From Acidobacteriota bacterium (lineage in GTDB: Bacteria; Acidobacteriota; Terriglobia; Bryobacterales; Bryobacteraceae), in contig QHXW01000099.1 of the NCBI GenBank assembly GCA_003223115.1, positions 1 through 64,000 of the forward strand: DNA of 64,000 nucleotides, in the 5' to 3' direction. Made by a program: the position numbers and the translations under genes. Below the pieces are notes generated by a model, which saw only the letters and a list, made by a program, of their open reading frames with translations, did not search any database and had not been told where the DNA came from. Below are positions 1 through 64,000 of the stretch, piece after piece. The number at the start of each line of letters is the position of its first letter. Position 1 is the stretch's first letter.

Positions 1-412
1 GGAGAAAATCCTGATCGCAAGGCGTCTGGCGGTCGAATTCGTTCTTGTCGTTGAAGCCCTCGCAGGCCAACGTGACAGCGTGCGTGTCTGGATGCTCGGC
101 CTGGCGCCCCACCTTAGGCCCCAGGGCGGTGATCAAGCCCCCGGAGCGCAGCACATAGGGGAAAGCGTGATAACTGGCGTCGTGCAGTTTGAGGCTGATC
201 TGGCTGGCGATATAGAGCCAGATGGGAACTTCTTCTTTCTGGCGCGGGGTTGGATAGTGTTCGGCCAAACGCTCCAAGACATCACGGCCCAGAAGGTGGC
301 GGAACAAGTCGGCCTCTTCCGCCTCCGAGACGTTCTCCAGATAATCGATTTCGCCGCACCGCAACGCTTCGATTACGAAGGTACGGTCGTATTCGAAGGC
401 GGCAAAGTCCAT
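1..412 (-). CDS. IS transposase, N-terminal part (runs off left edge)
   Basis: From the ATG at 412 an uninterrupted minus-strand frame runs to the window edge, about 137 codons. It begins MDFAAFEYDRTFVIEALRCG and continues with an acidic helix-rich stretch (GEIDYLENVSEAEEADLF). This looks like the N-terminal region of a DDE-type insertion-sequence transposase. The catalytic core would lie left of the window, so the IS family cannot be named. The DUF6788-like gene immediately upstream is a recurrent companion of such transposases. The frame has no stop, so the copy may be intact, but this cannot be confirmed here. Confidence 0.6.
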   Translation of the reverse strand, partial: MDFAAFEYDRTFVIEALRCGEIDYLENVSEAEEADLFRHLLGRDVLERLAEHYPTPRQKEEVPIWLYIASQISLKLHDASYHAFPYVLRSGGLITALGPKVGRQAEHPDTHAVTLACEGFNDKNEFDRQTPCDQDFL

Positions 413-863
413 TTCTATATTTCGCTGTTGCGCTGACTCGGCGCGGGCGGCGGCAGCCGCAACACCCGCTCCAGGCAGCAACCGCATGGAGGACCTGTTG
501 GTGCAGTTTGACCAAACTGGCGTGCGCCTGGCGCAGGCGCCGATAATTTTCGGTCAGGCCGCGCAGGCGGGTTTGGTCTGCCTGGGCGATGGAGCGGATG
601 CGCGTCTTGCCAGCTTCGCTCCAGGAGAGCACCGTGGCCGCATGGCGCGCGCCGCGGGGCTTGGCGCAATGGCAAGATGGATTCCCGCAGCGCGTCTGAA
701 TCTGATAGACGGAACCCTTCACCAGTTCGCGATAGCGGAGCAGTTCGTGGACGCGCTGCGCGTACTCGGCCGACAAACGATCCAGGATCTGGCGCTGATG
801 GCTAGCATGGTCCGCCGCCACCGTGGCGCGCTCCCGCCTATTACTGTTACTCGAAGATCGCAT
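282..863 (-). CDS. DUF6788-like IS accessory protein
   Basis: The reading frame contains the Cys-rich signature GSVYQIQTRCGNPSCHCAKP followed by a helical tail (LRGLTENYRRLRQAHASLV), typical of the small DUF6788 proteins found beside IS transposases. The ATG at 863 has GCAGG upstream; an in-frame ATG at 944 adds 27 unlikely residues. After about position 490 the frame overlaps the transposase start and reads as low-complexity Arg/Gly. The alternative frame reads LERVLRLPPPAPSQRNSEI and stops at 415, two bases before the transposase ATG. I infer that the native protein ended at 415 and that a small frameshift near 470-490 has extended this copy. Confidence 0.55.
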   Translation of the reverse strand: MRSSSNSNRRERATVAADHASHQRQILDRLSAEYAQRVHELLRYRELVKGSVYQIQTRCGNPSCHCAKPRGARHAATVLSWSEAGKTRIRSIAQADQTRLRGLTENYRRLRQAHASLVKLHQQVLHAVAAWSGCCGCRRPRRVSATAKYRNGLCRLRIRPYLRNRSVAVRRNRLSGERLGGGRGRLVPPPSGP

Positions 864-1093
864 AAAGCTTACCTGCGCTCCACATCTCTTCTTGTAACAG
901 ATGTGCGTCCCGATGTCCAGCAAAAAAGTAAAGCGATGCAACAATCGCTCGGATTGGAGGAAGCGGCTATGGACGTTCGATCCGCCCGTCCAGCATCTGC
1001 GTGGGATAGCTTTATCGCTTCATCGACAATCGCATAACAGCAAGCGAAGCCTATCGCCAGAAAAATGAGACGGCAATATTCCTCCCGGCGCAA

Positions 1094-1300
1094 CGGAATA
1101 TACGCAGACTTGGCCGCTTTGGGAAAACTTGAACCGCATCCGACACCCCACCAACAGGCGTTCCCGGAGCCCTACCGTGGGAAATGGTCGGCCGAGACGC
1201 CAGCGCCTCGCTGGAGAGCTAAATTACTGTCTGAACCGCAGTTACTGGGTACTACCGTGAGAGCGCGACGGACCGTAGCCAACAGTCGATCAATCAGGCT
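1094..1300. other. Intergenic, nothing recognised
   Basis: There is no convincing coding frame or RNA. Short open frames here lack homology-like features or ribosome binding sites. The stretch separates the IS remnant from a broken transporter gene. Confidence 0.4.
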
Positions 1301-1303
1301 GCT

Positions 1304-1840
1304 TCATCCGACCTGCTCGACTGGCTCCGTGTCTTCGCGCGGCAGCAACCGTTTATGTTCGCGGTAAATGGCCCAGGCCAATAGCGACGCGCCCACGCCG
1401 ACAATCGAAAACAGACGTTTTCCCTCGGGCTCAGTGTACAGGTCATTCGCAAAGCCCCAGAATTGCGCCACGACCAGCACATTGAAAATGCCGACCCACA
1501 GGAAAAAAGGATTCCGATATGCACACCACCGTGGCCCAGCAGATAAAAAATCACCAGATGGGACATGAAAAAGAGCGTGACGCAACTGATCAGCTTGATG
1601 CGGTTAACCTTCGAGGCGATCAGGCCGTAAGCCGGGGCAATCAACAGCAGCAGAAGTGCCCGTCGCCCGAGTAACTCTTCACCTCCGCGCCTTTCTCGCT
1701 CAGGATCAAAGCTTCGCGAACGGTCTTGAACAGATAGTACGATCCGAGCAGTACAAAGACGTTGATGGCAAGTAGAATGACTCCCGTCCCTTCGCCAGGC
1801 TTCACATCTGCGAAGACCGACAGGAATCGAGAATATTTCT
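1304..1840 (-). pseudogene. ATP/ADP-antiporter-like (NTT/Npt1-type) MFS transporter, broken
   Basis: Three minus-strand frames read in order give a recognisable membrane protein. They are LSVFADVKPGEGTGVILLAI through SYYLFKTVREALILSEKG (about 1820-1690), then APAYGLIASKVNRIKLISCV with FFMSHLVIFYLLG (about 1650-1530), then FNVLVVAQFWGFANDLY and GKRLFSIVGVGASL (about 1500-1390). The FWxFANDLYT...GKRLFxIVGVGASLGAW pattern belongs to the bacterial relatives of plastid/rickettsial nucleotide transporters. After GASL the sequence jumps to a C-terminal tail, AIYREHKRLLP, so most of the second half is deleted. At least two frameshifts and this deletion make it non-functional. Confidence 0.7.
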
Positions 1841-2169
1841 GCGCGGCTGGCGGAGAGCAGCATCCGCGGTAAAGTAATGGTCGACAGTGGCATGGGAAAT
1901 TTGTCGGGCGGATATTTCTAGACTAACCCCTGCTCACTATGACGGGATAGTTACTTCGAGAGTTGCCGGTTCCACACGCCTTGTTCGCCGGGAACAGGTG
2001 GCTGTATCACAGTGTGGAAGAATACACTCGATGTTGCGAATGGCGACGATAACCAAACAAACAGGCGTCAGGCCGCCCAAGAGTACGGACGACCACATGA
2101 AACGATCGCCTACAGAGCGATGAGTTTGGTGGATTGGCTCGAAGCCGGCGCCAAGGGGAAGAAGTTAGT
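1841..2169. other. Intergenic, nothing recognised
   Basis: About 330 bases upstream of the broken transporter and downstream of the subtilase contain only short open frames with no recognisable product. I see no RNA gene or clear repeat. Confidence 0.4.
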
Positions 2170-3873
2170 TCAGCGGTCGCCGTAGATCAAAACCTCGACG
2201 CTCGCGCTGTACGGTCTGATATCCAGCAGACCTCCCCAAATAACGCTCGTTCCCCAGATTACGCTGAACCCCTGCGCCGTAACGTCACCCCAAATTACGG
2301 AGCCACCCCAAATCACGGATGAAGGCAGGCGGAATACTGAGCCGCCCCAAATCACAGATGTGCTCCACGCAGGAGTAGTGCCCCAGATCTGAGACGAATC
2401 GAAAATCACCGAGACCATTCCCGCAGCCGGATCGTAAACCGCTTTTGGAGACAACGCGCTGCCGGAGGATTTATCCGAATTGTTCAGGGCCGCCCAAACG
2501 TCCAGGTATCCGGCACCCACGGTAAAGATGTCGTACTGGTCCTGATAAATCGTCCCCGTCACGGGATCGGTCGAAAGGCTGACTGCAGGAAATCTCTTCG
2601 ACGCAGTCTTCATGATCCGCGCTTTCACCTGGTCCGGCGTCAGTGACGGATCCTTCGCCAGCATCAGGGCGGCGGTTCCACTTACCATCGCCGTGGACAT
2701 GCTGGTGCCACTCAATTGAAAGTAGAATGGTGAAGCCTGGTTATCAGGTGACCGTGTGTACCAGTTCATCGGAACCTGGTTTTGCGGATAATTGATATCC
2801 AGCCAACCGCTAGGATCGCGTAATGAGATGATGCGATTTCCAGGCGCCACCAGATCGGGCTTCACCACGTGATCGATCAGCGTCGGTCCCTTTGAACTGT
2901 AACTCGCAATCAGGTCATCCGACCGCGCCGGCGTGTTCATGGTATTCATGGCGCCCACCGTGATTGCATATGGGTCGTTGCCCGGTGCATTGATGGTGAC
3001 AAAGCCGTGAGTGCTGAGTGAGTTGTCGCGACCGTCGTTACCCGCCGCCACGACTACTATAATTCCCGCCCTCCATGCCGCCTCTACAGCCTGGCACAGC
3101 GGGTCAATCTTGTAACTTTCGAACACGCGCCGCCCGAGCGACAGATTAATCACGCGGATGTTGTATTTTTTTCGCAGGCTGATTGCGCGATTGATGGCCG
3201 CAATCACGGCACTGTCAGTGCCCATGCCTTTGTCGTCGAGAACTTTCAGATTGATGATTTGCGCGTCAGGAGCCACGCCCCGGAATGTATACGCGAACCG
3301 TCCTCCATCGGATTGCTTGCCGTCCCCAGCAACGATACCGGCCACGTGCGTACCGTGGCCGTATGGGTCGCTGGTATCGGACGAACCATCGAGGAAGCTC
3401 TCACTGTATACAACCCGGCTGGAATTCCGTTTACCGGCGCCGTTCAGATCCGGCACCAGCTTGATGCCGCTATCGATAATGGCAACACCCACGCCCGTCC
3501 CATCAAATCCTGCCTGGAAGGCGATATTGGCGTTGATGGTTTCGTTGGCATAATCGAGCGCACCGTGTATTTGGCGATCGGCGGAAATGTATTCGACGTC
3601 GGGATCCGCGGCCAGATTTTCCAGCTCGCTGGCCGGCAACGAGATAGCATCTGCGTTAATGAAGTGCAGATCGTGACGGAGCGCACCGCCCCGCATACTC
3701 ATCCGTTCGTGGTCGGCGCCTTCTGGGGCTTTGCGGAACCGCACGATGACATTGACATTCGAATGCGCATCGCGTGGCACATCCGATGAAATCTTCGATT
3801 CGGCCTGACACAGCCCGGTGAGCATGAGTAGCGGGATCAGGATTCTTGCAGGCTTGGGATAACTTTCGAGCAT
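2170..3873 (-). CDS. Secreted S8 subtilisin-like serine protease with SVIWG-repeat tail
   Basis: This is a 567-residue exported protease. It has a signal peptide at residues 1-24 and an I9-type propeptide at about 38-104 (ending VEYISADRQI). The subtilase domain at about 120-462 carries the full triad: Asp134 in AIIDSG, His173 in GHGTHVAG and Ser391 in LSGTSMSTAMVSG, with oxyanion Asn279 in AAGND. After the catalytic domain, residues about 494-547 contain seven copies of a (S/Q)xIWG unit, most of them SVIWGG or SVIWGT. This tail is known from acidobacterial subtilases but its role is not established. It is monocistronic and AT-poor like its neighbours, and probably degrades extracellular protein. 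Confidence 0.93.
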   Translation of the reverse strand: MLESYPKPARILIPLLMLTGLCQAESKISSDVPRDAHSNVNVIVRFRKAPEGADHERMSMRGGALRHDLHFINADAISLPASELENLAADPDVEYISADRQIHGALDYANETINANIAFQAGFDGTGVGVAIIDSGIKLVPDLNGAGKRNSSRVVYSESFLDGSSDTSDPYGHGTHVAGIVAGDGKQSDGGRFAYTFRGVAPDAQIINLKVLDDKGMGTDSAVIAAINRAISLRKKYNIRVINLSLGRRVFESYKIDPLCQAVEAAWRAGIIVVVAAGNDGRDNSLSTHGFVTINAPGNDPYAITVGAMNTMNTPARSDDLIASYSSKGPTLIDHVVKPDLVAPGNRIISLRDPSGWLDINYPQNQVPMNWYTRSPDNQASPFYFQLSGTSMSTAMVSGTAALMLAKDPSLTPDQVKARIMKTASKRFPAVSLSTDPVTGTIYQDQYDIFTVGAGYLDVWAALNNSDKSSGSALSPKAVYDPAAGMVSVIFDSSQIWGTTPAWSTSVIWGGSVFRLPSSVIWGGSVIWGDVTAQGFSVIWGTSVIWGGLLDIRPYSASVEVLIYGDR

Positions 3874-3976
3874 TCTCCATCGTTAATAGCATGCCGGTCT
3901 CCAATCCTTTATTTTTTGCTAAGTGGTTCGGCATGTTGGAGTAACAAGATGAGCTCGAATTCTAAACCGTAGGTTA

Positions 3977-3991
3977 GTGACAGTCTGTCAC
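3977..3991. promoter_or_regulatory. Perfect palindrome GTGACA-N3-TGTCAC
   Basis: A 15-bp inverted repeat lies in the gap between the subtilase and the membrane-domain gene. The same GTGACA-N3-TGTCAC design recurs at 5111-5125 on the other side of the membrane-domain gene. It resembles a dimeric repressor operator; the regulator is unknown. Confidence 0.35.
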
Positions 3992-4036
3992 CTGCGACCC
4001 CCTGAATTCGGTGCCAGATGATTACACGCGGAGTGA

Positions 4037-4735
4037 TTACGCGCTGAAATTGCTGCTGCGTGCTGCTACATGGCGGTCGACGTACAGTTTGTAATGCAGG
4101 TAAGTGAAATACATGATGGGCAGGATCAGCAGAGAGGTTCTCCAGCCTACATAATGCGTGGAAACGCTGACCAGACCCGCGATAATGGCGCCCACCAGGT
4201 AAAACGGAAAAGACCAGATGTAGCACTGCTGCCACATCGTGGTGAACGGTTTGGTCTCAACCAGAGCCAGCACCGAAGCAACCAGAACAGTGTTGGTCAG
4301 GAAGAAAAAGCATGCCGCCAGGGCCAGTAATACCGGTATGGTTCCATTCACCTGCTGGATCTGCGGCAGGTGGTAGATGAAATGAGCGCTTGTGATGGCC
4401 ATTGTCAGGCTGGCGATGTTGAACAGGACTTGCGGAATGCTGGGCCGCGTCCGCGATTTCCAGATACACTGCATGATGGTCGCGACGGCGCCCAACAGCA
4501 CGGTCTCGGAAAAGCTCAGTTGTGAGATACCCAGCAGGATAAACAGAAAGTTCAGCGACATCGTCCCTGTGATTCCGGGCAACCGCACCTTCAATGTCGA
4601 TGCTACTAGCGCCAGCAGCAGGTAAATCGTGAATCGCACGGCATCCGCGCATTCCCAATTGGAAACCGCGAACGCCAGCATCATCACGCCGGGCACGATG
4701 GCGAGGGCCACGAAAGTTTTGGCTTTGGTCGGCAT
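4037..4735 (-). CDS. Multi-pass membrane sensor domain protein, no output domain
   Basis: About 232 residues form some seven to eight hydrophobic segments (LAIVPGVMMLAF, FTIYLLLALVAS, LNFLFILLGI, IPVLLALAACFFFL, FPFYLVGAIIAGLVSV, LLILPIMYFTY). In acidobacteria this type of region (LPGITGTMSLNFLFILLGI...QVLFNIASL) is the N-terminal input domain of GGDEF or HD-GYP signalling proteins. Here translation stops right after the last membrane helix (RSSNFSA), so no cytoplasmic output domain follows. I chose the ATG at 4735, which has GGAGG 13 bases upstream; 4765 is an alternative. It may be a truncated sensor or a stand-alone membrane protein. Confidence 0.6.
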   Translation of the reverse strand: MPTKAKTFVALAIVPGVMMLAFAVSNWECADAVRFTIYLLLALVASTLKVRLPGITGTMSLNFLFILLGISQLSFSETVLLGAVATIMQCIWKSRTRPSIPQVLFNIASLTMAITSAHFIYHLPQIQQVNGTIPVLLALAACFFFLTNTVLVASVLALVETKPFTTMWQQCYIWSFPFYLVGAIIAGLVSVSTHYVGWRTSLLILPIMYFTYLHYKLYVDRHVAARSSNFSA

Positions 4736-4779
4736 GATTAGTAATAATCCTCCGGGCTGAACCATCCCTGATTTTCATA

Positions 4780-5250
4780 CTCGTCGTAGCATGCTGAAGA
4801 ACACCGAAGCGCCCCAGGCCATCGAAGCACGGGTGACCAGCAGCACCTTGGCCTGGATGGAATCGCGAACGACCCCGGGAGAAGAGCCGCTGCCTGGGGC
4901 AACTTCGGAACCGTTGCGGGCGACGGAAACAACCACAGCATGAGCGCCCGCGGAAACGCTACAGCATTGAAAACTAGTAGGGATGCTTGAATCCGTAACA
5001 TAATTCCACCGTCTCTTTGGCAATCACCGTTCCAAGTTGAGCAACAGCCTAAGTTTTTTGGGGATGCGCGGTTACAAGCTGTTAACTAAGGCGCTAGCCA
5101 CGGCGGAGTTGTGACAAATTGTCACAGCGCGCGCCATAGCACGCCAAAAGATAAACTTCTGGCCAGCGGTCTAGAAACCTCGCGCGGCGATGCGGCTGGA
5201 AGCGGACGAACAGGCTGTGCGGTTCATAGAGCCCATCACGTGGGACGGGC
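4780..5250. other. Gap with doubtful small minus-strand frames
   Basis: Two overlapping minus-strand frames (about 4738-5001 and 4775-5023) look weakly protein-like: one ends YENQGWFSPEDYY, and the other contains RDSIQAKVLLVTRASMAWGASV. They could be two pieces of one frameshifted small exported protein, but I do not recognise it. The rest of the gap holds the palindrome at 5111-5125. Confidence 0.3.
5111..5125. promoter_or_regulatory. Second GTGACA-N3-TGTCAC palindrome
   Basis: GTGACA-AAT-TGTCAC is extended by one T/A pair on each side (5110-5126), giving a 17-bp near-perfect inverted repeat. Its half-sites are identical to those of the palindrome at 3977-3991. It is a probable operator for the locus between them; this is inference from symmetry only. 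Confidence 0.4.
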
Positions 5251-5260
5251 TCGACGAGCC

Positions 5261-6457
5261 TTACTTGTTCAGGCTCTCGAGAGCCCGTTTGAGGATCACG
5301 TCATCGGTGAGTTTGTGGTCGGGCTCCGCAGTCTGCGGATGAACACTCTCGTCGTCGTCCGTGTCCACTTGCGGCTCCGGCTCCTGAACGATTTCGTTGG
5401 GCGTCACACCGGTATCCTGGATGGCCTTGCCGCCGGGCGAATAGTATTTTGCGACGGAGAGAATAATGGCGCTGCCGTCCTCCATGGTGAGGGCGCGCCT
5501 CAGCGAAGCGTCCCCGTAGGTTCGCTCTCCAACCACTTGCGCGCGATTGTTGCCTTCGAGTGCGGCGGCCGCAATTTCCGCCCCATCAGCCGTGCCCCGG
5601 TTTGTCAGCACAGTCATGGGCAGCTTCCAGACTACTTTCGAAGGCTCGGCGTTGAAATCCTGACGCGCCACTCGCTGGCCTTGCAGGTAAGTCACCAGGC
5701 CCTTTTCCAGAAACAGATCCGCCAGCGCTATGCCGTCCGCGGGCTCGCCATCCGCACACTGGCGAAGGTCCAGCACGAGTTTCTTTGCGCCATTACTCTG
5801 AAGCTCTTTCAGAGCCGCGGCGACTTCCTTGACTTTGGCTGGCGACAAAGTTTCCGGACGGATGTAGCCGATGTCATTCCGCAACATCCTCGACGCGACA
5901 GATGGCGCCACCAAAACTGCTCGCGTGAGAGTCATTTTTTGCGGTTCCGGCCGCCGCCGCAGAACCGTGACCTCGATCGTCGAACCGGGAGTTCCATGTA
6001 ATAGCAGGTTGGCATACGCCAGCGGCATGTCACGCGTGCCCACACCCTTGATGGTCTCGATGATGTCGCCGGTGCCCAAGCCGGCCTTCGCCGCCGGCGA
6101 GCTAGGGAAAACGCTCACCACCCCGATATAACCGAACCTCTTCGACAGGATCAGCCCGACGTCGGCCTTATTCGCGTCGCTGTGTTTCTGGTATTCCTTG
6201 TACTGATCGGCGTTCAAGTAGCTGGCAAACGGGTCAATGGACTCGAGTAGCCCATTCAGAGCTCCCAGCGTGACGCTCTTCAGGTCCGGTTCTTCGACGT
6301 ACTCGCTCTTGATGCGGGAGAGGACCTCGGTATAGACGCCCAAATGGCGGTAGGGGCTATCGGGCGTACTGCCCTTGCCCAGAACGGTACCCAGCAAAAG
6401 CAGTAGTACCAGGAAGGTCGAGCTGACCACGACCAGAAACTTTGCTCGGCTATTCAT
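5261..6457 (-). CDS. S41 (CtpA-like) peptidase homologue, catalytic dyad missing
   Basis: A 398-residue protein with an N-terminal membrane anchor or signal (residues 7-27), the S41 N-terminal helical region (about 38-92, EYVEEPDLKSVTLGALNGLL), a PDZ domain (about 95-170) and an S41 core (about 195-355). C-terminal processing peptidases use a Ser in GSASASE and a Lys 25 residues later in GEPTYGKG. Here the aligned positions read GTADGAEI (Asp291) and GERTYGDAS (Asp316), with exactly the expected 25-residue spacing. Both catalytic residues are therefore Asp. The fold looks intact and the frame is open, so it is probably a non-proteolytic periplasmic peptide-binding pseudo-enzyme. Confidence 0.85.
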   Translation of the reverse strand: MNSRAKFLVVVSSTFLVLLLLLGTVLGKGSTPDSPYRHLGVYTEVLSRIKSEYVEEPDLKSVTLGALNGLLESIDPFASYLNADQYKEYQKHSDANKADVGLILSKRFGYIGVVSVFPSSPAAKAGLGTGDIIETIKGVGTRDMPLAYANLLLHGTPGSTIEVTVLRRRPEPQKMTLTRAVLVAPSVASRMLRNDIGYIRPETLSPAKVKEVAAALKELQSNGAKKLVLDLRQCADGEPADGIALADLFLEKGLVTYLQGQRVARQDFNAEPSKVVWKLPMTVLTNRGTADGAEIAAAALEGNNRAQVVGERTYGDASLRRALTMEDGSAIILSVAKYYSPGGKAIQDTGVTPNEIVQEPEPQVDTDDDESVHPQTAEPDHKLTDDVILKRALESLNK

Positions 6458-6538
6458 AAGAAAATGCGCTCAGCTTTAGTATATCAGGCGGCAGTATATC
6501 AGGCGGCGGTTGTGGGCTCGCTGTGACGAGCGAAACGG

Positions 6539-8264
6539 CTACGGTTTCGTGGAGATGGTGACGTTGGCCTGGGTAGCGATGCCCCCAATGGTCACCACCA
6601 CTTGCGTTGCGGCGATGGTCGTGATGCCGGTAGGCACTACTGCATTGATTTGCAGAACTCCCAGGATGGCGTCTGGCAAAGGCCCTGCATAGTCATTGTA
6701 GCGCTGGCTCCCCCGATGGTTACGGTGGGCAATGGACTCATTTGCGGTAGCGGCGAGAGGTCGGCACGATGTATCCGCTCGGCGTGAGGATGGTCCCGGC
6801 GTAAGCGCCTTCGCCGCTCAGGTACAGGATGACGATATCGCCGATTTTCGCCGGCTTGGAGGTTGAATTGGGCGAATATTGGCTGGTGGCGACGCCGAAG
6901 TTGAGAGCCGCAGCTTGGCCCCCCTCCCGAGGCGTTAAGCGTGAAAACGCCGGGCGCCGTCGTCACAATGTCCGCGGTTCCGGTCGAAATGGTCGCGGCC
7001 GCTGGTCACCACAATGGCCTTGCCCGCGCCGGCGCTCACCTCGTTAGGGACCTGGACGGTAATCTGATTCTGGCTCACGTAGATCATCGGAGCCGCAATG
7101 CCGTCTAGCGTGACATCGACTCGACCCAGAGTCGTATCTACGTACCCATTAACATCGGCGTCGGTTAGGAATGCCGGGGTTGCGGGGCCGATAGCCGCGC
7201 CAAACAGCGTAATCAGCTCGCCCGGCGCCACCGAAGGGCCCGCGTAGCTGGCTGCGCTCACCGTAGCGTCGACCGTAGGAACGGCTGAAACCGTGAATGG
7301 CACCGTGGCGGCCGAGGCCCCGCCGGGATTCGGATTATTCGTCAGAATGTCCAGCGTCGCGGCCGAGGCCAATTGGCTCGCGGAGTGACCGCACTCAACG
7401 TCGTCGGGCTGTAATAAGTCGTTATGAGCGGCGTCGGAACGCCTCGGATTTTCGCTATTGTGGCAGGCGCGAAATTGGTGCCGCGTATCGTAACAGTTTT
7501 GGCTGCCGCACCGATCTGCGACGTGCTGGGCCAGGCACTAGTGATGGTCGGCTGCGCGTAATTCACCGTACACGAGATCGTAATATTTTGAGTCTTCGTC
7601 GCTGCCGTACTGCCGGTGGCTGTCAACGTAATCTTGCCTGTATAGGCCGCGCCTGCATAGGCCGCGCCTTGCGGAGCCAGCAAGGTAGGGGTACACCAAA
7701 ACCGTTAACGTGACGGGAGCTCCCGGCAGCACTACGGCGTTCGTTGGAGTCACCGAGAGCCATGTCGCCGGTGTGGCGGCCGCGGAGAATTGAATGGATC
7801 CGCCGGTGGTGGACAGCAGCAGGGTCTGCGAGAGTGGAGCGGGCGGTCCGGTGAAGCTTAACGAGTTGCCGCTCAACTTCAGCGCTGGCTCAGGCGCCGT
7901 CACGATGAGCGGCACGTTCGCGGTGCCCGGCGCGCCGGCCGCGAGCGACGTGAAGATCACTTGGCCGCTGTAGGGCCCCACCGTGAGTCCGGTGGGATTC
8001 ACTCGAACATTAGGGGTGGCCGGTAAAGTGCTAGCATCCGGGCTCACCGTGAGCCATAAGGCCCAGACATTACTGTGGCGGTATACGCCGCACAGTCCCC
8101 GAACTGAGCTTGACTGTGACGGTCTGGGCCGCAGGCAATATCGCGCCCTGCATATAACTGAAGTTGACGGCGCCTGGTGTGACCGACAACGTAACGGCCG
8201 CTTGCGCCGCGCTTCCGATCATCATGAGGCACAAACCGCCCAGCGTCACGATCTTCCGCACCAC
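6539..8264 (-). pseudogene. Secreted Ig-like/IPT adhesin with Solibacter-type C-terminal domain, frameshifted
   Basis: The pieces in order are a signal peptide (IVTLGGLCLMMIGSAAQA), repeated choice-of-anchor or Ig-like segments (LTVSPDASTLPATPNVRV; LSGNSLSFTGPPAPLSQTLL), an IPT/TIG motif (VTIRGTNFAPATIAKI) and the C-terminal domain typical of Solibacter exported proteins (SVAPGELITLFGAAIGPATP, TTAPGVFTLNASG, GDIVILYLSGEGAY, ending VTISTKP). These lie in different frames, with at least five frameshifts between 8120 and 6700. The intact gene would encode an exported protein of roughly 570 residues. The start is a GTG near 8264. Confidence 0.75.
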
Positions 8265-8275
8265 AGCTTGACGTG

Positions 8276-9125
8276 TCACACCCTTACAGATCGGCGGTAA
8301 ATGGAAATTTCTAATTTGCGGGCTTCGGCGGCGGAAGTGCTCCCGTTCAGCGGCGGATTGCAATAAACAATCACCGCTTTCGGCGCGATCCGCCGCTTTG
8401 GCTCCCGGCTCGCCGTGAAACTGACGCCAGAAATTTCCGCTCCCATGGTCGTGCCACCGCACTCTTCTGCTCGTTCACCTTGAGCTTGGTCGTGATGAAT
8501 CGCGTAATGCTCCCCATCACTCGCTCCCCTGCCCGTCGGCTACGGACGTAAATATTGCTATCGTCCGCATATCGCGCGAACCGGAGACCTCTCCGCTCCA
8601 ACTCCCGGTCGAACTCGTCGAGCACGATATTACTGAGCAAGGGCGACAACGGACCGCCTTGCGGCGTCCCCTCATCGACCGGACTCACCAACCCGCCTTC
8701 CATCACCCCAGCTCTCAGAAACGCCCGGATCAGCTTCAGCATCCGCTGATCACCGACTCTGGCTTTCATTCTGGCCATCAGTTTGTCGTGCGAAACCCGG
8801 TCGAAAAATTTCTCGAGATCCAAGTCCACACACCAGCGATAACCTTCGGCGATATATTGCTGCGCCTTTGTCACCGCCTCATGAGCCGAGCGCCCAGGCC
8901 GAAACCCGTAGCTGTGATCGGAAAACGTCCGGTCCCATCTGCTTTGCAAACTCGCTCGGCACCGTATGCCTCAGATCCGGTTCTTGTCCATCGGCTCGTA
9001 CGTTTGCTCCACGCTTCTTTCAGACCCTCCGTCGCCGGAACGCCCTTGCGCTTCGCTATGACTTCACCTCCATCAGGTTGTCAAGGGGACTTTCACCCCC
9101 GCGCTGTCGAACATGCTCGGCACAC
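8276..9125 (-). mobile_element. ltrA: Group II intron remnant with truncated reverse transcriptase
   Basis: The minus strand at about 8370-8970 encodes the middle of a group II intron RT: TFSDHSYGFRPGRSAHEAV, DLDLEKFFDRVSHDKLM, GTPQGGPLSPLLSNIVLDE and the catalytic FARYADD. The N-terminal third is missing. A frameshift near 8420 moves on to FTASREPKRRIAPKAV, after which the maturase is lost and the frame ends at 8276. Upstream, 8960-9120 still carries intron RNA-like sequence with a GGGGTGAAAGTCCCCTT stem. A deletion has joined the 5' RNA domain to the middle of the RT gene, so the copy is dead. Confidence 0.8.
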
Positions 9126-9186
9126 ATAAAAAGGCCGCGCCACCCTCCCGGGCAACGCGGCTCATGATTTATTGACTACTGATCTG

Positions 9187-9316
9187 TGACTTCCAGTCAA
9201 GCCGTTTATTTCCAACATCGGCTGACTCCCCAAAAACTGCGGCGCGGGAAGCCGGTAGTCGGCTGCGGTCGAAGTCACAGGCTGTTCCATCCGGCTCCGC
9301 CGGAGGCATGGCTGAC
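9187..9316 (-). repeat. 130-bp dispersed repeat, copy 1 (downstream of groL)
   Basis: This segment is about 97% identical by eye (four substitutions, no indel) to 56034-56163. It contains the perfect hairpin TCCGGC-TCC-GCCGGA at one end and an internal GCCGGTAGTCGGCTGCGG. Both copies start within about 20 bases of a gene end (groL, argF) and point the same way relative to that gene. It may be a transcribed 3' element, a terminator-like module or a small non-autonomous mobile repeat. Confidence 0.8.
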
Positions 9317-9333
9317 TCCTGACTTCTTCGGAG

Positions 9334-10977
<1,644 letters not shown>

Positions 10978-11295
10978 TTAGCTCGCCTTCTTCGCAACCT
11001 TGGGCTGAGCGTCAAGAATGCCGAGGACTTCGTCCTCACGCATGATCAGGTACTCTTCGCCATCCAGTTTGATGTCGCTGCCGGAATACTTTCCGAACAG
11101 AATGTGATCGCCAACCTGGACATCCAGCGGAATCACTTTGCCGTCTTCCAGCCTTTTGCCTTTACCGACTGCGACCACTTCACCTTCCTGCGGCTTCTCT
11201 TTGGCGGTGTCGGGAATATACAAACCGCCCTGCATCACTTCCTTGTCTTCAACTCGTTTCACAACAATACGATCGTACAGCGGCCGAATTTTCAT
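10978..11295 (-). CDS. groS: Co-chaperonin GroES
   Basis: A 105-residue 10-kDa chaperonin with [19 protein letters not shown] at the start, the mobile loop [38 protein letters not shown] and a normal length plus a short Lys/Ala tail. It caps the GroEL ring. GGAGG lies eight bases before the ATG. It is the first gene of a two-gene groS-groL operon with a CIRCE-like operator about 75 bases upstream. Confidence 0.99.
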
Positions 11296-11369
11296 GCTTC
11301 AACCTCCAAGTAATGAATTGATGGATTTGGGCTTAGGAACCGGTTTTGGCCGGCTCCGAACAATAAGTA

Positions 11370-11396
11370 TTAGCACACTCAGGTGACGAGTGACAA
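11370..11396 (-). promoter_or_regulatory. CIRCE-like HrcA operator of groSL
   Basis: TTAGCACAC - N9 - GAGTGACAA matches the CIRCE consensus TTAGCACTC-N9-GAGTGCTAA at 15 of 18 arm positions with exactly the canonical nine-base spacer. It sits 75 bases upstream of groS, just below an AT-rich stretch (11400-11450) likely to hold the promoter. HrcA repression of groSL is the expected control; hrcA itself is not in the window. Confidence 0.75.
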
Positions 11397-11694
11397 GATG
11401 TAACTGTAAGCTATTCATATAAAAGCTCTTATATTTATACTTGAAAGTGCTTAGTTTGTGCCTCAACTTAAAAGCGCCGAGTTGTCAATCACTTGAGAAC
11501 CCGATCGGTGTGCTGCAGCGAGCACCACGATGCCAATCACCACTCCGATCACGGGCGCAGACAATCTGGCGGCGAGAAATGCGTGCCGCGCAGCAGTGCT
11601 GAGAGTTCCCAGGCGCCCGACCATGCTCAAAAGTTGCGGGAATTTTTTCGGCTCAATACAATGACCGAGACAAAAGTCGCGGAGGTATTTCTTC
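11397..11694. other. groSL promoter region and leader of the AhpD-like gene
   Basis: The left half is AT-rich (11405-11460) and divergent from the AhpD-like gene, so it probably holds the groSL promoter. The right half has no convincing gene. A GGAGG at 11680-11684 serves the plus-strand gene starting at 11695. Confidence 0.4.
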
Positions 11695-12231
11695 ATGGCA
11701 GCAGTCAACCCCCTAACGAAAGACAAAGCGGCGCCCGAGGTACACGAGATCTTTGACAATCTCACGAAGTCGATGGGCTTCATGCCGAACTTCTTCGCGG
11801 CGATGGCGCACCGGCCGGCCGTGCTCAAACTTTTACTTCCGCTCTACGGCGCAATCGTCAACCAGGGCACCGTGGAACCGCGCTACAAAGAACTGGCTTA
11901 CTTGAAAACCGCACACATCAACGGGTGCGAGTATTGAACGCGAGCGCACACCGCTTCGGCGAAGCGGATTGGACTCACTGAAGAACAGATTGCCGCCATT
12001 GATTTTTACCGGCGCAGTCCGTTATTCGATGAGAAGGATAAAGCTACATTGCTCTATGCGGAGCGCGTCACCCGTGGTAGTTCGGCGTTGCGCGATCGTG
12101 CCATTGAAGAGTTGAAGAAATATTTCACAGAGGACCAGATCGTGGAGCTGACGCTGGTGGCCTGTGTGGCCAATTTCACGAACCGTTTCAACGACGCAAT
12201 GCAGCTCGAGCCTGACCTGGGCGTCCGTTAA
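11695..12231 (+). CDS. AhpD-like/carboxymuconolactone-decarboxylase-family protein, candidate selenoprotein (TGA = Sec81)
   Basis: One continuous frame of 178 residues plus stop carries a single in-frame TGA at 11935-11937. Before it the protein reads AHINGCEY, and after it TRAHTASAKRIGLTEEQIAA. The family's active-site motif is ExxCxxCxxxH, and the TGA falls exactly on the second Cys (C78-E79-Y80-U81, H85), giving a CxxU redox pair. The rest (SMGFMPNFFAAMAHRPAVL; VTRGSSALRDRAIEEL; ELTLVACVANFTNRFNDAM) is undamaged and of usual length. A 7-bp hairpin with a GGC loop starts 13 bases after the TGA. GGAGG precedes the ATG. The alternative is a TGC-to-TGA nonsense mutation or a sequencing error. 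Confidence 0.7.
11951..11967 (+). promoter_or_regulatory. SECIS-like hairpin after the in-frame TGA
   Basis: CCGCTTC-GGC-GAAGCGG forms a perfect 7-bp stem with a triloop starting with G. The loop begins 20 bases after the TGA. Bacterial SECIS elements are usually described as a stem-loop just downstream of UGA with the apical loop about 16-37 bases away and a G in the first loop positions, which this meets. The same bases encode a conserved part of the protein, so the hairpin could be coincidental. Confidence 0.5.
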
Positions 12232-12250
12232 GGCGCAGGCGACTCTCTCT

Positions 12251-12262
12251 CGCGCGCGCGCG
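12251..12262. repeat. (CG)6 dinucleotide tract
   Basis: A TCTCTCT run followed by six CG dinucleotides lies in the short gap between the AhpD-like gene and the NIPSNAP gene. Alternating CG can adopt Z-form DNA; no function is implied. Confidence 0.6.
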
Positions 12263-12288
12263 TGGTTGTGGTTAATTAGAGGTTCCCT

Positions 12289-13074
12289 TTGAATCGAAGA
12301 TCATTTATCGAAGTTTTGGGAGGACTGGGAATGTTGGCAGCCGCACGCCCCGCCGGCGCAGCCGGAGACAAGCGTAACGGATTCTATGTGCTCGAAAGTT
12401 TCAACATGAGGCAAGGCTCGCAGATGGTTCGCATGCACGATCATTTCAATAAGGTCGCACTGCCCGCGCTCAAGCGCGTCGACTACACGGGCCCGATTAT
12501 TTATCTGGAAGCCTTGGTCTCACCGCACATGCCGCAACTGGTGTCGATCCACGGATTCAAGTCACTCGATGATCTGTGGCGTGTGCACTCGCGTATCAAT
12601 GGCGACCCGGAACTGGTGAAGGCCTTCGAGCAGTGGGAAGCCGGCGATGATCCCGCCTTCGATCAACAGAACGCAGTGCTGCTCCAGTCCACAGATTACA
12701 GTCCGGAAGTGGCGGCGTCCGCTGGGCCGCCTAAGGCGCCCCGCATTTTCGAGCTGCGGGTTTACCATTCGCCGACGTGGCATCAGCTCAAGGCCTTGCA
12801 TGAGCGCTTCGCTGGCCCGGAAATCCAGATCTTTCATCGCGTGGGCATCCACCCGATTCTGTACACCTCAACGCTGATTGGGCCGAACATGCCCAACCTG
12901 ACTTATCTGATTCCGTTCGACAGCCTAGCTGAGCGCGAGAAGGCCTGGAACGTGTTCGCAGCCGATGCGGAATGGGTGAAGGTCCGTAAGGAATCCATCG
13001 AGAAACACGGACAGATCAGCAGCATCATTCAGATTGCGTTGTATAAGGCCACGCCTTATTCGCCAGTGCAATAA
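12289..13074 (+). CDS. NIPSNAP-domain exported protein
   Basis: A 261-residue protein with an N-terminal export signal (MNRRSFIEVLGGLGMLAAARPAGA). It carries two ferredoxin-like NIPSNAP repeats, about 30-127 (FYVLESFNMRQGSQ) and about 150-256 (RIFELRVYHSPTWHQLKAL). The start is a TTG with GAGG six bases upstream. NIPSNAP proteins are widespread in acidobacteria, and their biochemical role in bacteria is not settled. The gene follows the candidate selenoprotein by 57 bases on the same strand and may be cotranscribed with it. Confidence 0.85.
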   Translation: MNRRSFIEVLGGLGMLAAARPAGAAGDKRNGFYVLESFNMRQGSQMVRMHDHFNKVALPALKRVDYTGPIIYLEALVSPHMPQLVSIHGFKSLDDLWRVHSRINGDPELVKAFEQWEAGDDPAFDQQNAVLLQSTDYSPEVAASAGPPKAPRIFELRVYHSPTWHQLKALHERFAGPEIQIFHRVGIHPILYTSTLIGPNMPNLTYLIPFDSLAEREKAWNVFAADAEWVKVRKESIEKHGQISSIIQIALYKATPYSPVQ

Positions 13075-13108
13075 CCAGTGGCGCGGGGCGAATGGCCTGG
13101 CACCCGAA

Positions 13109-15445
13109 TCAGAACGTGAATTTGACCGCCAACTGAATATTTCGTGGTCCCCCGCCCCCCAGGAATGGATTGCCGGTTCCGACATCGGGTGTCGCGGTGA
13201 TGGGAATGGAGCCGATGCCGCGGCCGTTCGCGTCCGGCAAACCACCGCCCAGGAAGTCCACTGCGAAACTCGGCAGTAGCGGTTGGTGAAATTCGGATGA
13301 TTGTAGAGATTGAAGAAATCGATCCGGAATTGCATCTTCAGCTTTTCACCGATGGGCGTATTCTTGACCAGCGACAAGTCGAAATTCTTGTAAGTCGGGC
13401 CCGCGAAGGCATTGCGTCCCAGGTTCCCGAAGTGCTGCATGCCGCTCACGCAGCCACCTGCCTCCGGATCCCAGGTGCAGGGCACGGCAAAAGCCGACGC
13501 GTTCAGGAAGGTGGTGGGCAGATGGCGTCCCGCAAACGGATTTCCCACGACATCAGGCCGGCCAAAGTACTCGTCGCTGCCGTTGAAATCGCCTTCAAAT
13601 AAATAATTGATATTCACCGGCTGCCCGGTCTGTATGGCCAAAATTCCATCGAGCGCCCACCGGAAAGCAGCATCTTTGTAGTTTTGCGATTTGGGGAACT
13701 CAGACAGGAAATTCCAGGCGAATCTCTGTCGCGTATCGAAATTCGAGTTGGCGCGCTCGCCGTTCGGGTTGAAGCTGTTATCAGGCTGCGTGGCGTTGGG
13801 AACGAAATCCTGGCCGTCGGATGCCGTGTCGATGGAATGCGACCAAAGTGTAACTGATCATGGACGTCAGCCCGTGAGCATTGGTCCGCAAGCTGAGTTG
13901 CAATCCGTTGTAATTGGAGGTGGCGCTCGATTCGAACTGGTTGATGTACACGAAATCCGGGTAAGACAGCGAACCGCCGCCGATGCTCTGGTTCAGATCG
14001 CGGTAGCGGAAAAGTTTATGGCCGGATGAACCCACATAACCAATCTGCAGCGCCATGCCCGCCCCAAGCCGCTGCTGAACGTTGAAGTTGTAGTTCTGAA
14101 TGTAGGGCGTGCGGATTTTCTGGTCGACGGTGAAGATGTCGCTAGCGGAGAACTTGCTGAAGACCGGAGGAGCGCAGGATTGCATGTTAGGAATCGGAAC
14201 GTCCGCGCCCGTGCACGGGCCGGGTATCACCGCAAGCGCAGCGCTGCCGCTGAACAGTACCGGCGCTGAGCCACCGATGTCGTTATAAGCCGGACCGGGA
14301 TTGAACGTGTTCCACGGCAATTGGCCGGCGAAGAAATCCTGTGAAAATACGTCGTAGAACATACCCCATCCTGCGCGCACCACGGTTTTGCCGCTACCGA
14401 ACAGGTCGTAGGCGAAGCTGGCCCGCGGCGCAAAATTATTCAAGTCGTGGGGATAAAGCTGGTTGACCTGCCTGGGGCCGGGAATCGAAGCGTCGAAAAT
14501 GCTGAAGCGATGTCTCTCCTCGCCGATCACCCCGTAGTAGTCCCAACGCAACCCGGCGTTGAGGGTGAGCCGCCTGGTGAGCTTGAAATTGTTCTGCACA
14601 TAGAACGCGTGATTGTTCTGAAACGTGCCGCGCCGCGAATCCCCTTGCGCCTCGTGATTGGAAGTGGTCAGGCTGCCGCCCGGTTGTCCCGCCAGGAAAC
14701 TCGCCAGATCGGGAAACAGCAGCCGGCCGCGATAGCCGTTGTCGAAAAAGCCGTTCACGAACGTGCGTCGAAATTCATAGCCCCATTTCCAGTTGTTGCG
14801 CCCGGTGTTGTAGGATGCATTCGTCACCCACTGCCAGTTGGTGTCGACGCGGCCGCGCGGAAGCGAAGTATTGGACCCCAGAGTGGACTCGCCGCTCACC
14901 AGAATTTCAGGCAGCCCCGTATCGTTACCTTGGGAGTTCAGACCGACGGAGCGTGGATCAAATTTTCGATCTTCCGAGAAAAACGTCTCGGCGAAGCGGT
15001 TGTATCCGGCCCGAAATTCGAGAAGCAAGCGCGGGGTAATGATGTGTGTCAGCGAAATGGAAACCAATTGAACCCGGGTGGGAGTGATGGTGTTATAGCC
15101 CGGCAAAATTCCACCGCCAACCAGCGCCAGTGGAAAACTCTGATCGCTATCACCGAAAAAATAGCGGCCGGTAAGCACGTCGCCGGCGCCCAGGTGCTGA
15201 TCGATTTTACCGATCAAGCTGTCCACGCGGTTCGAGAAGCGGGTGGTCGCCAGAACATTGTTGCCATTGGCATCAGTCGCGATATTGGGCTGGGGCCAGG
15301 GATGGCGCGCCAGCAGGTTGGCGATCACCGGATTTTCACCGCCGGCGTTGACGACTGTGTCCGAAGCCAAGGCCGCTGAAATCTCGCTGTCCGTCGGGAC
15401 ATGGCCCTGGCTCATCGCGCCTCGCCGAATCGCGGAGTGCACCAC
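13109..15445 (-). pseudogene. Oar-like TonB-dependent outer-membrane barrel, truncated and frameshifted
   Basis: The minus strand from 15445 to about 13840 encodes the barrel of an Oar/TonB-dependent receptor-like protein (VDSLIGKIDQHLGAGDVLTGRYFF; LTLNAGLRWDYYG; NNFAPRASFAYDLFGSGKTVVRAGWGMFYD; IQNYNFNVQQRLGAGMALQIGYVG, read in pieces). A frameshift near 13830 is followed by the barrel end in another frame (TYKNFDLSLVKNTPIGEK, FRIDFFNLYNHPNF), with another shift before the terminal GGGGPRNIQLAVKFTF at 13109. The signal peptide, carboxypeptidase-regulatory domain and plug are absent at the 5' end. It is a remnant of what was probably a polymer or siderophore uptake receptor. Confidence 0.8.
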
Positions 15446-15494
15446 GGCTTAGTTGTGCGTGCGATTCAGGCGAGACAATGAAGGCCGACGTGGC

Positions 15495-16673
15495 TCACTG
15501 CTTGAGCCTGGCGTGCTGCTTCAGAATCTCCCGCACGCGATCCATCGGCAGCGCTTCTACCTTGTGACCGTCGCGGCCCACCATGGTTTCCGCCGCGGCC
15601 ATAGCATTAATGATGGCCTCTTCGGTAGCCTCGACCGTGGCTTCGAACAGCGGATTCATGCGCCCGTTGGGAACCATCGTGAGCTGTGAGGTGGCCGTGT
15701 CGGCGTCTGCGGCGGCGTTGGCGGTTGAGAAAGCGATGAACAGATCGCCCGACCCGTTGCCGGAGGTGCTGCCGTCACGCGCCAGGCCCATGGTTGCTCG
15801 GCGAGCTAGGCGCTTCAACTGATGCGGGAGCAGCGGCGCATCGGTGGCGATCACGATGATGATTGAACCCGTGTCGTCCTGGCGGATGAAGTCGCCGACT
15901 TGCGCGGTCAACTGCTTCTGTAATTCCTGGCCCACCGGCACACCGGCAATGTGAAGCTGGCCGCGCCCGCCGCAATTGCACTGGACCAAGACACCCACCG
16001 TGTAGCCGCCGGCCTTCTGGTCCAGCTTGCGGGAAGACGTCCCGATGCCGCCTTTGAAACCGAAGCAGATCATTCCAGTTCCGCCGCCCACGTTGCCTTC
16101 CGTGACCGGTCCCGGCGATGCGGTATCGAGAGCTTCAAAAGCGTTTTTCGGCTTCACGTGCAGCCCGTTGACGTCGTTCAGGAATCCGTCATAGGTCTCG
16201 GCCACCACCGGCATGGCCCACCAGACGCCCGTTGGCGTTCGCTCCACGTGCCGGGCCACCAAGGCATCGCGCACCACCCCCACGCTGTGCGTGTTCGTGA
16301 TCATCACAGGCCCTTCCAAGAAACCGGATTCCTCAAGCCACGGCGTGCCCGTCATCTCGCCATTTCCGTTGAGTGAGAACCACGCCCCGAATACCGGATC
16401 GGTCCAATCTCTCCCGCGCGGCAGGACAGCGGTCACCCCGGTGCGAATAGGACCACTACCAACGACCAGCTTTCCTTCGCCTTGAATGATGGTGCTGTGG
16501 CCCACTTTGACACCCGCGACGTCGGTAATGGCGTTCAGCGGACCCGGCGAACCCTCAAACGGGATGCCGGCGTCTCGAGCCCGTGGTTTTTCCGCGGCGG
16601 ATCCGGCAAAGGAGCACGCGAAAATCAAAACGGCGAGCGTTAGTGTGGTGCGGCAGTTGCGGCGGTTGCTCAT
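15495..16673 (-). CDS. P1-family (DmpA-type) aminopeptidase, exported
   Basis: About 392 residues from the ATG at 16673, chosen because it gives a clean signal peptide (LTLAVLIFACSFAGSAAE). The body shows the S58/P1 fold signatures GPLNAITDVAGVKVGH, RTGVTAVLPRG, ITNTHSVGVVRDAL, VTEGNVGGGTGMICFGFKGG and GNGSGDLFIAFSTAN. In DmpA-type enzymes the precursor self-cleaves at a Gly-Ser bond in GSGD to free the N-terminal nucleophile Ser, and that motif is present. Known members release N-terminal amino acids, including D-amino acids or beta-peptides. It lies just after the broken Oar gene on the same strand. Confidence 0.9.
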   Translation of the reverse strand: MSNRRNCRTTLTLAVLIFACSFAGSAAEKPRARDAGIPFEGSPGPLNAITDVAGVKVGHSTIIQGEGKLVVGSGPIRTGVTAVLPRGRDWTDPVFGAWFSLNGNGEMTGTPWLEESGFLEGPVMITNTHSVGVVRDALVARHVERTPTGVWWAMPVVAETYDGFLNDVNGLHVKPKNAFEALDTASPGPVTEGNVGGGTGMICFGFKGGIGTSSRKLDQKAGGYTVGVLVQCNCGGRGQLHIAGVPVGQELQKQLTAQVGDFIRQDDTGSIIIVIATDAPLLPHQLKRLARRATMGLARDGSTSGNGSGDLFIAFSTANAAADADTATSQLTMVPNGRMNPLFEATVEATEEAIINAMAAAETMVGRDGHKVEALPMDRVREILKQHARLKQ

Positions 16674-16765
16674 GGCACGTTCGTAAATATGCGGATCATT
16701 TCCGCATAGGGAATGGCGTCGCTGAATCCGGGACCCGCCATCTCCTGAATCCATTTCAGGATGCT

Positions 16766-17617
16766 CTAATCGTCACTCTGGAAAATTCCGCTGATGGCCC
16801 CCAGCGGACTACGCTCGTCGCCACCCGTGCGCGCGGGCGCCAGTTCTCGACGCAGCTTGTTCACCGTCATGCTCTGGACGATGACGCGGCCCGGGCCTGT
16901 CATGGTGGCGAGGAACAGACCTTCGCCGCCGAACAGCGCCGTCTTGATGCCGCCCACGAACTGGATGTCATAGTTAACAGATTCATCAAAGGCCACGATA
17001 CAGCCGGTTTCGATCTGTAATGTCTCGGCGGCGGCCAGGTTGAACTCCACGAAGTCGCCACCCGCATGAATGAAAACCGTGCCGGGACCGGTAAACTTTT
17101 CGAGGATGAAACCTTCACCGCCAAAGAAACCGGCGCCCAAATTTCGCACCAGCGCCACGTTGAACTGTATCGTGCTCTGCGCGAACAGAAATGCGTCGCG
17201 CTGCGCCACAATACTCTGGCCGGCCGCCAGTTCGAAGGCCTGAATCTTTCCCGGGTAGTTTCCCGCGAATCCGATTTCACCTGGACCCACGCTGTGAAAG
17301 TAGGTCAGGAACAGCGACTCTCCAGTAATGGTGCGCCGAAACGCGCCCAGCAGTTTTTCACCAAGTGTCGCGCCGCTCATACGCGTTTCCCACTGCACGT
17401 TCGCCGTTTTATAAACCATTTTGCCGGCCTCGGCATAAATCTCCTGGCCGGGCTTCAGCCTGACGCGCGCCACCTGCAGATTGTCGCCCTGAATGGTGTA
17501 ATCGAGCGGCTCCGCAGCGGTGGTTGCGCCCGCGCCAGAACCCACCGGACGCCCACACCCGCCGCAGAACTTCGCCTCATCCGCAATCTGTGCCCCACAA
17601 TTTACACAAAAGGACAT
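16766..17617 (-). CDS. AIM24/TIGR00266-family protein with N-terminal zinc ribbon
   Basis: A 283-residue protein. Residues 1-28 form a zinc ribbon (CVNCGAQIADEAKFCGGCG), followed by a short linker and an AIM24-type beta-rich domain from about 38 to 262 (YTIQGDNLQVARVRLKPGQEI, GEKLLGAFRRTITGESLF, GPGEIGFAGNYPGKI, FDESVNYDIQFVGGIKTALFGGEGLFLATMTGPG in pieces). The family is common but has no defined biochemical role in bacteria. It faces the hemerythrin gene divergently, with only about 56 bases between the starts. A small hairpin, TGCGGA-N5-TCCGCA (16690-16706), lies downstream. Confidence 0.88.
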   Translation of the reverse strand: MSFCVNCGAQIADEAKFCGGCGRPVGSGAGATTAAEPLDYTIQGDNLQVARVRLKPGQEIYAEAGKMVYKTANVQWETRMSGATLGEKLLGAFRRTITGESLFLTYFHSVGPGEIGFAGNYPGKIQAFELAAGQSIVAQRDAFLFAQSTIQFNVALVRNLGAGFFGGEGFILEKFTGPGTVFIHAGGDFVEFNLAAAETLQIETGCIVAFDESVNYDIQFVGGIKTALFGGEGLFLATMTGPGRVIVQSMTVNKLRRELAPARTGGDERSPLGAISGIFQSDD

Positions 17618-17673
17618 ACCAGAAGAGTATCTGGAACTTGCCGGTGGAAGTCAAAATCGTTACACAATGGTAC

Positions 17674-18126
17674 ATGCTTCGAAATCCAGCGCTTATCCCG
17701 CTTTCGCAGCAGCACCACAATGGGCTGTCACTGTGCGTCCTGACAGAACGGGCCCTCCAGGCCGACCGCACCATTGGAAACGTCGGCAAGCTGGCGCGGC
17801 GCGCTGTTGACCGCTATGAAATCGAGCTCAGCAACCACTTTGCCATCGAAGAAGAAGTTCTGTTCCCTCTCATCGAAAAACATCTCGAGAAGATGCCGAT
17901 CATTGCCGAACTTATTTCCGATCATCGCGACATGGAAGCCATGATTGGCCGCTTGCGTACGGACCCCTCGACCGAGCTGCTGCAAGATTTCTGCGCGCGT
18001 CTGGCGCAGCACATTCGCCGCGAAGAGCGTGATTTGTTCGAACAAGTCCAGCAGCGCTTGCCCGAAGACGCACTCGCAGAGGCCGGTAAAGAAATTGACG
18101 CCCGAGCAGTGCGTGTTTGCCTTTGA
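17674..18126 (+). CDS. Hemerythrin-domain (HHE) protein
   Basis: A 150-residue four-helix protein with the His/Glu ligand pattern of a diiron hemerythrin: LSQQHHNGL, SNHFAIEEEVLFPLIEKH, ISDHRDMEAMIG and LAQHIRREERDLFEQVQ. The ATG at 17674 is the first that places the His motif near the N-terminus; an upstream in-frame ATG at 17524 would add 50 residues unlike the family. Members bind O2, NO or iron in the cytoplasm. Nothing in the context narrows the role further. Confidence 0.85.
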   Translation: MLRNPALIPLSQQHHNGLSLCVLTERALQADRTIGNVGKLARRAVDRYEIELSNHFAIEEEVLFPLIEKHLEKMPIIAELISDHRDMEAMIGRLRTDPSTELLQDFCARLAQHIRREERDLFEQVQQRLPEDALAEAGKEIDARAVRVCL

Positions 18127-18185
18127 CAAATTCCTGGGTCGCGGTATTATCTTGAATACCCCCCGAGTAAGAATTTGAAGGACGC

Positions 18186-19085
18186 GTGGAATCCACAGAA
18201 GAACAGATCATTCTTGAAACAAAGCTCGATGGAATCGAACGATTCTCACAAGGCAAAGTCCGCGACGTTTATCGCATTGACGATCGCCTGCTGATCGTCG
18301 CCACCGACCGTATCTCAGCCTTCGATTGCGTGCTGCCCACCGGAATTCCGGACAAGGGACGTGTGCTTACGCAGATCTCGGTGTTCTGGGTTGATTTTTT
18401 GCGCGGCGTTACGCCCACGCACTTGCTGAGTGCCAGCGTCGATGAGTATCCGGCCGAGCTCAAGCCGTTTCGCAATCAACTCGAAGGGCGCTCCATGCTG
18501 GTCAAGCGCGCCGAGATGGTGCCCATTGAGTGCGTGGCGCGCGGATACCTGGCGGGATCCGGCTGGAAAGAATATCGTATGAACGGGATGGTGTGCGGCA
18601 TTCCGCTTCCGAAAGGCCTTCGTGAAAGCGACCGCCTGCGCGAGCCTATCTTCACCCCCGCCACGAAAGCTCGAGCCGGCCACGACGAGAATATTTCCTT
18701 CGAGCGCATGACGTCGATCGTGGGTAGCGATGTCTCGAAGCGGCTGCGTGATTTCACCCTGGAAATCTACACCAAAGCGGCGCGCTATGCCGAGTCGCGA
18801 GGCATCATCATCGCCGACACGAAATTCGAATTCGGTTTTATCGGCGGCACGCTGGTGCTGGGCGACGAGGTGCTGACGCCCGATTCCTCGCGCTTCTGGC
18901 CGCAGGATGAATATCAGCCCGGCCGCGCGCAAAATTCTTACGACAAACAATTCGTGCGCGATTATCTTGAATCCATTCACTGGAAAAAGCAGCCTCCGGC
19001 GCCCGCGCTGCCTGCGGACGTCGCGCGCAAGACCAGCGAGAAATACCGGGAGGCCTACCGCAGGTTGACCGGCAAGAACCTATGA
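18186..19085 (+). CDS. purC: Phosphoribosylaminoimidazole-succinocarboxamide synthase
   Basis: A 299-residue SAICAR synthase that joins CAIR and aspartate using ATP in purine synthesis. Diagnostic stretches are GKVRDVY (23-29), LIVATDRISAFDCVLPTGIPDKG, VPIECVARGYLAGSGWKEY, DTKFEFGFIGG and LVLGDEVLTPDSSRFWP. The start is GTG with GAAGGA just upstream. Length is typical of the long (yeast-like) PurC form. It leads a plus-strand run, with its TGA overlapping the cvpA ATG. Confidence 0.98.
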   Translation: MESTEEQIILETKLDGIERFSQGKVRDVYRIDDRLLIVATDRISAFDCVLPTGIPDKGRVLTQISVFWVDFLRGVTPTHLLSASVDEYPAELKPFRNQLEGRSMLVKRAEMVPIECVARGYLAGSGWKEYRMNGMVCGIPLPKGLRESDRLREPIFTPATKARAGHDENISFERMTSIVGSDVSKRLRDFTLEIYTKAARYAESRGIIIADTKFEFGFIGGTLVLGDEVLTPDSSRFWPQDEYQPGRAQNSYDKQFVRDYLESIHWKKQPPAPALPADVARKTSEKYREAYRRLTGKNL

Positions 19086-19660
19086 ACTGGCTGGACATTG
19101 TTCTGCTGGTCCTGATTGCGGGCTCGATTCTGCTGAGCGTTCGCAAAGGCTTCTCGCGCGAGCTAGTCGGGTTGATCTCGGTGATCGTGGCGCTTTTTTG
19201 CGGGCTCTGGTTTTACGGTTCGGCGGGCTCATTTCTGCTGCCGTATGTCAGCTCGAAAGACGTGGCCAATTTCTGCGGCTTCATTCTGATCTTTTGTGGA
19301 ATCCTGATCGCTGGCGCGCTCATTGGAATTCTGCTCAGCCGGCTTCTGAAGGTCGCCGGCCTTACCTGGTTTGATCGCATTTTGGGTGCGGGATTCGGCG
19401 CTGTCCGCGGCCTGGTGTTAGCCGTGGCCCTGATTTTGGCGATTGTGGCATTCGCGCCTGGGTTGCCTGGCGGTGGCCCCCCGGGGGCCGTGGTGAACTC
19501 GAAATTCGCACCCTATGTAATCGACACGGCGCATCTGTTTGCATCGATGGCGCCCCGCGAGCTGAAGGACGGTTTTCGAAAACGCTACGACCAGGTAAAG
19601 AACATCTGGGATAATGCGTTGAAAAAAAGCGCGCGGCAGACGGCCGGCTCCGTAGTCTGA
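19082..19660 (+). CDS. cvpA: CvpA-family membrane protein
   Basis: A 192-residue protein with four hydrophobic segments (WLDIVLLVLIAGSILLSV, ISVIVALFCGLWFYG, FCGFILIFCGILIAGALIG, FGAVRGLVLAVALILAIVAF) and the family start of RKGFSRELVGLISV after helix 1. CvpA proteins are inner-membrane proteins linked to colicin V production and envelope stress; their mechanism is unclear. The ATGA overlap with purC implies translational coupling, an association also seen near purine genes elsewhere. Confidence 0.9.
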   Translation: MNWLDIVLLVLIAGSILLSVRKGFSRELVGLISVIVALFCGLWFYGSAGSFLLPYVSSKDVANFCGFILIFCGILIAGALIGILLSRLLKVAGLTWFDRILGAGFGAVRGLVLAVALILAIVAFAPGLPGGGPPGAVVNSKFAPYVIDTAHLFASMAPRELKDGFRKRYDQVKNIWDNALKKSARQTAGSVV

Positions 19661-19674
19661 ATGCAGGACGAGAG

Positions 19675-19947
19675 ATGAAAGAAACATTTGAACGGCTCGT
19701 GGATCACCTGCTCGAAGGCGGTTTCTTTCTCGAAGAAGCCGTCGAGATCCTAGAGAAGACCCTCATTGCTCGCGCCGTCGAGCGTACGGATGGAAACCGC
19801 TGCGCCGCCAGCAAACTTCTGGGCATCCATCGCAACACGCTGCAGCGGAAAATCGCCGTGTACCAGTTGGGTGATCCACGTCCGCGACGAAAGCCGCCTC
19901 CCGTGCGCGTCCAGGCTGTGGGCCGCCGCCGCATTAAAGCCGGATAA
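19675..19947 (+). CDS. Small Fis-type helix-turn-helix protein
   Basis: A 90-residue protein. The C-terminal Fis-like helix-turn-helix reads ALIARAVERTDGNRCAASKLLG with IHRNTLQRKI, the form found at the end of NtrC-type activators, followed by a basic tail rich in Arg/Pro. No AAA+ or receiver domain is present, so it is a stand-alone DNA-binding protein. It sits 14 bases after cvpA and before gph in the same run. Confidence 0.85.
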   Translation: MKETFERLVDHLLEGGFFLEEAVEILEKTLIARAVERTDGNRCAASKLLGIHRNTLQRKIAVYQLGDPRPRRKPPPVRVQAVGRRRIKAG

Positions 19948-19984
19948 TTGAATCGAGGCCGGCCTCACATCCCGGCTACCTTCA

Positions 19985-20635
19985 ATGGACCTGGTCATCT
20001 TCGATCTGGACGGTACCCTGATTGATTCCAAAACAGACCTCGCGAATTCGGTGAACGCCACGCGCGCTCACCTGGGCCTCAATCCCATCGAAGACGATAT
20101 CGTCTATTCATACGTGGGCAATGGCGCCCCGGTGCTGATCCGAAAAGCGCTGGGCCCGGAATTTTCCGACGAGGATGTCCAGGAGTCGCTTCAATATTTC
20201 CTGGCCTATTATCGGGACCACATGCTGGAACATACGGTGCTCTACAGCGGCATGAGGGAGACGCTAGACCAGCTCCGCGGCGAAAGCATCGCCATGAGTG
20301 TGCTCACCAACAAGCCCGTGCGCTTCAGCCAGGCCATCGTCGACGGCCTGGGACTCGGTTCGCATTTCCGGCGCGTCTACGGCGGCAACAGTTTCGATTT
20401 TAAGAAGCCTCACCCGGTGGGCGTCGAGGCGCTGATGGCCGAATGCGGCACAACGCGCGACCGTACCCTGATGGTGGGAGACAGCGCTGTCGATGTCCAG
20501 ACCGCCCGCAACGCGCAGATAACCGCCTGCGGCGTCACCTGGGGCTTTCAGCCGGAGACTTTCGCTGAGCATCCGCCGGATTTCCTGATCGAGAGGCCGG
20601 GTGAGCTGGCCGAGCGGATTTTGCATCGTGGTTAG
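19985..20635 (+). CDS. gph: HAD-family phosphoglycolate phosphatase
   Basis: A 216-residue HAD hydrolase with motif I DLVIFDLDGTLIDSK (nucleophile Asp8 and acid Asp10), motif II VLTNKP, motif III Lys in FKKPHP and motif IV LMVGDSAVDVQTA. The length and the cap region fit Gph, which dephosphorylates 2-phosphoglycolate, but related HAD enzymes cannot be excluded. It overlaps the start of the HIT gene. Confidence 0.9.
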   Translation: MDLVIFDLDGTLIDSKTDLANSVNATRAHLGLNPIEDDIVYSYVGNGAPVLIRKALGPEFSDEDVQESLQYFLAYYRDHMLEHTVLYSGMRETLDQLRGESIAMSVLTNKPVRFSQAIVDGLGLGSHFRRVYGGNSFDFKKPHPVGVEALMAECGTTRDRTLMVGDSAVDVQTARNAQITACGVTWGFQPETFAEHPPDFLIERPGELAERILHRG

Positions 20636-21062
20636 GGCTCCGGCTGACTGCACTTTTTGCCAGATCGTTGCAGGGTCGCTCGCCGCTCCCGTGGTCTTAG
20701 AAAGTGAACCGTCGCTGGCTTTTCTCGACCACAGGCCCGTCTTTCCCGGACACGTGCTGCTTGTACCCAGGCAGCACTATGAAACTCTGGCGGACCTCCC
20801 GGCCGAAATGCTCCAGCCGTTCTTTGGTGATGCGCAGTTGATGGCGCGAGCGGTCGAACAGGCGATGGAAGCCGAGGGCACATTTGTCGCGATGAACAAC
20901 CGCGTAAGCCAGAGCGTGCCTCACCTGCACGTTCACATCGTGCCGCGGCGGAAAAAAGATGGCCTGCGCGGCTTCTTCTGGCCGCGGCAAAAATACGAAA
21001 GTCCCGAAGAGATGGAGCGCGTTCGCGAAAGCATCTTGCAAGCCGTGCGGCAACTGCGCTAG
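20628..21062 (+). CDS. HIT-family protein
   Basis: About 144 residues from a GTG at 20628 that overlaps the gph stop; an ATG at 20601 is also in frame but lies inside gph. It has an N-terminal CTFCQI zinc half-site, FLDHRPVFPGHVLLVPRQH and the histidine triad SVPHLHVHIVPRRKKDG. HIT proteins of this type hydrolyse nucleoside phosphoramidates or adenylated conjugates such as Ap4A. It is the last intact gene of the purC run. Confidence 0.92.
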   Translation: MVRAPADCTFCQIVAGSLAAPVVLESEPSLAFLDHRPVFPGHVLLVPRQHYETLADLPAEMLQPFFGDAQLMARAVEQAMEAEGTFVAMNNRVSQSVPHLHVHIVPRRKKDGLRGFFWPRQKYESPEEMERVRESILQAVRQLR

Positions 21063-21075
21063 CGTAGCGTGTCAA

Positions 21076-21939
21076 ATGAGTAAGGAAAAGGTGATCAAGA
21101 AAAACATAATGTTACTTGTCGGCGTGGCGACGCCGCTGGTGGTGGCGACTGCGCGGCGCGGAGCCCAAGACCAAGTTCCGGATCTCAACGCGGAATCCGG
21201 CACCACAACGCCGGCGAACAGCGCGGCTCCTGCTCGAGAACCGGAAACGGAGCACTGGAACCTGTTCTATCAAGCGACCTCCATAGCCAATATCACGGCA
21301 CATTCCGGTCTCCCTACGCAGGTGTACGCAGCCTTCAGGACTACCCGGAGCCCCACGTTTCCCTTAGCACCGCGCTTTTTTTCGGCCTTCGGCTGGGGCA
21401 GGATACGCAACTCTATTTCAATCCCGAAATCGCAGGTGGCCGCGGGTTCAGCGGCGTGACTGGCATCGCGAACTTCCCGAACGGTGAGATGCCAAGAGTA
21501 GCAAGCGCAACGCCGACCCCGTATCTGGCCCGGCTCTACATGAGTCACGACTTTGGCTTCGGAACAGAGAAGGAAGCGTTTTCCAGCGATGTGAATCAGC
21601 TTGCGGGCCAGCGACCGGCGACCCGCTATACGGTAATCGTTGGACGATTCACCATCACTGACTTCTTTGACATGACAACAACCGGTACACGCACGATCCC
21701 CGAACCCAGTGGACAACGGAGCGTGGGACTATCCGGCCGATACGCGCGCGCCGACGTCATCCGGGCTTCTTCGCGACGTTCGATCTCCAGCATTTGACCA
21801 ATCCAGCTTTCAACCGGGACCGGGGCTCGCTCTGGATTCCAACAATCCGCCTGCACGTCGGGATCGGAAAGACATCCTCGCGCAAAAAGAGGAGTTGATC
21901 GGAGAAGTGCCACGGCGGAAGAAAGATGGTCTGCGCTAG
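21076..21939 (+). pseudogene. Carbohydrate-porin-like outer-membrane protein, broken
   Basis: Reading three frames gives a start MSKEKVIKKNIMLLVGVA (21076), then ETEHWNLFYQATSI, LSTALFFGLRLGQDTQLYF with NPEIAGGRGFSGVTGIANFP, LARLYMSHDFGFG, and YTVIVGRFTITDFFD. That order is characteristic of acidobacterial OprB-like carbohydrate porins. There is a frameshift near 21300, and after TDFFD the gene collapses, with only NGAWDYPAD (about 21712-21740) recognisable. The bulk of the barrel is deleted. The last codons (PRRKKDGLR then stop) resemble the neighbouring HIT gene instead. Confidence 0.7.
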
Positions 21940-23105
21940 AGTTTGAAAAAAATCTTTCGCTGATACAGCCAGTAGCAGAGGTACCACATCGCCAATAGAA
22001 CTGCGTAGGATTGCGCCACTGGCGCAAAGTCGCCGAGCCACGTAAAGTTCAGCGTGAATACTCCAATGGTCCTATCCAGCCATCCCTGCAGAACCTGGTG
22101 CACCGAATAGATAAAGATTGAATTGGCACCGATCACGACCAGAGGAAAAGTCCACTTCCGGTAACCCTTTACCTCGACGAACCAATAGAAGGCAAGCAGC
22201 ATCAAGAGTACCCAGCCCGTGCTGTAGAGCGTGAATGATGTCGTGCAGATCCGCTTAATGATGGGATTCCAGGGTTGGATGATCAGCCCGAGGGCGAGAC
22301 ATACCGCGGCCGAGATCGCGATGATGCGCATCTTCGCTGCATGCGATCTCTTGCTTTGAATCAACTGCCCGGTCCATGCGCCAAACAGCGTAGTTACAGT
22401 GCTGGTAAGGAAGTTGATGATGGTCCAGTCGTCCGAGTTCGGGTGCCCGAACACAAAAATGTCGATGACGGCCCCAATGTTTGTCTTCTTGGACAGAAAC
22501 GGCCCCTCCGTTCCCGGGAAAGCAACAAACAGCGCCCAATAGCCAATGAGAATCGACGCTGCAATAAAAGCTTGCCAGCGAAACCTCAGTTGCATGATCA
22601 GGTAGCAAAGAAAATAAGTAATCCCGATCTGCGCCAGCACGTTAATGAGCTGAAAGCTCAGCTTCCCGCTCCCAATTGAAATCAGCATCTGGCTCATCAG
22701 GATCAGACGGAAACTTCGGGCAACCACGTGCCAGAATAGTTGGCGGCTGGTGGCGCCCTGTTCCATTCGCCGGGCAAGTGCGAAAGGCATCGCGACGCCC
22801 ACCATAAACATGAATGCGGGTTGGATCAGATCCCAAAACGCGATCCATTCCCAAGGCATGTGCTCGAACTGGTTGGCGATGCCCGTGAATTCCGGCCGGC
22901 GCCTGGCTAACTCGGCCAGGCCGAAACCTCCCGAGACCAGGATCATCATGATAAATCCGCGATACGCATCCAGTGCGACGTAGCGCTGTTGCGCGGAGGG
23001 CTTAGGCGGCGCATCAGTCCGTATTGGAGTGCGCTCTAGAGGGTGCGCAGCTTGCATTTGGAGAGATTGTACCACCCGGCTGGGTGTTGCCTGGCTGACC
23101 GGCAT
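21936..23105 (-). CDS. DUF5009/NagX-like multi-pass membrane protein
   Basis: A 389-residue protein with about ten hydrophobic helices and the N-terminal signature RYVALDAYRGFIMMILVSGG, then WDLIQPAFMFMVGVAMPFAL. This family is related to heparan-alpha-glucosaminide N-acetyltransferase and YeiB/NagX proteins, thought to acylate or transport sugars at the inner membrane. The DAYRG motif and the length fit. The first 40 residues are hydrophilic, so a start a few codons in is possible. It is convergent with the broken porin gene, overlapping its last codons. Confidence 0.85.
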   Translation of the reverse strand: MPVSQATPSRVVQSLQMQAAHPLERTPIRTDAPPKPSAQQRYVALDAYRGFIMMILVSGGFGLAELARRRPEFTGIANQFEHMPWEWIAFWDLIQPAFMFMVGVAMPFALARRMEQGATSRQLFWHVVARSFRLILMSQMLISIGSGKLSFQLINVLAQIGITYFLCYLIMQLRFRWQAFIAASILIGYWALFVAFPGTEGPFLSKKTNIGAVIDIFVFGHPNSDDWTIINFLTSTVTTLFGAWTGQLIQSKRSHAAKMRIIAISAAVCLALGLIIQPWNPIIKRICTTSFTLYSTGWVLLMLLAFYWFVEVKGYRKWTFPLVVIGANSIFIYSVHQVLQGWLDRTIGVFTLNFTWLGDFAPVAQSYAVLLAMWYLCYWLYQRKIFFKL

Positions 23106-23370
23106 GCGGAACGATGCGGAACGTGAGCCGGCTCATAACGGAGTAGCGGCGCTTTCGGCAGGACACGGTGAAGCCAGAAAAGCGAATGCAAATGCAAGCA
23201 GTACTTTGCCGGGAACGGGCCCTCTTGACCACAATTCCCACATCCCTATCTCGGGCTTTGGGCCGAATCGAGGCTGGTGAACCCTTTAGTTTAGAGCCCT
23301 GGAAGCGGGGAGCAGCGCGGAGCCCGCACATGAGCCGTCGGGTTGGCGCTGGTGTTACACTTTTGGGATT

Positions 23371-23643
23371 GTGCCGCAATTCGTGATTGAACGCGAGATC
23401 CCCGGTGCCGGACCATTGTCAGAAACCCAGATCCGGGACATGTCACTGCATTCATTGCAGACGTTGAAGGAAATGGGGCCGCAGATTCAGTGGCTCCAGA
23501 GTTACGTCACCGAGGACAAACTTTACTGCGTTTACCTTGCGCCAGACGAGGACAGCATTCGGGAGCACGCCCGCAGGGTAGGCATTCCAGCCGATCGTGT
23601 CGCCGCAGTGCGCCGTCTAATTGACCCTGCTAACTTGAAATAG
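23371..23643 (+). CDS. DUF4242 small protein
   Basis: A 90-residue protein with a GTG start, beginning MPQFVIEREIPGAGPLSE, then QSYVTEDKLYCVYLAPDEDSIREHARRVGIPADRV. This matches the DUF4242 ferredoxin-like family, some members of which bind nickel. No partner gene is evident: it is flanked by a divergent membrane protein and a convergent pseudogene. Confidence 0.85.
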   Translation: MPQFVIEREIPGAGPLSETQIRDMSLHSLQTLKEMGPQIQWLQSYVTEDKLYCVYLAPDEDSIREHARRVGIPADRVAAVRRLIDPANLK

Positions 23644-23649
23644 CGGACT

Positions 23650-24430
23650 CCGGCTCCTTCAGATTGGATAGATAGATAGATAGCTTTTCCAGGCTCATCG
23701 CAGACCCTTCTGCCCAGGCGCGCTTTCCCTCCGCCTCACTGAGCGATTCCCAGGCAGGCAGCAGCGTCTGATCGAGCTTATAGTAAATTGTTCCGCTTGA
23801 TGCAGAGGAGCGCTGATTAACTTGCGTTCGGCGTGTCCTTGAGCCAGGGCCAGACAAGCGGAGCCTTCCAGTGCCCGTGCCATACCACGCCGGTGTCCCA
23901 AACCCTCAAAGATTTCCAGGGCTTCGCGGTATGCGGCGTGTGCAGCCAAATGGTCTCCCTGCTCACAGTCGACGTAGGCCAAATCTGTTAGGGACCGCGC
24001 GGAACCCCACTAGTCTCCGGCTTCCCGAAAGGCTGAAAGCGCACGTTGAACAATCCTCGAGCGGCAGCCATATCGCCCTGAGCGCTCGCTATGTCGCCCT
24101 GCTGGTTGATGGACCAAGCGGCGCCGGTGCGATCACCAAGTTCCTCGAAAATGTCCGTCGCCTCACACAATGCCCATTGAGCGCGTGGATAGTCGCCGCG
24201 AACCTTGACCACATTGGCAAGGTTGTGAAGACAACGCGCGATTTCCAACCTGTCCAACAGCATACGCCAGCACGCGAGGCTCCGTTCAAAATTGCTCTGC
24301 GCCGCGGAGTAGTCACCCCGATCCCGCGCCGATATCGCCAAAGCATTCAAAGACGCCGCGATGCCCGACTGATCGCCCAATTCTTCATAAAGAGAGAGGC
24401 CCTGTTCTAGCTTATCAAGCTGTCCACTTT
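23650..24430 (-). pseudogene. TPR-rich C-terminus of a regulator or kinase, truncated and frameshifted
   Basis: Tetratricopeptide repeats are clear: LEQGLSLYEELGDQSGIAAS, ARDRGDYSAAQSNFERSLAC, VRGDYPRAQWALCEATDIFE, then after a frameshift near 24000 CEQGDHLAAHAAYREALEIF. Another shift leads to LPAWESLSEAEGKRAWAEGS. This is the usual tail of large LuxR/AfsR-type regulators or Ser/Thr kinases in acidobacteria. The N-terminal catalytic or DNA-binding part is missing: at about 24430 the sequence changes abruptly to a plus-strand permease fragment. A GATA tetranucleotide run lies at 23667-23682 within its end. Confidence 0.7.
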
Positions 24431-24432
24431 CG

Positions 24433-25502
24433 ATATCGGGTTTGATCGCGACAACGTGATCATCGCGGACGTCCAGTTCCGAGGCCAAGATAAAGGTGAA
24501 CGGCTGCATCTGGCTTGGGAAGAATTACGCCGCCGCATATCCACCATTCCCGGCATCGAATCCGTTGGTCTTTCGTCCGGCAGCGTGTTTAATGGAGCGT
24601 ACGGGAATGGCGCTCTTCGGCTTCAGGGCATTCCGACGGATATGAAGAATTTGACCGGTGGCATTTTCTTTCACGCCTCGGTGAATTTCTTCCATACGAT
24701 GGGAACACCACTGCTGAAAGGCCGCGACTCCGAGCCGCGCGACTTCCAGCCCTCGGCGCCACCGGTCGCCATTGTGAGCGAATCCCTGGCACGCCCTTTC
24801 TTCGGCAATGACAATCCACTGGGAATGAGATGCAGCAATTTTGAGGACATTCCTCCCAGGTGGGTTGAAGTAATCGGCGTAGCAAAGGACACCAAGTACG
24901 AAAACCTTCGCGCACCAGCCCAGCGAGTGATCTATCTGCCCTACACATGGCCTCATCCAGAACCGGAGATGTCGATTGCGGTGCGTGCGCGCACGGACAT
25001 GGCGACACTTAGTCCAGCGCTTCGCCGCGAAGTGAGAGCCGCCAACCCGGAGTTTGCCGTTCAGCGGATCACTACACAGAGCAAACTGGTAAACGACACC
25101 CTAGTACGTGAACGCCTTCTGGCGACTGTGGGGGGCTTTTTTGGCGTCCTGGCGCTCCTGATGGCTGCCATTGGCCTGTACGGCATTATGAGCTACACGG
25201 TGGCGCAGCGCACGCAGGAAATCGGCATCCGCATGGCACTTGGCGCGACGCGGCACGAGGTGCTGGGAATGATTCTTCGGGAATCGCTACTTGTCGTTGC
25301 GGCGGGAACGATCGTGGGGGCCGCAGCGGCTCTAGCTGCCGCACGCCTCATCTCCACGCTGCTATTCGGGGTGTCGGCTCAAGATCCCGCAACAGCGGTC
25401 ATCGTGGTTTGTGTGCTGGTGGCAGCAGCACTTGCCGCTGCATTCATACCGGCACGCCGCGCCGCACAGACCGAACCAATAGTTGCGCTGCATTATGACT
25501 GA
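24433..25502 (+). pseudogene. 5'-truncated ADOP-type ABC permease
   Basis: From about 24433 the plus strand reads TFDIGFDRDNVIIADVQF and continues with the second periplasmic domain and the C-terminal FtsX domain (LLATVGGFFGVLALLMAAIG; GIRMALGATRHEVLGMILRE; ending ARRAAQTEPIVALHYD). A complete ADOP permease is about 800 residues; only the last 350 or so remain, without a start codon or ribosome binding site. The frame stays open, so it may be read from an internal start at 24456, but the protein would lack its first membrane half. Confidence 0.8.
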
Positions 25503-25580
25503 GCGCAGCCGCCTCAGCCCCCCACTTTTCCTACGTCGGCACCTGACACCTCGCGGCATTCGCGGTTATGATAGACCCCT

Positions 25581-27206
25581 ATGTGGCCACAGAATTACAC
25601 GCCAGCAGGCGGCAGTCTGGTGCTTTCCGCGCTTATCGCAGCGATTCCCGTTTTCGTGCTCCTTCTGCTCTTGGGCCTGTGGCGCAAACCGGCGTGGATC
25701 GCCTCACTGGCCGGGGTGGCAGCGGCGGCGGCGGTAGCTTTCGGCGCCTACGGCATGCATGTCGGCGCGCTCGCGAGCGCTATCGGATACGGCGCGGCGT
25801 TCGGCCTTTTTCCGATCGGCTGGGTCGTTTTCACCGCGATCCTGCTGTACAACATCACGGTGCAGACCGGCAAATTTCAGGTTGTGAAAGACTCCGTCGG
25901 CAGCCTCACCGAGGACCGCAGATTACAGGCCCTGCTCATCGCCTTTGCGTTCGGCGCATTCATCGAAGGCGCGGCGGGATTCGGGACGCCCGTGGCTGTC
26001 TCGGCCGCTATGCTCACAGGCCTTGGATTTTCGCCGTTCTACGCCGCCGGGATCTGCCTGCTCGCGAACACCGCGCCGGTAGCTTTCGGCTCGATCGCCA
26101 CGCCCATCGTAACGCTGGCCGGAATCACTGGTTTGCCGGTGGATCGTTTGAGCGCGGGCGTAGGACGTGTGTGCGCTCCGGTTTCCTTGATTGTGCCGGC
26201 GTACCTGGTACTGGTGATGGGTGGCTGGAAAGCCTTGCGTGGAGTGCTGCCGGCGGCCGCGCTCTGCGGCGTCGCATTCGCCGGTACTCAGTTCCTGGTG
26301 TCCAACTTCATCGGGCCGCAACTCACCGATATTCTCTCCTCGCTCGCAGCTATCGGCTCGCTGGTGGTGCTTTTCAAGCTGTGGACGCCAAAGCAGGGCT
26401 TCAAGCTCGAGGAACATAGTTCAGCTCACGTAGCGCCGCAGCGCCACGAAACGGGTGAACTCCTGCTGGCCTGGGGACCTTATATCCTGCTGGTGATTTT
26501 CGTCCTGCTCTGGGGCTATAAACCGGTACAGCTCAAGTTGAACACGGTCACGCAAGCCTTCGCCTGGCCGGGACTGCACAATGTGATCGGGCGCATGCCC
26601 CCGGTGGTGCTCAAGCCCGCCCCGTACGCCGCCATGTACACGTTTAACTGGCTCTCGGCGCCCGGCACGGCGTGTCTGTTTGCGGCGCTCTTATCCGCGC
26701 TGCTGCTGCGAATGCCGCTGAGCCAATTCTTGCGCGTGTTCTGGAGCACGGTAAAGCAGCTTCTGCTTGCGGAGGTGACCATCGCGTCAGTGCTGGCGCT
26801 CGCGTTTCTGATGAATTACTCCGGGGCCACAGCCACGCTAGGGCTGGCCTTCGCTGCCACCGGCGCACTGTTCCCCTTCTTCAGTGCCCTGCTCGGCTGG
26901 CTGGGCGTTTTCCTGACTGGCAGCGATACGGCATCGAACGCGCTATTCGGTAACCTGCAGGTCATTACCGCCGGAACTTTGCACATGAATCCGGTCTTGA
27001 TGGCCTCCTCCAACTCGGCGGGCGGCGTGATGGGAAAAATGATCAGCCTGCAGAGCATCGCCGTGGCGTCCGCGGCCACTGCCATGGACTCACATGACGA
27101 GGGCCGCCTGTTCCGCTTCACTTTGCGTCACAGCATTCTGCTGGCGTCGCTGACCGGCCTGCTGGTGGTGTTCTACACGTATGTAGCGCCAGGGCTGGCT
27201 CCGTAA
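25581..27206 (+). CDS. lctP: L-lactate permease family transporter
   Basis: A 541-residue inner-membrane protein of the LctP family with about 13 hydrophobic segments. Diagnostic stretches are NYTPAGGSLVLSALIAAIPV, FIEGAAGFGTPVAVSAAML, NTAPVAFGSIATPIVTLAG, FLTGSDTASNALFGNLQ and SSNSAGGVMGKMISLQSIAV. The family takes up L-lactate, D-lactate or glycolate with protons. No lactate dehydrogenase lies beside it. The gene is complete and has no close plus-strand partner. Confidence 0.95.
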   Translation: MWPQNYTPAGGSLVLSALIAAIPVFVLLLLLGLWRKPAWIASLAGVAAAAAVAFGAYGMHVGALASAIGYGAAFGLFPIGWVVFTAILLYNITVQTGKFQVVKDSVGSLTEDRRLQALLIAFAFGAFIEGAAGFGTPVAVSAAMLTGLGFSPFYAAGICLLANTAPVAFGSIATPIVTLAGITGLPVDRLSAGVGRVCAPVSLIVPAYLVLVMGGWKALRGVLPAAALCGVAFAGTQFLVSNFIGPQLTDILSSLAAIGSLVVLFKLWTPKQGFKLEEHSSAHVAPQRHETGELLLAWGPYILLVIFVLLWGYKPVQLKLNTVTQAFAWPGLHNVIGRMPPVVLKPAPYAAMYTFNWLSAPGTACLFAALLSALLLRMPLSQFLRVFWSTVKQLLLAEVTIASVLALAFLMNYSGATATLGLAFAATGALFPFFSALLGWLGVFLTGSDTASNALFGNLQVITAGTLHMNPVLMASSNSAGGVMGKMISLQSIAVASAATAMDSHDEGRLFRFTLRHSILLASLTGLLVVFYTYVAPGLAP

Positions 27207-27241
27207 GGCATCGCGGCCCCGAGTTCTAGTCTAGATGAAGT

Positions 27242-28018
27242 CTAGATGCCTTTGGCCAAAAAGCCGCCATCCACGGCCACGGTTTCACCGGTCACGAAAG
27301 AGGCTGCATCGGAAGCCAGAAAAATGGCCGCTCCCACAAGTTCTTCCACGCGGCCAACACGGGCCATAGGTGTCCTCGCCGCAATGGCGGCCGCGCGCTC
27401 CGGAAGGTCTATCACCTTCGAATTCAGCGGCGTGCGAAACACTCCGGGAGCAATGGCGTTGACCCTGACGTTGTGCCGGGCCCACTCACCAGCCAGTGAA
27501 CGCGTGAGCAGAATCACGCCGGCTTTGCTCGACGCATAAACCGCCACCTCATTGAAGCTGACGAAGCTGGTGAGCGAGCCCGTGTTGATGATGGAGCCTC
27601 GCTGCTGCTTGATCATTTGCCGGCCGAAAATCTGGTTGGCGCGGAAGGTGCCGTTGAGGTTGATATCCACCACCCGGTTCCAATCTTCCTCGGAAAGCTC
27701 GACTGTGGGAGCCTTCTTCAATGTGCCCGAGGTGACCATCAGAATGTCCACCTGCCCGAACGCCAGTAGGACTTCGTTGCACAAGCTTTCAAGACTCTCG
27801 CGATCCTGAACGTCGCTCGCAATGCGCAGGGTCTTCGAACCCAGTGATTCCAGTTCCGCCGCCTGCGCTTCAACTTTCGCGCGCTCACGGCTGCTGGCGA
27901 TGGTGGTGGCGCCGGCTTTGGCGAACCCGCGCGCAATGGCCTGTCCGATGCCACTGGTCCCTCCCAGCACGACCGCAACTTTGCCTTTCAGGGAAAACAA
28001 TTCTTCGAGGAAGCTCAT
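27242..28018 (-). CDS. SDR-family oxidoreductase
   Basis: A 258-residue classical short-chain dehydrogenase. The cofactor motif is GGTSGIG (19-25), with Ser148 in NTGSLTS, Tyr161 and Lys165 in YASSKAG, and a conserved AIAPGVFRTPLNS stretch. The C-terminus ASFVTGETVAVDGGFLAKGI is typical of gluconate-5-dehydrogenase or KduD-like enzymes, but the substrate cannot be told. A short direct repeat (GTCTAGATG twice, 27229-27247) lies at its 3' end. It runs convergent to the lactate permease. Confidence 0.92.
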   Translation of the reverse strand: MSFLEELFSLKGKVAVVLGGTSGIGQAIARGFAKAGATTIASSRERAKVEAQAAELESLGSKTLRIASDVQDRESLESLCNEVLLAFGQVDILMVTSGTLKKAPTVELSEEDWNRVVDINLNGTFRANQIFGRQMIKQQRGSIINTGSLTSFVSFNEVAVYASSKAGVILLTRSLAGEWARHNVRVNAIAPGVFRTPLNSKVIDLPERAAAIAARTPMARVGRVEELVGAAIFLASDAASFVTGETVAVDGGFLAKGI

Positions 28019-28065
28019 GGCGTCAAACTGTGCATCTTATCAACACCGGGGTCCGTTACGGAATT

Positions 28066-29400
28066 TTATTCAAGCTCTACGCTCTCGCCCCACGCTGGCA
28101 CGACGGTGTCGATTTTGAATGTCGTCTGAATGGCTTTCTGAAGCGCCGCGGCACCTTCTGGCTCGCCGTGCACCAGGAAGATTTTCTTGAGCTGTGTGGT
28201 CATGGGCTCCATCCAGGCCAACAGTTCGTTCTGGTCCCCATGGCCGCTCCAGGCCTGTAAACTGTCCACCTGCGCACCCGCTTCGGTTCGCCAAAAATTC
28301 TGACCTCGGTCCAGTTGTCGGCCAGTTTGCGTCCCAGCGTGTTCTCTGCCTGAAATCCGGTGATGAGGACCGTGTTGCGCCCGTCTTCGATGTTGTTGCG
28401 CAGATGATGCAGGATGCGGCCGGCCTCGCGCATACCCGAGGGCGAAATGATGACACAAGGGCCGTGCAGAGGTTCAGTTTTTTCGATTCACCGGCTTCAC
28501 GGATGTATTGCAGACGCCTGAAACCGAATGGATCGTCGCCGTCCGTGAGGTATTTGCGCGTCTCTTCATCGAAACACTCCGGATGATGCCGAAACACTTT
28601 AGTAACGTTCATCGCGAGCGGGCTGTCCACAAAGATCGAAATATTAGGCACCCGGCCATCATTCGAGAGCTGGTGCAGCAGCACGACCAGTTGTTGCACG
28701 CGGCCCACCGCAAAGGCCGTCATGATGATTTTGCCTCCCCGGCGCGCCGTTGCGTTGATCATAGCAGCCAGCTTGTCCTTGACCGATCCTTCGGCTTCGT
28801 GAAGACGCCCACCATAGGTGCTCTCTATAATCAGATAGTCGGCGGGCGGCATCGGGTCGGGATCGCGGATGATCGGCAGGTTGGGCCGTCCCACGTCTCC
28901 CGAGTAGGCCAGCCGCACGCCGCGCCCGTCATCTAAAAGTGCAGCAGGATGGTCGAAGAACCCAGGATGTGGCCGGCGTCATAGCACTCGTAGCTCGGGC
29001 GCCGTAAGCAGTTTAGGCTTGTAATACGGTACCGGCTGAAATAGCGGCTCGATGGCGGCTTCGTTGCGGTAGTGCCGCCGCTTATTGAGAAACTCAATGT
29101 CCTTCTCCTGAATGTGCGCCGTGTCGAGCAGCATGGGGTGGCACAAGTCGATGGTCGCCGGGGTCCGGAGAAACCATTCTTCACGAGCAGGGGCAGATTG
29201 CCGCTGTGATCGACGTGCGCATGCGAATTTACGGCCTCAATCAAGCGCGGATCGAACGGAAAGTTGTGGTTGCGCTGCTCGGCTTCTTTGCGGCGTCCCT
29301 GATACATTCCGCAATCCAGCAAATACCGTTTTCCATCTGCCTCGAGATGGTCCATGGAGCCGGTGACGGTCTGAGCCGCTCCCCAAAAAGTCAGTTTCAT
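28066..29400 (-). pseudogene. MBL-fold RNA-processing/CPSF-like hydrolase, multiply frameshifted
   Basis: Ordered pieces are [20 protein letters not shown] with the metal motif [13 protein letters not shown] (29400-29170), [13 protein letters not shown] (about 28980), RLAYSGDVGRPNLPIIRDPD and LIIESTYGGRLH (28918-28780), then [19 protein letters not shown] (about 28450) and [19 protein letters not shown] (about 28260). This is a complete beta-lactamase / beta-CASP / RMMBL protein of about 460 residues. It is broken by roughly five indels, including a deletion of ten or more bases near 29160 and small insertions near 28995 and 28930. Intact relatives act as RNA exo- or endonucleases. Confidence 0.85.
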
Positions 29401-29494
29401 GAGGGGTTTGCGGCATGATCGGCACCGCTCACGATTGCTCCATCTCAGGTCTGCGCCTCATGCTGAGGTTGCGGCGTACGGGCGATAAATTCGT

Positions 29495-31047
29495 ATGGCA
29501 CAGAGAGCACTGGCCGCCGCGATCCTGGCGGCATTGCTGATTCCCGCGGCTCATCTGGCATGGCTATATAGCACGTGATATGCCGCATCTGGGCCATCTC
29601 CATGACGATAGCATTTACTGGGCGGCGGCCAAATCTCTGGCCCAAGGCCATGGTTATCGGATCTTGAGCTTGCCGCAACAGCCCTTCGAGACCAAGTATC
29701 CTCCGCTTTTCGCCTTAGCTCTTTCACTTATCTGGAAGCTTGATCCACGGTTCCCGGAAAATCTTCAGCTCGCAACCGTGTTCGCCTGGGTGTGGCTGCC
29801 CATTTTCCTGGCGCTGGCCTGGCGATGGTTTAGCCGCGCCGGTTTCGAAATTCGGGGCCGTATCGCTTTGCGCAGTGCTGGCATTAAGCCCTTGGGTAGT
29901 CTTTCTGAGTACTACTTTGATGAGCGAGCTGATGTTTTCGTCGTTGCTGCTGGCTGCGCTGTTCTCGACCGAGCGGGCCGGTGGCGATAACGATACTCGG
30001 TGGGCATGCGCGGCCGGCATTCTCGCGGTGCTCGCGTATCTCACGAAAGCCGCTGCCCTGCCGTTGATCGTGACCGCCCCGTTGTGGCTGGTCCTGCGGC
30101 GGCGGCATCATTCGTTGTGATCATGCTGCCGGCGGTGGCGTGGTGGACCGGGTGGTCACACGGCCACATGACTCATTCGCAGGACGTCGTATCGCTCTAC
30201 TACACAAACTACCTCGGTTACCAGATCTATAACGTGGGCTGGCGCGACCTGCCGCTGGTGTTCTGGAAAAACCTCGACGGAGTGTTCACAGGGATCGCGG
30301 GACTCATGATCTTCGATCTGGGAAAAACAGCCTGGGGGATCTTTCTTTCGCGGTTTCTTGCGATCGCGGCGATTGCCGGCACGGTACGCTTGGCCAAACA
30401 ACGGGGCGTTACGCCCTACCACGAGTTCGCCGCCGCGTACGTCGCAATTTAATTTTGTTGGTGTGGCACTATCCGCCGAATGAGCGCTTCTTGCTCCCCG
30501 TATTCCCACTGGTGCTGGCCGGGCTCGGGTGCGAACTCGCTCGCTTGGGGCCGCTGGGGTTGGCAAACCGAGTGGCGGGAGTGGCGATGGCCGGGGGCCT
30601 CGCGGCCTTGGCTTGTTTTGGACTGGCAATGAACGGTGCAGCGAATTTTTTGGGTTTGCCAGGAATCATCGAGCGCACCGCACGCTCCTCAAGACTGATC
30701 GCATGGCGTTTGACTGGATCGCGCATTACATCCCTGCAGGGAACTTCTACGCCTAGGACGACCCCGTGTACACCGGCCGGATGGCCTGCAGCATACCGGT
30801 GGCGCCAATGCCTTTCTATCGCGAAGACCGCGAGGCGATTCTGCGGCCTTTCCGCTCGATGGCTCCGTTCGCGCGAGACCAGCGCCTGGGGTACCTGTTC
30901 CTCACCGCCGGAGATTTCCACCGGGACCTGCCGCAAGGCGAGCGCGCCGAAGTACGCCGCATTCTGGCGCAGGAACCTTCGTTTGAATTGCTGTACAGGT
31001 GGGAACTGGCGTCAATTTATCGGGTCTTAGTCGGAGTCAAACAATAA
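29495..31047 (+). pseudogene. Membrane glycosyltransferase (ArnT/PMT-like), multiply frameshifted
   Basis: Plus-strand pieces in order are MAQRALAAAILAALLIPAAH (29495), DDSIYWAAAKSLAQGHGYRI with KYPPLFALALSLIWKLDP, LALSPWVVFLSTTLMSELMF, YLTKAAALPLIVTAPLWLVL, LPAVAWWTGWSHGHM, HYPPNERFLLPVFPLVLAGL and a soluble end, ELLYRWELASIYRVLVGVKQ (31047). The early DDxxYWxxAKSLAxGHGY pattern with many helices fits the GT-C family using lipid-linked sugars. At least five frameshifts and one stop break it. Confidence 0.75.
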
Positions 31048-31079
31048 GCTGGACAATTGTTTGAGGCGAGCGTATTTTA

Positions 31080-31340
31080 GGGTGGATGATCAGGTCCACG
31101 CAAGGGCGGTCTCGATTCGGGGACTGAAAGACGATGGCTGAAGGTGTTTCGCACCTTGAATGAGTTTCAGGCGAGGCTGTTCGCCGCAGTTAAGGCGTTG
31201 GATTTGGGGCGGGGCGGCATTAGTCGCTTGGCAGCGTTGACGGGGCTCACGACGATTACCAAAGCAGTCGAGGAGTTGGGAAGCGGCGCCAAGCTGGTGA
31301 ACCCCGGCGAAGGCCGGGTGAGGCGAGATACAGCTCCGAC
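31080..31340 (+). mobile_element. ISAzo13-like transposase N-terminal remnant
   Basis: LNEFQARLFAAVKALDLGRG, GISRLAALTGL and TKAVEELGSGAKLVNPGEGR match the N-terminal DNA-binding part of ISAzo13-type transposases. A residue or two is lost in the helix-turn-helix (the family has a longer GLSRTTI), and after GRVRR the frame leaves the family. No catalytic domain remains, so it is an IS scar. The rest of the gap to 31529 shows nothing recognisable. Confidence 0.6.
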
Positions 31341-31529
31341 GCCACAAAGTTCATCCAGCATGGAACTACACAATCTCACCTCGCCAACGCGCGTGATCCC
31401 TGCAGCGATTCATCCATATTATTTCTTAACTTCCCCTTAGAGCGGTGAATCCGTACGCGCGGGCGCTGTGGGAGCCGCCGGCGGTTCCATGGCGAAATAG
31501 CTGCCGAACTTCGCGCTGCTGGGTTTAGC

Positions 31530-32528
31530 TTACGTTCTCGGTCTATAACCCGGGCGGGAGCGTACGCGGTACTTCTTGCCTACATCGGACACGATCTCGA
31601 CCGAAATCTTCCGAAATCCCTCATTCGGATTGTTCGCCGGGTAGTAGGTGACAGTGTAGCTGTTGCCCAGATCCTCACGAATCGATTCGAACGCCTCCAC
31701 CTGCTTTTGCCAGGTCTTGGCCCAATAGGCTTTGCCGCCGGTGCGCGTGGTGATGCGGCGAAAGACGCTGCTCGAGATCGGGTCCTTGTTGACCTCGTTG
31801 GTCGAGATCACGTAAATGGGAATGCCTTCGTCTTCGGCCACTGCGCGCACGTCGTCCGGCGCCACCATGCTGGCGTTGTCGGGGCCATTCGAGAACACAA
31901 TGACCACTTTGCGTCCCGGCACCTTGGCGGCATCCCGCAGCGTCAGCAGCAGCGCGTTATAGAGAGCCGTATCGTCGCCCGCAACTACTTTGCGCAGGCC
32001 CACGATGGCCTCACCACGGTCGCGTGAGAGCTGCGCGGCGCGAGAAAGATTCCGGCTGAAAGAATACATGGCCACAGAATCGGCGCGGTCGAGTCCGCGC
32101 ACAAAATCAGCAATGGCATCCTCCGCGTAAACGAACCCGCGATACATGAAATTACTGGTATCGAACAGAACAAAGACGTTGGTGCCGACAAACGCGTCCG
32201 ACCGTGGATCGATTCCCGGTTTGGAGTCCCCCGCCGACCCGATGAGCGGCCGCACGGTGCCGTCGTCATTCACTTGAACGGCAGGTTTATTTCCATCGGC
32301 AAAAGTGGAAATCTTCTCCACAATCCCGTCTTCCAGGATGCGAAAGTCGCCGGGTTTCAGGCCGTTGACGTAACGGCCCTTGCTGTCGGTGACAGTAAAG
32401 GTCAGCACCACCAGGTCAACCTTGGTACGAAAAACGGGTGTCTTCGTTTCCTGCGCCCAAACCAAGAGAGCGCAAGAGACAAGTAAAACGGCGATAAAAA
32501 CAATCAGCGATCTGGATCGAAACCTCAC
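31530..32528 (-). CDS. VWFA-related acidobacterial protein, exported
   Basis: A 332-residue protein with a signal peptide (1-25, VFIAVLLVSCALLVWAQ), a short N-terminal beta region (FRTKVDLVVLTFTVTDSKGRYV, GLKPGDFRILEDG) and a von Willebrand A-like domain (about 116-310). The metal-binding DxSxS is degenerate, reading DTSNF at 123-127. This architecture is the VWFA-related family largely restricted to acidobacteria; its function is unknown. It starts 18 bases after the end of the giant exported protein gene and is probably cotranscribed with it. Confidence 0.9.
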   Translation of the reverse strand: MRFRSRSLIVFIAVLLVSCALLVWAQETKTPVFRTKVDLVVLTFTVTDSKGRYVNGLKPGDFRILEDGIVEKISTFADGNKPAVQVNDDGTVRPLIGSAGDSKPGIDPRSDAFVGTNVFVLFDTSNFMYRGFVYAEDAIADFVRGLDRADSVAMYSFSRNLSRAAQLSRDRGEAIVGLRKVVAGDDTALYNALLLTLRDAAKVPGRKVVIVFSNGPDNASMVAPDDVRAVAEDEGIPIYVISTNEVNKDPISSSVFRRITTRTGGKAYWAKTWQKQVEAFESIREDLGNSYTVTYYPANNPNEGFRKISVEIVSDVGKKYRVRSRPGYRPRT

Positions 32529-32546
32529 GGCTGACTCTCCTGAAGA

Positions 32547-35500
32547 TTACCGCAAAGATGCTTTCTGTTCACCTGAAGTCTGCGTCCGCGCCCTGGCGCG
32601 CACATCGTCTCCAACGATTCGCAACGATCGTAGAAGGGCGGGCCAGTCTTCCAAGTGCGATGCGAAAATACGTTCCACTACTTTCTGGGTCCACTCGGGA
32701 ATCAACACGTTGAGCATTGCCGGCGAAGCATGTAGCTCGTCGGCCAGACCGACCCAATACAGTGTATTCGATTCCCAGCTTTCCGCCAGAATGCGGCTGG
32801 AATAGCCCATCAACGTGGGAAATGTTCGCAGCCCGAGCAACTCTGGACGATACGAATTGGTCAGAGTCGGCTTGGGAGTGCCGAACGCGCTGGAAATGGC
32901 CTGGGTGCTCACGTCGGTGGCATGCGCCCGGCGCAAGCTCTGGATATCGGAGAGCAGCGGTCCGCCGGCGCGCTCGTCATGCCGCGACATTTCAGATGCC
33001 AGCGCGAATAGTTCGTGAGGCGTCACACGGTCGAGAGCGGTCTTCACCTCCCCGTCCGCCAGCAAGCGATCGATCTGCCTTACACGCGACGGCACAGCAT
33101 GCAGAGACAATAGCTCCAACACCCGGACGCGCAACGCGGGATCCACAGCCGATTCCGCCAGCAGGATCTTACCGTAGCGCAGATTGACTCCCACCCAGTG
33201 GACTTGGGCCGGTGTCACATTCCACCAGCGTGGAATCTTCGCGCTCAGGATTAACTGCGGCACCAGATCGGCCCAAATCAGAGCTTGTGTCTGGCTCGGC
33301 ACCAGAAAGTTCTGCTCCGCTTCGGCCAACGCATAAGGCAGGCCGGCCAGCGAGCCCACCAGACGTCCGCCGCCATTCGATGGCCAACCAGTCCCGAACA
33401 CCTCGGCCGATCGCCACGTGTGATTGGCGCCTTGGACGCCAATGAAATCATGCGCCCTGACAAATAGCGGGTTCGTGAACAGCACTTGCGCCCCTGGCGG
33501 CGCGTAGTGGATATAGTTGTACGACACCAGCGTATCGCGCAGGAATGGCGCCAACGCGCCCCGCAACTCCTTCAGCTTCTCGGCATCCGACGAAATTCGT
33601 TCAATGGACGCTCGCAGATTCAGCTTGCGCTCGGCATCCACGTGCTTCTCGGTCCAGTACCCGAACGCAAATGCATTCTTCTCGACCGATGTCAGCGAAG
33701 CCTTAGGAAGCTGGATTTCAGAAACACGCGCAGCCAAGCGGCTTACCAGCGCCGTATCGAGCTTGCCGCCCTTGGAAAGGCTTTGCAGATGATCATCCAG
33801 TTGGAACAGCGCGTCGATGGAGATGATCCTCTGCGCTTCAAGAATATGGCTCATCTCCTGAACCACCTGGGCATGCGCATCGGTGTCTGAGGCGTTTGCG
33901 GATCCAGCCAGAAGATCGAGCAGCCGCTGCTGCGGAGTGGCGCTGTCCGGCGACCCTGTGGCCTTCAGTAACAGCCGCACGCCGTTTCGGCCGGCATCGA
34001 ATAGTTCGGGGTCATGCCGGATCTGCGCGAATGGCGCAATGATTCCGGCTAGCGTGGCGTCGGCTGCGCCGTCCGGGATGCTGCCCTGGCGGCTGAAGAT
34101 CTGCCACAATCCGACCAGCGCCTGGAGCGTGCCCGCCGTCTCCGCCCTCAGAAGCGGATCCTTGATCTTGCTGGAACTCTCGGCTATGTCGAGAAAGCTA
34201 ATGATGGTGCTGTCGCTCAGCGACGGCGAATCATTGAAAACGGCGTACTGATTGCCGTAAACGTGGTAATCGTGCGCCAGGCGCTCCACCGTGTCGGGTT
34301 CGAGCGGCTTGGTTCTGTGACGGTCCAGATCACTCAAGGCCATGAAAATCTTAAGTGGCTCATTTTCGACGGCTTTGCGGCAGAGGCCGAATAATGCCTC
34401 GATGACATCGTCAGGTTCCTTCCACCCGGAGGCCGCCTTGGTCAATTTTCCATCGTACTTTCCGTGCGGATGAGTGATGAACAGATTTCTCCAGACTTCC
34501 AGGTTGCCGGGAATGATGGGGTATCCGTTGGCATCAACTCGCAGGCGGGTGGTGAGCAACATCATGTCCGCGTTCGAGCGAAACACGGGACGGGCAGGAC
34601 CCGGGCTGGTGACGCGTCCGCGGATGGCCATGTAGAAACGCTTCATTCGAACCGGGTCAGTCAGATACGCTTTCACCGGCCCGTTAATGCGTAAAAGCGC
34701 ATCGAAGAAACTGGCCAGCCAACCATCATCCTTGGCAATCAATTTGTCGAAAAATGCGGCGCCCTGGTCCGGCGGAGCACCGGTCAACTCCGTCCACATG
34801 GCCTCGGTTCGCGCCCCGCCCGGCGCCACAGCCTTCCCGTTCCGGATCTCGAACATGCCGCCGAAGAAATCAAGCACGTGAGCGTAGGCCTTAAGCCGCT
34901 GCACGGCGATGGCCTTGCGCAACTCATCCGCCGTTTGCCGGTCGAGCTTGGACATCCCCAGATACAGGCGGCACAAGGAGGGATCGCCCAGGAAGCTGTC
35001 CAGGAAATCCCCGGTTTCCTTTTCCTTCGCCGAAAGCCAGTAGTCGGCGCCGTACAGAATCGGCACCGCCGCGGGATGGTAATCGTAAACGAAGGGGCGA
35101 TTGGTGCGCAACGCCTGTTCCAGTTCGGCCAGCGGAAAGCCTGAGTCCGTGGTCAGGAATGCGCGCGTGGCGTTCACCGTTTCGAGAACAACCTCACTGC
35201 CGCAGCCGCCGCGCATGCGATAACCGATGATGCGCAACAGCTCGCCGGCGTTGGCCGAGTCACACGTCTCAATGCGGATTATTTTTTCGGTCCCGGCCAG
35301 TTTTTCGAGTTCCCGCGCCTGAGACAGATAGCGGTGAACCAGCTTCAGGAACTCGGTCTGTTCCAGAGCCTCATTGCTGTGCGACGCCTGGTAACCGTTG
35401 GTCACCACATTGCGGGCGAGTGCCGGCAGAATGTCATCCGGATTGGTGTCGCTCGAGATCGCGGCCATGCGGCCAAAGGAGCGCATCGGTCCGGGAATTT

Positions 35501-35933
35501 GAATAAACTGCTGAGCTTCAGATGTTTTTTCGGCGGTCTTCCAGCCCGAAAATTCGGCCCAATCTTTTCCTCCAGCGGCGCGATAGGCGTCCAGGTGTTT
35601 CAGCGCGGCGTCGCGATCACCGGCTTCCAGGTCGAGCACCACCAGTTGGCGTGCTACGCGAACAATTTGGTCGCGATCGCCCGATTTTTCGACCGCCTCC
35701 AGCAGCCTGGCGTTTGTGCGCCGGCAATCCGGATCTCCGTAGCGGTTGAGAAAACTCGCGTACTCAGTAAGCGCGTCTATATCCCCGGGCGCGCTCTGGA
35801 CCCCTGCGGCTAAAGCAACGCGCGCGCCTTGTACATCACCAGACAATTCCAGGCGATGTGCGCGATCCACAACATCGCTCGCGTTCAGGACTGTAATGAG
35901 TGAAAAGAGCAGGACTACTGACAATGCCTTCAT
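32547..35933 (-). CDS. Large exported protein of unknown function (1128 residues)
   Basis: The ATG at 35933 has GGAGA eight bases upstream and begins a clean signal peptide (MKALSVVLLFSLITVLNA); an ATG at 35963 is also in frame. Residues about 20-140 look TPR-like (AHRLELSGDVQGARVALAAG, LEAGDRDAALKHLDAYRAAG). The remaining 1000 residues are mostly helical with no motif I recognise; there are no membrane segments after the signal and few cysteines. The frame is fully open over 3.4 kb in a region rich in pseudogenes, so it is under selection. It lies upstream of the VWFA-related gene on the same strand, which suggests a shared envelope role. Confidence 0.85.
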   Translation of the reverse strand: MKALSVVLLFSLITVLNASDVVDRAHRLELSGDVQGARVALAAGVQSAPGDIDALTEYASFLNRYGDPDCRRTNARLLEAVEKSGDRDQIVRVARQLVVLDLEAGDRDAALKHLDAYRAAGGKDWAEFSGWKTAEKTSEAQQFIQIPGPMRSFGRMAAISSDTNPDDILPALARNVVTNGYQASHSNEALEQTEFLKLVHRYLSQARELEKLAGTEKIIRIETCDSANAGELLRIIGYRMRGGCGSEVVLETVNATRAFLTTDSGFPLAELEQALRTNRPFVYDYHPAAVPILYGADYWLSAKEKETGDFLDSFLGDPSLCRLYLGMSKLDRQTADELRKAIAVQRLKAYAHVLDFFGGMFEIRNGKAVAPGGARTEAMWTELTGAPPDQGAAFFDKLIAKDDGWLASFFDALLRINGPVKAYLTDPVRMKRFYMAIRGRVTSPGPARPVFRSNADMMLLTTRLRVDANGYPIIPGNLEVWRNLFITHPHGKYDGKLTKAASGWKEPDDVIEALFGLCRKAVENEPLKIFMALSDLDRHRTKPLEPDTVERLAHDYHVYGNQYAVFNDSPSLSDSTIISFLDIAESSSKIKDPLLRAETAGTLQALVGLWQIFSRQGSIPDGAADATLAGIIAPFAQIRHDPELFDAGRNGVRLLLKATGSPDSATPQQRLLDLLAGSANASDTDAHAQVVQEMSHILEAQRIISIDALFQLDDHLQSLSKGGKLDTALVSRLAARVSEIQLPKASLTSVEKNAFAFGYWTEKHVDAERKLNLRASIERISSDAEKLKELRGALAPFLRDTLVSYNYIHYAPPGAQVLFTNPLFVRAHDFIGVQGANHTWRSAEVFGTGWPSNGGGRLVGSLAGLPYALAEAEQNFLVPSQTQALIWADLVPQLILSAKIPRWWNVTPAQVHWVGVNLRYGKILLAESAVDPALRVRVLELLSLHAVPSRVRQIDRLLADGEVKTALDRVTPHELFALASEMSRHDERAGGPLLSDIQSLRRAHATDVSTQAISSAFGTPKPTLTNSYRPELLGLRTFPTLMGYSSRILAESWESNTLYWVGLADELHASPAMLNVLIPEWTQKVVERIFASHLEDWPALLRSLRIVGDDVRARARTQTSGEQKASLR

Positions 35934-37143
35934 TAGGGGTTCTCCTGCGTATTGGTAACCCAATCTATCATGACTACCACCAGCTTGGGGATTCTACGCA
36001 ACTGGAGACGAAAACACAACCAAGGGGATGTAAATTCAAGCAAACAGGCGCGGTGGCCTAAAGTTAGCTTTCCCCAGCCCATGCAGTTGAAAGGCCAATG
36101 CTTATTCTTCGCGCAAGGCCGATGAAGGCTCAATGGACATCGCACGCCGCGCCGGAAGCCAGCACGCAGCAAGCGCAATCAAAGTAATCAGCAAAATCCC
36201 GAGCGCAAAGGTGGCGGGGTCCTTGGGACTGACCCCATAGAGAACTGGAGAAAATAATTCCCCAACCCCCAGTGCGCACACGGCTCCCAAAGCGGCGCCG
36301 GCCCCGAGCAACACGATGGTGCGGCGGACCACCAGTTTCATGATGTGGCTTCTGGGTGCTCCAATGGCGACACGAATGCCGATTTCCCTTTTGCGTCTCG
36401 CGACCGCGTAGGCAATCACGCCGTACACTCCCGTGGCAGCCAGTACCATGGCGAGTCCGCCAAAAGCTCCCAGCATCGATGCTGCGATGCGCGCCGGCAT
36501 CAGCGGAAGCCGCAAATGGTCATCCAGACTGCCGGCCTGGAAAAACGGCATTCCGGGGTCCATCTCATGAACCACCTGCTCGATCATCCGGACCACACGC
36601 TCGGCCGGCAACACCGAACGCGCCACCACTGTGGTGGTTGAGTTATAAGCCTGCACGGCGGGCCAAAACACCACGGGCCTTGGGCCGTCGCTTAACGAAA
36701 CATATTTCCCGCCCTCGACAATTCCGACGATCTCGACCCAGTCTCCATGAGCCCCCTCCCGAAATCGCCTTCCTACAGCCTCCGCGTTTGGAAATATTTG
36801 TGCCGCGAAAGCGCGATTCACAATAGCCACCGGCTTTGAACTCTTATGGTCGCGCTGGTCGAAATCACGGCCACGTTGCAGCCGTGTCCGCATGGTCCCG
36901 AAATAACCGGGGCTGACCATGTAGTAATTGGCGCTCGGCACATCTGATGGCTTGGGAATGGGTTCTCCTTCGGCGTAGACTTGGGTGGTCGATTGATCCA
37001 GTCCCAATGGCAGCGAATTGGCCCAACCGGCGGTTTCGGTGCCGGAAAAATCACGCGGCGTCACTCCCAGGATGGTGTAAGCCAGAACGTTGATCTTGAC
37101 GGTCTTTCCCACCACTCCGAGATCCCGGGCGAAACGGCGCTGC

Positions 37144-37171
37144 CAGGTCGAATAACTCAGGTCGAATAACT
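37144..37171 (-). repeat. 14-bp perfect tandem duplication inside the ADOP pseudogene
   Basis: CAGGTCGAATAACT occurs twice head to tail (37144-37157 and 37158-37171). On the coding strand the sequence for SYST is copied, which shifts the frame by 14 bases and ends translation. It is a fresh slippage-type lesion because the two copies are identical. Confidence 0.9.
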
Positions 37172-37249
37172 GATGACCACCACCGGATACGCGCCGGGTT
37201 TCTCATCTTCAGCAGGCGTGAAGGTTCGCCCCAGAACCGCCTTAATGCC

Positions 37250-37445
37250 CAGTCTGGTCTACTTGAACAGCCGAACCGGGCCGACCCAATCCTATCCCAG
37301 CTACAAGGACTTTCGCGATCGAACCCGGACTCTATCCGGGCTTGTGGGATACAGGATCGCTCCGGTAGCCTGGACCCAGGACGGCAACAACGCACACGCC
37401 TGGGGGTACGAGGCGACCGGGAATTATTTCCAGGTGCTGGCTCCC
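37250..37445 (+). other. Inverted coding segment inside the ADOP pseudogene
   Basis: On the plus strand this stretch reads [20 protein letters not shown], then [20 protein letters not shown] and [13 protein letters not shown]. That is the periplasmic segment expected directly after RPLPVERP and before [11 protein letters not shown] of the minus-strand gene around it. The segment is therefore flipped in place. Its ends lie near 37250 and 37445; I see no long inverted repeats there. The flipped part is otherwise undamaged. Confidence 0.8.
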
Positions 37446-37665
37446 GGGGCCGCTCCACGGGCAGCGGGCGCAGAATCAGCGCATTGATGGCGCTGAACGT
37501 CGTGGTATTGGCCCCGATACCGAGCGCCAGCGTGATGATCGCCGCCGCAAAGCCAGGGCTTTTGCGCAAACGCCGGAATGCGAGCCGAAAATCCTGCAAT
37601 AGGTAAGGTAGTCCATATGCATCCATTCATAACGCAACGTGTTGCCAATGAGTTCGGAGTGAAAT

Positions 37666-38355
37666 CTACTTTTTCAACAGCAGCGGTTCCAGCACCCGCA
37701 TTACGTTTCCGACCACGATACGGCTGCCCTCGGCATTGGGATGTATGCCGTCGCGCTGCATCAGGCCGGCATGGCCCCCCACGCCTTCCAAAAGAAATGG
37801 AATCAGCGGCAGCTTGTATTTCTTGGCCAGATCCTCATAAATCGCCTGGAACGCGCGAATGTACTCCGGGCCGTAATTCGGTGGCAGTGTCATGCCGGCC
37901 AGCACGATCTGGACGCCGGCCTTCTGTAGCACCAGAACCATCTGTTCGAGATTGGCTCGCGAGCTCTCGACCGGCACGCCCCGCAACCCGTCGTTGCCGC
38001 CGAATTCGAGGATTACAATCACCGGTTTCAGCGCCATTACCGTCTGTATACGTTCCAGTCCATCAGTCGTGGTGTCCCCGCTGATCCCCGCATTGACGAC
38101 GCGATACTGGTAGCCGCGGCGGTCAATTTCCTTCTGCAAGTAATCCGGATAACTGTAGCCGGGATCCACTCCAAATCCCGCCGAGAGACTGTCGCCGAAT
38201 GCCCCGATCACCGGCCTGTGGTCGGCCTCCGCGCGAGTTGGAACCGGCTGGGCGACCGCTTGGGGCGCTCTACGCTCATCCACCGTGTTTTTCGGTTGAT
38301 CACGGCCACAGCCCGCGAGCAGGAGCAATATCGAGAGTCCGTAAATCAATTTCAT
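37666..38355 (-). CDS. tesA: SGNH-hydrolase lipoprotein (TesA/arylesterase-like)
   Basis: About 229 residues from the ATG at 38355, which gives a lipoprotein signal with lipobox LAGC (SILLLLAGC). The SGNH blocks are present: GDSLSAGFG (catalytic Ser), VNAGISGDTT (Gly), EFGGNDGLRG (Asn) and DGIHPNAEGS (Asp/His). TesA-type enzymes hydrolyse acyl esters or thioesters in the periplasm. It diverges from an ATPase-permease pair exactly as tesA does from ybbA-ybbP in many bacteria, which supports the assignment. Confidence 0.93.
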   Translation of the reverse strand: MKLIYGLSILLLLAGCGRDQPKNTVDERRAPQAVAQPVPTRAEADHRPVIGAFGDSLSAGFGVDPGYSYPDYLQKEIDRRGYQYRVVNAGISGDTTTDGLERIQTVMALKPVIVILEFGGNDGLRGVPVESSRANLEQMVLVLQKAGVQIVLAGMTLPPNYGPEYIRAFQAIYEDLAKKYKLPLIPFLLEGVGGHAGLMQRDGIHPNAEGSRIVVGNVMRVLEPLLLKK

Positions 38356-38553
38356 CAATCGTGTGCCTTCCCGCTGGCCAGGTTGCCCGACGAACGAGTC
38401 CGCTCCCTGGGCGGTCACGGTTCAGAGGTTCAGTTGTCTGCCACTGTCCTGCCGTCATCGTAGCCCACTATCCTCGTCGGCCGCCGCAGGTGGACACTCT
38501 CCACCCGATGCCATAATAAAAAATTGGACCACGAGGATTCGATTCAGCGCGCC

Positions 38554-39222
38554 ATGATTCAGGTTCGTGGCCTCACCAAGACCATCATCACGCCCACACA
38601 TCGTGTGGACATCTTGAAGGGCATCGACCTTGAAATTCCGCGCGCTCAGTTCGCGGCCATCATGGGCCCGTCAGGCAGCGGCAAGAGCACGCTTCTCGGT
38701 CTGTTGGCCGGCCTCGACAGTCCCACCTCGGGCCGCATCGTGCTGGACGGCGAGGATATCACCGGCCTCGAGGAAGACGAAATGGCTCTCATACGCGGCC
38801 GCAAAATCGGCTTTGTTTTCCAGTCCTATCACTTGATTCCTACGCTGACGGCCGAGGAAAACGTGCTGCTACCTCTCGAACTTTCCGGAAACTCGGGCGC
38901 TGCCGCCGGACGCGCACGAGAGTTGCTGGAGAGCGTGGGCCTGGCTGACCGTGGAGATCATTATCCGGTGCAGCTTTCTGGTGGTGAGCAACAACGCGTG
39001 GCGCTGGCGCGGGCATTCGCGGTCAAGCCGCCCATACTGCTGGCCGACGAGCCCACGGGAAATCTCGACAGCGCCAATGGTCAACACATTCTGGAACTGC
39101 TCATTACTTTGAACCGTCGCGAGCAGACTACTCTTGTGCTGGTGACCCACGATCCGCAACTTTCGGAGCAGGCCGACCGTCGCATCACTTTGCACGACGG
39201 CTTGATTGTGAGCGATGAATAA
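38554..39222 (+). CDS. ABC transporter ATP-binding protein (YbbA/LolD-like)
   Basis: About 222 residues. Walker [11 protein letters not shown]-loop [18 protein letters not shown], signature [15 protein letters not shown], Walker [10 protein letters not shown] and H-loop VTHD are all present. I prefer the ATG at 38554 ([10 protein letters not shown]); a TTG at 38524 is in frame. It belongs to the MacB/LolD class that powers FtsX-type permeases. Its stop overlaps the permease start by eight bases, so the two are coupled. Confidence 0.95.
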
Positions 39223-41809
39223 CGCAAGCAGCGGCCTGCATCGGTTGTCCTGGACCACAGCTTTCAAAATAGCCTGGCGCGAGGCCCGCGCGTCGTCGGC
39301 CAAGTTCCTTTTCGTCATCCTGGCCGTGGCCATTGGCGTTGGTTCGCTCGCCGGGGTCCGCGGGTTCAGCCGCGCGTTCCACGATCTGCTGCTGCGCCAA
39401 GCGCGAACTTTGATGGCGGCCGACCTTTCCCTGCGAGTGTTTGCGCTCCCAACCGAGGCTCAAACATCGGTCATGCAGACACTCGAAAAGCGCGGAGTCG
39501 AGCGCACCTGGATCACCGAGACGCTCTCGATGGTCTCCTCGCGCGCCGTCGCCAATCCGTTGCTGGTCTCGGTCAAGGCCGTCGATCCCCAGGTGTATCC
39601 GTATTATGGGGCGGTGAAATTGGATCCGCCGGGCGCCATCCGCTCCGTATTGAGCCCGGATGCCGTGGCGGCTTCGGATGACCTTCTGCTGCGGCTGAAA
39701 GTGAAAGTCGGCGACAGCGTGCGGCTGGGCGGCCAGGATTTCCGCATCGTCGGGGTGGTGACTTCAGAACCCGACCGTATGTCAGGCAGCTTAAACGTCG
39801 GGCCGCGCGTGATGATCAGCCGTGAGGGCCTCGAGCGAACCGGCCTGATTACTACCGGCAGCCGCGCCTCCGAGCGTTTCCTGTTCCGCCTGAACCCTGG
39901 TGCGCCGGGCATCCAAGAGGTCCGCGTCACACTGCAGAAGGCGTTCCCCGACTCTATGATCGCCGATTTTCGCGAGACACATCCGGTGATCACACAGGGC
40001 CTGAACCGTTCCAGCACTTTCCTGAGCCTGGTGAGCTTGATCGCCTTGATCATCGGCGCGCTGGGCGTAGCCACGGCCATGCGTGCGCATCTCGAGCAGC
40101 GTATGGATTCCATCGCCATCATGAAGTGCATCGGCGCGCGCACGCGCGAAGTGATCCAGATTTATCTGCTACAGACGCTTGGCCTCGGTCTTGCCGGAGG
40201 CGTCGTGGGAATCGGGTTCGGGGTGGCAGTGCAGGCTGCGTTTCCGCCGTTGATTGCGCGTTACTTCCAGCTTCGACCCGAACGTCACTGGGACGCGGCT
40301 TCTGCCGTGCAGGGCCTGGCGATCGCGTTGCTGACCACGCTGCTGTTCACGGTGCCTCCGCTACTTAGCATCCGCCGCATCCGTCCCGGGGCGATTTTCC
40401 GCCGTGAAATGGACGAAGTCAAACCGCGCTGGCGGCAACGTCTGCGCGACTCACGCCCGTCAATTCTCTCCGGCGCTGTCATACTCTGCGGCATCGGAAT
40501 GATCGCCGGCGGGCTGCAGATCGGAACTCTGCGCGAATCCATCCGGACTGGAGCTGTCTTCGTGGGCGCGCTCGTGGTGAGCCTGGTTGTGCTCTCAGCC
40601 ATCTCCTGGCTGCTGCTCAGCGGCGTGCATCGCTTCGTGCGCCAGTCCCGATGGAAGTTGCCGGGCACGCTGCGCCACGGTGTAGCCAATCTCTACCGTC
40701 CGGGCAATCATGCACAAGCGGCGCTGGTCGCACTAGGAATCGGCGTCATGTTCACGCTCACCATATTTCTGGTGCAGCGCGGCATGATGGCCGAAATGGT
40801 GAAGAGCGCGCCCCCCGGCATGCCCAACGTGTTTCTGCTGGACATCACCGGCAAAGAGCGCGACGCGGTAGTCCAGGTGATCAAAGAGCAGCGCGGGATT
40901 GAAGGGCCGCCCGACGTGATCGGCACCGTGGCCGCGAAGCTGGTCAGCATTGATGGCGTGTCCATTGAATCCAAGGCGCTCAAAGGTTGGGCGCGGCGTT
41001 TTCTGCGTGCGCGCGGCGTCACCTCGGCCAGCGAAAAGCCGAAATACGCGGAGATCGTTCAGGGCGCTTGGTGGAATGCCAAAACTCCGCGTCCGGAGAC
41101 CGTGGTGGCAGTCTCCGAGGAGGCTGCGCAGATTCTGCGCGTGCATCCGGGCTCGCGTATGGAGTGGGAGGCCGCCGGACGCCGCATTCTGGCTCGAGTA
41201 GCGGCGGTCCATCGCATCGATTCCATCCACATGAACGGCCGCATCGAATTTATCTTCAATGCCGGCACCCTCGATGGCCTGCCCATCATTTACTACGGCA
41301 GCGTGCGTGTTCAACCCCGCGCCGTCGCCACGCTGCAGCGCGACGTCTATGAGAAATTTCCCACTGTGACGGTGGTGAACGTGGCCGATGTGCTGGTCAT
41401 CGTGCAACAAGTGGTGGATCAAATTGCGCTGGTGGTGCGGTTCATTTCGGCCTTCGCGATCCTGGCGGGCATTGTGATACTAGCATCGAGCGTGGCGGGG
41501 ACGCGTTTCCGGCGCATTCGTGAAGTGGTCATCCTGAAAACGCTGGGCGCCACACGCCGGAGAGTGGCGGGGATCTTTTCGGTGGAATTTCTGGTGCTGG
41601 GCGCGGTGGCCGGACTGATGGGTAGCCTGCTCGCCTCTGCATTCTCCGCGCTGCTGCTGAAACGCTGGCTGGACGCGGAATTTCACATCGACCTTTTGCC
41701 CAACGTGATCTGCATAGTTCTCACCGCGTTGGTGGCCAACGCCGCCGGCTGGATGGCCAGCTTCCGCATTCTGGGCCAGAAGCCGCTCGAAGTGTTGCGC
41801 AACGAGTAA
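39215..41809 (+). CDS. FtsX-family ABC permease (YbbP-like)
   Basis: An 864-residue permease with an N-terminal helix (FLFVILAVAIGVGSLAGVRG), a periplasmic domain (about 60-265), a first FtsX core (about 268-395, LIALIIGALGVATAMRAHLE), middle helices, a second periplasmic region (about 540-735) and a second FtsX core (about 740-864, ILAGIVILASSVAGTRFRRI, ending GQKPLEVLRNE). This is the YbbP layout. Partnered with the upstream ATPase, it probably extracts or exports an envelope lipid or peptide. The neighbouring SGNH lipoprotein may act on the same substrate. Confidence 0.95.
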   Translation: MNNASSGLHRLSWTTAFKIAWREARASSAKFLFVILAVAIGVGSLAGVRGFSRAFHDLLLRQARTLMAADLSLRVFALPTEAQTSVMQTLEKRGVERTWITETLSMVSSRAVANPLLVSVKAVDPQVYPYYGAVKLDPPGAIRSVLSPDAVAASDDLLLRLKVKVGDSVRLGGQDFRIVGVVTSEPDRMSGSLNVGPRVMISREGLERTGLITTGSRASERFLFRLNPGAPGIQEVRVTLQKAFPDSMIADFRETHPVITQGLNRSSTFLSLVSLIALIIGALGVATAMRAHLEQRMDSIAIMKCIGARTREVIQIYLLQTLGLGLAGGVVGIGFGVAVQAAFPPLIARYFQLRPERHWDAASAVQGLAIALLTTLLFTVPPLLSIRRIRPGAIFRREMDEVKPRWRQRLRDSRPSILSGAVILCGIGMIAGGLQIGTLRESIRTGAVFVGALVVSLVVLSAISWLLLSGVHRFVRQSRWKLPGTLRHGVANLYRPGNHAQAALVALGIGVMFTLTIFLVQRGMMAEMVKSAPPGMPNVFLLDITGKERDAVVQVIKEQRGIEGPPDVIGTVAAKLVSIDGVSIESKALKGWARRFLRARGVTSASEKPKYAEIVQGAWWNAKTPRPETVVAVSEEAAQILRVHPGSRMEWEAAGRRILARVAAVHRIDSIHMNGRIEFIFNAGTLDGLPIIYYGSVRVQPRAVATLQRDVYEKFPTVTVVNVADVLVIVQQVVDQIALVVRFISAFAILAGIVILASSVAGTRFRRIREVVILKTLGATRRRVAGIFSVEFLVLGAVAGLMGSLLASAFSALLLKRWLDAEFHIDLLPNVICIVLTALVANAAGWMASFRILGQKPLEVLRNE

Positions 41810-41814
41810 GCCAA

Positions 41815-42160
41815 GAGAAGTGCTCGGAACCGCGACCGAGAGGGAGCAGCCTAATGTTACCAGACCCGGCACTGGGGCCGTCGCACCGTCGGCTGACCGG
41901 CGCTACACCCGAATACCTTACCTTCTGAAACTCCGGCATGTTGCCAACTACCCCATCAAGAACTTCGCATAGCCCCGGCCAAGTCGCTGAAAACGGTGCG
42001 TTGGGTGGGATCGGTCCGCGAGGAGCAGATTCGCAAGGCGGTTTTCGGGAGGCGGAGGCGGGCGAAGAAGCCGGGCAGGACGCGGCAGAGACACGGTGAC
42101 GAGTCCGCCGGGACGGCAGCGCAAAAGGGAACTCGGAGGTGGCGAGAAAGCAGTGAGGGT
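41815..42160. other. GC-rich gap, nothing recognised
   Basis: About 345 bases lie between the YbbP-like permease and the transposase-tail chimera. The GC-rich part (42020-42160) probably belongs to the end of the inserted IS, but no inverted repeat could be fixed by eye. Confidence 0.3.
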
Positions 42161-42162
42161 GG

Positions 42163-42816
42163 TCAGGCAGGAGCGCGGATGCGGGGTGGGTCTTTCCACA
42201 AGGAGCGGTAAAGTTGGCGCGCGACTTCCAGATAGCTCAGGCCGTAGCGCCGAAAAATCTTGGAATGCAGCAGGATGAAAGCGGAACTCAGCGCGAAAGC
42301 CAGGCAGAGAATGAGCGTGACCGCGGCCAGGCCCCGGTGGGGCGCCAACTGCCGCTCCCCGGAAGGCCACACGATTTTGGGACGGTGCTTGCAGGCGTGG
42401 AGAAAGTCATGCTGGAGCGCCCAGTTCTGAGTGAGATCGTTCCAGCCGTTGTTCTCCAGCTTCCAACGGTCATGCCCGAGCTGGCGATTGCGTTCCTCGA
42501 GTTCATAGAACCTGCTCCAGGTGGAGCGGTCCGGTGGAATGGGATTTCGCGCCAGCCAGTTGCCACAGGCGTACTGAAAGAAATCCGCGCACGGATTTGC
42601 GTTCGTATCAAGTGCCGTGATGTCGAACCCCGGCGTGTTCTTCGTCGCCGGTTCTGCTTTTGCGCCGGCAGCGGGCGTGGGCAGCGGTAAACGATGTGCC
42701 GGCGCCTTCGCGGTTTGCTTCTTGGCGGCGCCTGATTTCGGATTGACGGGCGCTGACTGCACGCAGAGCACCGCCGCGGACAACAGCGACGTAACAACTA
42801 TCTCGAGTGAACGCAT
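42163..42816 (-). pseudogene. Chimera: M13 peptidase N-terminus fused to an IS transposase C-terminus
   Basis: The frame starts with a signal peptide (MRSLEIVVTSLLSAAVLCVQ) and the beginning of a neprilysin-type M13 peptidase (FDITALDTNANPCADFFQYA, CGNWLARNPIPPDRSTWSRF). After ELEERNRQ it changes to HDRWKLENNGWNDLTQNWAL, HACKHRPK and LSYLEVARQLYRSLW, which look like the C-terminus of a DDE transposase. The HExxH zinc site of M13 is absent. The join is in frame and the fused frame is open for 217 residues. I infer that an IS inserted into the peptidase gene and most of both was then deleted. Confidence 0.7.
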
Positions 42817-42962
42817 GTAACCTCTGTGAATAGGTGGGTGTTGGAGGGTCAACCCTTACGTTTTCCCAACGGAGGCTGGAGTGTCAAACGTTCGCGTGCT
42901 TGCTTTCGTACAGTTAACTTCAGCGGCCCACCATCCGGCGTTAGGAAGTCTAGAATAAGAGC

Positions 42963-43496
42963 ATGCGAAAAGTTACGTTTCTATTCACGACAGGTGTGCT
43001 CGCGTTGCTCGTCGGTGCAGGAGCGGCACGGGCGCAAGCGCCGCGCAAGAGCCCGCATGTATCCACCTCAATCACAGTCAACGGCCACAAGATCACGATC
43101 ACCTACGGCCGCCCTTATCTTCACGGCCGCAAGATGATCGGCGACCATGAACCATACGGCAAGGTTTGGCGCACTGGCGCAGATGAGGCCTCAACGCTTG
43201 AAACAGACGCCGATCTCGACATCAACGGTCTTCGTGTTCCAAAAGGAACGTACGGGATTTTCACCATTCCCAATGCGGACAAATGGACGCTAGTGGTCAG
43301 CAAGAACGCCAAGCAGTGGGGCGCGTTTAAATACAATGTGGCTGAAGACCTGGGGCGCACCGACATGACGGTGTCGAAGACAGGCTCGCCGGTCGAGCAG
43401 TTCACCATCACGTTGACGCCGGAAGGTTCGGGCGGAGCATTGCTTAAGATGGCCTGGGATACGGTCGAGGCGAGTGTGGCGATAAAGGTTGAGTGA
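42963..43496 (+). CDS. DUF2911 exported protein
   Basis: A 177-residue protein with a signal peptide (VTFLFTTGVLALLVGAGAARAQ) and the DUF2911 core: ITITYGRPYLHGRKMIG, YGKVWRTGADEASTLET, DINGLRVPKGTYGIFTIP and KNAKQWGAFKY. It is a compact beta protein common in Bacteroidota and Acidobacteriota with no assigned activity. The start is the only ATG that gives the signal peptide. It is monocistronic. Confidence 0.9.
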   Translation: MRKVTFLFTTGVLALLVGAGAARAQAPRKSPHVSTSITVNGHKITITYGRPYLHGRKMIGDHEPYGKVWRTGADEASTLETDADLDINGLRVPKGTYGIFTIPNADKWTLVVSKNAKQWGAFKYNVAEDLGRTDMTVSKTGSPVEQFTITLTPEGSGGALLKMAWDTVEASVAIKVE

Positions 43497-43510
43497 TATC
43501 AGTAGTCTCG

Positions 43511-43734
43511 ATGACCCACATCACTATCAGCCTTGACAAGAAAGATAAATCCTGGCTGGACAAGAAATCCGCGGAGACGGGCATGCCGATGTCTGAAATT
43601 GTCCGTCAGACAATCTCCGGATGCAGGGGAAAGAAGAAGCGGCCTTCGACCAGTCGCTGAAGCGTACAAGGGGCAACTGGCGTTATGGTAATGGGCCGGC
43701 GTACCAGCGCCGGATGCGCAAAGAGTGGCGCTAA
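43511..43734 (+). pseudogene. Ribbon-helix-helix (CopG-like) antitoxin, frameshifted
   Basis: From the ATG at 43511 the sequence reads MTHITISLDKKDKSWLDKKS, then AETGMPMSEIVRQTI, a typical RHH DNA-binding fold, and stops at 43660 after 49 residues. In the next frame the expected antitoxin tail continues (GKEEAAFDQSLKRTRGNWRY, ending RMRKEWR at 43734). A single small indel near 43610-43630 separates them. No toxin gene follows, since the next gene is msrB on the other strand. It is an orphan, probably dead, antitoxin. Confidence 0.6.
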
Positions 43735-43780
43735 AGCTCCTCGTCGATTCCGTGAATTCTTACCTCGCAGCCGGGCGCGC

Positions 43781-44362
43781 TCAGCCAGTCTTCTTGAAAT
43801 CCAGCGACAGCGAATTCATGCAGTAGCGCAGATGCGTGGGCGCGGGGCCGTCATCGAAAACGTGTCCTAGATGCGCGCTGCATTTCCGGCACAGCACTTC
43901 GCTGCGTTCCATCCCAAAGCTCTGGTCTGTTTCCGTGAGCACATTTTCTTCCGCGATGGGAGCCCAAAAGCTGGGCCATCCGGTTCCCGATTCGAACTTG
44001 GTATCTGAGCTGAATAGGGCATTCCCGCAGCAGATGCAGCGATAGATGCCCTTGTCGTGCAGCTTGTAATATTGGCCCGAGAACGCCGGCTCTGTGCCCT
44101 TCTTCCGGGTGACCGCAAACTGCGCGGCGCTCAGTTGCTGCTTCCACTCGGAATCGCTCTTGACTACTTTTTCGGCCACAATAGTGCCTTTTCTCTCGCC
44201 AGAATCATCGAATTCCACCAACGTCACAGGCATCTGTTTGCTCCCGCCACCAGACGAAATCTTCGCCGCCGCATCATGACCGCTTCTGCTTTGATTACAG
44301 GCTACCGCGCCGCCGAAACCGGCCATCGCCAGAAATGTCCGCCGGTGCACATTCGTTTTCAA
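43781..44362 (-). CDS. msrB: Peptide-methionine (R)-S-oxide reductase, exported
   Basis: A 193-residue protein with a Tat-like signal (HRRTFLAMAGFGGAVA, then Cys22) and an MsrB domain. The domain has GIYRCICCGNALF and EVLCRKCSAHLGHVFDDGP (two CxxC zinc pairs), KFESGTGWPSFWAP and the catalytic Cys181 in RYCMNSLSLDF. It reduces methionine-R-sulfoxide in damaged envelope proteins. It is the last gene of a four-gene minus-strand run, seven bases after the amidohydrolase. Confidence 0.96.
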   Translation of the reverse strand: MKTNVHRRTFLAMAGFGGAVACNQSRSGHDAAAKISSGGGSKQMPVTLVEFDDSGERKGTIVAEKVVKSDSEWKQQLSAAQFAVTRKKGTEPAFSGQYYKLHDKGIYRCICCGNALFSSDTKFESGTGWPSFWAPIAEENVLTETDQSFGMERSEVLCRKCSAHLGHVFDDGPAPTHLRYCMNSLSLDFKKTG

Positions 44363-44369
44363 AAGAACC

Positions 44370-45485
44370 TCATACCGCTTTCAGCTTGAACACGCGCGCG
44401 GCGTTATTGTGATACACCTTCTTCAGAATCGAATCCGGCAACGCGATTCCGTAGATCTTCCAGCGCCCCTGTGGCGGCACGTCCGACGGCGCATAATCAA
44501 AATATTCGTCTTCGGTCTCTAGGAATCGGAAATAGCATCGGTACATGGCGGGCTTCAGATCCTGCTGCGGATATTCTTTGCCCGCGTTCGGCGTGGCGTC
44601 AGTTCCGAACATGATCCGGTCCTGGTGACGCTCGAAAAATTTGCGCGATGTACGCGGCTGCCTTCCGAGTTCGCCCAGGCGCGCCCCGATCTCCACGTTC
44701 AAGTTTGAGTAGCGGTCCAGCCATTGGCCCACCTCACCCAGATCTTCGGCGTCATTGCCTACGTGCAGAAAAACGAATTTGGTCTTCGGGTGCCGCGCGA
44801 CGACGCGGTTTCGAGCTTCGTGCAGCTCATGCCGGGACGGAAAATCGCGGCCGTAGAACGACCACTCGGGGTGCCTCTGTAGCTCCTCATACCGTTCGTT
44901 GAAACGGTCGATCGGCGTGAAAAAAGCGCCCGGATCGCCCGTATGGATCTCGACCGGCAGATCCAGAGCCCCGGCGGCCTCCCACATGGGATCGAAGCGC
45001 GAATCGTCAATCTTCACCAGCTTGCCCTTCTCGCGCAAGTAAAGCCCCAGAGTCTTCAAAACCTTCAGGCTGATCGCGCCTTCGCGTTTACACTTAGCCA
45101 GCTCGCCGGCCTGCCATTGGGCGTAACCCGACTCGTTGGCGCGCGACCAGGTCGGCTCGGCCCCTGTGACAAAGCGGTTTCCGAACTGCGCCACGGCCTT
45201 GCGGATGCCGGGAATGGTTTCGGAATTACCGCCGGTGAGATTGATCAGCGTCGCGAGATTGCATTCGTCCATCCATTGGGCGATCTGCTGCAGCTCGGCG
45301 CGTTCCTGGCTCGATTCAGCCGCCACCTTGCGCCCCAAACCGAACAGGTGCGTATGCACGTCGATGACTGGAAATTTTGCGCGCGCGGTTGGATGCTCCG
45401 CCACGTGCAGCATGCTGCGCGGCTCGAACTGAGGCAACGTGATGGCGCCACCCGCCGAGACCTGAAAGAAACTGCGCCGCGTCAT
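44370..45485 (-). CDS. Amidohydrolase-family protein with Tat signal
   Basis: About 371 residues from the ATG at 45485, whose ATGA overlaps the stop of the preceding isomerase gene and gives a twin-arginine start (MTRRSFFQVSAGGAITLP). The TIM-barrel metal motif is VIDVHTHLFG, with IHTGDPGAFF, FVFLHVGNDAED and MFGTDATPN further on. These fit amidohydrolase_2-type lactonases or decarboxylases. Its place after a sugar oxidoreductase and an isomerase suggests a sugar lactone or similar substrate, which is inference. Confidence 0.88.
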   Translation of the reverse strand: MTRRSFFQVSAGGAITLPQFEPRSMLHVAEHPTARAKFPVIDVHTHLFGLGRKVAAESSQERAELQQIAQWMDECNLATLINLTGGNSETIPGIRKAVAQFGNRFVTGAEPTWSRANESGYAQWQAGELAKCKREGAISLKVLKTLGLYLREKGKLVKIDDSRFDPMWEAAGALDLPVEIHTGDPGAFFTPIDRFNERYEELQRHPEWSFYGRDFPSRHELHEARNRVVARHPKTKFVFLHVGNDAEDLGEVGQWLDRYSNLNVEIGARLGELGRQPRTSRKFFERHQDRIMFGTDATPNAGKEYPQQDLKPAMYRCYFRFLETEDEYFDYAPSDVPPQGRWKIYGIALPDSILKKVYHNNAARVFKLKAV

Positions 45486-46381
45486 CCAACCACGGCGCGG
45501 GTACTGAGCAGGTTGCGCACAAACTTGAGGCTGGGCTCCACCAGCTCCCAGGATCCCGCCCAGAAGCACATGTCAATGCACCACCACTGGATGTTCGGAA
45601 CGTCGAGCAGCTTCGGCGCCAGGGCCGTGAAGTCTATGAATCCTTCGCCAAAGGGCCGGTGCGTGCTGGTTTCATCGCCGTGCAGCGTGCCGTCGGAATC
45701 GATCAGATGGATGGCGCCGATGCGGCCTTTGAGTTTGGCCAGAAATTCCTCCACTCCGCCGATCAGAATGTCCTTGGCCCCGTGCTGCCGGGCTCCTACT
45801 ACGCCGCACATGTACGCGTGCGAGGTGTCGAACAGGATCATGAAATTGGGATGCCCTACTTCCTGATACATCGTGAGCACCTCGGACGGCTTGTTGAAGG
45901 CAAAGCCTGGCTCGAATTCCCAAACCAGCTTCATTCCACCCTGCTGTGCGATAGCCGCGGCGTCATGCCACACGTCCGCCAGCCGCTCAAAGGCCGGCCG
46001 GTAATCTTTGTCCTCGATCGAACCCGGCGCCGCGATCGAATCCACTCTGATACTCGCGCTGCCGATGTCCGCGCAAATCTCCAAGTTTCGCTTGAACAAA
46101 TCAAGATACTTCTGCTTGTTGCCGGCCACTACGGGATTCACAGTCGTGAAATCGGCGGCATAGCCCGACACACCCAGCTTGTGGTCATCCAGAAAGCGCA
46201 CCAGGTTCCGGCGGGACTCTTTGCTGGGATATTTGTTCAGCGTCACATGCGGCGGGAAACCGCAGATCTCGATACCGTCGTACCCGGCTTCAGAAAGCCG
46301 CGTGACGGTTTTTTCGAAGGGAATCGGATTGTCCGCGAACGGACCGAATGAAAATGCCCAACTACCCAATGAAACGTTCAT
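45482..46381 (-). CDS. Sugar phosphate isomerase/epimerase (AP endonuclease family 2 fold)
   Basis: A 299-residue TIM-barrel protein: SEAGYDGIEICGFPPHVTLN, RVDSIAAPGSIEDKDY, KLVWEFEPGFAFNKPSE, FMILFDTSHAYM and IGAIHLIDSDGTLHGDETST. The metal ligands of xylose-isomerase-like epimerases (Glu in EFEPG, Asp in FDTSH, His in IHLID) are visible. No signal peptide is present, so it is cytoplasmic. It overlaps both neighbours by ATGA junctions, so the set is translationally coupled. Confidence 0.9.
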   Translation of the reverse strand: MNVSLGSWAFSFGPFADNPIPFEKTVTRLSEAGYDGIEICGFPPHVTLNKYPSKESRRNLVRFLDDHKLGVSGYAADFTTVNPVVAGNKQKYLDLFKRNLEICADIGSASIRVDSIAAPGSIEDKDYRPAFERLADVWHDAAAIAQQGGMKLVWEFEPGFAFNKPSEVLTMYQEVGHPNFMILFDTSHAYMCGVVGARQHGAKDILIGGVEEFLAKLKGRIGAIHLIDSDGTLHGDETSTHRPFGEGFIDFTALAPKLLDVPNIQWWCIDMCFWAGSWELVEPSLKFVRNLLSTRAVVG

Positions 46382-47523
46382 AATGCCTCGCTTTTTGTCA
46401 TCTTTTTCACACGCACCCAGCGGTCCGAACCCGCGGCTTCCATCACCGCGTCCAGCACCAGTTGACAGCGCAAACCATCGTTGAAGTCCGGCTGCATGGG
46501 CTTGTTCTGCGCAATGGCGTTGATCAGGTCAGCCGCCTGGTTGCCGAAGGTGTGTTCGTAGCCGATGGCGCAACCCGGCACCCACCAGTGCTTCATGTAT
46601 GGATGAACCTCTTCCCACACCGAGATCTGTCTCCAGCCCTGAATGTGCTTCGGTTCGCGAGAATCGAAATACCAAAGGCGCGACATATCTTCGAGATTGA
46701 AATACACGCTGCCGTGTTCGCCGTTCACCTCGAAAGTATTGCCGTTCTTGCGGCCGTTGGCGAAGCGGGTGGCTTCGAAATGGCCGATCGCTCCATTGAC
46801 ATATTTGCAGACGAAAATGGATGCGTCCTCGATTTCGACTTTCGCTTTTCCGCCCTCGGGCCGGTCGCGCTCGCCCACAAAAATCCGGCTGGTTCCGGCT
46901 ACCGAATCGATATCGCCTACCAGGTAATTCGAAAGATCCACCAGATGCGAATGTAGATCGCCCGTCACGCCTGAGCCCGCAACGTCTTTGTCCATGCGCC
47001 ACACCAGCGGCACGGAACTGTCCATGGTCCAGTCCTGCAAGTAGAGCGCCCGAAAGTGGAACACTCTGCCGATGCGGCCTTCATCAATCAACTGTCGCGC
47101 GAACGCAATGGCCGGCACGCGCCGGTAGTTGAACCACACGGTATTGATTTGCCCGCTCTTGCGCGCTGCCGCGGCCATCTCTTCGGCTTCGTTTCCGTTC
47201 ATCGCCAGCGGTTTTTCGCAGGCTACGATCTTACCCGCCTGAAGCGCCGCAAGGGCGATCTCGCGGTGCGTGTTGTTGGGCGAGCAGATGTCCACCACCT
47301 TGATTTCTGGATCATCCACGATGCGGCGCCAGTCCGTAACGGCGTTCTCCCAGCCCCAGCGATCCGCCATCTTCTGGACTTTGGGTGTGTCGCGTCCGCA
47401 AATGGTTTTGAGGCGCGTGCGCACGGGTAAATCAAAAAACTGAGTGATCTGGCGATAGGCGTTGCTGTGAGCCTTCCCCATAAATTTGTAGCCCACCATG
47501 CCGACCGCGATGTTCTGGCTCAT
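46378..47523 (-). CDS. Gfo/Idh/MocA-family NAD(P)-dependent oxidoreductase
   Basis: A 381-residue oxidoreductase. The Rossmann start reads IAVGMVGYKFMGKAHSNAYR; EKPLAMNGNEAEEM holds the catalytic-region EKP motif, and the C-terminal domain has GSGVTGDLHSHLVDL and WVPGCAIGYEHTFGNQAADL. Such enzymes oxidise or reduce sugars or inositols. It is the first gene of the run MocA - isomerase - amidohydrolase - msrB (47523 to 43781), a typical sugar-catabolic set. Confidence 0.93.
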   Translation of the reverse strand: MSQNIAVGMVGYKFMGKAHSNAYRQITQFFDLPVRTRLKTICGRDTPKVQKMADRWGWENAVTDWRRIVDDPEIKVVDICSPNNTHREIALAALQAGKIVACEKPLAMNGNEAEEMAAAARKSGQINTVWFNYRRVPAIAFARQLIDEGRIGRVFHFRALYLQDWTMDSSVPLVWRMDKDVAGSGVTGDLHSHLVDLSNYLVGDIDSVAGTSRIFVGERDRPEGGKAKVEIEDASIFVCKYVNGAIGHFEATRFANGRKNGNTFEVNGEHGSVYFNLEDMSRLWYFDSREPKHIQGWRQISVWEEVHPYMKHWWVPGCAIGYEHTFGNQAADLINAIAQNKPMQPDFNDGLRCQLVLDAVMEAAGSDRWVRVKKMTKSEAL

Positions 47524-47924
47524 AGTCTTTTACTCGCTCGAATCTCCTCAACGGCTGCTGAAAACCGGCCGGGACCGCGCAGGACCGGCGCGCATCTACC
47601 CTAGCCTTTCAGCATTGTGGGTGCCCAGGGGGATCCGCGACAGCCGACGGAATGATTCAGCAACCTGCTGGTGCGCCTTTCTGAATACACCATTCCGGGC
47701 AGGGGATGCAACCGGCGGTAGAGTGCTCGCAGTGTGCAGCGGCGTATTCTCTGTTCGGATAAGCTGGAGGCGGAGGTCTCCTCCTTCTCATCCTGTTGCA
47801 ACTAGTGCATGAACCAGGCACTGGGACATCAGCGTCCGAAAGTGAGATTCAATGGCGACCTTATGGCTTGGTTTGCCAGTCTGGCGAGCACGAGAACGCC
47901 AGCAACGGGACGGAGGATGTGCAA
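47524..47924. other. Promoter-side gap of the sugar operon, no gene seen
   Basis: A 400-base gap lies between divergent loci. Short open frames on both strands lack recognisable product or ribosome binding sites. It should contain the promoter of the MocA operon and that of the broken methyltransferase gene. GGAGG at 47912-47916 serves the latter. Confidence 0.4.
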
Positions 47925-48771
47925 ATGAAGGCGCACCATGATGACCGAGCGCGCGTTTACGAGCGAGCCTTCCTGTTGAGTCCGGAAAAGCGGGACCAGG
48001 TCATGGAGTTATGGGAGGTCCAGAAGTACGGCATCGACAGCTTTTCCGACTCGGACTACGTTTGCATTTACGGGATGCCGCCAGCGGAGTGGTATGAAAG
48101 GGAATTCGACTGTTGGCTCGCACCACAGTCGAATGCGTCCGCCACTCCTTGGGAGAGTCGATCGGGAAGGATGTTTGAGAGCGTGATTCAAAACGTAGCT
48201 TCCGCTATGAGGGTCATTGTCGTCGACCCGTTCGCCGGATCATGCAACTCTCTATTGGATTTTGAGGCATGTGAGGAATTCAAAAGGCATCGCGTTCGAA
48301 GTCGATAGAGCGATATTCGAGATAACCAAACAAAACTTGTTGACACTATACAGCGACATCGAGTTGGTCAATGGTCATTACAAGTCTCTGCTAAGCAATT
48401 ACAGATTCCCTACAGATTATTTTATTGTCGTGTATGTAGCCCCTCCATGGGGGGATGCCTTGAACGAAATCACGGGCTTGGATTTGCGGCGCACAAAGCC
48501 GCCGATTACCGAAATCGTCGATTACGTTGACGATCTTTATAAGAAACAACCGATTTTGTGGGTGACAAAGGTGCATCAAACTGTCCATCCAATCTCTCTG
48601 GCGGATCTCAAAAAGAGGTTTGCTTGGTCGGCGCTGCGGATTTACGACATCAACATCGAGGGAATGAAGCACGGTGTTCTCCTAGATCGCGGTTCAGTCC
48701 ACCACAAAGGGGGGGCTAGGCACCAGCCGATGGAAGCCCGCCAGCCGTCCTCCAAGTTTCGGCCGCGCTAG
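47925..48771 (+). pseudogene. TGS1-like class I SAM methyltransferase, frameshifted
   Basis: The ATG at 47925 with GGAGG upstream starts RARVYERAFLLSPEKRDQVM, then MFESVIQNVAS and the SAM motif VIVVDPFAGSCNS. A small deletion near 48246 moves the rest to the next frame (TLYWILRHVRNSKGIAFEVD, DYFIVVYVAPPWGDALNEIT, LDLRRTKPPITEIVDYV). The NPPW-like APPWG motif with this spacing resembles RNA cap guanine-N2 methyltransferase (TGS1)-like domains. Only one lesion is evident, so it is recently broken, or the indel is a sequencing error. Confidence 0.65.
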
Positions 48772-48886
48772 GACATAGCTCCCGCCTTGTCGTCCAGAAG
48801 CGTTTACCGGCATGTCCGCTCCCAGTTGCGTTGACGGCGCATTCGGAAGCCACACCACGATGGCGCGCCGGCTTCAGCGCCCGGCT

Positions 48887-50912
48887 TCAACTTGTCCCGA
48901 GCTCCGCCAACAAAAAGCTCAGAACGTCCGTGGTCTCTTCCACCTGCTTGCTCACGGGCAATCCCGCCGAGTGCCCCGCTTTGGTGTCGTAGCGCAACAG
49001 AATGGGCCGGTCCGAAGATGTCGACGCCTGCATCAGCGCCGCCATTTTCCGAGCGTGCAGCGGCGCCACTCGCGTATCCGAATCACCCGTCACGAACAGC
49101 ACCGCCGGATACTTTGCGCCCTTGTCAACATGCTGGTAAGGCGAATATTTGTAGAGCACTTCAAACTGTTTGGCGTCTTCCGCAGATCCATATTCTGGGA
49201 CCCAGGCTTTGCCCAGCAGGAAGTCGTGATAGCGAATCATGTCCAGCAGTGGGTACTCGCATGCCACCGCCTGAAACAGGTCGGGCCGCTGGGTCATGGC
49301 CGCACCACAGCCCGCCGTTCGATCCACCTGTAATGGCCAGCTTCGCGGGCTTGGTGTAGCCATTTTCGATGAGCCATTCCGCAGCCGACGTGAAATCGTC
49401 AAATACATTCTGCTTGTTCGCGAGCATTCCGGCGCGATGCCACTTTCGCCGAACTCGCCGCCTCCGCGAAGATTCGGCAGCGCGAAGACACCGCCATGCT
49501 CGGCGAAGATTACGGCGTCCGCACGGAACGACGGCGTCAGATTGATTAGAAAGCCGCCATAACCTGAAAGCAGCATGGGCCGGTTCCCGTCGGTTTTCAG
49601 GCCTTTCTTGTAAACCAGGAACATGGGGACGCGGGTCTTGTCCCTGGACTGATACCAGACTTGCTTCACTTAGAACTGTGACGGATCGATGGGCACTTTG
49701 GTACGGGCCCAAACCTCCTGCTGGCCGCTCGCAACGTCGTAACGATAGATCGTGGGCGGTTGCGCGAACGATGACGGTGCCGAGCGATGAGAAAGAGATG
49801 TCGCGAATGTGCTGCCCGTTTGCCTCCAGAATTTTCACGCGAGAGTTTACGTTCTCGAGATAATTTACGGCCAGACGGCCGCCGGCCACCGAGAAATTCT
49901 GAATCACCGAGGTTCCCTCCGGTACCACTTCGCGCCAGTGATCTCGCGCCGGATTTGTGAGGTCGACCATCAAGATGCGTCTGTTCGGCGCGTTCCAGTT
50001 GGTCTCCAGATACATACGGTCACCCGCGAACTCGCCTGAAAAATCGGCGTCAAGGTCGTTCACCAGCGGCACAATCGGGCCGTTGTCCTTCAGATTTTTG
50101 AAATAAAGTTCTGTTTTCTTGCCCCATCCATGCGTGATGTTCAAGCCGAGATACTTGCCGTCCCGCGAAAGATTGGCGCCCACAAATTCTGTCGGCCCTG
50201 TATCTTTGCCGAAGATCAACTCGTCCGCTGCCGCATCTTTTCCGACCGTGTGGTGAAAAATTCGCGAGCCTTCAGGCAGCCGCTTCGAGTAAAAGATTTC
50301 TTTGTTGTCCGCTGTCAGGCTGACGTCGGAATAGCGCGCATGCGGCAGGTGATCGATCTCCTTGCCGGAATCTACCTCGCGAACGGCGACGGCGACCTCG
50401 TCTTCCCCGCCCTGCCGCGTCCCATAGACCAGCCACCGGCCGTCTTCGGAAACTTCCAGGATGTTCACGGAGGTGGCTTGATCTCCGCCGGCTTTGTTAG
50501 GATCAATCAACACCCGGTCTTCTCCACGAAGCCCGTCACGCACGCAGATGGTGAACTGATTCTGGTCTGCCAGGCGCCGCATGAAGAAATAACGGCCCTT
50601 GCGCGCTACGGGCGTGCCATAACGGTCGGTCCTCAAGAGTTCCTCGAGCCGCTTGCTGATGGCCGGGCGTCCTGGTAACGGGTCGAGAACCGAGCGTGCG
50701 TACGCGTTCTGCTCATCGATCCACGCGCGGGTTTCGGGACTCTGCTGATCCTCGAGCCAGCGGTAAGGATCCTTGATCACCACACCGTGAACCGTCTCTT
50801 TCACGTCATCGGTGCGGGTTTTCGGGACTGCAGTTGAGGCCGGCGCAGCGATCAGGGCGGTTACTGTCGCGACTGCGGCCAGGGCGGCAAATACAATTCG
50901 AGTTTGGAGCAT
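48887..50912 (-). pseudogene. Prolyl oligopeptidase (S9A), exported, frameshifted
   Basis: The N-terminal signal and propeller are intact to about 49800 (KDPYRWLEDQQSPETRAWID, RDGLRGEDRVLIDPNKAGG). Then the reading frame changes near 49780, and a TAA replaces the Glu expected in SQFEVKQVWYQS (about 49670). Further shifts lie near 49430 and 49310. All three catalytic pieces are still legible: GGSNGG (Ser), DSDTRVAPLHARK (Asp) and TKAGHSAG (His). It begins four bases after the amino-acid permease gene on the same strand, so peptide cleavage and amino-acid uptake were once coupled. Confidence 0.88.
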
Positions 50913-50916
50913 AACT

Positions 50917-52227
50917 TTAGACTATCGACGTCTTCCGCCGCCAAATGTAGTACACCGGAACGCCGCTGGCAACTATGGCGAGGCCGATCAGCGACGAAGC
51001 CGGCGTGGTGATAATGGTGTTGATCACGAACCAGAACGCGACCGCGGCAAATGCAAGAGGCGTCACAGGATAGCCCCACATGCGGTACGGACGCGGCAGG
51101 TCGGGGACTGAGCGCCGCAGCACCATAACGGCCAAGACCGTCATCCCGTAAAAGATCCAGGCCGTGAAAACCACGTAAGAGAACAGGCGCTCATACGAGC
51201 CGCTGACGGCCAGCACCGCAGCCCAGATGCCTTGCACCATTATCGAGATATGTGGAGTCCGGAAGTGCGGATGCACGTTGCCCACAGCGCGAAAGAAAAG
51301 ACCATCCCGTGCCTGGGCAAAGTAGATGCGAGACGACGTCAGAATGTTGCCGTTACTGGCGCCGATGATCGAAAGCAGGATGGTGAGCGAAACCAGGGTG
51401 GCGCCGGCTGGGCCCAGCGTCAATGTGGCCGACGACGCCGCTACCCGCTCAGTGGCTGCAATCGCGGGTACAGTCATCACGCGCATGTAGGCCACATTCG
51501 CTGTCAGATAAATCGCGATCAACGCTGTCAGGCCCAAACCAAGCGCCAGGGGCAGGTTGCGCTCAGGGTGTTTCACTTCTCCGGCCACAAAGCTGATGCA
51601 GTTCCAACCTTCGTAGGCCCACAGACACGCAATCATGGCCACGCCGAAGTGGCTCCACGAAAATCCTGAGGCGGTGAACGTGTTCGCAACCTGGACCTGA
51701 TGGGGGCTGGCGAACGCGCTCACGACGATCACGGTCAAACCCGCAAGCTTCAGAAACGTGAACAGCCGCTGCACTCCCGCCCCCAGCCGCACCCCTGGAT
51801 AGTTGACCAACGAGAGCACGGCGACCAGCATGACGCTCGACAGTTTGGCCTGAAGCGGACTGAGGGGCACAAAGGAGGCGAGGTAGATCGAAAACCCCGC
51901 AGCCAGCGTGGCGATTCCACCCGATTGCATCACCAGGAAGAGCGCCCATCCGCTGAGAAATCCTGCCAGCGGGCCGTAAGCTTCGCGCAGATAAACATAC
52001 TGGCCCCCGTTATCGGGCATCATCGCGCCCAGTTCGGCATACGCCAATGCGCCGAAAAACGACAGCAATCCGGTGAAGATCCAAACCAACAGGATGAGTC
52101 CGGCCGAGGAAAGATTACGAGCTACCGAATTCGGCACCAGAAAGATTGCCGAACCAATTACAGTTCCGACCACGATCACGGCCGCATCGAGCAGGCCCAG
52201 CTTGCGCGGAAGCTCGGCATTCTGCAT
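50917..52227 (-). CDS. APC-family amino acid permease
   Basis: A 436-residue transporter with about 12 helices. Signatures include LGLLDAAVIVVGTVIGSAIF (helix 1 with GxG), FGALAYAELGAMMPDNGGQY, LREAYGPLAGFLSGWALFLV, AMIACLWAYEGWNCISFVAG and TSSRIYFAQARDGLFFRAVG. These are typical of the LAT/APC amino-acid antiporter or symporter group. The substrate is not readable from the sequence. It precedes the broken prolyl oligopeptidase by four bases. Confidence 0.94.
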   Translation of the reverse strand: MQNAELPRKLGLLDAAVIVVGTVIGSAIFLVPNSVARNLSSAGLILLVWIFTGLLSFFGALAYAELGAMMPDNGGQYVYLREAYGPLAGFLSGWALFLVMQSGGIATLAAGFSIYLASFVPLSPLQAKLSSVMLVAVLSLVNYPGVRLGAGVQRLFTFLKLAGLTVIVVSAFASPHQVQVANTFTASGFSWSHFGVAMIACLWAYEGWNCISFVAGEVKHPERNLPLALGLGLTALIAIYLTANVAYMRVMTVPAIAATERVAASSATLTLGPAGATLVSLTILLSIIGASNGNILTSSRIYFAQARDGLFFRAVGNVHPHFRTPHISIMVQGIWAAVLAVSGSYERLFSYVVFTAWIFYGMTVLAVMVLRRSVPDLPRPYRMWGYPVTPLAFAAVAFWFVINTIITTPASSLIGLAIVASGVPVYYIWRRKTSIV

Positions 52228-52279
52228 GCATGCGCAAGGCTATCGCGCCGTACGACGTCCCCGCAAGTTTATGTTTTAA

Positions 52280-52322
52280 TCAAAAAATACATCCCGCACC
52301 CGGCCGTGCCAGGCGATGCGGG
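52280..52322 (-). terminator. Rho-independent terminator after argR
   Basis: On the minus strand the argR stop is followed by CCCGCA ... TGCGGG, a GC-rich stem with an imperfect inner helix, then a T-rich tract (ATGTATTTTTT, 52282-52292). It closes the argG-argH-argR operon before the amino-acid permease gene. Confidence 0.7.
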
Positions 52323-52328
52323 CACCTT

Positions 52329-52769
52329 TTAACGGGTGCCCTCCAGGAACGCCAGGAACTTTTGCCGTACCGATTCAGCCGTTGCGTTGTCCGGCGCAAT
52401 CACCACGATGGTATCGTCGCCCGCCAGCGTGCCCACCACTTCCGGCCATTCCCCATCGTCCAAAGCCACTGCAACCGAGTTCGCATGGCCCGGTGAGGTC
52501 TTGAGCACCACCATATTCTGGGCCAGGCGCACGTCGAGCAAGAATTCTGCCGCCAGCGTAGCCAGAGTCGGCCCGGCCTCAGATTTCGTGATCTGCCGAT
52601 ATCCTTCGGGCGTCTTCGCGAGTCCCAGTTCGCGAATGTCGCGCGAGAGCGTCACCTGCGTGGCTGGTATGCCGATTTTCTTCAGTTCCCGCGCGAGTTC
52701 GTCTTGGGTGGAGATAGATTTCGAACGGATCAGCTTCAGAATTTGCCCTTGACGGAAGCTCTTGCTCAT
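52329..52769 (-). CDS. argR: Arginine repressor ArgR
   Basis: A 146-residue protein. The N-terminal winged helix (about 10-60) reads ISTQDELARELKKIGIPATQ then VTLSRDIRELGLAKTPEGY. The C-terminal hexamerisation and arginine-binding domain (about 75-146) has VVLKTSPGHANSVAVALDD and GTLAGDDTIVVIAPDN with the GDDT arginine site. It represses arginine synthesis genes as an arginine-bound hexamer; matching ARG boxes lie in front of argF at 57149. Its ATG overlaps the argH TGA. Confidence 0.97.
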   Translation of the reverse strand: MSKSFRQGQILKLIRSKSISTQDELARELKKIGIPATQVTLSRDIRELGLAKTPEGYRQITKSEAGPTLATLAAEFLLDVRLAQNMVVLKTSPGHANSVAVALDDGEWPEVVGTLAGDDTIVVIAPDNATAESVRQKFLAFLEGTR

Positions 52770-54148
52770 ACACGCATTTGTTGAACACGCTTCCGGGCGT
52801 CCGTCAAAGCTTTTGCGACGGCCTGCGGCCCGGTGCCACCCAGTATTTCGCGCGATTTCATGCCTTCGGCCGGATCAAGCAGCCGCGCCGTGCCGCCACG
52901 AAATTCCGGCGCAAACTTGTCGAGTTCAGCCGCGGTCCAATCTTCCGGCTTCTTTCCGCGCTTAAGACTCTCGAGCACCAGCTTCCCCACAATCTGATGC
53001 GCCTGATGAAACGGGACACCCGACCGCGCCAGCGCTTCAGCCAGATCCGTGGCCACCACCCAGCTCTCCGCCGCGGCCGCCCGCGTTCGTTCGGGATTCA
53101 GTTTCACCGACAGCGCCACCACGCGCGCCATCTCAAGCGACCCGATTAACTGGTCGGCAGCTTCGAACAGCGGTTCCTTATCCTCCTGCATATCGCGATT
53201 GTAAGTGAGCGGCAAGCCCTTCATCGTGACCATCAGCGCGGTCAGGCAGCCGATAACGCGCCCGCATTTGCCGCGGATCAGCTCGAGTGAATCCGGATTT
53301 TTCTTCTGCGGCATTAGGCTCGAGCCGCTGGTCACGGCATCGCCCAATTCCATCCAACCGAATTCTTCGCTCGTATAAATAATCCAGTCTTCAGCCAGCC
53401 GGCTCAGGTGCAGCATCGTGGTCGCAGCCGCGTAGAGGAAATCGAGCACGAAATCGCGGTCGGCCGAAACATCCATGCTGTTGCGCGAAATGGATTCAAA
53501 ACCGAGATCGCGCGCCATGGCTTCTCGGTCGAACGGGAATCCGCTACCCGCGAGCGCACCCGATCCGAGCGGCAGCACATTAGCCCGCCCGCGGGCATCG
53601 TCCCAACGTGCGCAGTCACGGTGGAACATTTCGAAATACGCCAGGAGATAATGCGGCCACAAGACAGCTTGCGCCTGCCGCAGATGAGTATACCCGGGGA
53701 TCACCGCGTTTGAATACGCTTCCGCCAGATCGAGCAGCGCTTCCATTAGAGCGCAAAGTTTTGTCTGGGCGTGCCGGCACTCGTCGCGTAGCCACAGCCG
53801 CATGTCGAGCGAGACCTGTTCGTTACGGCTGCGCCCTGTGTGGATCTTGTCCGCCACGGCTCCCGTGCGCTCTTTCAACTTGCGAATCAGCAGCGTGTGG
53901 ACATCTTCATCCGTCGAGCCTTCGAAGAATTCCGGTTGCTGAGCTTCAGCCTTGATCTTCTCGAGCGCTTCCACGATTTGAGCGCGCTCTTCTGCGCTGA
54001 GGATGCCTACTTTTTCTAGCGCGCGAGCGAAGGCCTGTGAACCACGGATATCGGCGTCAATCAGCCGCCGGTCGAAATAGAGCGAACGGGAAAAACGCTC
54101 GAACACCTCGGAAGGCTGGCCCTCGAAGCGCCCTCCCCAGAGCTTCAT
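52766..54148 (-). CDS. argH: Argininosuccinate lyase
   Basis: A 460-residue member of the fumarase/aspartase superfamily that splits argininosuccinate into arginine and fumarate. Markers are KLWGGRFEGQPSEVFERFS, DEDVHTLLI, HTGRSRNEQVSLDMRLWLRD and the flexible catalytic loop GSSLMPQKKNPDS (275-287). Full length. It overlaps both argG and argR by ATGA junctions, so the three are coupled. Confidence 0.98.
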   Translation of the reverse strand: MKLWGGRFEGQPSEVFERFSRSLYFDRRLIDADIRGSQAFARALEKVGILSAEERAQIVEALEKIKAEAQQPEFFEGSTDEDVHTLLIRKLKERTGAVADKIHTGRSRNEQVSLDMRLWLRDECRHAQTKLCALMEALLDLAEAYSNAVIPGYTHLRQAQAVLWPHYLLAYFEMFHRDCARWDDARGRANVLPLGSGALAGSGFPFDREAMARDLGFESISRNSMDVSADRDFVLDFLYAAATTMLHLSRLAEDWIIYTSEEFGWMELGDAVTSGSSLMPQKKNPDSLELIRGKCGRVIGCLTALMVTMKGLPLTYNRDMQEDKEPLFEAADQLIGSLEMARVVALSVKLNPERTRAAAAESWVVATDLAEALARSGVPFHQAHQIVGKLVLESLKRGKKPEDWTAAELDKFAPEFRGGTARLLDPAEGMKSREILGGTGPQAVAKALTDARKRVQQMRV

Positions 54149-55431
54149 GCGCGTGACGCGGGCTTGCTTTTATGCGTCGCTGATTTGCCGGCTTGTGAGG
54201 AAGAATTCTCCGCCGACGCGGCCTTGGTCAACGATTTCTCGAGCCTCGCCCGCACCTGGATCGGTAGCCCAATCAGGTTGATGAAGCCGCGCGCGTCTTT
54301 CTGGTCGTAGCTCGCTCCCATGGTGAAGCTTGCAATGTCGAGCGAGTAAAGCGAGTAAGGCGACTTACGGCTCACCGGCTCCAGATTTCCTTTGTAGAGC
54401 CGCAGCGTGATGTCGCCCGTCGACGTTTCAGAAATCTTTTCGAAAAACGCATCCAAAGCCTCGCGCAGCGGCGTGAACCACAACCCGTTGTAAACCATTT
54501 CGGCGTATTCAAGCGCCAGCCGCTGCTTGTAATGCAGCGTATTCTTGTCGAGCGTCAGCGCCTCCAGCTCCCGGTGCGCGACCATAATCAGCGTGCCGCC
54601 CGGTGTCTCGTAACAGCCGCGCGATTTCATCCCAACAAAACGGTTTTCAACCAGATCGATGCGTCCGATGCCGTGCTCGCCGCCCAGCCGATTCAGTTTT
54701 TCCAGCAGCGCCACTCCGCTCATCTTGTGCCCATCGAGCGAGACCGGCGCGCCCTTTTCAAATCCGATGGTGATTTCCGCCGGTTTATCAGGCGCATTTC
54801 TTGGATTCTTGGTCAGCATCCAGATCTCTTCCGGCGCCGCGTTAGCCGGATCTTCCAGAGCGCCGCCCTCGTGCGAGATATGCCAGATGTTGCGGTCGCG
54901 GCTGTAAATCTTCTTCGTGGATTGCGAAACCGGCACGTAGTGTTTGGCCGCGTAATCCAGCGCATCTTCGCGCGATACGATAGACCACTCGCGCCACGGC
55001 GCGATCACCGGCAGATCGGGCGCAAGAGCCTTGTAGGTCAGCTCGAAGCGTACCTGATCGTTGCCCTTGCCTGTACAGCCGTGAGCCAGCGCATCGCACC
55101 CGGTTTCGAGCGCCACTTCCACCTGTTTCTTCGCCAGCAGCGGCCGCGCAATCGAGGTGCCCAGCAGGTATTTCTCTTCGTAAACGCCGCCCGCCCGCAC
55201 CACACGCCACAAATACTCGGTGACGAATTCCTCGCGCAGGTCTGCGATATGAACTTCCGATGCGCCGGTCTTGCGAGCTTTTTCTTCCAGGCCCGCCAGT
55301 TCCTCATCGCCCTGGCCGATGTCGCCGCACACCGCAACCACTTCGCAGTGGTAATTCTCTTTGAGCCACGGAATGATGATGGATGTGTCGAGGCCGCCCG
55401 AGTAGGCGAGTGCTACTTTTTTCGGTTTCAT
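54145..55431 (-). CDS. argG: Argininosuccinate synthase
   Basis: A 428-residue enzyme that joins citrulline and aspartate with ATP. The PP-loop is AYSGGLDTS (9-17), and HGCTGKGNDQVRFELTY, YETPGGTLIMVAHRELE and YKGNLEPVSRKSPYSLY follow. The normal length is about 400; the last 25 residues are an extra Ser/Ala/Lys-rich tail. No strong ribosome binding site precedes the ATG and no ARG box is evident just upstream. First gene of argG-argH-argR. Confidence 0.98.
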   Translation of the reverse strand: MKPKKVALAYSGGLDTSIIIPWLKENYHCEVVAVCGDIGQGDEELAGLEEKARKTGASEVHIADLREEFVTEYLWRVVRAGGVYEEKYLLGTSIARPLLAKKQVEVALETGCDALAHGCTGKGNDQVRFELTYKALAPDLPVIAPWREWSIVSREDALDYAAKHYVPVSQSTKKIYSRDRNIWHISHEGGALEDPANAAPEEIWMLTKNPRNAPDKPAEITIGFEKGAPVSLDGHKMSGVALLEKLNRLGGEHGIGRIDLVENRFVGMKSRGCYETPGGTLIMVAHRELEALTLDKNTLHYKQRLALEYAEMVYNGLWFTPLREALDAFFEKISETSTGDITLRLYKGNLEPVSRKSPYSLYSLDIASFTMGASYDQKDARGFINLIGLPIQVRARLEKSLTKAASAENSSSQAGKSATHKSKPASRA

Positions 55432-55603
55432 AGGTGCTAGGTGTTAGGTATGTATTAGTACCTTTATCATGGAATCGATGTTTTTTCTGGAAGATATTTT
55501 TCGATAGTGCCGTGTGGCCCTTTATCCATTCGGGTTTGGTGGCCATTCCAAAAGAATCGGACTTGTATACCCTTTTTTGGTTCCGGCTACGCCGGGTTAG
55601 GTT

Positions 55604-55985
55604 TCAGGTGCTAGTTTGCCGGCTTCGCAACTTCTTCGTCAAGCCCGTTAACATCCGGCTCATCTCGCTGGCACGATCCAAAAGCGGTTCGACGTCCACC
55701 GCACCGACGTAGTCCAATCTTTGCGCAATCAGAATATGAGTCTCCAATTCCATCAGCGAACCGTTTGCAATCGAGAGATGGTGCAGATAGTCTCCGAAGT
55801 GCTCACGTCGGTGCCCTTCCGCGATATTCGCGGCAATCGATACCGCGGCTCGCTTGCGTTTGCGCAGCAAGTCCGTATACTTCGCGCCTCGGAAATCGTT
55901 TCGTCTTCGTCAAGGTATAACAACCTGTGACCAGATCCACCGCTTTCTGCCAGACCAGCAGATCACGATCGCTTCTAAGTAGCAC
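55604..55985 (-). pseudogene. Four-helix-bundle (S23-type) protein, frameshifted
   Basis: The first frame reads RDLLVWQKAVDLVTGCYTLT and VYGLAAQTQ (55985 to about 55860). After a one-base shift the rest follows: RAAVSIAANIAEGHRREHFG, DYLHHLSIANGSLMELETHI, LIAQRLDYV, stopping at 55604. This is the small four-helix-bundle protein family also found in rRNA intervening sequences; its role is unknown. It sits between argF and argG on the same strand, interrupting the arginine cluster. Confidence 0.75.
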
Positions 55986-56033
55986 CTAATCGCCAATACC
56001 TGATTTTGAACGTAGCCCCTGGAACCTGGTCTC

Positions 56034-56163
56034 TGACTTCCAGTCAAGCCGTTTATTTCCAACATCGGCTATCTCCCCAAAAACTGCGGCGCGGGAAGCC
56101 GGTAGTCGGCTGCGGTCGAAGTCACAGCCTGTTCAATCCGGCTCCGCCGGAGGCATGGCTGAC
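56034..56163 (-). repeat. 130-bp dispersed repeat, copy 2 (downstream of argF)
   Basis: This matches 9187-9316 with four substitutions and no indels. It keeps the TCCGGC-TCC-GCCGGA hairpin at the end nearest argF. It begins 18 bases after the argF stop. The short run after it (GACACCTGACACCTG) differs from copy 1, so 56163/9316 is close to the element's boundary. Confidence 0.8.
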
Positions 56164-56180
56164 ACCTGACACCTGCCTGA

Positions 56181-57128
56181 TCACCCCATCATCATCATCA
56201 GCAGCAGTGCCTTCTGGGCGTGCAGGCGGTTCTCGGCCTGATCGAAGACGATGGAACGGCTGGACTCGATGACCTGGTCTGTCACTTCCTCGCCGCGCTT
56301 GGCGGGCAGGCAGTGCATAAACACGGCATTGGGCCGCGCCTGCGCCATTAAATCCCCGGTCACCTGGTATGGTGCAAATTGCTTGCGGCGGTCCGCGGCC
56401 TGCTTTTCCTGTCCCATGCTGGTCCAGACATCTGTGTAAACCGCATGAGCGCCATCCACCACCTGCTCCGGATTGTGAGTGATCTCGAGCCGTGTGCCCG
56501 AAATCGCAGCTAGGCCTTCCGCCTGCGACACAATGCCAGCGTTCGGTGCGTACTTCCGGGGTGTGGCAATGGCGAAGTCCATACCCAGCCGCGTGGCCGT
56601 CAGCATCAGCGAGTGCGCCACATTGTTCCCATCGCCCACAAACGCCAGCTTCAGCCCGCGCAGCTCGCCGAAGTGCTCGCGAAGCGTAAATACGTCTGCC
56701 AGCGCCTGGCATGGATGAAATACATCGCTGAGCGCGTTGATCACCGGCGCTGAAGACCATTGCGCGAGCTCCTCGATGGCCCCTTGTGCAAACGTCCGCG
56801 CTACAATCGCCTGCACCCAGCGTTCCAGATTCCGCGCGATATCCTTGATCGGCTCGCGTGCGCCCAGCGCTCCGTCACACGCCACCGCATCGCCGCCCAG
56901 TTGCTTGATCGCCAGCTCGAAGGTGAGCCGTGTGCGCAATGATGGTTTTTCAAAAATCAGGCTGATGTACTTGCCTGCCAGTGACCGCGCATATTTCGCG
57001 GGCGCATGTTTGACTTTGCCGGCTAGGTCGAGCAGGCAATGCACCTCGTCATTGGTCAGATCGAGGTCGCGCACCAGATCCGGCGCCGAAACTTTGACAA
57101 TGGGCCGAGCCGCTAGAACAGTCGCCAT
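56181..57128 (-). CDS. argF: Ornithine carbamoyltransferase
   Basis: A 315-residue enzyme that makes citrulline from ornithine and carbamoyl phosphate. It shows the carbamoyl-phosphate motif FEKPSLRTRLTFE (SLRTR 63-67; many OTCases have STRTR), VAFxGDGNN-type LAFVGDGNNVAHSL, and the ornithine loop FMHCLPAKRGEE. The C-terminus ends in a Met run (LLLMMMMG). AAGGAG lies ten bases before the ATG. It is transcribed separately from argGHR and carries tandem ARG boxes upstream. Confidence 0.98.
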   Translation of the reverse strand: MATVLAARPIVKVSAPDLVRDLDLTNDEVHCLLDLAGKVKHAPAKYARSLAGKYISLIFEKPSLRTRLTFELAIKQLGGDAVACDGALGAREPIKDIARNLERWVQAIVARTFAQGAIEELAQWSSAPVINALSDVFHPCQALADVFTLREHFGELRGLKLAFVGDGNNVAHSLMLTATRLGMDFAIATPRKYAPNAGIVSQAEGLAAISGTRLEITHNPEQVVDGAHAVYTDVWTSMGQEKQAADRRKQFAPYQVTGDLMAQARPNAVFMHCLPAKRGEEVTDQVIESSRSIVFDQAENRLHAQKALLLMMMMG

Positions 57129-57148
57129 AGGGTCAGCTCTCCTTAGGC

Positions 57149-57186
57149 TGTGAATTTTTATTCACTCTAATGAATAATTACACAAT
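57149..57186 (-). promoter_or_regulatory. Tandem ARG boxes (ArgR operator) of argF
   Basis: TGAAT-TTTT-ATTCA at 57151-57164 is a perfect match to the ARG-box core (TGAATWWWWATTCA). A second, weaker box (TGAATAATTACAC) begins at 57171. The two 18-bp boxes are two bases apart, close to the usual ArgR spacing. They lie just upstream of the argF ribosome binding site and overlap the likely promoter, so they should allow ArgR repression. Confidence 0.85.
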
Positions 57187-57247
57187 TTCGGGCTGGCGTC
57201 AACGAGGGGTTGCCGTATTGAATGTCCATGGTGCCGCAGTTCTCCTT

Positions 57248-57297
57248 CTCCGACTGAGCATAGACTCCGACTGAGCATAGACTCCGACTGAGCATAG
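57248..57297. repeat. Three tandem copies of a 17-bp unit
   Basis: CTCCGACTGAGCATAG plus one A repeats three times without mismatch (57248-57263, 57265-57280, 57282-57297). It lies in the gap upstream of argF. It looks like a small variable-number repeat; no function can be read. Confidence 0.9.
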
Positions 57298-57427
57298 AAT
57301 AGTTCGCTAAATGTTGCTTGAAGCGGAATCAGCGGTCGGCGAAAGAAAAATGATGGCCGTGGAAATTTAAGAGTGGCCTGGCGTTTGAGCGGGAATGCCC
57401 AAGCCCCTCTTCGAGGCACGTTTTTGA

Positions 57428-57558
57428 CACCGCGGTGACGACTCACCCGAGTTACGACGTCAGGGCCGACGGCCATCGCTTTCTCATCAACACTTGTCGG
57501 AGAAGAAAGCAGCCGATCACGGTCGTTTGTCAACTGGCAGGCGGAGCTGAACCGGTGA
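57428..57558 (+). pseudogene. C-terminal scrap of a TolB/WD40-type Ser/Thr-kinase-associated protein
   Basis: HPSYDVRADGHRFLINT followed, after a frameshift, by VGEESSRSRSFVNWQAELNR and a stop. In acidobacteria the pattern YDVxxDGxRFLINT...VNWxAxLK marks the very end of large beta-propeller proteins and kinases. Nothing upstream continues the gene, so only the last 43 or so codons remain. Confidence 0.6.
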
Positions 57559-57652
57559 GCCTTACCAGCGGCTTGCGGCCGGCCACTACGAGATCCTCTC
57601 GGCATCTGATTTTTGGGTTTATTTTCTGAGAGTTAACGGGGGCAGCGCGTTA

Positions 57653-57871
57653 TCAACCTTGCCCGCGAGACGCTGCGGCCCGGATCTGGGCGCGGTGTTT
57701 GAGCGCCTGTTGGATGATGGTGCAGGCAAACTCGTCCAGAGCAACATCGTTGGGTTGCGGACCGGCATAGGTGCGCAGCAAGTTAATGTCTTCAGGATCT
57801 GGTTCGCGCTTTTCCGTGAGGGCCGTCAACACCCGCAGCGCAGTTTTCATGGCGTCTAACCCCGTTAGCAT
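57653..57871 (-). CDS. Small conserved-looking hypothetical protein
   Basis: A 72-residue acidic-helical protein: TALRVLTALTEKREPDPEDI, NLLRTYAGPQP and DEFACTIIQQALKHR. AGGA seven bases before the ATG at 57871 supports that start; an ATG at 57850 is also possible. It has no membrane segment and I do not recognise the family. Coding character is good for its size. The gap from 57872 to 58121 upstream contains an A9 run (57927-57935) and no other gene. Confidence 0.5.
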   Translation of the reverse strand: MLTGLDAMKTALRVLTALTEKREPDPEDINLLRTYAGPQPNDVALDEFACTIIQQALKHRAQIRAAASRGQG

Positions 57872-58121
57872 CGTGGCGTCCTAATTGTCTAAATCGTATC
57901 ACTCCATGCGCCGGAATTAAACCCTAAAAAAAAAACGGGATCTCTGTTTATCTGTTTCTGTTCCTGGACGCGCATGACTCCGCTAAGGCACGACCTATCA
58001 CCTTTAGCCCCAGGCGTTTCACTTAGCCTCAGGCCGTTCCCGGGATCATCTGAAACCGTGAATGGTTCGTAATCATCAAACTACAATGGGTTACAATAAC
58101 TTAGCGAGATTTATCCGGGGG

Positions 58122-58979
58122 ATGCGTTACTTTTTTCTTTTCACGACTGCGGCTCTAGTTGCTCCTTTGTTCGCATCCGGACCGGAGTACGCCCAGGCTC
58201 TCAATCTCTACAAACGGACAGAGTATCAGGCCTCGCTCAAGTTGCTGCTGCCTGTCCCTCAAAAAGATCCTGGCGAGCTGGTCTTGATCGGGCAGAACTA
58301 CTTCATGCTGGGAGATGCCAAGCGAGCCAGCGATCTTTTTCAGAAGGCAACCGCTGCCGAGCCAAATCGCTCGGAGTATTTTCATTGGCTGGGACGTGCC
58401 TATGGGCGGCGGGCGGAGATATCCAACCCGTTTTCCGCGATGAGCCTGGCTTCGAAAGCACGTCAGAATTTTGAAAAGGCGGTCCAGCTGGACCCCAAAA
58501 ATAGCGAAGCCGTCAACGACCTGTTCGAGTACTATCTCGAAGCACCCGGCTTCATGGGCGGCGGCCTGGATAAAGCCGCTCAACTCGCCGAGCACATCGC
58601 CGAACTGAATTCGAGCGAAGGTTACTGGGCGCGGGCGCGCATCGCGGAAAAGCGCAAAGAGTTCCCCAGCGCCGAACAGCACCTTCGGCGCGCCATGGAA
58701 GTGGCCCCGCACCAGGTGGGCCGGATTCTGGACCTGGCCAAGTTTCTGGCCAAACAAGGGCGGTTCGACGAGAGCGACCAGACTTTCGCCGCCGCTGAAA
58801 AACTGGCGCCCAACACGCCGAAAGTGATCTACGCGCGCGCCGCGACTTATATCGAGACCAAGCGCAATATCGGCGCCGCACGCGAACTTCTCGAGAAATA
58901 TCTGGCATCGCAACTCACGCCTGACGACCCTCCGCGCTCAGAGGCGCAAAAGTTGCTTCGTCAGGCGTCGGGCGGCTGA
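58122..58979 (+). CDS. TPR-repeat exported protein
   Basis: About 285 residues from the ATG at 58122, chosen because it begins a signal peptide (MRYFFLFTTAALVAPLFASG); an ATG at 58062 is also in frame. Tetratricopeptide repeats cover most of the rest: LNLYKRTEYQASLKLLLPVP, ASDLFQKATAAEPNRSEYFH, NFEKAVQLDPKNSEAVNDLF, EQHLRRAMEVAPHQVGRILD. It is probably a periplasmic scaffold. It ends six bases before a MacB-like permease, so the two are likely cotranscribed. Confidence 0.88.
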   Translation: MRYFFLFTTAALVAPLFASGPEYAQALNLYKRTEYQASLKLLLPVPQKDPGELVLIGQNYFMLGDAKRASDLFQKATAAEPNRSEYFHWLGRAYGRRAEISNPFSAMSLASKARQNFEKAVQLDPKNSEAVNDLFEYYLEAPGFMGGGLDKAAQLAEHIAELNSSEGYWARARIAEKRKEFPSAEQHLRRAMEVAPHQVGRILDLAKFLAKQGRFDESDQTFAAAEKLAPNTPKVIYARAATYIETKRNIGAARELLEKYLASQLTPDDPPRSEAQKLLRQASGG

Positions 58980-58985
58980 TTCGTC

Positions 58986-60191
58986 ATGTTGCTTGGTGAG
59001 GCGCTGAGCTTCAGCGTCCAGGCGCTCCGCTCCAATCCCATTCGTACTTTGCTCACCGGTCTGGGCATGGTGATCGGCACCGCTTCGGTCATCCTCGTCG
59101 TCACTATCTCGCTGACCAGCCAGGACTACATCCTGGAGCAGATCGAAGGTGTGGGCGCCAACCTGATCTACGCGCAATACGAAATCGGCAGCCAGCAGAG
59201 CTCGGCACAGGTGGACGCTGATTTCATCAAGCTGGCCGATGTGGCAGCCGTGCGCCGGGAGTTGGGGGACCGCATTGTGGCCGCCACCGGGGTGATTACC
59301 ACCTTTGATCGCATGCGGCTCAATGGCAAGGATCAGGATGTGCAGGTCCTTGGTTCCGACGAGTACTACAAATCGGTGCGCAACATGGCCGTGCTGGCTG
59401 GCAGGTTCTTGGATTCGAGCGACGTGGCGCTACGCCAGAAGGTGTGTCTGTTGACCGAGAAATTGGCGCAACGGCTCTACGGCAGCCAGCCGGCGGCGCT
59501 CGGCAACATCGTCAAGATTCACGAGCTGCAGTTCACCGTTATCGGCACGTTCAAAGAAAAGGTGCAAAGTTTCGGTCAATCGGAACTGGGCGACGAGACC
59601 ATTCTGATCCCCATCACCGTGCTGCGGTACTTCACCAAGGTCGAGCGCGTAGATCCTCTGGACGTGCAGGCAAGATCCGCAACTGACGTGGAAGCCGTCA
59701 CACAACTGGTGAAGCACATCCTCGAGAGCCGCCACCGGACTGGCGCGCGCTACAAAGTGCAGAACCTCACCGCCATACTCGATGCGGCCAAGAAAATTTC
59801 GACCATCTTGAGTTTGGTTTTGATCCTGGTCTCCGCGATTGCGCTGATCATTTCCGGTATCGGCATCATGAACATCATGCTGGTCACCGTGAGCGAGCGG
59901 ACGCGGGAAATCGGTATTCGGATGGCGGTGGGCGCCTCGCGGCGCGAAGTGTTGATTCAATTTCTGACGGAGGCGATCTTGATTAGCCTTGCCGGCGGCA
60001 CCTCGGGCATCGTGGTCGGCGTGTCGATCCCACTCAGCGTGCAGCTTTTCGTGGACCTCCAGATTCCCATTTCACCGGTCTCCATCATCATCGCCTTCAC
60101 CGTTTCTTGTGCGGTGGGTTTGATTTTCGGAATGCTACCGGCCAACCGGGCTTCGAAGTTGAACCCCACCGAGGCCCTGCGCTATGAATAG
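58986..60191 (+). CDS. MacB-like ABC transporter permease
   Basis: A 401-residue permease with an N-terminal helix (RTLLTGLGMVIGTASVILVV), a MacB periplasmic core (about 45-260, GANLIYAQYEIGSQQSS) and an FtsX domain (about 275-401; IALIISGIGIMNIMLVTVSE, RTREIGIRMAVGASRREVLI, ending LNPTEALRYE). It lacks its own ATPase domain, and no ATPase gene is adjacent, so the ATP-binding partner must be elsewhere. A TolC-like gene lies downstream, pointing to a tripartite efflux or export system. Confidence 0.93.
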   Translation: MLLGEALSFSVQALRSNPIRTLLTGLGMVIGTASVILVVTISLTSQDYILEQIEGVGANLIYAQYEIGSQQSSAQVDADFIKLADVAAVRRELGDRIVAATGVITTFDRMRLNGKDQDVQVLGSDEYYKSVRNMAVLAGRFLDSSDVALRQKVCLLTEKLAQRLYGSQPAALGNIVKIHELQFTVIGTFKEKVQSFGQSELGDETILIPITVLRYFTKVERVDPLDVQARSATDVEAVTQLVKHILESRHRTGARYKVQNLTAILDAAKKISTILSLVLILVSAIALIISGIGIMNIMLVTVSERTREIGIRMAVGASRREVLIQFLTEAILISLAGGTSGIVVGVSIPLSVQLFVDLQIPISPVSIIIAFTVSCAVGLIFGMLPANRASKLNPTEALRYE

Positions 60192-60200
60192 AGATGTCCT

Positions 60201-60729
60201 ATGACGCCCAAAACCCTCATGTCGGTTGAGGAGTTCACGGCCCTGCCCGGCGACGGCATGTTGCACGAGCTCCATGAAGGAGAGCCGATTACCATGCCGC
60301 CGCCACGACCACGACACGGTAGCTGCCAGGTGGCAATCGCCGCCGCACTACGAGAGTGCGTAACGGCGCGAGATCGCGGAACGGTCTATGTCGAAAGTGG
60401 TTATCGTCTGACGCCCCATACCTCCGTGGTCCGATGTGTCTTTGGTGCGAAAATCGCGGCTGCAGGATCCGGACGAGTACTTGGACGGTGCACCCGATCT
60501 CGCTATAGAGATTGTCTCGCCCGGCGATGACGCGTCCGACCTGCGAGAAAAGGTCAAGCAATACCTCGATGCCGGCGCATTGGCCGTCTGCGTGGTTTAC
60601 CCACGCACTGAGCTGGTGGAAATCTACACTCCCGTTAACACGGCGCGCATTCTTGGGATCGAGGATACACTCGATGCGCCCGAACTGCTCCCCGGGTTCA
60701 AACTTCCGGTCCGCGCAATCTTACAATAG
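60201..60729 (+). pseudogene. Uma2-family (DUF820) putative nuclease, frameshifted
   Basis: The first frame reads MSVEEFTALPGDGMLHELHE and RPRHGSCQVAIAAALRECV, then ESGYRLTPHTSVVR. The next frame continues DVSLVRKSRLQ-like sequence, DPDEYLDGAPDLAIEIVSPG, DDASDLREKVKQYLDAG and VVYPRTELVEIY. The catalytic PD-(D/E)xK-like region (PDLAIEIVSP) is thus in a different frame from the start, with a shift near 60437. The gene lies between a permease and a TolC-like gene without clear functional link. Confidence 0.75.
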
Positions 60730-60733
60730 CCTC

Positions 60734-62020
60734 ATGCAGAGGCTTTTCAGCGTTCTCTTAGTCCCATTGTGTTCGGTCGCGCTGCGCGCGGAGGTCCACG
60801 TCATGACCCTGCGCCAGGCGGTGGACCGGGCGCTCCAACAGAATCCCGATATCGCGCTCGCACGCCTGGATGAACAGAAAGCTCAACAGGCGGTTCGTCT
60901 CACCAAAGCGCCGTTCAGCCCGCGCATCGACGCGGGTAGCGGGTTGGCTTATTCGAGCGGTTTTCCCATGAGCATAGAAGGCGCCGCGCCTTCGATCGTG
61001 CAGGCGAGGGCCACGGCTTTCGTGTTCAACCGGCAGCAGAGTTATCTGGTGGCCGCGGCCCGTGAAAATGCGCGCGGCGCTTCCATCGCCACTTCATCAA
61101 AACGCGATGAGGTCGCCTTTCGAACCGCTTCTCTATATCTGGACGCGCAGCGTGCGGCGCGGCTCGGCGATCTGGCGCGCAAGGAGATCGAGAGCATTCA
61201 GAAAGTCCAGCAGACGGTGAATGACCGGGTGAAGGAAGGACGCGAGTTGGCCATGGAAGGGAAACGCGCGGCGCTGAATGTGGCCCGTGCTCAGCAGCGC
61301 ATCGCGCAGCTCACTGGCGACCAGGAAGCGACCGAACGATCTCTGGCCGTTGTCCTGGGCTTCAGCGCCGATGATCAGGTGCACGCCACCGATCAAGCGC
61401 CAGCCACGCCCATGCTGCCTCCGAACGAGGACGCTGCCATTCAAAGCGCCATCGAATCGAGCAAAGAGTTGAAGCGGCTCCAGTCCGCCGTGATCGCCAA
61501 AGGCCTGGATGTCCGCGCGCAAAGAGCTGCCCGGCTGCCTCGCGTCGACCTGGTCGCGCAGTATGCTTTGTTCGCCAAGTTCAACAACTATGAGAATTTC
61601 TTCCGGACTTTCGAGCGCAACAATGGCCAGATCGGGATGTCGTTTCAACTGCCTATTTTGGCCGGACCCAGCGTGAGTGCCGCCGCCGCGCAAGCTGAGG
61701 CCGAGGCCGCGCATCTTCGACTGGAGATGAACGCCGCGCGCAATCGCATCATGCTGGACACGCGCCAGAGCTTCCAGAATCTAAAGAGGGCTCAAACCGC
61801 GCGCGATGTGGCCCAGCTCGATCTCGAGCTCTCTCGTGACCAGCTCAGCATTCTGCTGGCGAAGATGAATGAGGGCCGTGTCTCCATGCAGCAGGTGGAA
61901 CAAGCGCGATTCGAAGAGAACGAGAAGTGGATCGCATTCTACGACGCACAATACACAGCCGAAAAGGCGGCCTGGGATGTGCTGCGCCAGACCGGCGACC
62001 TGATGGCTGCGCTCCAGTGA
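60734..62020 (+). CDS. TolC-family outer-membrane efflux protein
   Basis: About 428 residues from the ATG at 60734, which opens a signal peptide (MQRLFSVLLVPLCSVALRAE). The body is the helical TolC/OEP pattern: MTLRQAVDRALQQNPDIALA, LYLDAQRAARLGDLARKEIE, AQAEAEAAHLRLEMNAARNR and LILDTRQSFQN-like MLDTRQSFQNLKRAQTARD. It would form the outer-membrane duct for the MacB-like permease upstream. No HlyD/MacA adaptor is seen in the window. Confidence 0.93.
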   Translation: MQRLFSVLLVPLCSVALRAEVHVMTLRQAVDRALQQNPDIALARLDEQKAQQAVRLTKAPFSPRIDAGSGLAYSSGFPMSIEGAAPSIVQARATAFVFNRQQSYLVAAARENARGASIATSSKRDEVAFRTASLYLDAQRAARLGDLARKEIESIQKVQQTVNDRVKEGRELAMEGKRAALNVARAQQRIAQLTGDQEATERSLAVVLGFSADDQVHATDQAPATPMLPPNEDAAIQSAIESSKELKRLQSAVIAKGLDVRAQRAARLPRVDLVAQYALFAKFNNYENFFRTFERNNGQIGMSFQLPILAGPSVSAAAAQAEAEAAHLRLEMNAARNRIMLDTRQSFQNLKRAQTARDVAQLDLELSRDQLSILLAKMNEGRVSMQQVEQARFEENEKWIAFYDAQYTAEKAAWDVLRQTGDLMAALQ

Positions 62021-62058
62021 TGCAGGTCCCGCGCTGAACCGCGAGCGGCCGATGTGCC

Positions 62059-64000
62059 CTATAGGAACAGCGGCGCCGCCACCAGCGTGATGGTGCTCAG
62101 CAGCTTGATCAGCACGTGCAGCGAGGGCCCGGCCGTATCTTTGAACGGATCGCCAACGGTGTCTCCGACCACGCTCGCTTTGTGAGCGTCCGATCCTTTG
62201 CCCCCGTAAGCGCCTGTCTCGATGTACTTCTTGGCGTTGTCCCATGCGCCCCCGCCGTTGTTCATGAGCGTAGCGAGCAGGATGCCCGCGATGGTCCCCA
62301 CCATCAAAAACGCCGCGACCGAGACGGTTCCCACGGGGAACGCATCGTTCGGATCGGCAAACAGGCGGAATACCATGCCCACGGCGACCGGACTCGCTAC
62401 CGCCAATACACCCGGCACCACCATAGCCTTGAGCGCCGACTTGGTAACGATATCGACGCACGTGCCATAGTCCGGATCCGACGTGCCCTGCATGATGCCC
62501 GCGTTGGCCTTGAACTGGCGGCGCACTTCTTCAATTACCGTCTGCGCCGTGCGGCCCACCGCTTTGATGGCGAACGAGCTAAACAGATAGACCAGCATCG
62601 CGCCCAGCAACGCGCCCGTGAACACCGGCACGTGGCCGATGTCGACACTGAACGGCACATTCTCTTTGTGCAGCAGGCCTTTCACTTCGTCGATATAGGC
62701 GGAGAACAGCAGGAACGCCGCCAGCGCCGCGCTGCCGATGGCGTAGCCTTTGGTCAGCGCCTTGGTGGTGTTGCCCACCGAGTCCAGGCGGTCGGTGCGG
62801 TTGCGGATCTCCTCCGGCTGGTGCGACATTTCGATGATGCCGCCGGCATTATCGGTGATCGGTCCAAACGTGTCCATCGCCAGAATATAAGCCGCCGTCG
62901 AAAGCATGCCCATGGTCGCGATAGCGGTGCCGTACAGGCCGGCGGATTGCTGCGTGACGCCCGTCAAGCCAGCGTTGATGCCCAGATAATAGCTGCTCAT
63001 GATGGCGGCCGAGATCACGATCACCGGCGCCGCCACGCACTCCAGACCGATGGCGAACCCAGAAATGATCGTCGTCGCCGGCCCCGTCAGGCAAGCCTTG
63101 GCGATCGACTGCACCGGCCGGTACTTATATTCGGTGTAGTACTGCGTGATGTAGACGAACAGGAAGCTGGTCGCAATGCCCACAACCCCAGCGGCGAATA
63201 GCATCATGTTGCCCTTGAGCAGCATTTGCACCGCGGCATAGAAGCCCATCAGAGCCAGAACCGTGGTCATATAAAACCCGCGGTTCAGCGCCTGCATGGG
63301 GTCGCGATCTTCGCGGGTCTTTACCACGAGCACCCCCACGATCGAAGCAATCAGACCAAACGCGCGCGCCACCAGCGGGAACAGGATTCCCTCGATCCCG
63401 AACACCGGGAATAGGGCCGCTCCCAGAATCATGGCACCCACATTTTCCGCCGCCGTCGACTCGAACAGGTCGGCTCCGCGACCGGCGCAATCGCCAACAT
63501 TGTCGCCCACAAGGTCCGCGATCACCGCCGGGTTGCGCGGGTCATCTTCCGGAATGCCGGCTTCTACTTTCCCCACGAGATCGGCGCCCACGTCGGCCGC
63601 CTTGGTATAGATGCCGCCGCCGAGTTGCGCGAACAGCGCCACGAAACTAGCACCAAAGCCAAAAGCCACGATCTGCGTGGGCACGTCCCGTGGATGATTG
63701 AGACCGTCGAAAGCCCAGAAGAGCACCCCCACGCCGAGCAGCGAGAGCGCTACCACGCTCAAACCGGTGACCGCCCCACCGCGCAATGAAATTTGCAGCG
63801 CCTTATTCAGACTGCCGCGCGCCGCCGATGCCGTCCGGATGTTGCTGCGGATCGAAACCCACATGCCGCTGAAACCCGCGAGCGTAGAACAGAGCGCGCC
63901 CGACACGAAAGAGATGGTCATGCGCGTGGCCAGCGTCGAATCGCCTTTACCCAGCCAATAGCCCAAATAAATAATGACGGCCAGAAGGAGGGCCAGGCCT
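62059..64000 (-). CDS. hppA: H+-translocating membrane pyrophosphatase (5' end beyond right edge)
   Basis: At least 646 codons of a membrane pyrophosphatase that pumps ions using PPi. The frame stays open to the window edge (GLALLLAVIIYLGYWLGKG), so the N-terminus is missing. It has the PPi-binding DVGADLVGKVE and DDPRNPAVIADLVGDNVGDC, about 14 helices, and DSHKAS-type GSDAHKASVVGDTVGDPFKD near the C-terminus. The K+-specificity site reads GNTTKALTKG, with Lys and Thr where K+-dependent enzymes have Ala and Gly, so it should be K+-independent. That residue rule is established for the family. Confidence 0.97.
   Translation of the reverse strand, partial: GLALLLAVIIYLGYWLGKGDSTLATRMTISFVSGALCSTLAGFSGMWVSIRSNIRTASAARGSLNKALQISLRGGAVTGLSVVALSLLGVGVLFWAFDGLNHPRDVPTQIVAFGFGASFVALFAQLGGGIYTKAADVGADLVGKVEAGIPEDDPRNPAVIADLVGDNVGDCAGRGADLFESTAAENVGAMILGAALFPVFGIEGILFPLVARAFGLIASIVGVLVVKTREDRDPMQALNRGFYMTTVLALMGFYAAVQMLLKGNMMLFAAGVVGIATSFLFVYITQYYTEYKYRPVQSIAKACLTGPATTIISGFAIGLECVAAPVIVISAAIMSSYYLGINAGLTGVTQQSAGLYGTAIATMGMLSTAAYILAMDTFGPITDNAGGIIEMSHQPEEIRNRTDRLDSVGNTTKALTKGYAIGSAALAAFLLFSAYIDEVKGLLHKENVPFSVDIGHVPVFTGALLGAMLVYLFSSFAIKAVGRTAQTVIEEVRRQFKANAGIMQGTSDPDYGTCVDIVTKSALKAMVVPGVLAVASPVAVGMVFRLFADPNDAFPVGTVSVAAFLMVGTIAGILLATLMNNGGGAWDNAKKYIETGAYGGKGSDAHKASVVGDTVGDPFKDTAGPSLHVLIKLLSTITLVAAPLFL

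Follow-up and report, generated by a model that had tools for sequence, protein, structure and literature searches.

The gene at positions 11695-12231 of the window (the whole stretch of 64,000 nucleotides analysed here) raises the question of whether its single in-frame TGA encodes selenocysteine (Sec) in a functional AhpD-like enzyme or marks a broken gene. The frame starts with the ATG at 11695 and runs for 178 codons to a TAA stop at 12229-12231, and the TGA at 11935-11937 (codon 81) is its sole interruption. These coordinates, given by an earlier reading made from the letters alone (hereafter the sequence-only reading), were exact, and no second stop was found. The same reading had placed the TGA on the second Cys of a CxxC motif, and this was verified: the relay positions of AhpD are all present (E66, C78, Y80, U81 and H85; pattern E-x11-C-x-x-C-x3-H), with Sec predicted in place of the second Cys. 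For this gene, the open reading frame list gave an 80-residue frame that ended at the UGA; standard gene calling halts at such a codon, so enzymes of this type are easily overlooked. The features are listed in Table 1.

Table 1. Positions of the selenoprotein gene and its elements in the window
Feature	Positions	Strand	Basis
Selenoprotein gene, AhpD-like/carboxymuconolactone decarboxylase (CMD) family, CxxU form, 178 aa	11695-12231	+	Pfam, TIGRFAM, fold, 18 UGA homologues
Shine-Dalgarno-like GGAGG, 9 nt 5' of the ATG	11681-11685	+	Sequence
Codon E66, proton-relay Glu (AhpD Glu118 position)	11890-11892	+	Lies 12 residues ahead of C78, like its AhpD counterpart; almost no variation in alignment A2
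Codon C78, first Cys of CxxU (AhpD Cys130 position)	11926-11928	+	Invariant in alignment A2
UGA codon 81, predicted to be read as Sec (AhpD Cys133 position)	11935-11937	+	Column is UGA or a Cys codon in every homologue
Codon H85, proton-relay His (AhpD His137 position)	11947-11949	+	In most homologues, four codons past codon 81
Bacterial SECIS-like hairpin; stem 11951-11957/11961-11967 (7 bp), loop GGC 11958-11960	11951-11967	+	Folding, compensatory changes, absent in Cys homologues

The predicted protein scored above the thresholds of the Pfam CMD family PF02627 (1.7e-19; 70.0 bits, gathering score 23) and the AhpD core model TIGR00778 (41.7 bits, cut-off 27.8). The model of peroxidase-related enzymes, TIGR01926, gave 6.5e-21 and 74.9 bits, just below its cut-off of 81.8, for a query with C at position 81. 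The best NCBIfam match was NF053654 (GroundWater_YciW), which covered 1-171 of 179 with 92.3 bits, far from the cut-off of 310. AhpD proper, the partner of AhpC (TIGR00777), reached 16.1 bits against a cut-off of 191.95.

AhpD-like selenoproteins form a described class, as the sequence-only reading had stated, and the exact CxxU form about which it was unsure is also in the literature (PMC1088965, PMC9312934 and PMC13188914). Specifically, a 2005 study of the Sargasso Sea described 27 CxxU sequences of COG2128 (PMC1088965), AhpD-like selenoproteins were listed for sequenced genomes in 2006 (PMC1794560), and the CxxU type appears in reviews of 2022 (PMC9312934) and 2026 (PMC13188914), the latter with TIGR01926. 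Additionally, NCBIfam contains several "(seleno)protein" models built on the CMD/AhpD core. The COG2128 (YciW)/TIGR01926 selenoprotein shares the superfamily, the CxxU motif and a SECIS after the UGA with the window gene, which differs in falling below the TIGR01926 cut-off and in having an Acidobacteriota host, whereas the 2005 report concerned a marine metagenome. The YciW-related (seleno)protein NF053654 matches over the full length, but the window gene lies outside the equivalog, in a sister subfamily. NF041047 (the GSU3128-type "distant AhpD homologue") and NF041238 (AhpD_rel_CFYUT) are likewise CxxU selenoproteins on the CMD/AhpD core, but their scores were very weak (17.5 and 18.3 bits, respectively) and their length differs. 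The window gene is thus a genuine selenoprotein gene, of a sparse Acidobacteriota subfamily belonging to a selenoprotein type known since 2005.

The Cys-type AhpD-like proteins PA0269 (2o4d and 2ijc), D. radiodurans 6k40 and M. tuberculosis AhpD have the same fold and relay positions (E/C/(Y or H)/C/H), but carry Cys where the window protein has Sec at the second position. A Cys paralogue is also encoded in the window's own genome (L040, on contig C262 of G000); it is 44% identical to the window protein, has a Cys codon at position 81 and lacks the hairpin.

Searching 100 related genomes and the GTDB genome collection yielded 44 aligned family members, the window gene included. Codon 81 corresponded to TGA in 17 of these (again including the window gene) and to a Cys codon in 27, so that across the alignment the in-frame UGA faced a homologous Cys; no third residue type was found in this column among the 44 members. 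The alignment proposed in the sequence-only reading therefore returned Cys or Sec and nothing else. Random stops elsewhere in relatives, which that reading had named as evidence against itself, were also looked for, and no scattered stops were found; the stops of L022 (TAA) and L025 (TGA) fall outside the motif, and both genes have Cys at position 81. The TGA members ranged down to about 29-30% identity with the window gene. When the survey was widened to 396 phylum genomes, two further close homologues turned up (73% and 69%), each carrying TGA, which brought the number of other genes with UGA at the equivalent of codon 81 to 18. Among plasmid relatives, every match was below 60% identity. 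The most distant UGA members, L038 (G047:C662) and L042 (G061:C922), carry Asn where the relay His would be, lack the relay Glu and may represent a separate selenoprotein subfamily.

The hairpin that follows the UGA has its loop G 20 nt 3' of this codon, and this G opens the apical loop, as in a bacterial SECIS. A G-led hairpin at a compatible distance had been noted in the sequence-only reading; the stem proved to be real and to covary. As stand-alone evidence, the hairpin was dropped, because a dinucleotide shuffle gave z = -1.5 and comparable folds follow other TGAs of the window (-9 kcal/mol or better downstream in 10 of 71 TGA-split frames). Three further tests made it convincing. With the protein sequence held constant, only 9 of 5000 synonymous recodings folded equally well. 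Across 15 UGA homologues, 91.7% of the stem cells were paired and both-side changes occurred in six of the eight pairs. Compensated cells numbered 22 in these homologues versus 6.6 in shuffles, and none of 500 shuffles reached 22; the signal was lost when the pairing partner was slid by 1-3 columns. Moreover, UGA homologues kept a mean of 6.8 of 8 pairs, versus 3.0 of 8 in Cys homologues (p = 1.7e-6). L038 and L042 each have their own stem, with the register shifted relative to the window hairpin. An Rfam scan of the window found no selenocysteine element above threshold, and its only match was a group II intron at 8852-9041.

Comparison of the window gene with the five closest UGA homologues tested gave a dN of 0.20-0.22 3' of codon 81, with dS above 1 or saturated, and this dN was no higher than that 5' of codon 81. 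The low dN relative to dS beyond the UGA indicates that the downstream part is translated and under selection.

Selenocysteine machinery was found in the window's genome as the sequence-only reading had proposed to check, and all four components are present: selA (2e-119, 400 bits), a full-length selB, followed as far as its C-terminal part (1.9e-110, 371 bits), selD (2.8e-106) and the tRNA-Sec gene selC (anticodon TCA, 69.9 bits; ARAGORN agrees). The assembly consists of 594 contigs with an estimated contamination of 4.8%, and the sel genes are located on contigs other than that of the window; we infer that they come from one cell. Of 101 genomes of the clade, 89 had a selA above the curated cut-off, so selenocysteine use is normal there. 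A second tRNA-Sec candidate (contig C433, 48.9 bits) was rejected, being called tRNA-Ser by ARAGORN. The selD gene (L065, G000:C289:23397-24320, minus strand) is itself a selenoprotein gene, with UGA in the active-site motif GUASK.

Other explanations of the TGA were weighed against this evidence. The fragmented assembly would be compatible with a sequencing or assembly error at 11935-11937, but the equivalent codon is TGA in independent assemblies, namely the QHYU, QHYF, QHYI and JASHPG records and genomes G092, G285 and G208. This recurrence rules out a private mutation and refutes the assembly error, whose probability is negligible. A nonsense mutation or early pseudogene, in which TGC or TGT had become TGA and left a dead gene or an 80-residue fragment, would be in keeping with the broken frames in the neighbourhood, and a single TGA is the mildest lesion possible. 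However, the TGA is common to the 18 homologues, across genera and down to about 30% identity, and the purifying selection downstream, the covarying hairpin and the complete Sec machinery likewise oppose this explanation; it is refuted by the conservation of the UGA across genera and deserves practically no credence. The UGA might also be read through with another amino acid, by near-cognate Trp or Cys suppression or by code reassignment, since conservation of the frame alone is compatible with any readthrough. But the UGA substitutes exactly for the catalytic Cys, selA, selB, selC and selD are present, and the hairpin follows codon 81 in UGA homologues only. Furthermore, UGA serves as the ordinary final stop in several family members (L018, L020, L023 and others), which indicates that the codon is not reassigned family-wide, and such readthrough is very improbable. 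The decisive evidence among the sequences compared is the stem covariation together with the TGA shared by 18 homologues, by which the assignment of codon 81 to Sec is close to shown.

The AlphaFold2 model (from a 25-sequence alignment) predicted a confident AhpD fold with a pLDDT of 93.4. In the fold search, D. radiodurans 6k40 was the best full-length PDB match (TM 0.90), whereas the debrominase Bmp8 (6ohj and 6ohi) had the lowest E-value with a TM of 0.81. The relay residues sit in an all-helical fold, with Sec predicted at the second Cys. Taken together, the locus almost certainly encodes an AhpD-like thiol/selenol oxidoreductase, with an AhpD-like active site, in which UGA 81 is decoded as Sec through SelB and the hairpin. 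SelB-GTP-Sec-tRNA(Sec), bound to the hairpin at 11951-11967, would insert the Sec, and the C78-E-Y-U81 site would operate with E66, Y80 and H85 as in AhpD. Sec81 would most likely attack a hydroperoxide or an oxidised partner, C78 would resolve the intermediate to a selenenylsulfide, and cellular thiols would then reduce it.

The sequence-only reading had called the residue at the TGA the resolving Cys. Its place at the second Cys stands, but the label is doubtful: by its spacing to E66 and H85, position 81 equals Cys133 of M. tuberculosis AhpD. According to PMC6626918 (citing Bryk 2002 and Koshkin 2004), Cys61 of AhpC bonds to this Cys133 and not to Cys130, and Cys133 is exposed where the active-site cleft has its base, whereas Cys130 is partly buried. 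By this analogy, it is probably Sec81 that attacks and C78 that resolves. Two relatives favour the first Cys, so this assignment stays an inference: Cys131 is more important than Cys134 in B. thailandensis AhpD (PMC6626918), and human Sestrin2, a distant relative, is active and keeps only the first Cys position, which is catalytic (PMC4674687).

Chemistry of the peroxidase or AhpC-reductase type is suggested by the family. A Sec protein with a different chemistry, for example dehalogenase- or disulfide-reductase-like, comparable to Bmp8, is the most serious competitor but still unlikely. Bmp8, which led the fold search by E-value, was also a sequence match, and no conserved operon partner was found in the neighbourhoods of L044 and L046 when these were read by eye; on the other side, 6k40 fits the full length better than Bmp8, and the AhpD relay positions are retained. 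No ahpC was seen beside the selenoprotein gene in the window, nor, by eye only, around L044 and L046. Similarly, no conserved operon context was visible by eye; purH lies upstream in L046, and L044 has no shared neighbour.

The distribution of Sec and Cys forms over the tree was clustered, requiring four changes (three of them forced by well-supported branches) versus 13.7 by chance. The window gene grouped with L018 and with genes of Acidobacteria gp2 and Acidiferrales. L019 (G036:C24:9067-9591), a Cys gene whose genome belongs to the window's family, was nested among Sec genes with a support of 100/92, and the fork that separates it from the five closest Sec genes had a support of 100/49. 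The hairpin of L019 is lost (3 of 8 pairs), and its host genome retains selA. The simplest reading is that L019 represents a Sec-to-Cys conversion, which is probable.

A close match at 1e-45 was present in only 3 of the 396 phylum genomes, the window's genome included, and the same-genus genomes G001 and G002 yielded only a Cys paralogue (L028 and L032), indicating that the Sec gene is sparse; both transfer and repeated loss could account for this. We tentatively propose, at somewhat less than even confidence, an undescribed and scattered subfamily of Acidobacteriota AhpD-like selenoproteins with an attacking Sec, a Cys paralogue alongside, partial transfer or frequent loss, and at least one Sec-to-Cys conversion (L019). 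If true, this would let the reasons for which one active site keeps or gives up Sec be studied as a natural experiment. Acidobacteriota of several families join the hosts of CxxU AhpD-like selenoproteins, and the general picture of selenoproteins is unchanged. With both forms, Sec and Cys, present in close relatives and within one genome, the contribution of selenium can be tested directly.

The selenoprotein gene is followed, likewise on the plus strand, by a gene (12289-13071) for a NIPSNAP-domain protein with a Tat-like N-terminus (Pfam NIPSNAP, 6e-16). Directly downstream of it, a TonB-dependent-receptor-like gene (12925-15445, minus strand) is disrupted and now comprises two or more frames (13781-15445 and 12925-13641). 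A truncated group II intron (8371-9041, minus strand) comprises a reverse transcriptase fragment at 8371-8949 beside the Rfam group-II-D1D4-3 match at 8852-9041. The "heavy decay nearby" of the sequence-only reading is borne out by the broken receptor-like frame and the reverse transcriptase fragment, but not by the adjacent groES and groEL, both of which are intact.
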